From Thunnus maccoyii (lineage: Eukaryota > Chordata > Actinopteri > Scombriformes > Scombridae): 64,000 nt of DNA. Made by a program: the position numbers and the translations under genes. The notes beneath the pieces are model-generated. The model did no database searches, was not told the DNA's origin, and was given only the letters and a program-made list of their open reading frames with translations. Numbering within the stretch: position 1 is the stretch's first letter; each line of letters begins with the position of its first letter. The stretch spans positions 8,845,501 to 8,909,500 of the forward strand of contig NC_056535.1 of NCBI RefSeq assembly GCF_910596095.1, given 5' to 3'. This document shows, in pieces, positions 1 to 64,000 of this stretch.

Positions 1-2315
1 AAATGAGCCGTCTTAGCTTGAAGGAGAATAGTAGCCACAGCGTGTGGAACCAAAACAGTCAAAGATCTGTAAGCCACTAAAGAAGAAGAAGCTGTCACAG
101 CCGCTGCAGCCGCAGCCACTGCTCTAGAACAAGGAGGAAGCCCTCTCACAACAGATGGAAGCCTTTGAGAATAATAAGCAACTGGCTTAAGTTTATCACC
201 ATGCTTCTGAAGCAAAACAGCACTATAAAACCCTTTCTTCTCATCCACTGCCAAAGTGAAATCCCTTGACAAATCAGGAATGCCTAAGGCTGGAGCAGAA
301 GCCAAGGCTTCCTTCAGTTTTACAAAAGAGTTAGTAGCTTCAGGAGTCCAAGTCACTAAGTCATGTGCAGTCAGTCCAGTCGCATGCGCCATGTCTGAAA
401 GTGGTTGAACTATTTTAGCATAATCACAGATCCACTGTCTACAGTAGCCTGTACATCCCAAAAAGGATAGCACCTGTTTCTTCGTCATTGGTTTAGGCAT
501 TGACAGTACCGCTTGAATTCTGTCTTTGCCAATTGTTCGTTTATTTTGTGAGATCTCATGTCCCAAATAGTGCACTTCTTGTTTTACCAGCTGGAGTTTT
601 TCTAGCGATGCTTTATGTCCCTGCAAAGCTAAATATTTTAAAAGGGCGTTTGTATCCGCGATGCAGTTTTCCTCAGATATCGAACACACAAGCAAATCAT
701 CTACATACTGAATTAAAGTACTTCCCTTGGGAAATACAAAACCTGCTAAATTTTCCTGCAATGCAGCTGAATAAACTGTTGGTGATTCTGCAAATCCTTG
801 AGGAACTCTGGTCCAAGTATATTTTTTACCTTTAAAAGTAAAAGCAAACCAATATTGTGAAGCCAGATCAACTGGAACGCTAAAGAAAGCATTTGCCAAA
901 TCTATCACAGTGAACCATTTTGCATTACCAGGTACTGAAGACAAGATTGTAGCTGGATTGGGTACAACTGCTGCACGGGCAAACACAGCTTCATTCACAG
1001 CACGCAGATCATGAACAGGTCGCCAGGATTTGCCATCAGCTTTCTTTATTGGAAGGAGTGGGGTATTACATGGAGAAGTTGGAGCTGGAACAATAATTTT
1101 ATCGTTCAAGAGTTGCTCAATAATAGGAGTCATACCTTCTTCTGCATCGGGCCTCAGAGGATATTGTCGCTTATTAGGCCTGTAATCTGATTTAGGAACC
1201 ACTACTAATGGAGTGGCATCCTTGATCAGACCCACATCATATTTATGTGTTGCCCACAATTGTTTAGGAACACCTTCCAATGCTGGATGGTTTTCTTTAG
1301 ACTCAAAACTGTCCATCACAAAATTATGGACCACAAGGGGAAACTGATCAGCCAATTGAATTGTCCTGTGGGTGCTAAATGTACAGTGGAAAGGATGGAG
1401 AATGACTCCCTTTTCACAGTTCACCTTCTGGCCTATAGCTAAATTAGTGTCACAACAGGACACATCCATGCCTTGTAGTACCATCCCTACATCATAATCT
1501 GAAAGCGCAGGCGAACTGGCCAAAACAACATAAGGGACACCAATCTTCCGAAACACTTTCCTCTGCCTTTCATTTAGATCAACAAGCAAAACAACAAAAT
1601 CCTCTGTGACCACAATACCATTACCATGCAACCTTTCCTCTTGCATTTGTCTGTTCCACTCTTCCTTGAACTGTTCATCTACACCTTCATATGTTACATG
1701 TGACACACACTTATAGCTGCATAAATCCTGTCTAAAAAACATTTCATCACTATGAGTCTCAACAAAATCATGCAATTCCTGCACAACTGAAGAAGGGTCT
1801 ATGCTCCAACAATACTCAACAGCTGGGGAGTGACACACCATAACAGCCAAAGTTTCGTCACAATGATCAGATTTTTTCAACACCAAACCTTTTTCTGTGC
1901 ACTCAATAGTCAAGCCCAAAGCACATAACAAATCTCTTCCTGCCAAATTCACCGGACACTCTGGGACAATGACAAATGAATGCTGTATTTTTGAAACACC
2001 AAATTCCTCACATTCTACTGGACACAGTTTGGTCACCTTACACTTTATAGGTGTTCCGGAGACTCCAATGCAAGTCTTAATTTTTTGAGACAAATGGAAA
2101 GCTTCTGTTGCCGATCTTAATGTTGATTCAGTAGCTCCTGTGTCAGCCAGCATTTCATAGGTGGTGCCGTGGACTGTGATTTTAAACATTGGAAGTTCTT
2201 TAGACTTGAAGCAAAGAGAAAGGTAAAATAGATCAGAGTTTTCAGAATTATTTATTTGAGGTTTTTCACTCTCCTTCTCCTGAATAATAGAAGGATTCGA
2301 GACTTGCTCAGACAG
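1..2315 (-). CDS. pol: Retroviral Pro-Pol, partial (protease and reverse transcriptase)
   Basis: Directly after the gag UGA the same frame stays open for 771 codons to the window edge. The retroviral aspartic protease motif LADTGA is at 2133-2150. Reverse transcriptase follows: a HDLRAVN block near 1000-1020, a VPQGFAESP block near 790-810 and the catalytic YVDD at 696-707. A connection-domain block with PVAYYSQRL lies near 140-180. The remaining RNase H and integrase lie outside the window. The absence of stops or frameshifts over 2.3 kb argues for a recent insertion. No separate start codon is needed if it is made by stop readthrough. Confidence 0.93.
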   Translation of the reverse strand, partial: MSEQVSNPSIIQEKESEKPQINNSENSDLFYLSLCFKSKELPMFKITVHGTTYEMLADTGATESTLRSATEAFHLSQKIKTCIGVSGTPIKCKVTKLCPVECEEFGVSKIQHSFVIVPECPVNLAGRDLLCALGLTIECTEKGLVLKKSDHCDETLAVMVCHSPAVEYCWSIDPSSVVQELHDFVETHSDEMFFRQDLCSYKCVSHVTYEGVDEQFKEEWNRQMQEERLHGNGIVVTEDFVVLLVDLNERQRKVFRKIGVPYVVLASSPALSDYDVGMVLQGMDVSCCDTNLAIGQKVNCEKGVILHPFHCTFSTHRTIQLADQFPLVVHNFVMDSFESKENHPALEGVPKQLWATHKYDVGLIKDATPLVVVPKSDYRPNKRQYPLRPDAEEGMTPIIEQLLNDKIIVPAPTSPCNTPLLPIKKADGKSWRPVHDLRAVNEAVFARAAVVPNPATILSSVPGNAKWFTVIDLANAFFSVPVDLASQYWFAFTFKGKKYTWTRVPQGFAESPTVYSAALQENLAGFVFPKGSTLIQYVDDLLVCSISEENCIADTNALLKYLALQGHKASLEKLQLVKQEVHYLGHEISQNKRTIGKDRIQAVLSMPKPMTKKQVLSFLGCTGYCRQWICDYAKIVQPLSDMAHATGLTAHDLVTWTPEATNSFVKLKEALASAPALGIPDLSRDFTLAVDEKKGFYSAVLLQKHGDKLKPVAYYSQRLPSVVRGLPPCSRAVAAAAAAVTASSSLVAYRSLTVLVPHAVATILLQAKTAH

Positions 2316-2318
2316 TCA
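2316..2318 (-). promoter_or_regulatory. Gag UGA stop, candidate readthrough site
   Basis: Gag ends with UGA followed by CUG, and the pol frame continues from the next codon with no frame change. Gammaretroviruses make Gag-Pol by readthrough of an in-frame stop, and a C after UGA is a known leaky context. No obvious downstream pseudoknot was identified by eye. Confidence 0.7.
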
Positions 2319-4373
2319 TGTTCTCTGTGATAGTTGATTCCTTCTTCCAAATGGTCTATTCACAGACACATTGCCAGGTGGTGGACGTGCCACTCCTTGT
2401 CCACCATCCCATTCCTCCGACATTGCAACAGGACAGTCTCTGGCCCAGTGGCCCATTTGGCCACACTTCCAACAGGCCTCGCTTCCATCTCTATTGTTAA
2501 AGGAGAAGCCTCTACCTCTTCCTCGTCCTCGACCTCTGCCTCTTACAGGTGGAGCATAATAAGCCATCTGAACCATCTGCAATCTTTCAGCCACTACTTT
2601 AGATTTCTTCTTTTGCTGGTTTCTTTCATCCTGAAGAACAGTCTCAGCATGTATGCAATATCTTTTAATGTCATTCAATCTGGCAGTTTGCCATGCCACA
2701 CAGTGTCTGACAAAAATAGCTCTCACTTCCGGAGACAGACCATCCACCAAGGCCTGTACAAACTGTCTTTCCCACACAGTATCATCGACAGTGTTAGCTG
2801 GTTGTTCATTTCCACTATGTGTGTTAAAAACTTGGAGCTTTCTGAAGAAATAATCATCAAACGATTCTTCTGGTTTTTGCACACATGCATTTACAGTTGT
2901 CATATTTATGACTGGTTTAAATTGTGTCACCAATGCTTGACACAAAGCTGCCAGCTGCGTTTGATAAGGGGCGCCATTTGCAACAGTCCATGGGGCAGCT
3001 GGATCCCAATTAGCAGGCTTAACTTCTCCCCAGGCAAGACCCATCTTAGTAGCACAAACGTGCTCCAATTCAGCTGCAGTGGGTTTACACTGTATTACCA
3101 TCTTTGCCAAAGCGTCTGCAAAGACTTTTCCATTATTCTTAGGGTCTGGAAGTTTGTCAATGATAGCCTGCAATTCTGTTATCTTCCATGGTCTATAAAC
3201 ATGCTGTACACCCCCAGCTCCATTAGGGCATTCTATCATTGGGCCAAGAAATGTGTCTCCAAAAGCACCTCCACATGCTCCCTCCTCTGGAGCAGCAGAC
3301 GGAAGATCCAATGTTGAAGCTGACATTGTGGGCTGATAAACAGTTCCTGACCTTGTCATAGCTAGGCCACCTGGATTGAAACTTGTTTTTCTCCTCACCA
3401 CCATTGGAGTCAACCATTCAGCAGCACAAAGACGTGGTGTTCTCTGAGGTGTTAGTGTTGGTGGTTTCATGGCTTGCTCCAGCAACCCAGCATATGGTGG
3501 AGGGGGACGGCTGATAGGTGACACTACAGCAGCTCCTTTACTTTCCTCTGATTCTATAAATACCTCTCCTACAGCTCCTCCTACAGCTCCTTCTCCCAGC
3601 TGTGGGTGATATTGTTGCTCACTGGGAGGAGCCACATCTCCCAACTGTGGAGGAGGACTTCTTGCTGGACAGTCCAACAAATCATCCACCTTATGAACAC
3701 TGACCATAGTAGTAGAGGGCGGTGTTATTTTAGGACGACTGCCAATTATCTGCTTCGTGTGACAAATCTTTCGACTGATGGCATCCCATACCCCAACACA
3801 TTCTATCATATACCCATAATCCCAATCAGAAGGGCCTAAAGGACTGGGTGGAGCTGTTAACTCATGCAACAACAATATCTGAGACTTCTCAAAAGAACCA
3901 CTTCGTGGCCACCGCGAGTCAAAATCTGCTACATGATCACAAAATGGCACTGTGTAATAAGTTGTACTCGTTATTTCTTCAACAAGGGCTTTTGGCGTCA
4001 TTTGTGCCAATTTGTTGTATGTGTCATCCACACACAAGGAAACAAATGTTCTAACACTTTTACACATTTTTTCAGTTCTTTCTCTATTGTCTGCTTCTTT
4101 TTCCCACAATTTCAAACTTTCAATTTGTTTTGTCCATCTATCATTAACCTTCTTAGCAGCTCGTACTTTAGCTTTCTTAATTTTATCCTCAAATCTCTTT
4201 GCTATTTTTTTTCTCAGATTCCTAAGAGAAGCATGTTGTAGACTCCCATATTGAGGAAATCCTGAATTCTTATGCCACTTTGGCAAAAATTGTACGGCAA
4301 CAGAGCCATACTTATCAAACATTTCTTTTGCTGGACTTTGAAGGTTTTTCTGATTGCTGTTAATGGCACCCAT
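2316..4373 (-). CDS. gag: Retroviral Gag polyprotein (intact, endogenous)
   Basis: This 685-residue protein would form the virion core. It starts MGAIN, with Gly2 a likely N-myristoylation site, followed by a basic N-terminal matrix-like region. PPPPY at about residues 290-294 is a PPxY late domain that recruits NEDD4-type ligases. A capsid-like region follows, then a run of alternating RG at about 612-624 and one zinc knuckle of the form CX2CX4HX4C at about 634-647. The start is the first ATG of the frame and the frame is uninterrupted. It ends in TGA directly followed, in the same frame, by the protease region. Long plus-strand ORFs opposite it are antisense shadows. Confidence 0.93.
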   Translation of the reverse strand: MGAINSNQKNLQSPAKEMFDKYGSVAVQFLPKWHKNSGFPQYGSLQHASLRNLRKKIAKRFEDKIKKAKVRAAKKVNDRWTKQIESLKLWEKEADNRERTEKMCKSVRTFVSLCVDDTYNKLAQMTPKALVEEITSTTYYTVPFCDHVADFDSRWPRSGSFEKSQILLLHELTAPPSPLGPSDWDYGYMIECVGVWDAISRKICHTKQIIGSRPKITPPSTTMVSVHKVDDLLDCPARSPPPQLGDVAPPSEQQYHPQLGEGAVGGAVGEVFIESEESKGAAVVSPISRPPPPYAGLLEQAMKPPTLTPQRTPRLCAAEWLTPMVVRRKTSFNPGGLAMTRSGTVYQPTMSASTLDLPSAAPEEGACGGAFGDTFLGPMIECPNGAGGVQHVYRPWKITELQAIIDKLPDPKNNGKVFADALAKMVIQCKPTAAELEHVCATKMGLAWGEVKPANWDPAAPWTVANGAPYQTQLAALCQALVTQFKPVINMTTVNACVQKPEESFDDYFFRKLQVFNTHSGNEQPANTVDDTVWERQFVQALVDGLSPEVRAIFVRHCVAWQTARLNDIKRYCIHAETVLQDERNQQKKKSKVVAERLQMVQMAYYAPPVRGRGRGRGRGRGFSFNNRDGSEACWKCGQMGHWARDCPVAMSEEWDGGQGVARPPPGNVSVNRPFGRRNQLSQRT

Positions 4374-4949
4374 GGCGATTCTGTTCCAATTATATAATAC
4401 TATGTTAAGATATTTAAATAAACACCTTCTAATGAATCTTATATTAACTTTTCCAAAAAGAGAAAGGAAAAAGAAAAAGGAAAGAAACCTTCAAAAAAAA
4501 ACTATCCCTTTTCTTCACCTACTGACATGCACTCAGGGACTGAATGAATGTGTGACAAAAATATCTCCCACAGACTAACTGTCTGCTGTAGAAACAGAGG
4601 AGACAAAATATGTACCAGCTGTCTGATTCCCTAGTCTGACCACTAACCTAATCAGACAAATTACTATTTCTCACACTTCTTTTTGTCCTTTCCTTGTTGA
4701 AAAGAACTTAAAAAAATACGCCACACCAACTGTGCAGTGCGTTCAATAATTTCAATAGGAGAAAGGAAAATTCGACCTTGCTCATCAAGAGATTGATAAT
4801 GCATGCGATGTAAATCACCAAAAAGGTGGACAGGCATCATTAATTACTCATACAAAACAGTCCACATCGAACTATTTTCATTTAGTCTATGCATTCAGCA
4901 TAACTCACTTTTCGTCTTTATTTATTTATTCCATTTATTTATCTTGTTT

Positions 4950-5013
4950 TTTTTTTTGTTTTTGTTTTTTTTTGTTTGTTTTTTTTGTTTTTGTTTTTTT
5001 TTTTTTTTTTTTT
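4950..5013 (-). repeat. A-rich tract in viral sense, leader
   Basis: The plus strand is a T-rich tract with scattered G, so the viral RNA has a long A-rich, C-spotted stretch between the repeats and the gag start. No coding function is seen. Confidence 0.8.
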
Positions 5014-5196
5014 CTCCTTTCTTTTTTCCTCGTGAGTTCAACAACTAATTGTTAGCATTTATGTGGGGAAAAATTTCCTGAACTGGTCTACACCCAGATA
5101 TCAAGCAGACAGAAGCCGCCGACACATAACCACACAGGGAAATGCAGTAACTCAAACAAAGAAAAACAGTACCGTACTAAGCGCTTTTTAACAATT

Positions 5197-5422
5197 TACG
5201 CAGGCTCACATATTGATAGAACTCTGATCTCACCTCGTATCGTACGCAGGCTCACATATTGATAGAACTCTGATCTCACCTCGTATTTTAGGCCTTTTTG
5301 GGGACTCTAACCCCTTTATTTATCTGGCTTTTAGTTACGCAGGCTCACATATTGATGGAACTCTGTTCTCACCTCGTATTGTACGCAGGCTCACGTTTGT
5401 TGTTCCCGATCTTACCTCGCAC
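5197..5422 (-). repeat. Four-copy 44-bp repeat in the retroviral leader
   Basis: Three near-identical 44-bp copies (5197-5240, 5243-5286, 5336-5379) and one diverged copy (5382-5422) begin TACGCAGGCTCAC on the plus strand and end in CCTCG plus a short tail. In viral sense each carries GAG followed by GTGAGA, or GTAAGA in the diverged copy, which is a good 5' splice-site match. Junctions would lie at 5234/5233, 5280/5279, 5373/5372 and 5416/5415. The repeats are between the primer site and gag, where the major splice donor of a retrovirus belongs. Confidence 0.85.
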
Positions 5423-5543
5423 TTTTAGCCTTGGGGACTCTAACCCCTATTAGCTTTTATCAAGGACTCTAACCTTGAAAGGGACCCTGGCAGCGGACTC
5501 TAACCCTGCCTTTTTTACAGTGCACACAGGGGACTCCAACCCC
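5300..5543 (-). other. Five hairpins with a shared 7-nt loop in the retroviral leader
   Basis: Five short inverted repeats enclose the loop ACTCTAA (four times) or ACTCCAA (once) on the plus strand, i.e. TTAGAGT or TTGGAGT in viral RNA. Positions are 5300-5314, 5433-5447, 5460-5478, 5489-5510 and 5529-5543. Stems are GGGG/CCCC in three, TCAAGG/CCTTGA in one, and GGCAG-GG/CC-CTGCC with a bulged C in another. Stem bases differ between units but stay complementary while the loop is kept, which suggests structure is what matters. A packaging or nucleocapsid-binding role is inference only. Confidence 0.7.
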
Positions 5544-5839
5544 AAACCAACCTTATGACTCCACTATTTCAACAACCAACAATGCATAGTCAAACCCACC
5601 AATTTAGAATTTAAAAGCAACAAACAAATGCAATTTCCACATAATCAGATCAACAGTTGCCAATACAAGTCCCCATAAAAGTGGTTCTTTCAACTTACTG
5701 CCGTCCCGTTTCTCGAAAGGAAGACGTCAGGCGTCCCGAAAAAAACCCTTTCTTACTGGGCGTCGAGGTTCCTCAGTCTCCTAGGACTGTCCCGATCGTG
5801 GAGTCCGTCAGTCTTACGAGAAAAGGTCGGCAGGTTAGC

Positions 5840-5857
5840 ATCCCGGACGAGCCCCCA
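5840..5857 (-). other. Primer binding site, tRNA-Pro type
   Basis: The minus strand reads TGGGGGCTCGTCCGGGAT, the 18-nt proline tRNA primer site known from murine leukaemia-type gammaretroviruses. It starts two bases after the LTR end, the expected position for minus-strand DNA priming. Confidence 0.95.
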
Positions 5858-5859
5858 AA

Positions 5860-6526
5860 TGTAATGGGAAATTGCTGATCACTCAATAAACACACAAGAG
5901 AGCATTGTCAGGTTATGAAATAGTGTAATCAAATAATACAATCAGAAGTATAATGCATCATAGTTCTGGAGACAAAGATACGTACCACCTAGCTATCTTT
6001 TCTTTGTCTGAAAGGTTGGCACTTAACCAGTCCCTTAAATACTACTTGTACAGAATTTATGACATCTGCTTACTAACCTTACAGGTCAGCAACCAACCCT
6101 CAGATAGAAACATAGGTCAGAAGTTCAGCTAACCTAGGAACAGTCTTTCTTTACGACCATATATGACAGTACATAAGCATGCACCAAGTAGCATCACAAA
6201 ATAACATCCCTGCTATATTAAATTAAGGACAAACCACACTATCCTCTAAAGCTTATCAGTTTTACACATAAACATCTACATAACTACAGTTTATCTTATC
6301 ACTGGCTCAGGTAAGGGTACAACAGAATAGACTTAACTGTTAAACACACAACTGCCTCATCTTACACAGCAAAGAACTAAGTTTAGAATATATATAGCAC
6401 AGAGGAATTTAGAACATGTGTGAAACACTAACTAACACTAAACTGAACTTAAACACTGTCTGAAACATGTATGATATATTGAAGAAATACATCAAATGAT
6501 AACCTGTGATTCAGTTTTCTTTTACA
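5860..6526 (-). repeat. 5' LTR of the endogenous retrovirus
   Basis: The inner boundary is fixed by the primer site two bases away. The outer boundary is chosen because the element then starts TGTAA and ends TTACA on the minus strand, the usual LTR inverted repeat; length is 667 bp. A minus-strand TATATATA at 6389-6396 is a plausible TATA box, and GATAAA at 6290-6295 a possible weak poly(A) signal downstream of it. No canonical AATAAA is seen on the minus strand, so the R/U5 limits are guesses. The outer end could move if the 3' LTR were available for comparison. Confidence 0.75.
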
Positions 6527-7646
6527 GGCTGAATATGCTGCTTAGCTTGAATTCCACATATAGTTGACTGTGCAGCTCTTTCCATATGATGAGCTTTTTT
6601 CTGCCCAAAAACATTTTATATAAGTTAAACGCCTACTGCACACCACCTCCTCTTATCTAATATTATTTTCTAAAAAAACACAAACCTTTAACACTGATAA
6701 GCTCTAGCATGTTTGATTAATTTATTATATTATTAATTATGCTATTATTGATACTCGCTATTTGCAAACACTCACACACACCAAATGAGTTAAAAAAAAC
6801 ACACACACACACACACACATACGCTGGTATCAGATGGCTGCAGTGTGTATAGGGATGTTTTCAATCTTAAGTACCTCTGTGAGGATTTATTAGGTGCAAT
6901 TATTTATCAGCTGCAGCAAAGCAGTAAAAAGAACTCATCGACCAGCTCTGTTTACAACATACAGTGTAGTCATTTGTACTAACAAATCAGACTCAGATTA
7001 GACTCACTGAAATCAGCAATGAATACAAATAAAACGGCAAGCCCAAAGTACAGTCAGAAAAATTAGTACATAGATATCAGCAAATTGAGAGCATCTGTGA
7101 GTGTTTGTGTGTCTCTGTGAGAAAGAGTGAGTATTGATGAGTCAGAGGTTGCAGGAGCTCTGCATGCTCTAAGAGTGATGTGAATGAAGCGTGAGGCTCT
7201 CAGGTGTTCATAAAATTGAGTGTTGGTTGTTCACTTATGAATTTAATGATAACTCATAGTAATTATTGTCAGAAATGTTCAGTCAAACTACAGCTGCTAT
7301 TTAAATGTAAACATGTTCTTACATCCTTGTTTTTAACATCAGAACACTGTGAATTGTGGGAATTTTCTTGAGCAAAGTCTGCAGCACTGTCAACTGTCAA
7401 AGTCTGTTAGAAAGCCCTGTAGCACAGATTTCACAGCAGGTCGCTCCTGAGCCCTCGCAGACTTAACAGGAACGCACATCAAAGTCCGTGAGACTGTGAT
7501 GGCGCACACTGGGTCCTGATCCGAGAATATATCCCAACTTGGAAACTGTGCTCCATTCCAAACACAATGTATATTTAGGGAATTGCTAGATTAGAAAAAA
7601 GGTTCAAACTGATTCTCATTTTTTTCTCTCCACGGCTTTCATCCAG
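6527..7646 (+). other. cdh4 intron right of the provirus
   Basis: AT-rich intronic sequence without a credible ORF. It contains a short (CA)n run at 6799-6819. It ends in the polypyrimidine tract and CAG acceptor of the next cdh4 exon. Confidence 0.7.
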
Positions 7647-8624
<978 letters not shown>

Positions 8625-10345
8625 GAGCGGCGCTGGGGGGGGGCTGGGCAGGGCTGTGGCAGGGGTCGGGAGAGGCGGGATCGGTTGGATGGATGCCCCT
8701 CAAAACCATGGGCAGGGGCCACGAACATGACGCAGGCTCCACGGTAGACATGTGAGGAATGGACCCTTACATGGGCTGCGTTAGTTTGCTCACAGCGACC
8801 GAGCCCGCAAACATGAATTCTGCTGCAACGCAACTGTATTCTGGCTTTATATTTTTTAGTGGCGAGTTTGTAGTGTGATGTTTTATTTTTATTTTTGTTG
8901 TTCTCTCACCGTGCTGGACCCGGAGCTCTCTGGGGACGAATCAAGGCGGTCGTGAGAGACACGAGTAGTGAATTTGTGCTTTGATTGATTGTTAAAACAA
9001 TACCATCTCTTGCTTTAGTCTCACACTGAAGAGAATGTTTTTTGGGAAGATGCTCTCGGACTCTCTCTTTCACTCTGTCAACTTGAATTTCCTTAGAACA
9101 GAAGCACTGTCATTTTATAAAGTGCCTTTTGTGGTGTGTTTTTGTATCAGACTCCTGCTATCTCAGGATCGGTTGCCATTCGTGCAGTACAGTGGAGGCA
9201 CGTTCTCTCGCCGCCTCCCCTGCACTCCTCAAACCAGCCCTGCCTGTCACTCTCCTCTCCCCTTCACAGTGGTGCAGATGAACCCCAGCAGCCAGTCCCA
9301 GGAGGGAAGGACACAACCAGGGCAGACTATCAGATATCATAACCCAATGAAATACGGCCTGAAAGAAGCCAATAAGAGTTTTAAGTGAGGACAAACCTCT
9401 TCTCCAAGGACCTGCTCAGTTTGACTTACACAAGCATCACCTGTCGACACAACTGCAGTGACACGCTGACATTGTGTGAGACCATTTTTATACATGTGGG
9501 GGTTTTCTAATTTAGTGGAGAATGCCTGCCTTTCCTCTGTGGACTCATGAATTTAGGAGCCTATATGTTGAGACGCTTGCCTGCCCTGTATGGTTTTGTG
9601 TTGCTTTCTCCACAATGTAAAGCTTATGTAGGCATGATCTGATCAGTCAGACAGTGTAAGAAAGTGGAACTTGAAATGACTTGGAACGAAAACCTCTGAC
9701 AAGTACCGAAAGATTTTTTTGTCGCCTTGAACATTCCCGTTTTTTATAGGCCAACAAAAGTATTAAAGGTGCATGATTTTTTTTTCCAAAATGTTTTACT
9801 CAAAGCACTTGTTACTATGTGGTGAGAATGTGAAAGTAGTCAGCAGAAACTATATGAATATACTCTGTATAAAGACACTGAGAAAATAAAAATACTGTAA
9901 GATACCTATTTTTGAAGTATTGATGACATAAAAGTTGCTGCTCTCTTTCTCTAGCTCTTCACTGGGCTTAGGGGATTTTTGGCCCGTTCATTTTTAATAT
10001 GTAGATATTTTCTTTTTCTTCTGTTGAAGCATATGATTCCATTTTTTAAGATGCCTGCTTACACATTCTTTGTTTCGGTTTTGCTCTTTTATTTTCATTT
10101 TGCAGATTGTTTTTTAAAAACGCTTTGTTATACTCCTTTTATATATAAAACACAGCCTTCCCCTTTCACTCTGTATTGTCTCTGACAGTGTTGCTCCCGC
10201 TGGCCTCTGGCCTTGGGACAGTGGAAGGTTCATTAGCCATGCCTGCTGATAGTTGTTCTATTATTAAGTGTACTGGAATTCTTTTATTCATTCATCTAGA
10301 TACTGGATGTGTGCTTTAGAAAATAAAGACATGTTTTGAAAAGGT
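8625..10345 (+). other. cdh4: cdh4 3' UTR with two poly(A) signals
   Basis: Sequence after the cdh4 stop has no coding potential. AATAAA occurs on the plus strand at 9885-9890 and again at 10322-10327, giving a 3' UTR of about 1.3 or 1.7 kb. The second is near the point where sequence character changes. Confidence 0.6.
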
Positions 10346-10724
10346 GCCATCTTTTTTGGAATATTGCTTACATGCATCATCTTCAGGTGTATGCTGTGTG
10401 AAGAGGCCTGGTTGGTTCAACAGTGGTAATTTAACAATGTCATTCAAAGCTTCAAATGATAATGGGCCACAGTGATCCTGTTTTGAGAGTTATTATTTAT
10501 TACAGCTTTATCTTGAGTTGGCCACTGTTAAAGCCGCTACATGTAGGATTTAAATATTTCTGACTTTGGCGCCCCCCAGTGGTAGTACCAAATAAAGTAC
10601 TATGGCAGACAGCATTGCATTCCACTACCCCCACCCACATGTACTAACCAGGAAATACTGATGATGAATGGGATGAAAGCAATGCAGAGACAGCATCGGT
10701 TTTCACATGGATTGTCTTATTTGT

Positions 10725-10742
10725 CATAATAATAATAATAAC

Positions 10743-10807
<65 letters not shown>
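10725..10807. repeat. (AAT)n microsatellite
   Basis: About 27 AAT units with one AAC interruption. One frame reads as an asparagine run, which is not a real protein. Confidence 0.98.
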
Positions 10808-10809
<2 letters not shown>

Positions 10810-13119
10810 TAAGATGCTATAATCATATAAAAATTCTATACATGGTGGCTTTAAATCCACTGCCTTTCCACCATTATGTGTTCATGAAATGATTAGTTTG
10901 TATAGTTGCAAATTCACTGGCTGCATCTTCTTTATTTTTAACTGTAGAATGTATGTATTTTAATTGTTAGAAAGAGTCACTAAGTGGAGCAGACTCCCTT
11001 TGGAATTACGCAGTTAATCTTTGACCCTATTGTTCGGAACTGGCTTCATTTTTTAATAAAACACTCGCTATTCGTCCTTTTATTGCATCTCTGAGAGCAG
11101 TGTATGGGGTCAAGAACTATATTTGTGTCCATTCCTGTGATTTCAATTAGTCAGCTGAAGCGCCAAAAAACCCACTGGGGACTTAAAGGGATTTAATCCT
11201 CTCCGGCTGTGTGTCTATCAATTAGCCACACCATTAATCCCCACGGCGTAATCTCATTAGATAGAGCGCCTTTAATGAGACACCCAGAGAGAGAGCAGAG
11301 AGGCAGGCAGTAAGAGAGAGGGAGAAAAATGAGGTGGTGGCAAGATGCAGGTAGGCCGTGTGGAGAAGTGATTAGTAGGATGGAAGAGAGGGTCAGCAGA
11401 GGGAGGGACGATTCAAGTACAGCAGGGACAATGCATAACATTTAGAAAATGGTTTGAAACAAAAGGTTAGATATGAGGAAGTGAAACAAGAGTGCAGTTA
11501 ATCTTGTATTGTGCATTATGGCCATAAATTAGAGGAGTGGGCAACAGAAAGATTTAGGTAGAGATGAGCAGAGCTGATTGAGCATACTGGACTAGATAAC
11601 CTTTGGTACAATAATGAATTTGTCTACAGACTTGGCAGGATAGTGGACCCATGTTAATAAGAGATTCATCAGTGGTGGGCTCTACTGCTCTGGAATGATA
11701 ATCAAGTTGGTAAAAAAGTCATCTTGGCCATTGCTAGTTGCCAGATAAGGAGATTAACTTCATGGAAGGTTTCTTTGATGGGCTTATCTGAGGTTCACTT
11801 GGTTTCCCTGTGGCAGATAGGCAAAGTGAAAGAAGAAAGTAAAGTGAAGTTCTCCCCTTGATAAATGGCGTACATAGACTGAGAGCTTTGTTGCTGGCTT
11901 GCAGCCAGTGCGTTGTGTGTTGTAAATAAAGTTCTCCTCTTCAAACATGTCCAAGCCTGGCTCTTTTCACTCACTTTCCATATAGCTAGTTTGTCTCTTG
12001 GGCTGATGCTGGGAATGGTCCAAATCTGAAAAACACCACCGGATGTTGGTTCTGATGCCAACTGTTCACAGTTTAGTGTTGATGTTGCTATTCAGCAAAG
12101 GTACCGCCCAGCACGGGCTGGCTCTGCTGCCTGCTTTTCTGCTGACACCACTCTGGGCTTCCTGCTATTTTAGGACTCAGTCTAAAATGAGATCAAAGCA
12201 GCAGAATAAATTTGATGTTCCCGCTACATGTGGGGGAGAGAATATCTCCTTGTTAACGACCAGCCATTCATGATATGGATGACTGGTCCAGCTAATACCA
12301 ACATTAGGAAATTATTTTCAGTAAGGTTCTGAAACACTATATCTACACAATCAAACAGCATTTGCAGAGATCATTTAGTTTTTTTGTTAGAGAGTAACTA
12401 ATTAAGAAACGGAAATAAACATAGAAATGCTAAGATAAATCTTAACTTATTCAGAGTTGAGGAGTAAGTACATTTATTTAAGTACTAAAGTCCAATTTTT
12501 AAGTAGTTATACCTTGAGTATATCAATTTTGTGCTTATTTATATCTCTACACTACATTTCAGATGGAAATATTGTTCTTTTTACTCCACTACATTTATTT
12601 GAAAACTATAATGACTATCTCACTAATTACATTTTTACATGTTAGACATATGATAAGATGAAATGAGATGAGATAATAGGATGCAATCATATATATTAAA
12701 CTACCTAAAAATATTGAGTTGTACTGGTACAGTGGCTGTAGTGTAGTAGCACCGCTGGATTCTTAAACTGGCAAATCAGGCAACAGCAGGCACCTCCAGG
12801 GACTACGAAAGCCCCAGTTCACTATGTGTGAATTACTGGATGGATAGATGCTTTTCACAGCAGACATTTTGACATTTGAAAGCAGAAAAAGCAAAAGCTG
12901 GAATTAATGACATTAATGATGGCTGCATTCCATTTAAGTGAGCCAGTTTCAGGGCTCTGGTATTGTACATGCTCATTCACTAACATGACTTACTGAGATG
13001 CTTAATGTAATTGAGCCATCATTAGTCTTTATATTTACTTACAGCTGTCAAAATGTCTACTGTTGGCACAAAATGTTTTGTTCCCATTCAGGTTTCCCCA
13101 GATGATGTATCCTAATGTT

Positions 13120-13290
13120 TTTGGTGATCACCTGACTTTTCCTATAGCGCCACCATGAGGTTGATTTCTATGATACAAACATTCATGTTCCACTCAGGAT
13201 AAAATGTAATAACTTTGGTGATCCTTTGACTTCTTTCATCAGGTCAGATTTTGAATTTGTTCATTACAAAAATCCTGCAAAACAAACAAA
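13120..13290 (+). repeat. Dispersed non-coding repeat, copy 1
   Basis: Contains phrases such as CTATAGCGCCACCATGAGGT and TTTCATCAGGTCAGATTTT that recur in altered form at 14470-14700, 16290-16530 and 52090-52200. It looks like a decayed, non-autonomous element common in fish. Confidence 0.5.
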
Positions 13291-14469
13291 ATTTATGGAG
13301 ATACAATACTAAATAATTGCAGTACCACTTTAATTGTAAAACTTTTATCAGCTTGGACTTGTAATCAAGCATTTCCATATTGTGATATTATGTAAACTAG
13401 TAAGTTACAGTATGTAAAGGATCTGAATACTTTGTACCACTGACTAATGAACCTAATGAACCTAAGAGCTTTGAACAATGAATGTTCACACAACAGCCCA
13501 AATACTCTTATCATATTCAGGAACACCTAACCTGATGTGCCAGATGGTTTCATGTGATCTCGTGATGTTGTGATTTCGCAAATCCAGCTGCCTCGTAAGG
13601 TAAAGGAACACTTATATAATGAAAAATGCATCTTGGGATTGCCCTTTTGTTATTTGTTGACAGTCATCCTCAACTCAAGTACCTGAAACCTGTGCTCCTG
13701 ATGCTGAGCAGCCCTGTAGAGACTGACTTCTCTGTGTGATTACATGCTAGAGTGCAGTGGGAAATCCAAGCTGCATCCTCGAGCAGAGCGGCTGCTCTAA
13801 TCAACTGGATATAATTCTTCACCTCCGCCACAGGTTAAGTGCCTTCCCCGGGACACTGGCTACATCTCTAAATGGTAGGAGATGATTCCTTTGAAGCCAA
13901 GTCTGTCTCTGGTGTCCTTTAGGGTACAATCAAGCATCCATTCCCATCTGCCCCTCCATTTCCCTCTGTCAGCATCACTTCAGGAAGACAGACCAGCGCT
14001 CACAATGAATAATAGATGTATAGCACAGTCATTAGTATAAATAAATAATTGAACACCACACGTGTGTAACAGCATTAGTCTTGTAAATGTTATGATGATA
14101 TTACAGTAACATGATGGGGAGGAACGACAACCTATCTGGTCATGTGCGTAATGTAAGCTGATTAGTCACAGCTTGATGACTTTGTTGTTATAGGCTATGT
14201 GTGTGTCATATATCAACTCTATATTCATAAACTCATACAGCATAATATACACATGTTTCATGGTGATTCCTCATTAAAGACGTAACACTTTTAATAATTC
14301 ATGTCTTTGTGAATCTTAAAGTGATTCAAGGTGAGGAGAATTTCTTGACCTAAAGACTCAGGGTCTTTTATATTCCTTTTCATGCCTTTTCTGATTCAGA
14401 ATTTGCAGATATTTCATTTAAAGTGATATATTTTTTGGCAGAATTTGACAATTTCTAGCATGATAGTGG

Positions 14470-14700
14470 TGCTCTATGGCAACGTTGGTCAGTCGGTCCA
14501 TCGCTTTGGTCCAGACTGAAATATCTCAACAATTTATGGATTGCTATCAAATCAAATCATGTACAGACACTCATAGTGGCAAAAAGATGAACTGTACGTA
14601 CTCTTGGAGACTGTTCCACCTAGTGCCACCATGATGTTGACATTTTTGGTTTTCATCATATTGGATGGGTTGCCATGAAATTTGGTATAGGATTCAATGA
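14470..14700 (+). repeat. Dispersed non-coding repeat, copy 2
   Basis: Shares the 'gccaccatgatgttgaca' and 'ttgccatgaaatttggt' type phrases with the copy near 13120. Ends are not clear. Confidence 0.5.
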
Positions 14701-14889
14701 TTAATTTAAAATTAAGGTTTAAAAAAATATAAATAAAATAAAGAAAGAAATATAAAGAATATAGTGTGCAAGGTTGAATTGGTACAGGTAATTGAAAGCT
14801 GTAGCAGCATACATGAACATTTGTTTTTTCATTTATATATATAAACACAGGAGAGAAAACAATTTAGATCATTTATCATTTATACTACA

Positions 14890-16190
14890 GGAATTAAGTG
14901 GAACTACAATTCCAGGAGGGCAATCCCAGAAGCATGTGGCAAGGTCTGAGAACTATGACAGATTACAGACAGTATCAATGGGCGGGTCCTCAAACTATGT
15001 GCTGACCAACTAGCACCGGTATTTACAATGATATTCAACCTGTCCCTGGCTCAGTCTGTCATACCCACATGCTTCAAGAAGTTCACCATCATTCCTGTGC
15101 CCAAGAAAACAAGAACAGCCTGCCTGAATGACTACCACCCAGTGGCACTCACCTCTGTAGTGATGATGAAGTGCTTTGAATGGCTGGCCAAAGATTACAT
15201 CTGCTCCTCACTATCCAGCACACTGGACCCACTACAGTTTGCCTACCGTCCCAACTGATCAACAGAAGACGCCATAGCATACATCCCTCCACACCACCCT
15301 ATCTCACCTGGACAAGAAAGGGAGCTATGTGAGATCGCTGTTCATTGACTACAGTTCAGCGTTTAACACCATAGTTCCCTCCAGGCTCATCATCAAGCTC
15401 AAGGACCTTAGATTAAACACCTCACTGTGCATGTGGATCCTTGACTTCCTGACGGGTAGGTGGACTCACCTCTTCTACCCTCATCCTTATCACTCAAGCA
15501 TCCCTGGGCTGTGTTCTGAGCCCCCTGCTGTACTCACTCAAGGGTGATTTAGATTGGTCTAAGTCATTGGTTTTCAAAGTGGAGTCTGGAGAGTAATGTT
15601 AGATAACTAACATGTAATAAATGTACCTCGTGTTTGGAGTGCATGGAGAAATTAAAACTCACCTGGAAGAAAACATGAATGCTTTTAATCCTATTGAGAA
15701 CAAGGGGTAGTGGTGCACTTCAGCCTCTTGTGGACACAGGAGAGAAAACAATTTAGATCAGACTTAGAAAATAGATCTCCAGATTTTTTTTTATCTCACT
15801 TGCCTTTCAGGACTTCCATATAGGCCTGATCACAGATAACATGGAAAGGCAAGTAGAGAATCTGACCCGCTGGTGTCAGGACAACAACGTACTTCTAAAT
15901 GTCAGCAAGACTAAGGAGCTGATAGTGGACTTTGGGAAGAATCAGGGAAGGAACTACACCCCCTTTAATATCAATGGGTCCTTGGTAGAGAGGGTAGACA
16001 GCTTCAAGTAACTTGGTGGCCTGACCTGGGGGCTGCATACTGACTCAGTGGTGAGAAAGGCAAGGCAGAGACTGTTTCACCTTAGACGCTTGAAGAAATT
16101 CCGGAAATCCCCTCAAATACTGAAGAATTTCTACTCTTGCACCATCAAGAGCGTCCTGATGGGGAACATCACTGACCAGTATGGCTAAGA
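14890..16190 (+). mobile_element. Decayed CR1/L2/Rex1-like LINE fragment, reverse transcriptase
   Basis: Plus-strand reading in broken frames gives [44 protein letters not shown] and [14 protein letters not shown], which are non-LTR reverse transcriptase blocks. After a gap of unrelated sequence (about 15550-15815) the C-terminal part resumes (LTRWCQDNN, TKELIVDFG, RLKKFRKSPQILKNFYSC). Several stops and frameshifts make it dead. A 26-bp perfect direct repeat at 14846-14871 and 15735-15760 brackets the first part. Confidence 0.85.
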
Positions 16191-16223
16191 GTACCTTTTC
16201 ATCATCATATATCATATATCATA

Positions 16224-16225
<2 letters not shown>

Positions 16226-16268
<43 letters not shown>

Positions 16269-16284
16269 GTTGATTGATTGATTG
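16226..16284. repeat. (GATT)n microsatellite
   Basis: About 14 units of TGAT with two G interruptions. Confidence 0.95.
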
Positions 16285-16289
16285 TATAA

Positions 16290-16530
16290 CATTGGTGCCA
16301 TCATCAGGTCAAAATTTCATTTTGATCAATACTTTGGTTTACATCTAACAACATTCAGTTTCAGCTTTACTTAGTGTTTGCTAATTAGCAAATGTTAGCA
16401 TATTTGTAAACTAAACTAACATGGTGGCCATGGTACTGTTAACATTGAACCTGCTAAACATCAGCATGTTAACACTAGTTGTGCCTAAATACAGCCTCAC
16501 AGAGCTGCTAGCATAGCTGTAGACTCTTCT
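16290..16530 (+). repeat. Dispersed non-coding repeat, copy 3
   Basis: Carries CCATCATCAGGTCAAAATTT, an 'atactttggttta' phrase and repeated GCTAA/GTTAGCAT motifs. The first two recur at about 52105-52160. Confidence 0.55.
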
Positions 16531-16599
16531 AGTTTTGTTTTTTTTTTTTTTTAGTGTCAAAGTGTAATATCTCCTGACATTACACTGGGTTTGCATTAG

Positions 16600-19289
16600 C
16601 TGAGCAAGTTATTAAAGTGTGCAGACTCTTGAGGATCATAATCAGATCAAGAAAGAAAGAAAAAGGAGAAAGTGCTCCAATCTGAGAACCAGATAAAAGC
16701 TCAGTGGGTTTAAATGCAGAAAGTCAGTCTGACTTTCACATCAACCTATGTCATGTAGAAAAAGGTGGAGTCTGGCACCTCAGCATGTTTGTTCCTCTGT
16801 CTGTCCAAGTGTGTGTTCAAGTGCATGTCACATATTTCTCTGTGTGAACCACAGGTGTGTACACTCAACACATTTTGGTGCCTGTCCTGCCTCATATAGG
16901 AGATGACTTTGTAAAACGAGATGTTCTTCTCCTGTGGGCTGACTCTGCCTGCTGCTTGGCCTGATTCAGCTCCATTAAAGAGGCCAACAGGCTATTAACC
17001 CCTGCGTCAATACCTCACAGGTTCAGCTGCGCTTACAAACCCAATTCAGCAGCGGTCATAAACACTGGCCTTATTATAGTATCTCCGGGCCAAAGCAGAC
17101 TGCCCCGGTCAACCCCATAACAAAAGAGTCCTAAAGTCAGCATTAACCTGGGTGGAACAGGGTCAGGGACGCACAGGAAATGGACTTGTGAGGAGGTGTA
17201 AACTAATGAACTGTTGTTGCATGTTATATTTCAGGGTTTGATTCCTCAAGAGAGGCTGAAAATCATTCTCTTTCATTTCAGGATGAAAATGGTTATAGGC
17301 TACTGGATTAGTGGATCTTAATGGATGATAAAGTGCAGTGACTGAATCACAGTGTGCCACATCAGTTCATCCAAATCACATTCTCATGTCCCTCCTAGGA
17401 GAGAGTTTTATTCATAAGCTCAGAGCTTAATCAACAATATGCAAGGAGGCATTGAAAGGGATCAAATTAATTAACTGACTTTTAGTGTTGCATTTGTCTC
17501 ACAGCATGAATACGGTGGGATTACAAATGGAATTTTGAATTCATTGGTTTGCAAAGTAATGTCAATGAAAAAAATATCACAACCTTCTTATTCATCTAGC
17601 TATAGGGGTCTTACCTTCATAAAGAATTTCATAACCTTCTATTTCATGTAGGTAATGGGGGCTGGGAGAGCTTTTATCTGCCTCTAACCATCATTAAAAC
17701 TGAGCCCTTCAGTGAGCGTAAACAAGCAAAGAATTTTAGACTGAAGACTTATCATAAAAGCACGAGAGGAACACCCTGCTGAGATGCACTATCAGAGCAG
17801 TCAAAACCCATCTTGGATTCAGACAAAAGCACCCATAGCTAAGTACAGAAGTACAGACGAGCAGTCGAACATTCACAAGCATGAGTGTGCCTGCACACAC
17901 ACACACACAAATAAACTTGCTTTAGATATGGTTTATTATATAATCTTGCCCTAGGGTGAAAGCAAAAATGACAACACCGTATGTAACAAATTAATAACAG
18001 CCCCTTTAATAAATGTTATGGAAGGAAACACTGATGTTACTTCTCTCTTCTTCCCTCTGGCAAGCTCTGGGTGTTTACCCAACACCCTCAGGTGCAGTGA
18101 CTGAGACGTCGCTAGGCAACCGCACCATCCCTGTTGCTGCTCTGCCTCTGGCACTCAAGTGGGAGCTTATGTGGACTTAACTCTGAAAGAGCAGTAGTGT
18201 TGAGGAGTGGAAGGGGGGATTACCAGGAAAAATATTGGATTGGGTTGAGGCACAAGGCGCGAGGCCTTACCTGCTTCACCACTGCCACCAGACAGAGACG
18301 CCATGAGAGACTGTCAGGCCACGCTGGTTCTGTACTCACAACAGAAAGCCAAGGTTTTATCTGGCTCTGCTTTTTCACAGCAGGACAATGCTTTGATATT
18401 ATTAACAATCCATACTGTTTCTTTTTTGCCAAATGTTGTGCAAAATGCCTGACAGTTTGGCCTAGAAGTCTGTAATGTGGGTGCCCAGCAGAGCAAAATA
18501 TAAGCATGTGAACAATTAAGTCAACCAAATGTAACTAGGTAATATTAACTACAAAGAAGAACATGAAGATGCAGTTTCAGTCCATGTCCACCACAGCAGA
18601 ATCCTGTAATGTGGTAAAATGAGCTATTGCCACCTACTGGCTCCCAGATGTACTTTCATTATAGAAACTGAAATTGTGGCTGATCATCACCGATGGCTCC
18701 AAATGTACACTTATTGTTCCTCTTTGGTCGGTGCGCAAACGAAAGCTGCTCCCAATCATTGTAACATCAGGCTACTCTCCCAGTGGCAGAATGGCCTAAT
18801 TATTTCCAGCCTATGGTTGTACTGAATGTTAGCAGCTGATGTGGCAGCTGTTGCCAATGCACCATGTGTTAGGCTGATAATGGAGACGGACTCAAACAAG
18901 ACAGCCCAACAAAGAAGAGGACACTGGTAGCAGACTGTGTGTGAGTGTGTGTGTTTCCATTTTGGGTTGAGAGCCGTGTGTTCTGCACATGGGAGTTGTG
19001 CTCAGTAGATGCTTGTATGGACCCAGGGGACACACACACCGTGTGCTGCATGTGGCTTTACAGATGTTAGAGGATTAACTGGAATTATCAGTGTACAGGT
19101 AGAGTAAGAAGGAATTAAAGGCATTCAGCTCATTCATGTACAAAGCCACACTCAGTATCCTCAGTGCCACATGCAGCACATATCCAGGTCTTCTAATGAT
19201 GCAATGCTGCCCCCTAGTGCATTACAATGACATTCAAAACAACGCTGGTGACCCACTGAAATCTACTGCATACATCAAACCAAAACCAG
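16600..19289. other. Gene-free interval, right part
   Basis: No coding exon, RNA gene or complete mobile element was recognised. Includes a (CA)n stub near 17897-17908. 16830-17110 is unique, GC-richer sequence that could be a conserved non-coding element. Confidence 0.5.
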
Positions 19290-20543
19290 TTATTGTAAAA
19301 TCATTGTTTATTCAAACCTTTCAATAGAGAAAATGCATTTTTCCTTTTGATGGATGGGTAAATTCTCAAGTCTATACAAAACTGTGTGTAAAACTTTAGC
19401 TGTAACATTTACAAATATACATGAGGAAACTATTTTCTTAAGTCATAGATACCAAAAAATCTAAGTCTAAGTCTGTCCAGTAGCACACCAAAATATAAGC
19501 AGGTAGAGAAATGATTGGAGGACACTGTCAGTCACCACTGAAGGAGTAAAAATGTGTGTTGGTGGGCAGCTACAAAAATAGAAATCAGTTTCAGGTAGAT
19601 GTATGTTTGGTATAGCAATACAGGTTAAAAGCCTTCTGAAAACCTGTTTAAGTTTTATAAATCAACACAAGTCAAACTAATTTCAAATAACAATTCAAAC
19701 TGATTTTTTAAAAACAACAAAAAAACTCTCTTCACACACTGAAATCTATACACCTAACAAAAGTTTTTAAAAACAGATTTTCAACATGTCCTATGCAGGT
19801 AAACACACATTTTGTTTTGAATTTAAGCTACATGAAACAACTGAGGTGTCACATGAAATTAAATAAATAACTAAACATTAATTTAAGCTTGCGTTTAGTA
19901 AATAAATATGCTGAAAAAAAAAAAAAATCAAGTAAGGTAACAGAGATGACAGATACAGAGCGAGTTACTGCTTTGTGAGTTACAGCAGAGTTAATTGCTT
20001 CGGGGTGGCTATATGGCTTATTCATAGTCAGGAAGGCAACTCAGTAGGTTACACAGTTTGGAGTTCAAACTAATTCAGTTGACAAAAACGAAAAAGAAAT
20101 CATCATTTAATAAAATTAGTTGGCGGTCTATTAAAACAAATGTCGATTTTCATTGCTTTAAAGCCTACTGCACATAAAAATAATCAGAAAATAAACTACT
20201 GTTACAGTGCATAATTGTACAATAAGTCATTTGTTCATACAAAAACCCTTCCTCATAAAACATATAATCCATTTTTGCAAAAAGGAGTTGTACAGTAAGT
20301 CCATGACTGCTCTGCAAGAAAATAGGCCTTATTTGAGGAGGGAGGTAGAGAGGCCATCCAATATGGCTACTTTTGTATTTTAGGTTATCAGGTATATCTG
20401 AACAACCTTAACATGTGCCAAGTCACTGCTCTCCTCCTCTTCACTTGTAAGAGTCTCTTATGCTCTGTAGTGGGAGTGGTTGGTCTCTCCACAGACTTCA
20501 CCCCCCCCTCCTCCTCCTCCTCCTCTCCTCTCTGACATCAAGC
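19290..20543 (-). other. taf4: taf4 3' UTR
   Basis: Sequence after the taf4 stop lacks coding potential. A minus-strand AATAAA lies at 19307-19312, giving a 3' UTR of about 1.25 kb. Confidence 0.6.
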
Positions 20544-23500
20544 CTATTTGAGAAAGCCCTTATAGAGGAAATGGGAGCGACTGGTGAATCTCTCGTTCTC
20601 CAAACAGAAGAGCAGGTCCCTGAGATTGACACGTGTGATGCGCTGCCGTGTGGGTCTGGAGCCTGACGAACCAGCACCACCAGACAGAGAGGGACCTGTT
20701 CCTGATCCCTGCACCAAGAGAGACAGATAGCAGACAGAAATAAAGGGTGAGAGTAGGGAGTGGGTATGTGATATTTGAAATTTGTGAGGGTGTCAGGAAG
20801 TAGACCCAAAGTATAATTTGGCAGAGTTCATGGAAAGATTGTAAAGTAGCTTATCCAGTTTGAAAAAACAGAAACCTGTTTTTGCTTTTAATAAATATAC
20901 ACCTTTTGAATCAGCTGTAACTGAACCTTTGTTGCAACTGAGAGTGCATTGAAACTAGTTAGCAAGCCAGCAAGTCTTAACAGTCAGCTGAAAATAATGA
21001 ATAAATGGTTGAAATAGATAACTAAAGGTATTATTATGTGGTTAAAATAGTTACCTAAAACTAATGGATTGATTGGATTCAAATAGCTAGGTAAAGAAGT
21101 AGCAGCCAAGTAGCTAAAATAATGTATAAATGGTTGAAAAAGAGAGTAGAAGTAATGAAGTGGATGCAATTGTTAGCTAAAAGTAATGGATAAAATGTAG
21201 AAATATCTAAAAGTGATGGATAAATGGTTGAAATAACACTAGTTCAGGTGAATTGGAAACTCTAAATTGCCTCTAGGTATGAATGGTGCAAGTAGATTTG
21301 TCTGTCTATAAATGTTAGTGCTTTTAAAGACATTGTAACATGTCAAAGTGTATTGGGCACCACCGCCCCGGACACAATGCATGAGAAATATGAGTAATTG
21401 GGAAAATGAAAATTTTATATGAGGGTGAGTTAAGAAAGTGGCTAGTGTTTTAGAGCGAATTCTTTATGTAATCATGTTTCTAGCCTCTTTCTTGATACAT
21501 ATAGTTAATCACCATGAACCTTGTAAAGGATCTTTTTTAGCTAGTAATGCTATGTAGATTATTTAGGAAGCCTTGCAGTCATAGCCTCTGTTGCTGCTAA
21601 AAGAAACTACTTAAAATCCTGTTGAAGTACAGCACCGTTTGGTAATGTGTAATTCACAAGATGTATTTGTTTAATTTGGTAACCACTTTCACACTACCTA
21701 ATCGCTGCCACAGCAATTTGCATTGAACTTAAAAGAGTACAACACAACTGTGCGACTGTTTTCTGTATTTATAAAGAACATTATAAAGAAGCAGCATTAT
21801 CACTGGGGGGTGAGGGCGAGTGTACAAATAGACACTCATTAAATTATTGCAAGCTTTCACAAAGCAAGTAAATAAAGGACATATTGTTACCTGGACATTA
21901 GTTTTTTTTATCTGCCTATTCCCACCAGAGACGCTTAAAGGACACAGGGCCATTTATTACAGCAAATGGTTAGACACTTATTTCACAAAAATAGCTCTGC
22001 TCTTGTTGGCGCTCCCCAGTATATCCAAACAACAAATACAGCGGGGAGTGAAAGAAACTCCCAAACACTTAACAGAGCAGAACCCCAGCCCATGCATTCA
22101 ATATTTACTGTATATATGCAGTTTATACAACAAGGCAACGTCCACTGTCACTAAGGGAAACAAAAATCTAGAGCAGAAGGAGGTCTGGTGGTCAAAGGAG
22201 AAAATGAATCAACACAAGCAGTAACAGTGATGTGTAGCAGGTAGAACCAAGCATAACCAGCAGCTGTAGCATCATAAGTGAAAGTGTCACATTATAAATA
22301 CCGCCTCATTGTACTGATTGAATGTGACTTGTAACTTGTTTAAATTTGATGTGTGAATGTAATAATCAGCTGACAGCGTGCATGAGTTCACTGATCTGCC
22401 AGAACTAATAAGAAGCTTCATTATATTATTTTCTCCAGGTTTCTGAAGAGCACAGATGACTGACAGCAGGTTTCTGTCAGGGCAGTGTGGGTTGTCAGCC
22501 GCAGTTCGTCACTAAATCAACTTTGTCTGGATTCTACAGTCACCCAGGAGAAAGACAGAACTGTTAGCTCTAACATTAGCTATTTCTATAAACGATATTT
22601 TATACTGACAAAGTGACAATGACATTTACAACCTCAGCTCCCGACATTATGTTGATGTCTTCTGTTGAAGTGTCAGTCATAAGGAGTTCCCCTTTACTGT
22701 CTCTGTTTAGCCATAGTGGCAACTGTTCCTCACGCTCACTAAGTAATTTAAAGAGATGTTCTTCACATAGGAAAGAAGAGTATCAGATTAAGAAAGGTAC
22801 ATGGTGATACAGTATATGACAACTGGCCCAGAATAAAGAAAACTGCACAGTTTAAGTACTGTGGTGAATGTTACCTCCGCTGTACCAGAGGAGGAAGGAG
22901 AGTCCAGAAGTTTCCTCTTCTTCCTGGGGCCGATGGCTGCCAGAGCCGTCAGGTTGGCCTCCCTCTGTCTCATCTGAGCCAGCTCCTGCTGCTGCATCTG
23001 GACGACAACACACACACACATACCAAGGTGGAGATGAACCATAGAGTGCATAAACATACAGAAACGGAGACTTGTGGGTTGTCCTCCTCCTCTCGTCCTA
23101 CCTCTTTTGCCTTCTGTTTCAGACGCAGCTGCTCTGGGTCCTCTTGTCGAGCTCGAGACTGCAAGGCCAAAAGCGAGACACATTACTAAATGATGTCTGC
23201 AGAAAAAAGACCAAAGACCAGGTTGTGTAGAACTAGAGATACTGTGGAATTTGAATTGATGAATATCTACAGTCACATGGAAAACATTCAGAATTTGTGA
23301 AGCAGATTCTAAGCCAGAAGTCTGCTGAATATTACATATCCATCAATATTTACATTTAGAGCTGAAAGGTTTTTAGACTGAATGAAAACCTATTTCATTA
23401 CTTTAACTTATTTTGTTATGCCCATTAAATCCATGTATCATGTTATTCTTAATGTCACATCGTTATTGCAAGTTTATTTGATTTTATAAATTTGTCCCTG

Positions 23501-26500
23501 CTGCCATTTGATTTATCACACAGTGCATTTGTTAGAAGCCCTATGAGTTATATTCATAACAGGCAACCTGAGGGTGAGTCCAAATCAATCGCAGGCGACC
23601 TTTTGTCAAACTTTCTAGAATATTAAAGTACCTCTGGAGTGTAGAAAAGCTTTAAGACACCAAAACACTAAATGTAGGCCAAAGAAATCATCATTTATTA
23701 CACACCTGCTTTTATTAATACACTTACTAAAAAGTAACAGATGTTTCATTCTGACCAGAAAATAACTTGAACTACTTAAAGTTTGTTTTCAACCTAGAAC
23801 TTTAATGATATGTCTGCTGAATGTAATATACTGTATGTACTATAATCAAGGTAATTAAGTGCATGTCTTGATGGTTGTATTAACTGTTGTTTCAATCTAC
23901 CAAAAATCTTTTAGCCAGGTAATCAAAGCAGTTATTTGTAACAAAATTAGAATTTTATTCAACAGAATTTCAACAATATCCTGTTATGTCTGTGCCTTGC
24001 TGTACCTTAGCTGCCTTTAGGAGGATCTCTCTCTCCTGTTCCTCCTTCCGCTGTTTCTCTAACTGGTCCAGCTGCTCAAAGAACTTCAGCTGAGCACGAA
24101 CGTCGCTGCTCTGTTCATAATTTTCATCCTCCTGTTAACAGACAGCAGTATTACAATGAAAGAACCAAAAGATTAAAAAGAAAATAAGACAGTATGAGAG
24201 ATTATTGCAGATATAAGGACTCAAAACATTTCAAGATATATGTCATTTGCAAGGTAAAAACCATGTTCGATATACAGTGATAACATTATCCTCAATGACC
24301 ATCGCAATTTACCAGTGAGATTTACCCAGAGCTCTGGTTTTCCTTAGCTACAGTGTGCTACAATCCGTTATCTGTGGTTGGCATGGGCATGCATTGCTCA
24401 GAAAACAGTCAGCCAATCAGAAGAGAGGGCCACTAAGCAGACAGGAAACAGCCCGTTTCAGGCTGACTGAGACAGAGGGGCTGCATCCATGGCTTGTACA
24501 GCTGTAACTAGGTGATTTTTACCATAAAAACATGCAAAATATGAAAATATATGAAATAAATATATAATATAAAATATATATGATATGAAATATATGAAAA
24601 TATCAAACTGGGAAAGGGGCATAACATGATCTCTTTAACGTCTTAGTACCGACATCCAACATCTACAAGAATCTGGTAAATGCTAAATCTTAACAAACAA
24701 TGGGGGGGAAAGGTTGTACTAATGCAACTCTATCCATAACAAGGCTGTAAACAAACCTTGAAATTGACATTTTTCTGCTGGGCTACTTGGGAAACCTTTT
24801 CCAGCAGGTTCTGGAGTCGCTGCTGAGTAGCATGGGAGACATAGTTTACCACATCTGCACCCAGGTCTGTCACCCCAACCTTCCTGCCTGGAGCAGAAAC
24901 ACAGAGAGACCTTAGGGCTTAGAGCTTATAGATGCATGTTGTACAGTCAACAATGATGTCAGTGTCTCACCTATCTCCAGCATTCTCCTCTGCAGCAAAG
25001 CGCAGGAAAGAAAAGCCTCGTCCTTACAGGAATGTGTCACTGCTCCCACTAGTCCTGAATTGGTTGCTAGGATATTAGCACTTTCCTCTGATAGGTTCAC
25101 TCCGGCCATGGAGGCCACGTCGTTGATGTCATCATCATCTCTGTAAACGTATATGCATTAAAGCAAACACTAGATTGAATCCAGATATGTCTCATGGAAG
25201 AACGGACAAAATTTAAATGTGGAGAAATCTCTATGACAGCTACATATTGCTTCATATTTTTTCTTAAGTTATAAAAGATATGCTAACAAAAATAATATTC
25301 AAATGTACCTTCATTTTTATTTTCCAAAGTTTCCAAAAAGTTAATTTTTTACCTACAAGTAAGGCTAATACTAAAACCTTTGTGATTACAAATTAAATAT
25401 ATTTGGTAAAACTGATTTGAATTATTTTGTTCTTACTTAAAAGTGCCACCCGCCTCTTTCAGCTTGTTCTTTTGAGCTGGAGTCAAGGTTGCAGCAGAGA
25501 CTTGTTTAGAAACAAGTGGCACTTCCGGTCTCACAGGAACTGGCAGACAAGGAAAGCGACATGTTGATGGACTACATCAAATCACAGTAAATACTACTGG
25601 CCAACCAGTGAAAGATACACATGCACATGCAAAGCCAGAGGTACCGTTAAACTGACATCCTCACCTGGATGCAGCTCTTTAATCTGGACCTGCGGCTGTC
25701 CCAGCACGATGCGGCCAGGGGCCTGATTCCTGAGAGTCACCATGGGGGTCGTCGGTAAGGTTACCTGAGGTCTCAATATTGCCCTCTGCTGCTGAGGCTG
25801 GAGAACCTGAAAGGGTAACATTTCAAATGCAGATTGTGTCATTATTACTCAGAGCATCACTGGAGTTGAGTTGAGCAAAACTGAACATCTAAGTTGATAT
25901 TTAATATTGAGTTACCAGTGAGGGGGTCTGTCCTGGTTTGCTGACGCCTGGCTGGAGCTGAGGCCTGCTGATTGGAGCAGTGAGGCGAGGGGCTGGGCTG
26001 CCCAGGACCACCGTAGTGGGGGTGGGTGAGGTGGAGGAGACTGGACTTGAGGCCGGTTGGGGGATCTGACTCTGCTGAATGAAGGCTGCTGAGTCTGGAG
26101 TCAGTTGCCTCAAGGCTGGGAGGCTTCTCTGCAGACAAACATTACAAAATGCAATCAAAGATGACTCCCTGTTTTCTGAAGTCCAAGAAAATGTACCACT
26201 CATTCTACAGATCTTTGCTGGAAGGTATATCAATGAAAATAACAGTAGAATATAAGCCGTCTTACCTTGAGGAAAGGCACAAGGTAAGGTTGGGGTGAGG
26301 AGTTGAGTTCTTTGTACAATCTGCTGGTGAACTCCTCTGCCTCCAGTTTGCCCTCCTGGTACAATATATGGACATAAAAGCTGGAGTGAGAGTTGTAATA
26401 TTGGCAGGTGCGGATGATGCTTCATTTCATTGAAGATTTTACACTTTTAATTACTGAGAGGGATTTTTTTTCTTTTAAATAAAACATTATATCTCATAAC

Positions 26501-29500
26501 TTCCTTTAGAAAAAGTCCTCAATAATATGTTGATTGACAGGTTACCACCATAAATAGTGTTTCTCCTGTTCTTAAGGGTCACTCACCAGCAGGTCCTTGA
26601 CCAGCTCTCTCACACTGGCTGCAGTCTCTGTTGATTGCTTCCCAGTGGATGCCAGCTTGATCAATGTAGACAGGAAGTTCTTACATTTCTTTACATTCTC
26701 CATTGTCTCCTGCCAGAAACACAGATCACATTAAAATTAGGAAATTAAAGTTTAATTTGTAGATGAAAGGATATGCTATACATCAAATCTCATGTCATGA
26801 ACTCTACAGTTAAGTTAGAGTACTTGCAGACACCCAGCTCTGATCTGATCCCTTGAGTTTGGCGTTACTCACTTTGCTCACTGTTACTGATGTAACCGTG
26901 GTCCCAGCTGTTTGGCTGACTGTCCTCGGGGTCACTCCTGGTACTGCAGCCCCAACTGAGCTCTAGGAAGAGAGAAATCATCATCATAACATGTTATTTA
27001 GGTTGCTGAAATGTTTCAAAGGCTGCTTTTAATGTTATGGGAGAACACGGAGTGTGTTATAGAGCTGTTTCAAAGTCGCTCAAATACATCAAAGAAACTT
27101 AAAGTTCATAAGAGGAAACAGGTGTGCTCCTGCTGCACTGAATTTCGGTTAGACGTTCTTCCTCAAAAACCAACTTCAGTGTGTTTGTTTTCCCCAAAGA
27201 TATTAGGGGAAAATGCAGCGCTCTGGTCATATGCCTTAATCATTTTATGATCATTTTATTTACAACTGGCAAATCTGCAGACACATTTTGTATGAAACCC
27301 TCATCAGAGCATGGTGAAACTCATGAAACTTAAACAGGTTGTTAGAGGAAGAGATCTGCATGAACCATATTTCTGTCATACCCATCCACTCCTATCTGAT
27401 GTCTACATGCTTTTTTTCAGACAGAGGACTGAGCCAACAAAGTTATAGCTATGCAATTAGTCTAAATGTCCAACAGTCAAAACTAATAATTTTATTAATT
27501 TCTTGTAGCAACCCTTAAAAACAAGTAACTTAATTGTATTAGTTTTATATCTATAATTATCTGAAGTGAAAAAAAAACAAAAGATCTTCACAGTTCGCCC
27601 CAAAATGATATCTAAGAAAGTGCACATGTAGGTTCATACTTTAACACAGTATAAATAAGTAGAATTAATACATTTATTCACACTGAGCACCAAATTAACA
27701 TATCCTCTAGAGAATGTAAAACTCATAAAATCATTCTAGTGTCACTTTGACACATGAACTTGTAATATTATTATATATGCTAACCCTGTTTTACATTTCT
27801 AATCAATCAATCTAATCAGGTATGTTTACATTCTGTGGTTTAAGTGCCTAATAATATGTGCAAGTGTAAAAGTCTGCAGCTCATACAAGTAATGGACACA
27901 AAACAATGTTCAACAAGCCAAATAAACACTATCAGAAATGATTTGACACAAACAGATGAGGTTACCTGAAGGATAGGAGGTCTGTGAAGAGTGGTAGTCG
28001 CAGACAGTGACGTTGGAGTTGGACAGCCCTGTCGGACGATGGTGGTGGGAGCCACTTGTCTGCTGATGATGGTGTTTCCAGGAGCCTGACAGAGAGAAAC
28101 GTAGTTTCATCAAACCAGAAATCTACCTATTCCATTCTTCTAAATTCAGAAATAAAGGGCTATATCTCCTTAATCTCCTTTATCTCCTGTAGAGAACCAT
28201 CAGCTGGCCGACGACTTTAATGTGTTTTACTGCAGGTTTGATCGGCTCACTTTCACACCCCTCAACCGCTCCAACTCAGACATCACACAACCAACTGCAT
28301 CCCCTTGCTATCACCCCTCCCCTCCCCCAACTCCCCACCAGCACTGACGGCCTGTGAAGAGGATGTGTGTCAGCTCTTTCAGAGACAGAAGATCAGGAAG
28401 GCACCAGGCACAGACGGTGTGTCATGCTCCTGTCTGAAAGTCTGCGCTGACCAGCTGGTCCTTATCTTCACACGGATCTTCAACAGATCACTGGAGCTGT
28501 GTGAAGTCCCCTCCTGCTTCAAAAGCTCCACTATCATCCCGGTCCCCAAGAAACCCTCCATCACTGGACTGAACGACTACAGGACCATTGCCTTGATGTC
28601 TGTGGTCATGAAGTCCTTTGAACAACTGGTGTTGACCCACCTGAAGGACATCACAGGCCCCCTGCAGGACCCCCTGCAGTTTGCCTACCCGGCAAACAGG
28701 TCAGTGGATGATGCAGTCAACACGGAACTGCACTACATCTTGCAACACCTCGACTCTCCCGGGACGTATGCAAGGATCTTGTTCGTGGACTTCAGCTCGG
28801 CGTTCAACAACATCATCCCAGAAGTTCTCCTCACCAAACTCACCCAGCTGACTGTGTCCGCCTCCACCTGTCAGTGGATCACAAACTTCCTGACAGGAAG
28901 CAGCAGGTGAATCGCTTTCAGCACCCAGACAGTCATCACTGGCACACCTCAGGGATGTGTGCTCTCCCCACTGCTCTTCTCCTTCTACACAAACAACTGC
29001 ACCTCAGGAGACCTGTCTGAAATTTGCAGATGTCATTGGCCTCATCCGAGACAGAGAGGAGTCTGCATACAGACAGGAGGTCGAACAGCTGGCCCTGCGG
29101 TGCAGTCACAGCAACCTAGAGCTGAACACGCTCAAAACTGTGGAGATGACAGTGGACTTTAGGAGGAGCCCCCCACCATACTCAACAACACTGTGTTGGC
29201 TGTGGACTCCTTCAGTTTTCTGGGATCTATAATCTAACCCTTAACCCTGACCCTAAACCTAATCTGAAGTGGGGGTCCAACATCAACACAGTCATCAAAA
29301 AGGCCCATCAGAGGATGTACTTCCTGCGCCAGCTCAGGAAGTAAAACCTGCCTCAGGAGTTGCTGATCCAGTTCTACACTGCAGTCATCGAGTCTGTTCT
29401 CTGCACTTCCATTACTGTCTGGTTTAGATCGGCCACTAAACAGGACACGAACAGACTACAACGGACAGTCGGGTCTGCAGAAAAGATTATCGTGCCGACC

Positions 29501-32500
29501 TGCCCACAATCACTGCAAACTCCCTGCAGACCCCTCACACCTAGGGCTGGGTGATATGGACAAAATCAAATATCACAATATTTTTGACCAAATACCTTAA
29601 TATTGATATTGCAACAATATTGCAGGGATGACTACTGGGGCTTTCACAAAATACTTACACAATGAGACTTTTGATAAATAATCATCAGTAATGCGGATAT
29701 AATGACTAAGTGGGTAAAGGAAACAGTAAAGGAAACAGTCTGGTAAGTTCAGAAAATTACATCACTTTACAGTAAGTCAGCCCTTAAAACCAAAGACAAC
29801 ACTTACGGCATATCATAATATTATGATATCCAAAATCTAAGACAATATCTAGTCTCATATCACAATATCAATAAAATATTGATATATTGCCCAGCTCTAC
29901 TCACACCCTGGACATGACCTGTTCCAACTTCTCTCCTCTGGCAGGTGCTACAGACCAAAACCACCAGACACAGGAACAGTCCCCCCACCCCCCGTCACGC
30001 TTGTGAACAGTTAACTCACTGTGATACTGTATACTAACTACTGCACCTTTAGATTATATACAGTATATATCTATAAAAAACAAATGTGCAATACATTCCA
30101 CTCACTACTGTATACCTGAACAGGCTGCATATACTCTACATAACCACCTACTATATCTTTTACCATCTAATATTTATCTCAGCACTTGGTGCACTTATCT
30201 GCACTATTTATATCCTGTTTATGGTTCACAGAAACAGTTTCACCTGTATGTAGTCATTTCTTGTGTAGATTTCTGAAGATTGTTGTGTTATTATGTTTTG
30301 TTGTTACTCTTTGTAAGTACATTGAGAGCCACTTAACTGAAGTCAGTTCCTTATCTGTGTAAACATACTTGGCCATTAACGATGATTCTCATTCTGATGA
30401 ATATGTTTGCATTAATAAAGACTAATTAACAACACAATAATATACAAACACACTACTAGCCACATATGTATATATAAATGAGCTAAATCGCATCTTATAT
30501 TCTACTCAACAGGTGCTTGTCTGTGTTGCAGGAGGCAGGCAACCTGAACATGGGCTGTAATACTGACCTTTACACTAAAGTGAAAAATAATGGTTGCCAA
30601 TACAAAGGCCTTCCTAGTCAAACTGTGTGATCTCACCTGGACAGGAGGCATGTTTGTTGGCGTAGTAGTCCGAGGTGCCATGCCTCCCTGAGTCTGAGCC
30701 TGGGCCTGCATCTGGGCCAGGGCCTGTTGAGGAATCATCAACAGCTGTCCACTCTCACTGCGTACAAGCACCATCCCTGAGGCAAGTCAGAAAATATATG
30801 AGACAGCTTGATTATAATTATATTATCACATGAAATCGCTAGAGTCAAAATCGATGGTCTTCTATATAAATTAAACAGTGCACAGCTGAGCCACTATGCA
30901 GAGTAAACATGATCAATTTATGTTGTACATTAGTATTAGTGATTTACTGTGTAAAACAGTCACTGTAAATCACGATAGATCAGTGTAAAGCTGCAGCGAT
31001 TAGACGATTAATGGATTAGTTGCCAACTTTTAAATTAATCACCAGCTATTTTGATAATTGATTAATTGTTTTGAGTCATTTTTTAAGAAAGAAAATGTCC
31101 AAATTCTCTGATGTCAGCTTCTTCTATGACAGTAAACTAAATATATTTGGGTTGTGGACTGTTGCAGACAAAATAAGACATTTGAAGATGTCACCTTGGG
31201 CTCAGGGAAACAGTGATTGACATTTTTCACCATTTTCTGACATCTTATAGACAACAACCAATCGATTAATCGATAATGAAAATAATCGTTAGTTGCAGCC
31301 CTACATCAGTGTTATTTAAAGTGGGTGTACTATTCATAGATAAGTCTAAGGGGACACACACTGTCTATGTATTCTCTACTGATGTTAATCAATCTATCGA
31401 TATATTAATTACTTTTTATTTGGTATGGCTTGTCCAGTGTAGAAATAATTGTCTATGCACATAAAGTGCAATATTGTGAGTTCACTCACCCGGGGGGAGC
31501 TGGATGTTATGTACACTAGGCTGTCCCGGGGAGGTCTGAGGAAGCCTTGGGGCCAACATCTGAGGCATCGGGGGTCGGATCCCGCCTGGACCGGCAGCCG
31601 GAGTCCGGGGAGCGCTGACGGCACCGGGAGTGACAGCCTGCTGCGGTGCTGACTGTATTATTGTTGTGGGTGGCTCTGCCTTGATTATGTGCGACCCTGC
31701 GCTCACAGACACCGAGTTGGACGGCTGGCTGCTGTTAACAAGCGGAGACTGCGTGCCGATACCTGTTGTACTGGAAACCACTGCGGGGCTCGCATTATTG
31801 TTCCCATTTAAAGTTGCACCCGACCCCGCTGTTTGCATAGGCGGCCTGACGAGCGTCACAGTGGGTCCTGCTGCCTGGCTCACAGTCGCAGCTGAAGCGA
31901 CAACACTCTGTGAGCTCATGAGAGGCGTCTGAATTACACTGTTTGACACTGAGGGGGGCATTATCGCGCTGGCCAGCCCTTTTGACAACACGAGTCCACT
32001 GCTGACAGCTGTGACAGATGTCGCAGTGCCACTTGTCACTGTCGTCCCCACCAGAGGGGCAGCAGCGCTTCCTGAACTGTGCGAGTTCATAGTTTGCCTC
32101 CCATTGAAACTCCGCACCGAGAACGAGCCAACTTTCTCCTGGTGATTAGGGAGATAAGTTACACCGCCACTGACAACAAGTGCTCTGCCAGGGTCGTCCG
32201 TGCTGGCCGTCGACGCGTCCGTAGTTGAACCATGGGGACCTGGTTATGATGAGACCCCCTGCACTGCAACTTGTTTAGAAGGAGCAGAAACAATCTTGGA
32301 TGTGATGGGGCAAGACTCTGACAAAACTACTGGTTTTCTCTGCTCCGGTGCTTGCTTTTCATGTATACTCAGAGAGACTAAAGAGCAAAACAACATTAGT
32401 TACAGCGTACCTGCTCAGCAACCGTCTTGACCAAGTCCCAGCTGGACATTAGCTCGCTTGTCCCGGAACTATAGCCATGTAATTACTGGGTGCCTCGTGC

Positions 32501-32628
32501 CTACCAGTGATTATTGTGACAAAGAACGACAGTTGTGACTCTACAGACCGTACAGGATGATAAACTACCGCTTTATTCACCTCTGTGTGTAATAAAAGCT
32601 CATCCAGCGGGCCGGAGCCAACCGCCAT
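20544..32628 (-). CDS. taf4: TFIID subunit TAF4
   Basis: TAF4 is a core TFIID subunit that pairs with TAF12 through a histone fold. Downstream exons (right to left): 30637-30776, 27966-28085, 26873-26962, 26587-26709, 26266-26355, 25916-26128, 25665-25806, 25437-25539, 24971-25140, 24757-24887, 24006-24131, 23102-23158, 22875-22997, 20544-20708; all junctions keep frame. ETMENVKKCKNFLSTLIKLA to PYLVPFLK is the TAFH/NHR1 domain. FKDDDDINDVASMAGVNLSE begins the histone-fold region, and TALAAIGPRKKRK with RQRITRVNLRDLLFCLE forms the conserved C-terminus. The Ala/Ser/Thr/Pro-rich N-terminal exon ends at 31490. The start MAVGSGPLDELLLHTEV at 32628 matches TAF4, but an intron (likely 32378-32504) and an in-frame TAA at 32244-32246 complicate the 5' end. 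Confidence 0.95.
20985..21240. repeat. Degenerate minisatellite in the last taf4 intron
   Basis: Imperfect copies of a unit like GGATAAATGGTTGAAATAG joined by AGCTAAAAGTAAT-type spacers recur about seven times. Confidence 0.7.
29235..29262 (+). repeat. Telomere-like insert within the LINE
   Basis: TAACCC-type units (TAACCC, TTAACCC, TGACCC, TAAACC) interrupt the LINE reverse transcriptase C-terminal region. Removing about 24 bases would rejoin the flanking ATAATC and TAATCTGAAGTGG in the frame expected for the family. Confidence 0.6.
29542..29899. mobile_element. hAT-type MITE nested in the LINE
   Basis: The 358-bp element has terminal inverted repeats TAGGGCTGGGTGATAT and ATATTGCCCAGCTCTA (13 of 16 matching). 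It is flanked by a perfect 8-bp target duplication CTCACACC at 29534-29541 and 29900-29907. Eight-base duplications are the hAT hallmark. LINE coding sequence resumes directly after it. No transposase is encoded. Confidence 0.93.
30986..31303. mobile_element. hAT-type MITE in a taf4 intron
   Basis: About 318 bp with ends TAAAGCTGCAGCGATTAG and CGTTAGTTGCAGCCCTA and inner ATTAAT-rich inverted arms. Flanks GATCAGTG (30978-30985) and CATCAGTG (31304-31311) agree at seven of eight positions, as expected for a decayed 8-bp target duplication. Confidence 0.88.
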
Positions 32629-32679
32629 CTTCACACTCTCCTGCGAGCTTGTGAGAAGTGAGGTATTTACCAGTTGACC

Positions 32680-32691
32680 TGCGCATGCGCA
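32680..32691. promoter_or_regulatory. NRF1-type palindrome upstream of taf4
   Basis: TGCGCATGCGCA is a perfect consensus NRF1 site about 50 bp upstream of the taf4 start codon, typical of housekeeping CpG promoters. Confidence 0.7.
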
Positions 32692-34030
32692 CAACAACTA
32701 AAACGTCTTCGTGGAAGCGTGTCGGCGAGATGTGATTGGCTGCTCCGCATTCTAAAAGGCGGTACCAATGGCTTCAACCGTCATTCCAACGGATGCAAGA
32801 GACGGAACAACATCACAGCGCAGTCGAAATGTTTTCGTCAAATGTTACATCGTTGCTGGCTTGTTTACGCTGTCACGATAACTGGTCCGTTACAGAATTG
32901 TCCCGTGCGGGTTTTAGTAAAGTAAAAATGTGGTTTACAACAAGCGAACAGTCCGAATTTCAGAGTTTAGTCACTGCCGATACGCTGTGCAAGATGGCTC
33001 CACCGTTTTGGCCAGCAAGTGAAGTGGCTTGCTGTTGTAAAGAGGCGTTTGAGGGCGCCACACCCTCCTTTTACAGAGGAAACACTACTGTCAGCCCGTC
33101 ATACTCCCTTTTTAGATAAATGCACAAACATAAATAGAGTGTTCTCTTTCATTTATGTGTTGAAATATCCAAATGTAACTTATTCAAAAGTTGCAAATTT
33201 GGAGTTTATATAGCTTTTAATGGCTCTTACGAGGTGCATAAGCAGAAAGGCATTTCGAAAAATTTAAGATTTAACTACTGTAAAGTGGTATGTAGTTTTC
33301 ATATGAAATCTGAACGCTATGTAGTCCGTGTGTATGTAATCTTAGTGTGGGTATGACATTTTTGGATTTCAAGCAGAGTTTCATTAATATTTTTTATCAA
33401 TATCAGTCACAACTGTGAGAATTGTACCCACAAACTATTAATACATAATAAAAACTTTGTTATATTAACACCCAGGGTAGACTAATAAAATGATAGTCCC
33501 AGTTTAAAAATGAAAGTGTGAGTAAAATTTAAACTAAAATGTAAATGCCTATTATTTTCAGATCGCCATTTCACTATATCCATTTGTCATTTCGGTGTAT
33601 TTTTTCAGTCTATTTTTAATATTGGATTATGGTCTTATTATCTTAAATACATTATAATTTGCCATTCCATCTTTTCCATATTCTATTAATTTAGGGTATA
33701 ATACATTTTGAGGTGTGGGAAGGTAAAGTGGGGCAGGTACATCATAATCAAATTGTCATTATGCTCAAATGATCAAATAGAGTGAAATAAGCAGCAACAT
33801 GAATCACCGGACTTTTTTCCACGGTGTGCGCCGGTTGGATAAAGAAACTAACCCTTTTTATACGCAGGTGACCCAGCAGAGGCGCGTGCCAATCTTATAA
33901 ATCGCACAGGTGCCAGCTAATTGCGCACATTGTCGATTAGTTAATGTCTGATGTGTGCCGTGGGTTAATGCTCTGCGATTTAACTGCTGCTAATCAAATC
34001 GAAAACTTTTTTTTTTTTTTTGCTGCAAAC
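32692..34030. other. taf4-lsm14b head-to-head intergenic region
   Basis: The first few hundred bases are GC-richer and probably promoter. The middle (about 33120-33800) is AT-rich with nothing recognised. The lsm14b promoter and 5' UTR should lie near 33850-34030. Confidence 0.6.
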
Positions 34031-36110
34031 ATGACTGCTAGAGCAGGAACTCCTTACATTGGCAGTAAAATAAGTTTGATATCCAAGGCACAGATTCGTT
34101 ATGAAGGAATATTGTCCTCTGTCGACACAGATAGGTCCACGGTTGCTTTAGCCAAAGGTAGGTTGATTATTTGCAGAGTGTGGCCCAGGCCTTGGCTACA
34201 CCTGTGGGTTTTTGTTCTCTTTGACAATTATCTTTAATTATATTAAGTTCTGAAGTAAGTATGCTGGAGATTAAACAAAACTTAACTTTTTTTTTCCCAA
34301 TTATCTTTATTTTTCAACAGTTAAATCCTATGGCACAGAGGACCGGCACACTGATAAACCAGTGCCACCCAAAGATGAAATTTATGAATACATCATCTTT
34401 AGAGGAAGTGACATAAAGGATATCACTGTGTCCGAACCACCAAAACCATACCATGGACTGCCCCGTGACCCTGCTATTGTACAGGTGTGTGGCTGCATTT
34501 CCACTTTGCTGAGGTATTTGGTATTAAGTCATAATCACAACTGATAAATCAAGTGCATTTGTCTTAAATGTTGTTGTTTTAGTCATCTGTTGGAAGCTCT
34601 TCTGCTGCGTATCACCCACGCTGGAGTCCATACAGGGACATGATGCCCACCTACAACCAGCTGGCTGCTAGTTCTCTACTCAACCAGCAGTACAATGCAG
34701 CACTGGGCCTAAGTATAGTGACCTCTTTTTACCCCTCCGATGTCTCAGTGATGGTATATTTAAGCTTTCTGTTGGAGCAATGTCTGTGGCCGTTTCTTAT
34801 CTGCACCACTGTGTATTTTTCTGTTCACGCAGTACCAGGTTTTCAAGGAATCCCAGCCAGAAGAGCTCCCACAGTTGAGCAGGCTGTCCAAACCGTGCCA
34901 TTGGCCAGTGCTGCCCAGAAAAGGGGGAAATCCTCAACCCAGCCACAGGGCAAACAGACTGTTCATCCAACCCAACGCTCCAGCCGGGATGGTTCCCGGG
35001 CTCAGAAGGAGAATATTTCCACCGGTAAGCTTACTTATGTGTCTCTTACATCCAAGTCACTCATCTTTTATTTATTGCTTTGCATTCCATTTTTATTTAA
35101 TCCAGCTGAAATGAGAAACATCTTAACATTTAATTTACTTTTTTTTTTAGGTCGGACACCATCCCAGCCAAGTGCAGCCAAGACTCAAGGCCAAAGCATG
35201 GATAACCAGAAACAAAGGCAGAAACAAGGTATCCAAAATAAAAATCAGATTTTCAAGCTATTTCTTACTGACAGAGAAGCTATATTAGTTTTGAAATTTC
35301 TGCTGCCAAGAAATGTCTGAGGGCAGAAATGCAGAACAAACTGTCCAGTGAACGAATGTCTCATCTGTCAATAAGATTGTTAGTTGCAAAACTAAATATC
35401 CATGATTAGATAAACCAGCTTTATCTGGTCAGTAAACCAGTTTTTCTGTGGGGTTTTGTAGTGTGTCTAAATGTTTTGTTTTGGGTGCTTTTTGCGTGCA
35501 GGCAGTCGCAGGTCCAGGACCCGAAGCAGAGGCCAGCTTCTTGTGAAAAACTCGAAGGCTACAACCTTGCAGTTCGAGTCAGATTTTGATTTTGAGACTG
35601 CAAATGCACAGTTTAAAGATGATCTTACGAAAGAGGTTGTAGGTATGCATGTTTATTTCAAAGGATATCAGTCATTTCCATTTCAGTGTACAACAAAATA
35701 TTAATCATTTTTTGTGTGTTTGACATTTTTAACCTGCTGCAGTTGAGAAGGTAAATTCTGGGGAGGACCTGGACAGCCAGAGTATGCAGGAGGAGGAAAG
35801 TCCTGGGGATAAGTACTACGACAAAGCTAAAGGCTTCTTTGACAACGTCTCATCAGACCTTAAGCCCAGGTGATTATTCAGCCTTCACTGTCTGTCTTTG
35901 TGTTGCGTCAGGGGGTTTTGTGATGCTCAGTTGCTGTTTCTGTACATCCTCAGGAGGACCACATGGGCGGAGGAGAAAAAGTTGAACATGGAAACATTTG
36001 GAGTGCCTGGCCGCCTCCTGAGAGGCAGAGGGTTCAGGGGCCGAGCACGCAGAGGGCAGAGCACCACTGAGCAGCGACCCCTCCCAAAAGTTGGTAGTGG
36101 GAGGGTGTGA
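34031..36110 (+). CDS. lsm14b: LSM14 family mRNP protein, LSM14B
   Basis: LSM14/RAP55 proteins bind DDX6 and 4E-T, repress translation and build P-bodies. Exons: 34031-34157, 34321-34484, 34583-34712, 34833-35024, 35151-35228, 35502-35642, 35743-35869, 35954-36110; they total 1116 nt, 371 residues. The N-terminal LSm domain reads [20 protein letters not shown] and runs through [20 protein letters not shown]. The FDF box ([14 protein letters not shown]) is at about residue 259, the FFD box ([11 protein letters not shown]) at about 309 and the TFG box (METFGVPGR) at about 334. RG-rich motifs flank the last two, and the C-terminus is GSGRV. Location beside taf4 supports LSM14B over LSM14A. ATG is the first of the LSm frame. 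Confidence 0.95.
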
Positions 36111-36640
36111 AGGTTTTTTTTTTTTTTTTTTTTTTTGCACTAACATTTTCTGTAAATAATGAATATTGTAGTTTTCTACTTATTTAAAAAGTACCTCCCT
36201 TTTTTCCACTTTTGAAGCAGTTGAAGCAAAGATGTCTTTTTTTTTTTTTTCATTATCCCAAATGTGCATTTATGGGAATATTGTACTTTGGACCTCTTCT
36301 ATTATATGGAATGGGAGAAAAATTTCTTTTAATCCAGCAGCTGTACACCAGAAGCAAATGTATTCATTAGCAGTTAGTTTGGAAACATGCAATGTGGAAT
36401 TTGTCTTTTGAACAGACCAGCAGGCATGTAATTTAATTTTTTTGCTAAATGTCTGTATGTATTATAGTCTTATGTCTGCTTTATTGTTCAAATGTAACTC
36501 CAGATTGCTCTAGAGGATAGTTTTCTCAAAGTTGAAAGGACAGAAAGCTGTACTTTTGTTTTTGTTTTTTTTCCCCCCCTACTTGTAAAATGAACTGTGG
36601 AGAAACATGTGTTTAACAGTTGCTATTAAATAATGTGATT
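36111..36640 (+). other. lsm14b: lsm14b 3' UTR
   Basis: Contains two long T runs (near 36114-36136 and 36238-36250). A variant poly(A) signal ATTAAA lies at 36625-36630. The end faces the cdh26-like gene tail-to-tail, with under 200 bases between the signal and the cadherin stop codon. Confidence 0.6.
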
Positions 36641-36805
36641 AATGGAAATTCTTTTCTTTCGTACTAAATTCATATTGAAGAGGGAAACAGTATCAACATT
36701 CTGCATGCAAAAAAATATATAAAACTTTAACATTAACCTTAAAACTTAATTAAAACATAACCTGTACAGTTTCAAACATCAAATAGTTTACAGATCAAAG
36801 TGAGA

Positions 36806-39800
36806 TCAGTTTTGTAAATGTGGTGGCTTGCAAATGGAAGCCAGTTGGTTGAACTTGGGGCCCAGGTCTGTCAGCAATTTCATGAATGAATCGTCGTCAG
36901 GAATGGTGATGTTCTCCAGTTCTGAGAGGTTGTCTGAGTCCTCCTCATATGCGTAGAGGTGAGGCTGATAGTCCCCCAGATCCTCCTCTTTCTGCTCAAG
37001 TGAGGAAAGCCTCTGCAGACAAGGAAAATGTCAAACTGAATACAGTTTACTGCTGCATGCTCATACATGCACTTTTATAACCTAATTTAGCAGAGTAGAC
37101 TCGACAAGTCACTGCACTACCCTTAAACTACAGCAGATACTGTGTGTGCAATACCAACCCAATGAAGTAGCGCTAAGAGAGCCGTATCCGATACACCACT
37201 AGAGTTCATTTTGTAGAGGGGATTCATCGTGCCCCAGCCCTGAACCTGTACACATAAAAACCCAATTAAGTTTCTTCTGCTTTTGCCTCAAAGTAATTAA
37301 AGTAAGTAAAGTGTGTTCAAGCCAACAATTGTTACTCTACCTGGTGGTTGAGGTTACTTCCACTGGCTATTAGAGAATTCCAGTTTGTCTTAGATTGGAG
37401 GAAAGACTGATAGAGAAAAAAAGGGGAGCAAAGAGGAACATGAATATTTGAATTCACTTCAATTGACCTGGACAACTGTTGGGGATATTACCTGTTTCCT
37501 GTTGTTACTGTTGAACAGATGGGAAACGTTTTCCTTTCTGTAATCTGTTTCGTCTTTGTAGTTGACGTTTTGCTCCGCATCCTGTTGAACAGACTGACAG
37601 GAGCAACTGTGATAAACAGCTGATTTAAAGTGTTGTATGCTCACCTATTGTTGAATATAATAAGTCTATTTTTACAAGCAATGTTATCAAAACTGGAAAA
37701 TGCGAGAAAAATCTATTTCAGGTTTTGTAGTTTAATCCTTGCTCAGCCCTGGTGAAAGATGTTTACATCTATATCACATTCATCGGTACCCACCTTGGTT
37801 AAAATTTTGTTCATTTGTTGCACTCCATCATGCAGGCTTTGCCCTTTATATGAATCCTGTTGCTTCGTGGCAGTGGACACTGCCAGGACACCATCAGGAA
37901 CCTTGAAAAAAGAAATTGTAGCAGATATTTGCATGAAGGGAAATCTGAAAATGTATAACTGGTTTGTTTTCAAATGTTTCTGAGCAGTGACCTTGCAGTC
38001 TATTCCTGGTTTCTCAATGTTTGACGGGAAGAGGGTTTCTGCATAGGAATCATCATACGGCAAAGCAGTGAACTCCTTTTTGCGGGTGATCACAAGTGCT
38101 ATCAGTAGAAGAACTGTCAGTGAGAAAGAGATGACAAAATAAGTTAGTGGTTTTTGAAATGTAACTTCTTGTTGGTGTACTCCTTTACCATATCCTTGTT
38201 CTTTCTTGTTCTAATGCTGAGTAAAGGTGTGAAGTTACACAAAAGTCTATTGGTGAGACTGATGATTGAAATCTTCAGATTGTCGGGGGGATTTGAGAGC
38301 TAAAATGTGTTTGACTGTGAAAAACTATGTTCTATATTTTTCTTTCTGGGATAAAGAAGTTTCAGTTTCTTACACAGGAGTAAAAGTAGTGAGGCAAACA
38401 CTATGCCTATTGAACTGGAGGCAGCTGTTATTTCAGCGTTGCGGTTTTGGCAGTTGGGTGTCACAGAGCAATCACACACGGTCACACTGAGGTTGTAAAC
38501 GCCAAACTCTCCCTGCATGCCAGAGATCTCTAGATCAACTGTGTGTTTGCCAGCATACACACCAGGCTCCTTCACCAAGCCAGCTGTATAACCTAAGAGA
38601 AAGAACAATAATAATGTAATGGTTGTTTTTTGAAATGTTCGCTGTGATATTTAACTACATAGCATAGTCTTCTGTACCATATGAAGGATTCAGTGTCCAT
38701 TTTCCTTTGACATCTCCCAGCAGTTTAAATGTGAAAGGCCCTGCAAAGGGATTTTCATCCAGGTCGAAGGCTGTGATGTTGATGGTGGTGGGATCATCAG
38801 ACAAGCACACATCCACATAGTCTAATGTCAGCTGTGGCACGTTGTCATTCTGGTCAGTCACATGGATGTTCAGTGTAGCTGTGCTTGTCAGAGGTGGCTT
38901 ACCTGTTAAAATTTTTTTAAAAATGGTGTCACAAAAGTGTTTTAGATGTGAATCAAACCTTTCTTAGGTCATGAAAGTAAGAAATATTTAGTATGTGTGT
39001 CCATGCCAACCAGCAACGCTTTGAGTTTTACCATTGTCCACTGCGTGCAGTAAGACGGTGTAGACACTGTTAACGACATGAGGAGACTCTCTGTCTGGTG
39101 ACTTGACTGTAGTGATGTTGCCAGTGTGGGGATCCACTGTCACCCAGCCATCAGGATCATGTCCTACTGAGTACCTGTGCACAAAATACAATGTGCATTA
39201 TTATAGGTGATCATAGATAAGAGCTGAACACGTTAACACAAACATCTGACTCACACAAAGTCTCTTGCATGACTGGTGTCAGGATCTACAGCGGTTACTT
39301 TCTCTACCCAGGTGCCAGTGGGAGAGTTCTCCTCCAGAATGGCCTCTTTGACAGTCACATTGAACACTGGGGGGTCGTTCACATCCTCAACTTCGATGAT
39401 GACTTTTACAGAAGGAGGCTGAACTGCACCGGCATCATCACCATTGATGGTGTCAACTTTCCAGAGGCCTGAGGTCGTCTTCTCCTTCACTTCACAGGAG
39501 AAATATGGCGCCTCATTTTCCACTGAGATGGACAGCTCTCTCTGTGCTCCTTCCTCAAAGTCCAATGCCTGAAATTAAGCCATATGAAGTTCAATTCAAT
39601 TGTTGATTTTTCATATTTATTATTCATAACACATTTTGTGATTCAATGTAAGCATCAACTTTAAAAAAAATACTAACGTCAACAGGAGCAGACATATTAT
39701 GACAAACAAGCTTGTAGTAGGACTAGAAGTGGGCGTCACTGTAATGTGAAGCATGCAGCCAAACAGCACTTACTTTTACTACAGTCAGGATTCCATCATT

Positions 39801-42800
39801 GGTGTCTGGGTCTGTTTCTATCTTGAAGTGCTCTCCCTCGTCACCTTGGATGGTGTATTTGACTCTCCATGCCGAGCTGTTCCGGGTGTCTCTGTCGGTC
39901 ACATGCAGCCGCAGAGGAGAGGACCCAGTCTCATGTTCCTTCACTTTGCTGGGGCCCTAAAGTATTAATCCAGGGTGCAAAAGAAATCTAGTTAACTTGT
40001 ACTTCCTACAGCTCTTAGTGAAAGTGTTCACACCCTGTGTTAAGAAGTGTTTGTTTGGACAAATATCAATTATACTGTTACTGTTACACACTAGAGCTGA
40101 TATGGCTTATTTAAAGCGTAAAATTATAATATGAAAAGTATAAACACTGGCAACACTGATTTTTAAAATTTCAGTTAAAACAAGTATTTATTCTTTGTAA
40201 TAACATTTTTTCTATGGTGAGTTCTTGCAAATTAATCCCAAGGTTGCAATATTTTGAATGATCCCTGGAGAATGTAGACTCATATTTGCAGACTATTCTT
40301 TTGGTTGTATAACTGCGTACTGGCTAAACGAGAATAAAACCTCCACAGGAGAATAGATAAGCAGATATAAAAAAGTAAAAAAGAAAAAAAAAAGAAACCC
40401 ACATGCATTTGCATCCATATTTGTTTGACCTATAAAATGACACTGAAAAAAAGAACATTTATGTGAAGTCATTATGCAGCTCTAAGACATATTGTGAATT
40501 CTTTCTCTGTTCATTATTTATTAACCTTTTCTTTTTTATTTCATTTGTTTCTTTATTTTGACTTACCCATTACTCTGTTTTGTTTTGTTTTTTTCATGTT
40601 TTGTATAGTTGGTTTTCTGCTTGCTTGCAAAATCTCAATGGACAATTATAATATAATAGACAATGACATCAAGCCATAGAAGAGTCACTATAGAATATCA
40701 ACAGATGAATGAGTGACAGTCAGAAAGATGGCTAAAACTTGATTTAGTGTCTTATTTTCAGATGGTAACAGCAATATGTGATGACACTATACACCATTGT
40801 AACATTAAAGGCAAGTGTGTGTTGTGATGTTGTTGAGCATGTTTTAACCGAGACAACTGCTTACTGTTTGTCCGATGATGGATGGGAGGTGGTTGTTGCC
40901 ATCCTGGACATGAACCACAACAGTGGTTGAACTGGAAAGGCTGACCACTTCACCATGGTCCTTGGCCTCCACCAATACAGTAAACATTTCAGCCACCTTA
41001 ATACAAGCAAATTAATTTTGATTGATAGTTTTTCTTCCATATTGATAAATGTATCCTGCACCCATTTCCTTGCAAAGTAGCTTCATCATTTTGTTCTAAC
41101 ATGTATCCTTTTTTAGATATAAATCCATAAAATGTGATATAACAACACATGCGGTGTCACTGAGACACATATAGATAAACTCACTCACCCTGCAACTCAT
41201 TTTAGTTCACATAGGATACAGAAGTATGCTGTACATACTTTCACAGATACCACATGTCATATATTACATTCTCCTATCAGACCCCACAGAACAGGGATTG
41301 GTACTATTACTCAATCTAGGTATGTACTGCATGTGTCATATGATCCTGACATTTTAAATAAAGGGAGACTTGCCTCATGGTCCAAACATCCTTTGTATGA
41401 GATCATTCCAGACTCATCAATGAAGAATTCAGTGTTTGGAGGGTTTGGAGACACAGATTTGATTTCATAATGGAAAGTTGAGTTTGGTGTCCCACTCTGG
41501 TCACTGTCATAGGCTAGCACAGTCAAGAGGTTGGAGCCTGTTGGTAAATGACAAAACCCTTTAGACTGCTCCCAAAAAAGGAGTAAAAAATGTAGAGGCA
41601 TATGGTTTATTGTTTCTTTACCTTGTATGTTCTCTTCTTTGACACTGACTTCATACAGATCCCTCTGAAAGCGTGGTGGGTTGTCGTTGATGTCCAGTAT
41701 GGAAATCTCAAGGCCTAATTTAGTGTCAATTGATAAATCTGTCTTTCTGGCCTCAAATTTTAGCTACAGGTTGAATGATATGATTCAGAGTAAGTCACAG
41801 AGATCAGGTTAAGTAAAGTTTACACCAGTAAGGATAAGAAATGAGTTGATGTAACTAGATGTTGGTATGTAATACATGTGGAGTCTAACCTTTAGCATTG
41901 TCTTCTCCTCATAGTCCACGGCCCTGTGGACAGACACGTTGCCAGACTCTTTATGAATGGAGAGGACTCCTATTGGCTCTTCATCCACTCCTTGCCCATA
42001 GAGATCAAAGTATACTCGATAGTCACGCGCAATACTAACCTACAACACAACAGCAAACACTTTACAGTTGGCTTTTGGGACCCTGCATTTGCTATATGCA
42101 AGAATTAATGAGCTACGTTTTGAATGAAGAGATAGGAATTGAAGAAAAAAAATGCTGGTGTCAAATTAAAGCTTATCACAGACAGGTAAAGACAACTAGT
42201 TAAAGAATTGATTGTCTTAAGAGCTTTGCTTACAAATGGTAATGTTTGGTAGTTGCATTTATGAAAATGTGTGCAAAGACTTCTTAGAGGAAGTGATTTC
42301 ACAGTGTGACCAGTTTTTCTTTACTCAGTGGTTTTCTCACCTTGCCCAGCACATACGGAAATGGCCCTGTTTGCTCCTCCTCAATTGTAAAGGAGTCAAT
42401 GATCCATGATCTTCTGTGACGGCTCAGCAGCTCTGAACATGTCACACTTGACAAATAATAAATCTGAAAGTGGACCAACCAAAACCTGAGGAACATGATC
42501 TTCACAAGAAAGTCATAACATGCAAAGTAGGAGTGTTTGTTCGAGGTGATGGGTGGGGGAAGGTGGAGAGGGAGGGGGGGTTATAATGTGTGCCATCTCT
42601 ACACTTGGGAATAAACTTGATAGTTGGCGAGCATAGTTCCGCATACATGGTTAACCAGCTCTTGTGAAATGGAGCGGGAAATTCCACAGCACAGTATTAC
42701 GTCATAAATTTGTACCTTGTACCTAATGATTTTTTTCACCTGTTGTATAAATGCTTTAAATGAGTCGATGTTATACCATTACTGACTGATCTAAACTCTC

Positions 42801-43144
42801 TCACAGGGAGACATTGACCAAAACTAAAAGATCAACTGTCCTTGAACCTATAGACCAGCAGATTGCTAGAAAATAACATTAACTTAAAAAAAAACAGGCT
42901 TAAGAATGATTTTATAGGTGATATAATAAACCTTCTTAACTTATTACCTAAAGTAATATTGTGTCACATTTTCATTCAACAAATAAAGAAAGAAGAAATA
43001 TTACTGTTTAAGTAAAACTGTATTGTAGCAGAAACTTATATCTATAAAATTTAAATACCATAATTGTATACATTTCCAATTACAGTCATTTCAGAAAGAA
43101 TGTAAATTGATGTTGCTACATACCAGGAGTAAGAAGCCGAGCAT
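36806..43144 (-). CDS. cdh26: Cadherin-26-like cadherin
   Basis: Calcium-dependent adhesion receptor of 825 residues. Seventeen coding exons from the ATG: 43124-43144, 42341-42463, 41890-42039, 41622-41763, 41374-41537, 40865-40996, 39774-39956, 39255-39568, 39032-39174, 38678-38902, 38374-38592, 37992-38113, 37794-37901, 37492-37581, 37341-37388, 37159-37245, 36806-37012; they sum to 2478 nt in frame. A short signal peptide and a tiny propeptide end in the furin site RHRR, after which the mature chain starts SWII with the strand-swap Trp. Calcium motifs such as DINDNPP, DVNDPP and DQNDN mark about four to five cadherin repeats. A Leu/Ile membrane helix at about 590-615 precedes a tail ending FMKLLTDLGPKFNQLASIC, the catenin-binding motif. 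Size and synteny favour cdh26; desmoglein-like alternatives fit less well. Intron 5 has a GC donor. Confidence 0.9.
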
Positions 43145-43652
43145 GATGCGAGTTCAGTACGTCCAGCTTCGAGTGTTTGAGGAATGGCCTAACTGACATT
43201 TGAGAAAAGGAAGACAAGACCCTGCCTTTTCTGCTTTACACACCCACATACATGAATATAATAATCACAGTTTACGGCGTGCGTGAGCATGTGATAATAA
43301 GCTTTGACACGTCACTGTTTAATCAAAACTTTCTTAATACTTGAATGATTCATGCAGGTATCTGACTTTTCGAAATCTTTCTGAAATCTTCCTTGTACTG
43401 TACATGATGTGTGGTATCTGAAAAAAGTCTTCCCTCTCTTCTTTTCAACATACATGTTGTGGTTCCAGCAGTGTGCAAACTTGACATAGTTAGAGATCAT
43501 TTTATGAGGCTGCCCTGCAGGTTCAGCTTGTTGCTCTCCCTCAGGCATCATATTTAAATGCTGTCCGGAAGAGCACTTATCTACACATGTTAACACAACT
43601 TGAAATGACCAGGAACTTAGTTTCTTAGTTTCAAGAATTTAGTTTCTTTTCT
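43145..43652. other. Interval between the cdh26-like start and the dbndd2 3' end
   Basis: Should contain the cdh26-like promoter and 5' UTR. No clear TATA box or other motif was recognised, and no gene is seen. Confidence 0.5.
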
Positions 43653-44196
43653 TTTATTGGTAAAACAAAGAAATCTTGTTAGAGATTAATTTGAAATTAG
43701 AGCCAGAAAACAGAATTTGCATTTGCAGGACAATGTGTTGCCTCAAAAAACAGTACATTTAATGATCAGAACCAAATTTACCCAAAGTCATACACGACTC
43801 AATGACTATGTTTAATTCCCGTCATTGTTTTACTGTCCTGGGTTGTGTTAATACTGTACAAAATTTAGAAACATCATCAACATCATACATCAACTACAAG
43901 TCCGGTGAGGTCAGAAACAGGGGAACAGATGTTGTCCTCTGAAACATGCCAAAACAGGAAAGGAAACTGGTGAGAATTAAAAGGAAATCTTCATATTTAC
44001 AGTTCATTGTCCCCACCTCCAAAACACACACAGAACCCCACCTACAACTCCTAAATCAAGGAACAGTAACAGTGATTAGAGCCAGTGTGTGGAGTGGCCA
44101 CTTTCAATAGCTCACATTGCAAAGTCGACTTTTCGTCTCTGGCCAAGGTGTTAACTACTGTGATGCAGGTGAAGATCATTGTGGGGAGAGTGCGTC
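43653..44196 (-). other. dbndd2: dbndd2 3' UTR with poly(A) signal
   Basis: Non-coding sequence after the stop. A minus-strand AATAAA is at 43653-43658, giving a 3' UTR of about 0.55 kb. Confidence 0.6.
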
Positions 44197-47100
44197 CTAC
44201 GAAGATGATGATGGAGTCTGAGTTTTCACCTTCTCTGTCTCTGGGGATGCGGCTCTCCGCTTGATTGTGCTGGTGTGTGTTTCTTCATCGTCTGACCCGA
44301 CTACAGGGGTGTCTCCTCCATTGGCATTGGTGATCTGGCTGTCAGAGGAGGAGTTAGAAGATGTGGAAGACATGCGGGACTTGGCGTCAAGACCCTCAAG
44401 TACATGTTGAAAGAGTCCGTTACTGATGACTTCGTCATTGTTGTTGTTTCCTTGGACTGTGAGTCATAAAAAACATTGTTAGGGATGCAAAGTGCTACTT
44501 TATCTTTTGTCATTTCTGTTCTTCTTCCTAGTTTCAATACCTGGCAAAGGTGAGGTCAGGACCCCCTCTTCCCCCCCAGAGCTGAAGAAGACATCCAAAG
44601 CCTCCTGGTCAGAGATGTCAATCAGCTCCATCTGATCCAGCAAGTCCACGTTCACCTCCATGGACGAGATGCTTCCGATGGGAGCTGCGAGGAAAGGTGA
44701 AGCTAGAAATTAAATGCATCTCTACACTCTATGTATGTGCATTTGTGCATCTTTGTGTATTGGTTTATAAAAATACTACAGGTCCAACTCACGTCTCTTG
44801 TAGTCTCTGATACAAAGGTGCGCCGAGGACAGGTAGACGTCCACGTCATGCTGGAAGACCTCCTCGAAGAAACGCTGTCTCTCTCTCAGTTTGAGCTGCT
44901 GTGCTGCGTCCACATCTGGGAGCCTCTGGCCACGCTCGGTCTCCGCTGGAAATCACAACAGCAGGACAGAAGTTTAGATACCAGCTCATGATGTTTTATA
45001 CCTGATACCTGGAGCCTCAAGGCTAGACAGCATAAAAGGCTGCATCCTAGTCAAAACACAGAGAAGTTCCTCCACTCTGGCACTGTTGGGGTGCTGGTCA
45101 GTGAGATTACCTGGTGCTGTATAATGTGACACATGATCTGAGATCCATATTACAGTCAAATTTTGGTAGCCAGAAGGGGGAGGCATTGAGCTTTAAGTGA
45201 GATGTGTAAGGAGGTGGAATTCCCTTTTTTCTGGACTCTTAGATTGACTTTTGAAATGTAACACAGCAAGGATAAAAAGTCAATCACATATATCACAAGT
45301 AGTAAAATATCCTGTTGTTATCTTAACTGTAAACAATCTGTTTCCATTTTCCTCTGAATTTTCGTTCCTGTGGATAATGATTAATTCCACCAACACACTG
45401 CTTTGTCTGATAAAACAAACTGTTTGTTTATCCAGGACACTGATTAAACAAACTGTTCTAGCCTATACATTTACTAAATCTGTGCTGATCCACAGATTGC
45501 TTTGCAAAGGCGAGCCGTCGAATCTCTTGCTAAATTAATCTGGTTTAAGATACCATGCAATCCCATTTTCCCCCCCATCAGCATCACTGTAATAAAGCTG
45601 AGTGCACATCCAACGTGTGAGTGAAGGGGTGAACTGCAGCAGTGTGACTGGAAGAGGCATGAGGAGAGGAAAAATGCTGGGCTCAGTAAATACTGTAAAT
45701 ATGGCCACTACTGAGAAAGAAACACACGAAATGAGGGCAAAGAGACAATGATTCCTACATTGTCTATGAATGTAAAGACAAAACCCATAGATAGATAGAT
45801 AGAAATACAAAGGAAGCAACTGAGTTTAACATTTTTGGAAACAGACAAATTAGTTTTCTTGCTGAGAGTTACATGATGGCGCCACTGTCATGTCTGTACA
45901 CCAAATATGAAGCTACAGCCAGGAGACAGTTAGCTTACCTTAGCATACGGACTGGAAACAGGAAAAACAGCTAGCCTGGCTCTGTCCAAAATTAACAAAA
46001 AAGCTCACCACATGTTATATATCTTGTTTGTTTCATTTGTACAAAGACTGAAGCATAAAAACAACAAGTTGTTAATTGTGTTAGTGAGCTTTAGAGATGT
46101 ATTTAGGCAGATTTTGTCGTCTCCGGACACCAACAAACTAGCTGTTTCACCCTGTTTCCATTCTTTGTGCTAAGCTAAGCTAAACTCCTGGCTGTTGCCT
46201 CATTTTTAACGTACAGATAAGAGAGTGGTATCTTCTTGTCTGACTCCACAAAGAAGTCAATTTATAATAATTTAATATTTTCCAAAACTCAAACTACTGC
46301 TTTAAATTCAGTTTACAGGGAAAAGTACATGTTGCATATTTCAGCCTACTCTGCACCGACAAACGATAGTCTTTCATTACAAAGTGCATTTCTGCTCCAT
46401 TTCCTTCTTTACTATGAATCCATGTGTTGCACAGTCATTAGAACAATGTCTGATTTTTTAGGAGCCATTACAACCTACAGGCCGGGAATTGAGCTAATTG
46501 GATGACTCTTTCAAGCCTTGTCTAAACTGGGAATAATGTGAAGATTATCTAGTCTGTGTTGAGAGCAGCACTCACAGCAGCTCTATAAATACACCAGTGA
46601 ATGATGGAGAATAGAAAGACACTCAGCTCAGGATCTTTACAATACCAGGAAAGAGAAGAATTCCAGGGATTCTCTGTTGCAACACAAAGAGACTGTCTTT
46701 TTTTACACAACCTCTCTGGTATGTCCTCATAATGAACTATTTACCTGATAACTGCTGCAGTCAGGATAAAATTGCTAACACTTTAAATAAATTTGAAAGC
46801 AGCCCCCCCCCCCCATGAGTCGAGCCTAGGCACATGTCTGCGGTAACGGCAGGACACACGCCTGTCACGGCAGCTCTGCTCTGCCCTGTTTGACAGCCTG
46901 CCTCCTGGGCACAGCGGCCTCGCCAGCTCTGGGATCAGACAGCTTTGGAGGGAAGAGAGGAAGAGGACAACTCAATCCCCAGGGCTGGACCGGCTGACAC
47001 CAGCTATGGGCGTACAGTATGTGGGCGTAGACAGAGCCCGGAAACATAGACGGGAGTCCCCACAGACTGAAAACACAAGAATCTACAAGCAAATTGGCCG

Positions 47101-50100
47101 CAAAAAGTGATGAGTTGACAATATCTGCCTTCACACAGTGATCACACTGTAATGTGTTTGGTTCAAGTTATGGAGCTGAAATACGAGATGAATTGGCATC
47201 ATTGTGCTTTGTTTTTTTTTTTTCAAATTGAGGTTTTCATACATACTTTAATTGATTATTCATATTTGAAAATGAGCCATTAATTGGATCATGTGCTTTT
47301 TGGGGCATCAGGAAATGAATTGAACCATTAAGACACTGTAACATTATTTAACTGTCTCAAACATGCAAAAACTCCACTGTACGACATCATGTGTGTGCTG
47401 CAGGGTCTGAATGATTCATCTTCTAATCAGCTAGATAAAGATAAGCATATATAAAACTTTGTCATAGGGCTTTTTTCTGGCCAGTCAGACAGGATGTGAT
47501 CCTTCTCATCTCTAACTATGCTCATCTCACTCTCCCTCTGCAAACTCTCATTTGTTGGATCATACTGGCATCCCTGCTATTTTTCACTTGATTTCCTTCC
47601 TTTTAGTTTTTACAGCAGAAGATATTCATAAAAAATGTGATCCATTGTCCCTTTGACACAAGATTAAATGTTAAAAGAGAATGGTCAAAAGCTCCATAAG
47701 CACCAGATCCTACAGATCAGTCATTCAAGTATGTTAAAAGAATTTCATGAGGAATGTAATTGTTTTAAATAGTCAAGTTTTATCCCTCTCATATCTCTCC
47801 CTCTAAAGCCACAAAGGACATTGTCGCTTACTGTTTTCACAGGCTAAGTCGTACTCTTCATGGGGTTCCCCTTTAACTATAGTGATTTATTACTCCTCTT
47901 CTCTTCTTGGAAGCTTAAGTCATTTCAACCATCGCTCTGTATGAAACAGACAGAAAACAGGTGTGTCTGCTAGTTATTAGAATATACAATTAATGAGTCA
48001 CCAGATACAACTGCTATTTCCTAGTTGCAATCTTAAAAAGGAATGATGGTACTGTACTGAAATGGCAGGCAAGTGATTACAAATTGTCATGTAGTCATCT
48101 TTATGGTAGTTGTCTATGCAGTGTTTCTGTCTTTGTCTATGTGTGTGTGAGGTTGTCAATTGTGTGTGTAAATGTGTGTGATACTCTCCTCTCCTTGCAC
48201 TGTTACACAATCAGAAATGCTATTGTCTACAGAGTCTTAAGGGAGCAAAGGGAGCCACGCTGACAAAGCAAGATGTCAGTAACAATTTGGAGCTGCCTGT
48301 TTGACATGTTTGCTCAAATGAAAAAGAGCCCCTTGTTTCATGTGACCGGCCGAGGACATCATGTCAGAGAGAAGACAAGATTTGTTTTTGGATGAATGAA
48401 TATCATTCCTTTTCTTTTTAAAGCAGAGCAGACGGGGGTTAGACAGCATGTTTGTGCTCCAACATTCTCTGAGAAAATGATGCTTTTCATTACAAGCTAC
48501 AGGTTTAAGCAAAATGCTCATCCCAAAGTTGTTTTTTTCCTACTCAGTTAAACACTGATTGATCACAGCATTGATTGTTTCTACTTAAAGGCTGAGGCCC
48601 ATGGAGTAGCTAAAGGTTAGCTACAGATGCATATCCTCACATTGATTTTGCTTCCCTAACCAGTTCTTTTTTCCATTGAATCACCTTGATCGATGCGGCT
48701 CCCCTTGCCGCGGACGACCCTGGTGACCTCTGATTAGCGCAACCACTCACACGGGAAAATCCTCTGTCGCAAGAAAAGCATGGGCACAGTGTCCACTGCT
48801 GATGAGATCACAGTCTGCTGCAGCCCTGCCACAACCCTGAGTCTTTAGTTTCATACCACAAGACGTCTGAAGGGCCTGTGGCTTCAAGAGGGAGGAGGGA
48901 GAGAGGGTGAGAGGGGATAAACAACCTACAGGCTTGTCTCACTTTCTGTTTTTCTTTTGTTTTTAGTCTTTTTTTCAGTCTCTCTTTCAGTCTTACTGTC
49001 TTTTTTCTGCCTCTCTTTCTTTGTATTTTTTCTCTCTCTGTCTTCGTCTGTCTCTCTGTCCTTACTGTCTTTCGTTCTGTTTCTCTTCCTGTCTTTTCTG
49101 TCTCTCTTTCTGTCTCTCTCTCTCTGCCTGTCTCTCCTTCTGTCTTTCTTTCTGTCTCGCCCTCCTTCCTTCCTCTGGGGGCTTTGGGAGTTGAGGAAGA
49201 AAAGGTCATAGATCAGGGCTGAGGACCAGCTGGACATGCAGAATGACTGGAACAGACAGAAAGACAGAGATGGAGACGGACAGAGCAGCCCGGACGTGTC
49301 TGCATGCCTCTCTGCCTCCCCACATAAAGACAAACCCAGATCCTCCGCTCAGGGGGCAGAGAGAGAAAGAGCCCATTCAGAGCTTGACAAAGACAGAGAT
49401 GTAAGGGAACGGGACTGGCCTGCACTCCTTAGACATGATGCCAGTTACAGGAAATCAGTTTGGATGTAGCGGAGGGTGAATACTCTTAAACTCAGCCTTT
49501 CATTTGGCCAGTAGAGCTGCATCCTTGTTAAATTCCTCTTATTCTGCAGTCCTTTACCACTTTTCTTTTTACTTTTGTTACATTTCCGTGAAAACTGTGT
49601 CATGATGAGACTTCTCATAAGACCCAGGGCCAGCTGCCAAACAGTATGATGCATCATTGCCACATGATGATAAAGAGATAATTCAATGCTCTACTTTTCT
49701 TAATTTGACTATATATTTTTCTAACATTTTTCAAATCAGGTGACTCTCTGTATATCTTTTCAGTATCTGCATGTTCTGAACGTCATGTGCCTCCCCCCAC
49801 TGACACATTTTCAAGGACAGGACTCAGAAGCACCAACTGCACAACCAGCCGAGGCAACACATTGATCTGGGGGCTAAATGACGGAATGGAAGGGCTCAGT
49901 GTCACCCACAGGCTGCCATTAGCCCATCTCAGTGCTGAATGTAAAAGTGAGGTCACAGGCAGACTCCCCTCTGACAGTGGGAATGGGAAGGTCAGGGCTG
50001 AATGGAGCACAGAAAAGTGTCTCTCCACATGATCCAGTTGTTTTTGGTTGTCTGAGCATATTATGGAGCGGCTCGCCAGACTCTCAGTTTGATTCTATTC

Positions 50101-53100
50101 AAGAAAGTTGCGGCTCTGAGAAGTAGTTTCCTTATACAAATGGATGAGGTCATCCCTGTTTAAATGGCTCTGGTGGTGGTCCATATTTCCATGTGTTGCC
50201 TCAGCCATCCCACCATTAGTTCTAAATAACACTGTAGTGGTTAAAGCAAAAAAAAAACTCCAGACTTACTGCTTTTCCCAAGACCCTCTGTGTCCCTCTC
50301 TTCCTCGCCAAAACACATTGGTTGTATATCAAATAGATGAGGCATGATCCCTGATCGCTGGGACAGACCTGAAACTCTCCAAGTAACACTTGTTTGGGCT
50401 GAGGCACTGAATACACTGGCTGGCCTTTCCACCCAGCCACTTGGAGGAAAGAGATTTTATTTCACATGGCTGAGATCCCAACTGCGACAAGAGAGAGTGA
50501 GAGTGAGGGTGCAGAAAGATGGAGTGAGCGGCTGTAAACACAGAAAGGCAGCACGAAGAAGGAGGAAAGGTCAGGGAGGACTAGCAGAAAGAGAGAGAAC
50601 GAGGAGGAGGGTTTCTTAAAAAATCTAAAGTATGATCGGATTGAGGTTATCCAAAAGTGAGTCAACACAAGGGTGTGGGTTGGGAGAGATGGAGAGGATG
50701 GAGGCAAGGAAGGAATTCTGCCTGGGCTCATTAGTTAAAGAGGATGTCTTGTTATTTTCACTGTGTGTCTCTTCCGTACCTTCCAGCGCAACATTGACCC
50801 CGGCAGCAGCAGGCAGTTAACAGTCTACAGCTGGTCATTAGTGGATCAGTCTCTTTGCAAAGGCTGTTACAGTAATTAATAGTATCTCATGAGGAATGGC
50901 GAAGCGACTGGATGGCTACAGGTAGATTTATCCCACTCTAACCTGCAGGAGCGAGGTTGTAACCATAAAATGCAGCGCTAAATTATCACCAACATTAAAA
51001 AGATGATATTTAAGCACATTCAGCACACATGCTCTTAAGTTATTCCTCCTACTTTTATGTTTTTCTACTGCATTTTCTAGGCATGTGACAGCATTGCATA
51101 ACTGCAGCAGGACCCATATTTATTTTCCCAGTCATCACAAAACAGGAAATACCTTGAACTCAAGTGGAACAGACAGGTGGCCACACTGGTAAAATGGACA
51201 ATAATATCTCTCTGTCACACTTTTATTTTTGGTTTCTCTCACTCCGCTTTTTCTCTCCAAAAGCTGAAATTTAGCTAGCTCTAGTTGCAACAAGAGTAAA
51301 TTATTAATGGCAGCTGCTGATTTGTGTTTGTGAGTCCATCTGCTTTATCTGTAAATTTGAGTCCATGCATGTGTGTGTTTTTTTTTTTTCATTTGCATAG
51401 GAGATCTGGCTGTTTTTGCCAGGACAAAGCGGCGTTCAGCACCATCAGCCCAGTTTGTCAGGACAACAATGACATCAGTGTTAACCCTCTGTTTCCCTGG
51501 ATTACACCCAGACTGACAATAGGACTGTTTGTAGGTCAGTGTCCTGTCCCACTGCCCTCCATAAGCCCACAAGCAGACTGTCATGAGTTTTGATCAACAC
51601 AATAGGCTTCACCAGCTGACCGAGTAGAGACATATCCATGGTTTAGCCACATTTATAAATCCCGTTATCCAACATGATTTGGTAACTAATGAACTGTAGA
51701 ATAAGATTAAACCATTATTCAAGCAATTCAACAAGCCAATAATGATCACATCACTGTGCAGGAAACTAAGTAGCAAGAACTGTTGAAAGGTTTTAGTTAA
51801 ACTCAACACATTTCTGACATTAAGTTACTGTAGCGCTGAGTTGCCGGATTGTAAGATTTGATTGTATACTTCATGTCATCATAATTTATGATTAATTATT
51901 TTCACTAATTGACCATTTAAACTATAATATATATTTTTACAATCTTTTTTAACCTTCTTGAATTTGACAAGTATATTTTTAACAGTGTTTTGAGTTCGTT
52001 ATCTGAATGTAATGCTTTATTTGATTCATTTTCTCAACTGCTATCATATTTTAGTCTGTCTGTCGATTTGTCGGTCATCCACTAAACTTAATTTTTCATC
52101 CAGCACCATCATCGGGTCAAAAAGGTTATTTGTTCAATATTTTGGTTTGTGACCAAATACCTGGAAATGACATGTTAGTATGATAACATGACTACCTAAG
52201 TATGCCTTGTGAACCTGTATGCATCAGTATGCAGTGGTTGATATCTTACAGCCCCTTGTGATGGTCCTGACCCTCAGGTTGGAAACCAATTTGAGGGTCA
52301 GGACCCCCACAAGGGGCTGTAAGACACATTTACAGATACACATTTGGGACTATTCATTCACATGATACATTGCTGCTGTCTGTCTGTGTAGAGCCCTGAA
52401 CACTTTGATGTAAGACCTTAACTCTATACACAGAGGATTCAGCTGCACAGTGAGTAGATGGTTTCGTTCGAGAACTAATGAAAGGAGCTGGTCTGTGTCC
52501 CCGGGGCAGCCAAGCTAAGAGGTGGGTTGAATTGATGGGAACCTTATTCAGCCATCCATTCAAGGTTGTTAAGGATAAACACACACCCAAATACACACAT
52601 ACAATTAACTTAAAGTGTTGACATGCCATGGGGCATTGTTTGTAATACAATAACCTGCATATTTGCGCCATGTGAGCTCTTCTCACATTGGTGAGCGATG
52701 ATCCTGTTAGTATACCTGCTGTTTCTGAAAGAGCATAACACAGTATTAACACTTCTTCGCTTCCAACAACAGTGACTGGGATTTTAATCACAGCCAATGT
52801 CTGTGGGTTGGTTGTGAAACGACAGCTATCAATAATTCCTCCTCTGACACTAAACCCAAAGGAAACGTTTCTGTTGTAATAGCATATAATCCTGATAGTG
52901 CCAGTATTTATGTAACATGTCTGTAAACTGTGAAAGTATGATCTAAACTTGAGAAACTGGGAGAGAAATAACGCCTGGTTCAACCCGACTGAAATACATT
53001 TGGTCCTAAAACATACAGACAGTGAGTTGGTCACCAAAAATATTATTTAGATTTCTTAAGATTTTAATTATTCAGTTGACTGTTTAATTAGCCTGATAGT

Positions 53101-54187
53101 TGGGCTGAATTGCCATATTATTTTCATTTCATTATTCAGTTAGATGTTTTGTTTTTTGGGAGGGTTTTTTGTTGTTGTTGTGGTAGTTTTGCTCACCCTA
53201 ACCAATTAGTAGCAATTTTTAGTCAACAAAGAAGCTGCAGTAACTTTTGTTAGGAGCAATTAATTTTAAATTTGGCCTACAAGCAATCAGATTTAAGTAC
53301 ATTGAGTCTAAAAATACTGGAATTAACCTATAAAATATTGATAAAATATATCTTAATACTAGAATGCAAGATAAAAAAAAACCCAAATTCCCCAAAAAAT
53401 GCCAAAAACTTGACCTCACTGTCTTCAGTGGTAGTTACAAGCTCAAGAGAAGCAAACCAGGAGAATGAGAAGTATATAAATCCAAATGCTGGCACAACTT
53501 TGACTGTCAAACCCTTTATTCATAAGAGATAGAAGGAGAACACTTTGGTCCCTTTTGAAGCTCCTCTTGTTCAGACAATAAGCTCCGGCGAGCAGCCACT
53601 GTAGAGCAGCATGCACTTTATGTATCCCTCAGAGTGTGATCAATTACAGATACAGACAGTACATGATATGGATTTTTGGCCCTGTAATTTGCTCATTAAA
53701 CAGCATCCACGTCCTCAGCCTTATCTGGGTCATGTCCAAAGGGACTGGGCTATGAATACATGGAGAATAGAAACAATTCCTTCTGCACCCAAGTCTGTAA
53801 CATGCTTTCAACAGCTGGTCAGTCCTTCACTCCGCAGCACACCGACGTGCCGCTTTCTGGCACATTCCCACAATAATCAAGATGTGACAGAGCGGACTAC
53901 AGAGGCACAGAGGCCAGGGGCAGAGCAACAGATGGGACATGTCTTCTTTGGAGTAGCTGCCTGATCCTTTTTAGCCTCATGAAGTCACACACTGATCTCA
54001 CTGGGACTAATTCAATTTCAGGTCTGTGGGCCTACGTCCTGTCAGCTTTGGTGCGTCTGTGCAACAAGCTGCAGACCCCGCCGCAGTCAGTCTGGTCTGA
54101 TGAGATCTGCAGGCACAATCCTATTAGAAATAAGAGATCTTTGTCATGGAGCTCTGCAGTGGCCCCAATCCAAGCTTGCCTCAGTGT

Positions 54188-54246
<59 letters not shown>

Positions 54247-54451
54247 AATGCATCCCTGTTCTCGTGCAAAGAGAGTGTGACCTATTCACTTGGTATTAGT
54301 GAAGATTACTCAGCGTGATGATTCAACATTCCTGTCTGATTTTGGCTGGCACAGCACTTTGGCCAGTCACTTCATCACAACATCAACACAGCTGCCGCTA
54401 TTTAACACACTGGCTGATCTGTCACACCTGCTTCCACATTGTATCTATCTG

Positions 54452-54508
<57 letters not shown>

Positions 54509-54950
54509 GCTTAAGGAGCTGTGAATAAATTCAGTGTCAATCACAATTAATGAAAATTGAAAGACATTGTTACAAAAAGTATTCATTTGTGCCTTTTCCT
54601 CACTTAACTGACATCAGTTTGACATGTTTAATATAATGTGGGAAGACAAACAGGCACACACACTGCACAATACACACACACAAGCTGTCATTGTAGCTTG
54701 AGTTTTTCTGCCTTAAATGTTCAATCTGTGTGTGTGCGTGTGTGTGTACCAAATATGGAGAGGAATTTCCTTCTCTCTAACATCCTGCTCCATATCCAAA
54801 AATAAAAACTGTGTTAATGGAGCAAACCGGTACATCTTTATGGTTACATCTCAAAACATCCACATCCACTGAGACTGTGCAAAACAGAAGTTTTTTAAAT
54901 TACTCACATGGTAGGCGTTTGTTGTGAAGGTTGGCCGATGATGAGCTCAT
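44197..54950 (-). CDS. dbndd2: Dysbindin-domain protein, DBNDD2-like
   Basis: Four coding exons, 54908-54950, 44793-44945, 44541-44684 and 44197-44456, total 600 nt (199 residues) with all junctions in frame. The protein starts [14 protein letters not shown] and continues with a helical [16 protein letters not shown] stretch. Exon 3 begins [20 protein letters not shown] and includes [11 protein letters not shown], the dysbindin core. The C-terminus is Ser-rich and acidic ([13 protein letters not shown]). DBNDD2 is a casein-kinase-1-binding protein; dysbindin (DTNBP1) shares the core but has a long N-terminal coiled coil that is absent here. The short length, PPIGSISS and the Ser-rich tail favour dbndd2. 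The first intron is about 10 kb and repeat-rich. A dtnbp1-derived short paralogue is the alternative. Confidence 0.85.
45821..46293. mobile_element. MITE-like dispersed repeat in dbndd2 intron 1
   Basis: Ends are imperfect inverted repeats: a TTTTTGGAAA-containing left end and a TTTTCCAAAACTCA right end. Inside are GAGAGT...CACTGTCATGTCTGT and its reverse form ACAGATAAGAGAGTGGTATC. The middle has AGACAGTTAGCTTACCTTAG, a phrase typical of an abundant fish repeat. No ORF. Confidence 0.65.
46801..46814. repeat. C homopolymer
   Basis: A run of about 13 C in dbndd2 intron 1. Confidence 0.9.
48945..49175. repeat. Polypyrimidine low-complexity tract
   Basis: Nearly pure pyrimidine plus-strand sequence built from TCTTT, CTGTC and TCTCT units. 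The Lys/Glu/Arg-rich minus-strand ORFs over it are artefacts of this composition. Confidence 0.9.
52090..52200 (+). repeat. Dispersed non-coding repeat, copy 4
   Basis: CACCATCATCGGGTCAAAAA followed by an 'atattttggtttgtgaccaa' phrase repeats the pattern seen at 16298-16345. Confidence 0.55.
52245..52323. repeat. Near-perfect 32-bp inverted repeat (hairpin)
   Basis: Arms 52245-52276 and 52292-52323 pair over 32 positions with two mismatches around a 15-nt spacer. The arm begins CTTACAGCCCCTTGTG and ends GGTCCTGACCCTCA. It may be the terminus of an old foldback MITE or a transcribed hairpin. Confidence 0.9.
54184..54245. repeat. (TG)n microsatellite
   Basis: About 30 TG units with one A interruption in dbndd2 intron 1. 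Confidence 0.98.
54453..54504. repeat. (CA)n microsatellite
   Basis: 26 CA units, inverted relative to the (TG)n about 210 bp to the left. Confidence 0.98.
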
Positions 54951-56042
54951 GTTGCTGGAGAGTCGGAGGAAACAGAGATAATCAATCAGAGATAATCAGT
55001 GTTCTGATGGCCAGTCAGCCCTGTGAGAGTTCAGCAGAGAGGCTGCCGATCATCTCCTGCCTCTTCTGTTCACTCAAAGTGCCCTGAAGTGATTGATGCT
55101 GACTGCCACACTGCTCTCCTTCCCTCCTTCCCTCTTTCCCTGCGTGGACTCTGAACCACTTGGATGAGGCGAGAACAAGTTTGTGGCTTTGTGGAGCCGA
55201 CCAGCTGACCAATGACGGGGAGGAAGGAGGAGCTGAGAGAGAGAGAGAGGGAGAGCGAGGAAAGGATTGAGAAGAGGGAAGGAGGGATTTTATGTAACAG
55301 AGTGGAAAATACCAAGGAGAGACAGGCACATGCCTTTGTTATTTTTGTCTTCTTACACCCCTTCCTCCTCCCTTTCTGTCTCTTGTTCCCTTTTTTCTTT
55401 TTTTTGTTGCAGATTTAAACCCTCTGTTTCACCTTCAGGGTCAAGTGATGTCCCTGAAAAATGAAAATGCTACATTTACTGCCACAGAATATCCATCTTG
55501 TTATTGGTAAGACAAGACTTTATTGTCACAGAGGGAAATTTGCCTTGGACAAAAAAGTAACGCTGCTGTACAGTAACAAATAATTCAACAGACCTACACA
55601 TCATACATCTCATAAATACAGTGATAAAAAATGACAATAAATTACTCAAGATAAAACTTCAATTTCAATAGATACTCAGAATTCTGAAATATTCAAAATA
55701 AAAAGGTACAACACTGAAGAATCTCATCTACTGCACTAAAGTCCCTGACATTATCAGTTATGACACATTCCTCAGACAGAACAGCACACAAACATCAACA
55801 TCATCAACAACATTGTTGATGTATTGTATTGTGATTGTTGTGTCTGTTCTTTAACACTGATGCAACAGAGCAATTTAAAAGCCTTTTCAGGTTTCCCCTT
55901 CACAAACAACAACTTGTTCTTTCCAGAAGCATAAACTGAAAGTAGAGACTTAAGAAATGATTTATTTAATTCAGATAAAATGTGTAACTAGCTGTAGAAA
56001 AAAAAAAAGATTTGGCTCTTTGTTTATTCTTTTGTCTTTTGA

Positions 56043-56082
<40 letters not shown>

Positions 56083-57766
56083 TCACACACACATACAAAT
56101 GTGTGTTCTGTTCTTTTGGGGGGTTGTATTTAAAAAACAGGGGTAAAAGAAATGTATAAACTTTTTTTTTAATGTATAAACTTTTTTTTTTTAAGTTGGA
56201 TTGTTAGACATCTTTATAGATAAATATTCAGCAAAAAAACATCATCTACTTAGTTTATACTGCTGTTACTTTTGTCAGTGAAGACTTTTTTCACATTTCT
56301 TCAGTGTTCAAATTGATTTTTAACTTTACATTAGTCCTTCATGTTAGATCTTTGAGGATTTAGAGAGAATTTAAAAAGAAACAATATAATAACATTTCCT
56401 CCAGATAATTTTCAAATGGTGAGACATATTGAATCACTTACTGGAGCTCAGAGTCAGGAATTAACCATCAGGCTGCAGTATAATATCTTAACATCTGTGT
56501 GTCCTGGATACCCTCTAGTGGACAACAGATGTCAGTTTCACTTCCTCTAAACCAGACTTGTTTATTACACAACATTTGCATGCAGAGGCTTCACAAAGCA
56601 GCATTACATCATTGCCTTTTTTTCCAAAACACTGTATTGGCATTTGCGAAAGGCTTTTAAAGGCTTCAGTTGAATGCAGGAAAAGATTAGAGAGTGAGTC
56701 ACTGCAAGAATCTGTTAGTGACAATCAGAACAAAATGTATTCAAGATCTAACCTATTGATCATCCACAAGAACTCTTGAACAGGAAATGTTCATTTGTTC
56801 TTTACACTAGACAACAAATGAACAACAAAACTTTTATATGCTTATGCCCACAAGTGCACACAGTAAGCATGGAAACTTTCTCTACTAGAACATTTGGCAT
56901 CTTTGCCAAGCTGCAAGTGCAACTGCAAATACAAGCTTTAATGTAGCAGTTGGGAAGTGGTGGGAGTGACTGGCGATTTCAATCAATAAAAACATACTCT
57001 TTGTAAATGTCAGTGGTTTTGGTGGTTTTCATGAGCTAGTTGTGGCAAAGCCTTCGATGCACCCGTCTTACCATGCCGTGAACTTTCTCCAGCATGTGTG
57101 TGTGTGTGTGTGTGTGAGTGTACATCAGAGGACAAGAGATAAAACAGAAAGACAGATACAGAGAGAGAGAGTGGGCAGTGGAAGCATGATGTGACTCAAA
57201 GTGAGAAATCCTCTTCACCTCAGTCTAAATTATGCGTGGGCTTTCTCATGACTAGGGGGTTCACCTGCTGAGGCCCTGCAAAATCAATAGCTGGGACCGA
57301 GGCTGCTTCACTGTCCATGAAGCAAAAGCCAAGTTCTCTTTCTTGTGTTTTAAAGTGAGATGAAAGAGAGAAGCAAGAAAGCAGAGGAAAGTGAAGGAGA
57401 ATATATAGAAAGCAGGCAGGCAGGGTGTGGGTGAGGGTGAGGGGACATCATTTATGTTGTCTGCACAATCATGAAAGGCCTTCTTTTTTCTGCTTTAGTA
57501 CTTAATATTGACCTTTAACACTTTGGTCAAAAGCAATTACTAGCCATTTCAAAGCATTCATTCTCTTTGGCGTCTCGCTCAGTCAGGATGAAACGCTGAC
57601 AGTCCACATGTGTCCCCTGAGGTGAGGACCCGCGTTAGAGAAAGCAGGAAGTGAGAAACAGCATGAAGAATTAACAACAACAAGTGATATGTGAAGGCTA
57701 TCTGATCTGCTATGGGCTATTTGCAACCAAATTGCAGATGCAATAGCAACATTTCTGTTTTCTGCA

Positions 57767-57799
<33 letters not shown>

Positions 57800-58184
57800 C
57801 CAGGCTAGTCTAAAGCAACGGTTTTCCGCCCTCACTACACTGGGCACAACGCCAAAGCCATCAGGCAGTCATACGCCTACCATCAGCTGAGGAGTTGCAC
57901 AGCAGTCTCATTTCTAATTATACACCCAACAACAGAGAGCTACGGAGAGAGAGGGAGAGAGTGTGTGGAATATGGAGAGAGGAAGAGGAGGGTGATTACA
58001 AATGAAAGAGAGGCTGAGAGTGCTACTCGGCAGCAAACACAGGGTGAACAAGTTCAGATGTGAGAGATAGAGAGAGAGAAAGAAAGAAAGAGAGGGAGGG
58101 AGAGACATCAAATCTGTCTGAGAAAGGTTAACAGGACTGACTGACTGAGTGGAGTGGGAGTGTAAAATGTAAAAGCGAGTAGGA

Positions 58185-58190
<6 letters not shown>
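54951..58190. other. Interval upstream of dbndd2
   Basis: The dbndd2 5' UTR and promoter should lie within about 54951-55300. The rest holds microsatellites ((TA)n in a palindrome at 56041-56084, (TG)n at 57094-57116 and 57772-57799) and a fragment near 55510-55560 resembling a common fish repeat (ACTTTATTGTCACAGAGGG). No gene recognised. Confidence 0.5.
56041..56084. repeat. Perfect 44-bp palindrome around (TA)17
   Basis: GAGTG, then 34 bases of alternating TA, then CACTC. The whole is self-complementary. Confidence 0.95.
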
Positions 58191-58235
<45 letters not shown>

Positions 58236-58256
58236 AGAGAAGAGAAGAGAAGAGAA
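58191..58256. repeat. (GA)n followed by (AAGAG)n
   Basis: About 20 GA units run directly into about five AAGAG units. Confidence 0.97.
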
Positions 58257-58259
58257 AAG

Positions 58260-58469
58260 GTGGAGAGTGTGTCTGATAGACAGTCTGTTGAGCTTGTCTG
58301 GATGTTTCTGCTCATTCAGCTCTCCTTTTCCCTTTTCACCTGCAGCCTGTGAGGACAACACAGGCCAGACAGGTGTGTGAGGAGGGTCTGTCTTCATTTT
58401 GTGAACATGGGTGGACTTGCAGTATGAGGACGCCTGGATGCACAAGGAGACGGATGGATGGAGGAACAT
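58260..58469 (+). other. Possible 5' untranslated exon ending in a strong donor
   Basis: GC-richer sequence ends GGAACAT followed by GTAAGTAAG, a full-consensus 5' splice site at 58469/58470. It could join the acceptor at 63681 of the right-edge exon. No start codon with a useful frame is evident. This is inference from splice-site strength alone. Confidence 0.25.
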
Positions 58470-59939
58470 GTAAGTAAGTCTTCGGCATGAAACCTGTTTA
58501 AAATATATGTGGCAGAGAAATTCATACAATATTCCTCTTTTACACCACCAAAAGATCCAGTTATGATATGTGTATTAGTCTAACTCTGCATGCATGTTTG
58601 AGGAACTCTTTGTGGTCTGTGAGATTCAGCGCCAGAGGTTAAATTTGGTTGTATTGCGCTACAGCTCCATAGATAGAAATATCAAGCTGACTCAGAGCAA
58701 TATTGTCACTACTGATATGCAAATAACCCTGTCCTCGGTGCAGATTATCATTATCAGGATGGCACCAAACACACTAAACACAGTTGTGTATACATTTCAT
58801 TTCCATAGATTAGTGACCCCTAGTGAACTGATCGCCTCATAAGGCGATTGAGCCTGAATAAGCTTCCAGCGCGGGCCTGTTTGGGTCATGATCTGACCAT
58901 ACCTGTGTGCCGGGCGCTGAGTAAGTCGCCCACACCTCAGAGTCATTTGAATGAATTTACATTTACACTGGAGGCATTTAGCTGACAAATACTTATCTAT
59001 TTATGCCTCATGGTATAATGAGTGCTCGCACGGGAATGTCAGTGTGAGGGTGTTGTCTGATCCCACATACACACACACACACACACATGATAGAGGAAAA
59101 GCTCATATCACATACATGCAAGTCAGGAAGAGTGAAAGAGGTCCATTCAGTGGCAGTGCTCAGCTATGATGAAGACATAATACTATTCAGCTGAGCTTTG
59201 CATTGATGGGCTGTAAAAGTCTTGCGCTGCTCTTCACCTCCCCGCATCACTTCGTCTAAATAATGTGTCTGCAGAGTCTTTTTCTTTTCATTTAGCCCCT
59301 CAGCAAACTGACTCACTACTGTTCATGCACGCAAGGAAGATGAATAGCTTGAGGAGCTGGAGATCACTTCAGTCACATTAGAAAGATGCAGGCAGGGGCT
59401 GTGTGTTTAACACCCTGCCCCTGTTTAGCGACATAACCATAGATATAAAACACTAGACGTGATGTGTCGTAATTACTTGTCATTCTGGGATGGAACCATA
59501 TGGCAGCCATCTTACCTGGGTCCAGTTTTAAACTTGCTGTAATTGGATCCTATAGTGAAAGAGGCTTATGTTATAATCCTTTTATTTTTCTACCAATACA
59601 CCAATATCATTTTTTATTCAAAGTAATGAGTGTAAGACAACCATGCCTGTCTAGAATGAACTACAAAAGAAAAGATTCTGGTAAAATTTTGATTATTATA
59701 ACTCCAAAAGAACAAATCATGCTTTCAATCATGAAGATAATCTCATAATTGTGCGTTTATATTGCATACAATAATTTTAATTTTTCAATTTTGCCCGAAC
59801 TTAAGAACTGTCTACACTACTAATGTACTACATTGAGCAATATCTTTCGTAGAAATCCTAAATAGATTCAGTATCATGGCCTATATTGGCAGACAATTAC
59901 AGTCAGAAATACAAGATAGAAACACACTTACTGTAATAA

Positions 59940-59940
<1 letters not shown>

Positions 59941-60000
<60 letters not shown>
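59941..60000. repeat. (TC)n-(AC)n compound microsatellite
   Basis: 13 TC units run directly into 17 AC units. Confidence 0.97.
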
Positions 60001-60006
<6 letters not shown>

Positions 60007-60139
60007 TAACTCACTGGCAAATACTCATTAACATTGCTGATATCCTAAAGTACATGGCTAAATACTTAATTGTTTCAAATTCATAGTTAAATTCAGGAAT
60101 AAATAAAAAAAAAAACAATACTTTTGCTCTCAGGGAATG

Positions 60140-60140
60140 C

Positions 60141-60191
<51 letters not shown>
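60140..60191. repeat. (CT)n microsatellite
   Basis: About 25 CT units with one G interruption. Confidence 0.97.
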
Positions 60192-60194
<3 letters not shown>

Positions 60195-60776
60195 GGTTCT
60201 TAAATTTTGGGCACAGAGCAATGGAGGGAGAGAGGCATGTTGTCTACTCATGAGGTAAGCTGACAACAAGTGATGACTGCTAGATTCAAGGTGGCTAATT
60301 TAGGGTTAGTTGGATGTGGTGAACATGTAACATTTAGCGTGACCCCTTGGCCTTGAACAACAATATGTTGACTGATTGTGTGGTTGGTTAGTGTTCCTGT
60401 CAAGGATGTGGCTAACGTTGATGTTGTGCTGATATGCCTGTGCTTCATTTTTTGTGTAGATTGTAGCGTAGCTGGCTTGCTGGATTTGTCTTGAGATATT
60501 ATGAAATGGTATTTAGGAGTGAAGATGAGTGCTTCACTTTGTCATTAACATGTCGTATGTGTACTTTACATTTGAATGACAGCTGCTTGGCAGTCAAATG
60601 TTAGGGTAATAATAATAACTTTCTTATAATGTTACTAAACATTACCTTTGAGCTCTAAGCTCTTAGCGTAGCTAACATTAAAGCAATGTTTGCTGGATAT
60701 AATTTATCTGTTTAACTAATAGATCAATGCTGTTGAGAGCTAGCAATCAGCAATAATTCAGAACTCAGCTGGTCCA

Positions 60777-61123
60777 TTAAAGGTGCAGTGTGTAGAATTT
60801 AGTGGCATCTAGTGGACAGGACTTGGCAGAAATGGAATATAATATTCATATGTATGTTTTAATTTGTGTATAATCACATGAAAACGCCCTTTATATCTAC
60901 ATAGGGATCAGGTCCTTTTCCACAGAGCCCGCCATGTTGCACTGCCATGTTTGTACAGTAGCCCAGAACGGACAAACCAAACACTGGCTCTAGAGAGGGC
61001 CTTTCACGAGTTTCGTGGCCACCATAGGTTCTCCTACACAGTTGGAAGGGGAGGGTATTCAGTTGGTTGCAATCTGCAACCTCACTGCTAGATGCCACTA
61101 AATCTTACACACTGAACCTTTAA
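60777..61123. mobile_element. TTAA-flanked MITE, copy 1
   Basis: Begins TTAA then AGGTGCAGTGTGTAGAATTT and ends ATCTTACACACTGAACCT then TTAA. The arms pair over about 40 bases, including TTTAGTGGCATCTAG and CTAGATGCCACTAAA. The TTAA flanks hint at piggyBac-type insertion, but TTAA could also be part of the inverted repeat. No ORF of note. Confidence 0.85.
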
Positions 61124-61635
61124 CGTTACTTGGTAGTTAATAGTAAAAAATACCTAGTTTATTAACTTTTTGTAGTTTTAGTTGACCTTTATATAAAAAA
61201 TAAATGTCTCATCTACTCTATACTGACGTGTGGAAAGTGATGCCAACCTCCCTGGTGTCTTTGGTTCTTGTAGTAAGGCATTTAGGTTCTGTACAGCCGA
61301 CAACCATAGTTTGCTGCCCATAGGTTATGATTTTAAACAATACCCATGTAAGATGGTGGATGGCTATCCAATGAGTTATGATGTAAAGTTGCATCTAGTG
61401 TTTTGTATCTATGCACATGAAACTGAATACACACACTTTGCTTTGTTTCTAGTGGAAAATATTACTATGGAAGCTTGATTGACATAGTAACATAATATTA
61501 ACCCAAAGGAGGTAAGTTTAGCAATAAAATCAAACCTCTAACTTTACACCCTTCCCATTCTTTTACTTTGCTTTGTTCTCACTATGTTCATTCTTTCACC
61601 AGCCACACTGTGCAGTACATTGTTACCATAGTAAC

Positions 61636-61856
61636 TTTTTTTTACAAAGGAGTTGGTAAATGTCCATCAACCTAATCCCCATCAATACCCAGCAATTGGT
61701 GGTTGTAAAGCTTTAATTTGGAGCTGATGGTGAAGTTATTGTTGAAATGTCGAGGGGATATTTACAGGCAGTGATCTCACCAGATGGCAGATTCAGATGG
61801 AAGAGTACATTTCACTTGTATAACACTCACAAAAGACAGTTGTTGTTTGTTTTGTT

Positions 61857-61887
<31 letters not shown>

Positions 61888-63000
61888 GGTGAATGCAGCA
61901 GAACCAGAGATATTGTCTTTTTTTCCTCTTCCTTGTCAAAACTATAGACGCAAATATGGACGCAGCCACTGTGACATTATAGCTTTCTGAAGAGCGGTTT
62001 TAAAGCTCAAAGTGGCTCCAGCATTCACCATCTTGGCAGTGCCTGACTCCGCCTAACTCCTGGCTAATCCAAAATGGGCAAAGAGGTGGAGCTGAGGCGG
62101 GTTGCAACAACCAAGTTACAAGACTGGATTACATCTCCAGAGAACAAGTGTACTCTGACTTTTGGTAGTGATCCAATGTTTGTAGCAATTTTGGTCCCAT
62201 AGTAAGCAATGGAAAAACACGTGTCAGAGCTGTTTTTTATGAAATATCTTGAAAATAACCATGCTAAAGACATCAAACCTAGGTCACAGGTTTCATATGC
62301 TATAACCTTTCAAGGCAATGTTCAATTTCAAGGGCTGCTGAGCACTCCTGCAAGATTGTGTGCCAGTTGTAGGCGACACCTATGTTTTAAAATGCTTTTT
62401 CTTTAAAGCAATATGAACATAAACTAAAGTCAGCTTCCATGTGCATGCAGGAGAAAGTCTGTAGCATTTCAGGCAATTTCTCCACCTGTGGCCTTGAGCA
62501 GGCTACAAAAGTCTTTTTTTTTACAAAGGAGTTGGTAGATGTCCATCAAACTAATGCCTATCAATACCCCAGCAATTGGTCGTTGGAAAGCTTTAATTTG
62601 GAGCTAATGGAAAAGTTACTGTTGAGATGTCGAAGGGATTTTTACAGACAATGATCTCACTAGGTGGCAGTTTCAGGGGGAAAAGTTTTGTCATTTATTA
62701 GAATAGTACTCCACCAAGTTAGCATTTTGCACATATGACACTCTCAATGGACAGTTTTTTTAAAAAGATGCAAAATCGAATGCAGCAGAACCAGAGATAA
62801 ATTCTGTGGTAATGTATCACAGAATCTGTAGTACTATATCATAGATTTATCACACAGTACATCTATGTTTCAAAATGCTAAAACTCTTTAAGGCAATATG
62901 AATATAAACCAAAGTCAGTTTACATGTACACACAGAGGCAAATCTGTAGCATTTCAGGCAATTTCGCCACCTGCGGCCTTGAGTAGGCCACAGAAGTCTG
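61636..63000. repeat. Tandem duplication, two diverged units
   Basis: Unit 1 (about 61636-62512) and unit 2 (about 62515-63000) share a left part (ACAAAGGAGTTGGTA, TCAATACC, CAGCAATTGGT, AAAGCTTTAATTTGGAGCT, GAATGCAGCAGAACCAGAGA). They also share a right part (CTATGTTT, AGCATTTCAGGCAATTTC, GGCCTTGAG). Unit 2 is about 390 bp shorter, so it has an internal deletion or unit 1 an insertion. A T-rich run precedes each. Confidence 0.75.
61864..61887. repeat. A homopolymer
   Basis: About 24 A following a run of T, inside the first duplication unit. Confidence 0.95.
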
Positions 63001-63171
63001 GTAACCTCACTTCTTTCTAACTACACAACCCCAGATTTTCTTCATTTTCAAGTCTTCAGACCCAACCAACTTTTATTAATTTATTAGGCTTCTCTGGAGC
63101 CAAAAGGCAAAAGGCTTTACACAACTTTTTTCACATATGCAGTAGTATTCCTAAATCGGTGGAGTTTCCCT

Positions 63172-63557
63172 TTAAAGGACCAGTGTGTAAAATTTAGTGG
63201 CATCTAGCGGAATGGAACGGAATGTAATAAAATATTCATAAGTGTGTTTTAATTAGTGTGTAATCGAATGAAAATACGAATCGTTGTGTTTTCGTTACCT
63301 TAGAATGAGCCCTTTTTATCTACATAGGGAGTGGGCTGTCTTCCATGGAGGCCGCCATGTTGCACCGTCCAGAAGTAGCCCAGAATGGAAAAACCAAACA
63401 CCGGCTCAAGAGAGGGCCTTTTGGGTTTTTCGCGAGTTTCACGGCCACCATAGGTTCTCCTACATGCTTGGAAGGGGAGGAGGAAGGGGTATTCATTTGG
63501 TTGCAAGCTGCAACCTCACCACTAGATGCCACTCAATCTTACACACTGGTCCTTTAA
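63172..63557. mobile_element. TTAA-flanked MITE, copy 2
   Basis: Begins TTAA then AGGACCAGTGTGTAAAATTT and ends ATCTTACACACTGGTCCT then TTAA, the same family as 60777-61123. Shared internal blocks include CGCCATGTTGCA, GAGAGGGCCTTT and GGCCACCATAGGTTCTCCTAC. Confidence 0.88.
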
Positions 63558-63820
63558 GCATATTTTAAAGAGAGAGACAGTGACAGACAGAGAGTCTGAA
63601 TAAAAAACATAATTTTCTCCATCTCGCTGCCTTGTTTGTGAGGATAGAAAGCACACCAATATGTGTTTCTTCTACTTTTCAGATCGTGACAACATTGGAC
63701 CCATCTATCTGAAATGCTTGCCAAGAGATTAATGGAATCTGTGTCACATGATCACTACACCTCCTCAACTTCTGCAGGACAGCATGCAGCGCCAGTGTGA
63801 GTGACAGTGAGTGTGAGCCA

Positions 63821-64000
63821 ATGAACTTCACACCAAACCCGACTCTTGTCCCAGACAGGGACAGCCTCCCACTCAAAAAGAGGGACCAAAGACAGAGCAC
63901 ACCACAGCAGCAGCAGCAGCAGTGTGATGCTGCAACATTCAAGGTGCCCTACCCTTACAAGAGCCACAGTGAGTTTAAGATAAAACACACCAGCCCGTTC
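63821..64000 (+). CDS. Possible N-terminal coding exon of an unidentified gene, cut by the window end
   Basis: A frame opens with ATG at 63821 (MNFTPNPTLVPDRDS) and stays open for 60 codons to the window edge. It has a six-residue glutamine run from CAG repeats and then TFKVPYPYKSH. A good acceptor (TTCTACTTTTCAG) lies at 63681, so the exon would start at 63682. GTGAGT at 63972-63977 could instead end the exon after KSH. Upstream in the same exon is a short ORF, MLAKRLMESVSH, of 28 codons whose end overlaps another GTGAGT at 63796. I do not recognise the protein. Composition is plausible for a disordered N-terminus of a regulator, but this may be non-coding. Confidence 0.35.
   Translation, partial: MNFTPNPTLVPDRDSLPLKKRDQRQSTPQQQQQQCDAATFKVPYPYKSHSEFKIKHTSPF

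What the first reader, a model, noticed from the sequence alone, without database searches (positions are those of the whole stretch)
5300..5543. Five leader hairpins with one loop sequence and different stems
The loop ACTCTAA (viral TTAGAGT) occurs four times and ACTCCAA once, each closed by GG/CC. The outer stem pairs differ (GGGG/CCCC, TCAAGG/CCTTGA, GGCAG-GG/CC-CTGCC) yet remain complementary. Loop conservation with covarying stems is the mark of a selected RNA element. Between primer site and gag, a packaging or dimerisation signal, or a nucleocapsid-recognised array, is the natural guess. A 7-nt loop on a short stem also resembles an anticodon arm in shape.
Basis: partly seen in the sequence, partly recalled or inferred. 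Interest (0 to 1): 0.78.

Follow-up and report, generated by a model that had tools for sequence, protein, structure and literature searches.

The report
T-arm-like hairpin array in retroviral leader
The untranslated leader of an inherited retrovirus in an animal genome carries a row of small RNA hairpins that look like one arm of a transfer RNA, and a gene-less element keeps the same row almost letter for letter, which suggests a signal for getting RNA into virus particles.

Summary
Five GGTTRGAGTCC units lie at 5302-5541 (minus strand), in the leader of an endogenous retrovirus between a tRNA-Pro-type primer site and an intact gag frame. Their outer stems differ but pair: flank permutation over seven distinct units reaches the observed energy in 9 of 5040 cases, and 0 of 500 shuffles reach the covariation of 12 unit rows. 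The whole leader folds no better than shuffles, and unit A1 is outcompeted in longer folds. The genome has at least 24 leaders matching the array. The loop, UUNRAGU in most units and closed by G-C, fits a tRNA T-arm better than an anticodon arm; a sixth unit, deleted here, reads GGTTCGAGTCC in 11 of 15 copies of a second lineage. That lineage is a non-autonomous LTR element without genes. One pair compared (L034, L038) shares 338 nt of array with 4 differences and a gag stub at 98.8%, against mostly 40-69% in LTR and flanking leader. Best reading: a modular cis-acting RNA signal, most likely for encapsidation or co-packaging. The T-loop fold is inferred; packaging is untested.

The parts
5840..5857 (-). 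primer binding site TGGGGGCTCGTCCGGGAT, tRNA-Pro type
   Evidence: sequence; 17-mer located at 5856-5840; the tRNA-Pro name is recalled, the host tRNA search in its corrected form did not complete
5694..5836 (-). domain just after the primer site, closed by a long inverted repeat, with 5 of the leader's 6 GACG motifs
   Evidence: z = -2.07, 10 of 300 shuffles fold as well; the post-primer bins are 65-69% identical between L034 and L038
5529..5543 (-). unit A1, GGGG[UUGGAGU]CCCC; seen in a-type leaders only
   Evidence: does not form with 80 nt or more of context
5489..5510 (-). unit A2, GGCAG GG[UUAGAGU]CC g CUGCC, one bulge
5460..5478 (-). unit A3, UCAAGG[UUAGAGU]CCUUGA
5433..5447 (-). unit A4, GGGG[UUAGAGU]CCCC
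5300..5314 (-). unit A5, GGGG[UUAGAGU]CCCC
5166..5182 (-). stump of a sixth unit (A6), deleted in this copy; present in L033, L034, L036 and lineage b
   Evidence: alignment; units
5381..5422 (-). repeat B1 (second hairpin type, GUGCGAGGU...AGCCUGCGUA)
5336..5378 (-). repeat B2 (UACGAGGU...AGCCUGCGUA)
5243..5285 (-). repeat B3
5197..5239 (-). repeat B4, a fourth B found among the 24 copies only here and in L032
5148..5510 (-). window stretch that corresponds to the module shared by lineages a and b (A2 to past A6). In L034 versus L038 it is 338 nt with 4 differences; the window copy differs by having B4 and lacking A6
4202..4286 (-). gag nt 88-172, kept as a stub in the gene-less lineage b (98.8% over 86 aligned positions, L038)
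2316..4373 (-). intact gag frame, 685 aa, one CCHC zinc knuckle

Best explanation
The feature is a modular cis-acting RNA signal in the leader of an endogenous retrovirus family. It is an array of five to six short hairpins with a T-arm-like loop (mostly UUNRAGU, closed by G-C), interleaved with a second hairpin repeat of about 43 nt (B). Its most likely job is to mark genomic RNA for encapsidation or co-packaging by the family's Gag/nucleocapsid, with the repeated loops as multivalent docking sites. Shown: the repeated loops, the varied but complementary stems, the presence in all five full-length-gag copies, and the near-identity of this block in a gene-less LTR element whose LTRs and flanking leader have diverged. 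Inferred: that the RNA folds this way in virions, that the loop adopts the T-loop fold, that Gag/NC binds it, and that family a was the helper of family b.
For: (1) Stems covary between units. (2) The array region matches 24 places in the genome (a lower bound, window included), among them 5 of 5 copies with a full-length gag frame without stops (65 of 184 gag candidates were scored); 110 of 112 exact GGTTNNAGTCC units in the 24 copies keep at least 2 outer pairs, one bulge allowed, though most copies are near-identical. (3) With 80 nt of context on each side, 13 of 15 units of L034, L038 and L054 form with probability 0.73 or more. (4) Lineage b (L037-L051, 15 copies): L038 has LTRs 99.67% identical over 599 nt and, from primer site to the end of the locus, no stop-to-stop frame over 60 aa forward or 88 aa reverse; 10 of the 15 copies show an LTR pair 2755-2790 bp apart (40 of 449 candidate LTRs scored). 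(5) L034 versus L038: LTR bins mostly 40-53%, post-primer leader 65-69%, array block 338 nt with 4 differences and sharp ends, about 59% just after it, gag stub 98.8%. (6) Two older copies show the same contrast: L052 (a-type) versus L053 (b-type) 88.8% in A2-A4 but 61.3% upstream. (7) Two of the 4 differences lengthen the A4 stem in b and one is loop position 3 of A6. (8) Packaging signals with exposed loop purines are known (PMC8096270, abstract; PMC7599994, passages).
Against: No experiment or expression data. The whole leader is not unusually stable. A1 does not form with 80 nt or more of context; the A6 equivalent of L054 does not form at all (0.02-0.05); with 150 nt of context A4 of L034 and A3 of L038 fail (0.06, 0.00) and A6 of L038 is weak (0.34). 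The two most diverged leaders, L054 and L110, show no raised identity in the array stretch (58-70% to the others, no higher than upstream on the whole). The a/b identity could come from one or a few recombination events without function. The orthologous covariation test gives no support. Substitution types per column are not strongly lower inside the units: 0.83 at loop positions 3-4, 0.59 at the other loop positions, 0.73 at GG/CC, 0.65 in outer stems, 0.87 elsewhere (which includes rows not homologous at A1, A5 and A6). A structured, GACG-rich domain next to the primer site is a rival place for the packaging signal. Helper and element also share two short LTR stretches at 76-80% and the primer region.
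Confidence: 0.48

Rival explanations
1. tRNA T-arm mimicry proper: the loops fold as T-loops and recruit a tRNA-handling partner (synthetase complex, a T-arm modifying enzyme, or the primer tRNA's elbow through paired T-loops), helping primer placement rather than packaging.
For: The loop with G-C closure fits the T-loop description in PMC4810234 (passages): residues 1 and 5 form a U-A pair, a U-turn lies between, residue 3 is unstacked. A6 is exactly GGTTCGAGTCC in 11 of 15 b copies. In L054 loop changes fall at positions 3-4 in 6 of 8 cases and at the other five positions in 0 of 20 (table made by hand; Fisher p = 7e-5; units were found with a pattern that allows at most two mismatches, which favours this). 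HIV-1 has a tRNA-like element near its primer site (PMC11181671, passages).
Against: Position 3 (C56 in tRNA) is A or G in all five window units. Position 4 is C in two of four L054 units, against the UNR rule. No tRNA was found in the window and no D-loop-like partner was identified. The array starts about 300 nt downstream of the primer site.
Confidence: 0.2
2. Recombination relic: the a/b identity reflects template switching that moved the array and gag stub between lineages, with no function for the hairpins themselves.
For: Lineages are near-identical within themselves; the block has sharp ends; recombination hotspots have been linked to RNA hairpins (PMC5086612, passages); L054 and L110 show no raised identity in the block.
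Against: Older copies of both types show the same contrast (L052 versus L053), so a single recent event is not enough; the stems covary between units.
Confidence: 0.17
3. Binding sites for a host RNA-binding protein acting in export, splicing or translation of the unspliced RNA, or a translation element of the long leader.
For: A leader of about 1.47 kb usually needs help for export or translation (established knowledge); A-G at loop positions 5-6 is the same in all 120 units counted (a count that favours the search pattern).
Against: A gene-less element that need not translate anything keeps the array.
Confidence: 0.1
4. Neutral short repeats: tandem duplication made the units, and the stems pair by chance.
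For: A4-B1-B2 and A5-B3-B4 are duplicates of one another; whole-leader folding is ordinary.
Against: a third lineage (L054) has an 8-pair stem of different sequence at the A2 position, formed with probability 0.73 in an 80-nt context, although the single best fold of a 300-nt piece does not contain it.
Confidence: 0.05

Closest known systems
tRNA T-arm / T-loop motif (PMC4810234, passages)
   Same: 7-nt loop on a G-C-closed stem, U at 1 and 2, A at 5, purine at 4 in most units, variable position 3
   Different: C56 replaced by A or G in the window; no D-loop partner known; arranged as an array; fold not shown
HIV-1 tRNA-like element by the primer site (PMC11181671, passages)
   Same: tRNA-like hairpin in a retroviral leader
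   Different: that element mimics an anticodon arm and is bound by LysRS; here a T-arm-like array about 300 nt from the primer site
Gammaretroviral encapsidation signal with GACG hairpin pair (PMC7599994, passages and reference list)
   Same: leader hairpins before gag; the domain at 5694-5836 carries 5 GACG motifs
   Different: array loops are heptaloops; no Rfam family matched
MMTV purine-loop packaging site (PMC8096270, abstract)
   Same: unpaired purines in a leader stem-loop
   Different: one purine loop and the primer site there, five to six repeated loops here; Gag binding untested
Non-autonomous LTR elements mobilised by a helper, such as mouse VL30 (recalled)
   Same: LTRs, primer site, leader and a gag remnant without genes
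   Different: here the leader block and gag stub match another lineage far better than the LTRs do

Membership tests
T-loop motif | 7-nt loop closed by a Watson-Crick pair | tested here: met
   by sequence, all five window units have a G-C closing pair
T-loop motif | U at 1 and A at 5 (reverse Hoogsteen pair) | tested here: met
   by sequence only: 5 of 5 window units; in A2-A4 no change at either position among 23 aligned copies
T-loop motif | U-turn UNR at 2-4 | tested here: inconclusive
   met in 5 of 5 window units; position 4 is C in 2 of 4 L054 units
T-loop motif | three-dimensional fold and tertiary partner | not testable with these tools
   needs probing or NMR
complete tRNA or tRNA gene | cloverleaf found by ARAGORN | tested here: not met
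   0 genes in the window
gammaretroviral encapsidation signal as an Rfam family (name recalled) | covariance model match in the leader | tested here: not met
   none among the 8 matches up to E = 10 in 4374-5900
retroviral packaging signal | in the leader between primer site and gag | tested here: met
retroviral packaging signal | retained by gene-less elements of the family | tested here: met
retroviral packaging signal | binds Gag/NC and is needed for RNA incorporation | not testable with these tools
   bench assay needed
dimerisation initiation loop | self-complementary loop | tested here: not met
   UUAGAGU and UUGGAGU are not palindromic (sequence reading)
non-autonomous LTR element (lineage b) | paired LTRs, primer site, no genes | tested here: met
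   primer site in 15 of 15 copies; LTR pairs in 10 of 15 plus one interrupted copy; frames checked in L038

The most novel reading that the evidence does not exclude
A retrovirus family uses a multivalent array of tRNA T-arm mimics as its genome-recognition tag. T-loops grip tRNA or a tRNA-binding factor, coupling primer-tRNA capture to packaging, and a gene-less parasite has kept or taken over exactly this tag to ride in the helper's particles.
Probability: 0.12. Interest if true: 0.85.

Novelty: new variant of a known kind. Interest (0 to 1): 0.6.

Why it matters
If right, one genome contains a natural experiment on what a retroviral RNA must carry to be mobilised: two lineages with diverged LTRs and leaders share a short hairpin array and a gag stub at near identity. 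It would give a packaging signal made of repeated T-arm-like loops, and link tRNA mimicry to genome selection.

Tried and rejected
Relatives outside this genome: gag and pol scans of viral contigs and a gag-alignment scan of prokaryote contigs confirmed none. The 15-mer GGGGTTAGAGTCCCC gave 19 viral contigs with one match each, followed only by motif counts and by tRNA scans of 8 of the 22 viral loci (0 tRNAs). The two-unit pattern gave 3 viral contigs with repeats that I judged unrelated by eye. A conserved 24-mer of the leader gave 0. Gag relatives from the protein search (P0001-P0003) come without DNA context. In the genome the looser two-unit pattern has 52 matches, all but two at places already known for this family, but the control (pattern read backwards) has 31. 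Of the more distant gag loci I fetched stretches upstream of 4: one (L110) has two decayed units; L111-L113 show no clear unit and no DNA similarity to the known leaders, so they may hold no leader.

Anticodon mimicry of tRNA-Pro: the recalled tRNA-Pro anticodon loop UUNGGGU differs from UUNGAGU at one position, but the A at position 5 and the GG/CC closure fit a T-arm better. The host tRNA search was answered only for a pattern one base too long (0 matches). RNA polymerase III B-box (recalled consensus): A6 of lineage b matches it, but stem conservation argues for RNA, and the window units lack C56.

Literature: the listings of searches showed no title or abstract about T-arm-like hairpins in a retroviral leader. 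Two fish-ERV papers do not use the word leader (PMC8672886, PMC4977317; term search), and passages of PMC3601003 did not bear on it. Most subscription papers are not held.

Full report
What is there. The finding lies on the minus strand in the leader of an endogenous retrovirus. In order there are an LTR end, a tRNA-Pro-type primer site (5857-5840; the tRNA name is recalled), a leader of about 1.47 kb, an intact 685-aa gag frame with one CCHC knuckle (4373-2316) and, after a TGA in the same frame, an open pro-pol frame that leaves the window.

The units. Five 11-mers GGTTRGAGTCC occur as stated. I call them A1 (5531) to A5 (5302) in viral order. A4-B1-B2 and A5-B3-B4 are duplicates of each other (about 84% identical), B being a repeat of about 43 nt that can also form a hairpin. 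The T-loop-type hairpin search of the window finds 4 hits, all in this leader; 30 shuffles average 1.97 per window, largest 5.

Stems. With the five window units alone the permutation test is weak (14 of 120; 8 of 120). The genome supplies a sixth unit, A6 (AGUACGG/CCGUGCU, longer with G-U pairs), and a third lineage, L054, in which the A2 position has an 8-pair stem AAGUGGGG/CCCCAUUU. Over seven distinct units, 9 of 5040 flank permutations reach the observed energy, and 19 and 28 of 5040 reach two pairing scores. On 12 distinct unit rows, 90.3% of cells pair against 69.9% shuffled, 17 cells change on both sides against 7.2 (0 of 500 shuffles in both), and sliding the partner lowers pairing to 62.5% or less; two cruder counts (pairs with a change on both sides, further pair types) do not exceed shuffles. 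A2 was dropped from that count because of its bulge, and several rows are related. The orthologous alignment of 9 leaders does not show covariation (term +1.49; 6 of 79 pairs changed on both sides).

Folding in context. The leader 5197-5839 is no more stable than shuffles (z -0.02) and the array only slightly so (z -1.0). In the window, A3 forms in every context tried; A2 forms in most (not with 40 nt of context); A4 and A5 form with up to 150 nt but lose to long-range pairing in the full leader; A1 forms with up to 40 nt only. In L034, L038 and L054 together, 13 of 15 units form with probability 0.73 or more at 80 nt of context; the failures are A1 of L034 and the A6 equivalent of L054, and three more units fail or weaken at 150 nt.

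The loop. In the aligned A2-A4 units of 23 copies, loop changes occur only at positions 3 and 4. In L054, changes fall at positions 3-4 in 6 of 8 cases and elsewhere in 0 of 20 (Fisher p = 7e-5; table made by hand, categories chosen after seeing the data). [quoted passage not shown] A6 of lineage b is GGTTCGAGTCC in 11 of 15 copies, a canonical T-arm sequence (recalled). An anticodon-loop frame would instead leave positions 3-5 variable. I hold the T-loop fold as plausible but unproven, about 0.45.

Copies. A DNA search with the array finds 24 places, window included (a lower bound); L054 used as query finds only places already known. A two-unit pattern has 52 matches in the genome, all but two (C10:832904, C12:33613410) at places of this family; the control pattern read backwards has 31 matches, so the count alone is not telling. 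Lineage a (L031-L035) has five full-length gag frames without stops, about 100% identical to the window's (65 of 184 candidates scored), and all five carry 5 to 6 units; three of them lack A6 and one (L035) has a broken A5 stem.

The gene-less lineage. L037-L051 (15 copies) match L038 at about 95-99% over the aligned parts. L038 has a 5' LTR, primer site, leader, array and gag stub, no stop-to-stop frame over 60 aa forward or 88 aa reverse from primer site to the end of the locus, and a 3' LTR 99.67% identical to the 5' LTR over 599 nt. Of 40 scored LTR places (449 candidates), 10 pairs lie 2755-2790 bp apart and one pair 11,405 bp apart; in the latter copy (L045) the leader breaks off after the array, and a stretch further on holds a 982-aa Ty3-like frame on the other strand. 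Hence a young non-autonomous element of about 3.4 kb.

The shared module. Between L034 (a) and L038 (b), LTR bins are mostly 40-53% identical (two short stretches reach 76-80%), the post-primer leader 65-69%, then 338 nt from A2 to past A6 hold 4 differences, then identity drops to about 59%; the gag stub (gag nt 88-172) is 98.8% identical. Of the 4 differences, two adjoin A4 and lengthen its stem in b, and one is loop position 3 of A6. Older copies repeat the pattern: L052 (a-type) versus L053 (b-type) 88.8% in A2-A4 and 61.3% upstream. L054 and L110 do not: their array stretch is 58-70% identical to the others, although three of four L054 units still fold.

Interpretation. What helper and gene-less element must share is what lets the element's RNA be used by the helper's proteins. 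The array and the start of gag are the best-matched parts, as expected for a packaging region, and recombination between co-packaged RNAs (PMC5086612, passages) could have moved them. I therefore favour an encapsidation or co-packaging module (0.48), with tRNA mimicry for primer handling (0.2) and a functionless recombination relic (0.17) as main rivals. I have not shown that family a mobilised family b, nor that selection rather than exchange keeps the block alike. The domain next to the primer site, with 5 GACG motifs and z -2.07, may be a second or the main signal.

Known or new. No Rfam family reaches its gathering score in the window, and none of the 8 weak matches in the leader is a retroviral family. 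Passages and abstracts seen cover leader tRNA mimicry in HIV-1 and purine-loop packaging in MMTV; the search listings showed no T-arm-like array. I rate it a new variant of a known kind.

Noticed in passing
window 5694-5836: Post-primer domain closed by a long inverted repeat, with 5 GACG motifs in about 110 nt, reminiscent of gammaretroviral GACG hairpins.
   Followed up: partly
window 2310-2325: gag and pro-pol are in one frame separated by TGA (TGA CTG), suggesting stop readthrough.
   Followed up: no
L038 and L114: Young gene-less LTR family (about 3.4 kb, 10 LTR pairs seen, further LTR places without a partner in the scored list) that keeps the array and a gag stub.
   Followed up: yes
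L045 and L115 (G000:C13:14364716-14376709): A copy of the gene-less element with LTRs 11.4 kb apart; the stretch between them holds a Ty3-like 982-aa open frame on the other strand.
   Followed up: partly
window 5197-5422: B repeats of about 43 nt with well-kept arms (ACGAGGT...GTGAGCCTGCGTA) and variable middles; the window copy and L032 have a fourth B and lack A6.
   Followed up: partly
L020, L021, L022: Viral contigs with several GGTTGGAGTCC repeats, apparently unrelated.
   Followed up: no
window 4945-5020: Long A-rich tract in the leader, of different length and make-up in the related copy L034.
   Followed up: no
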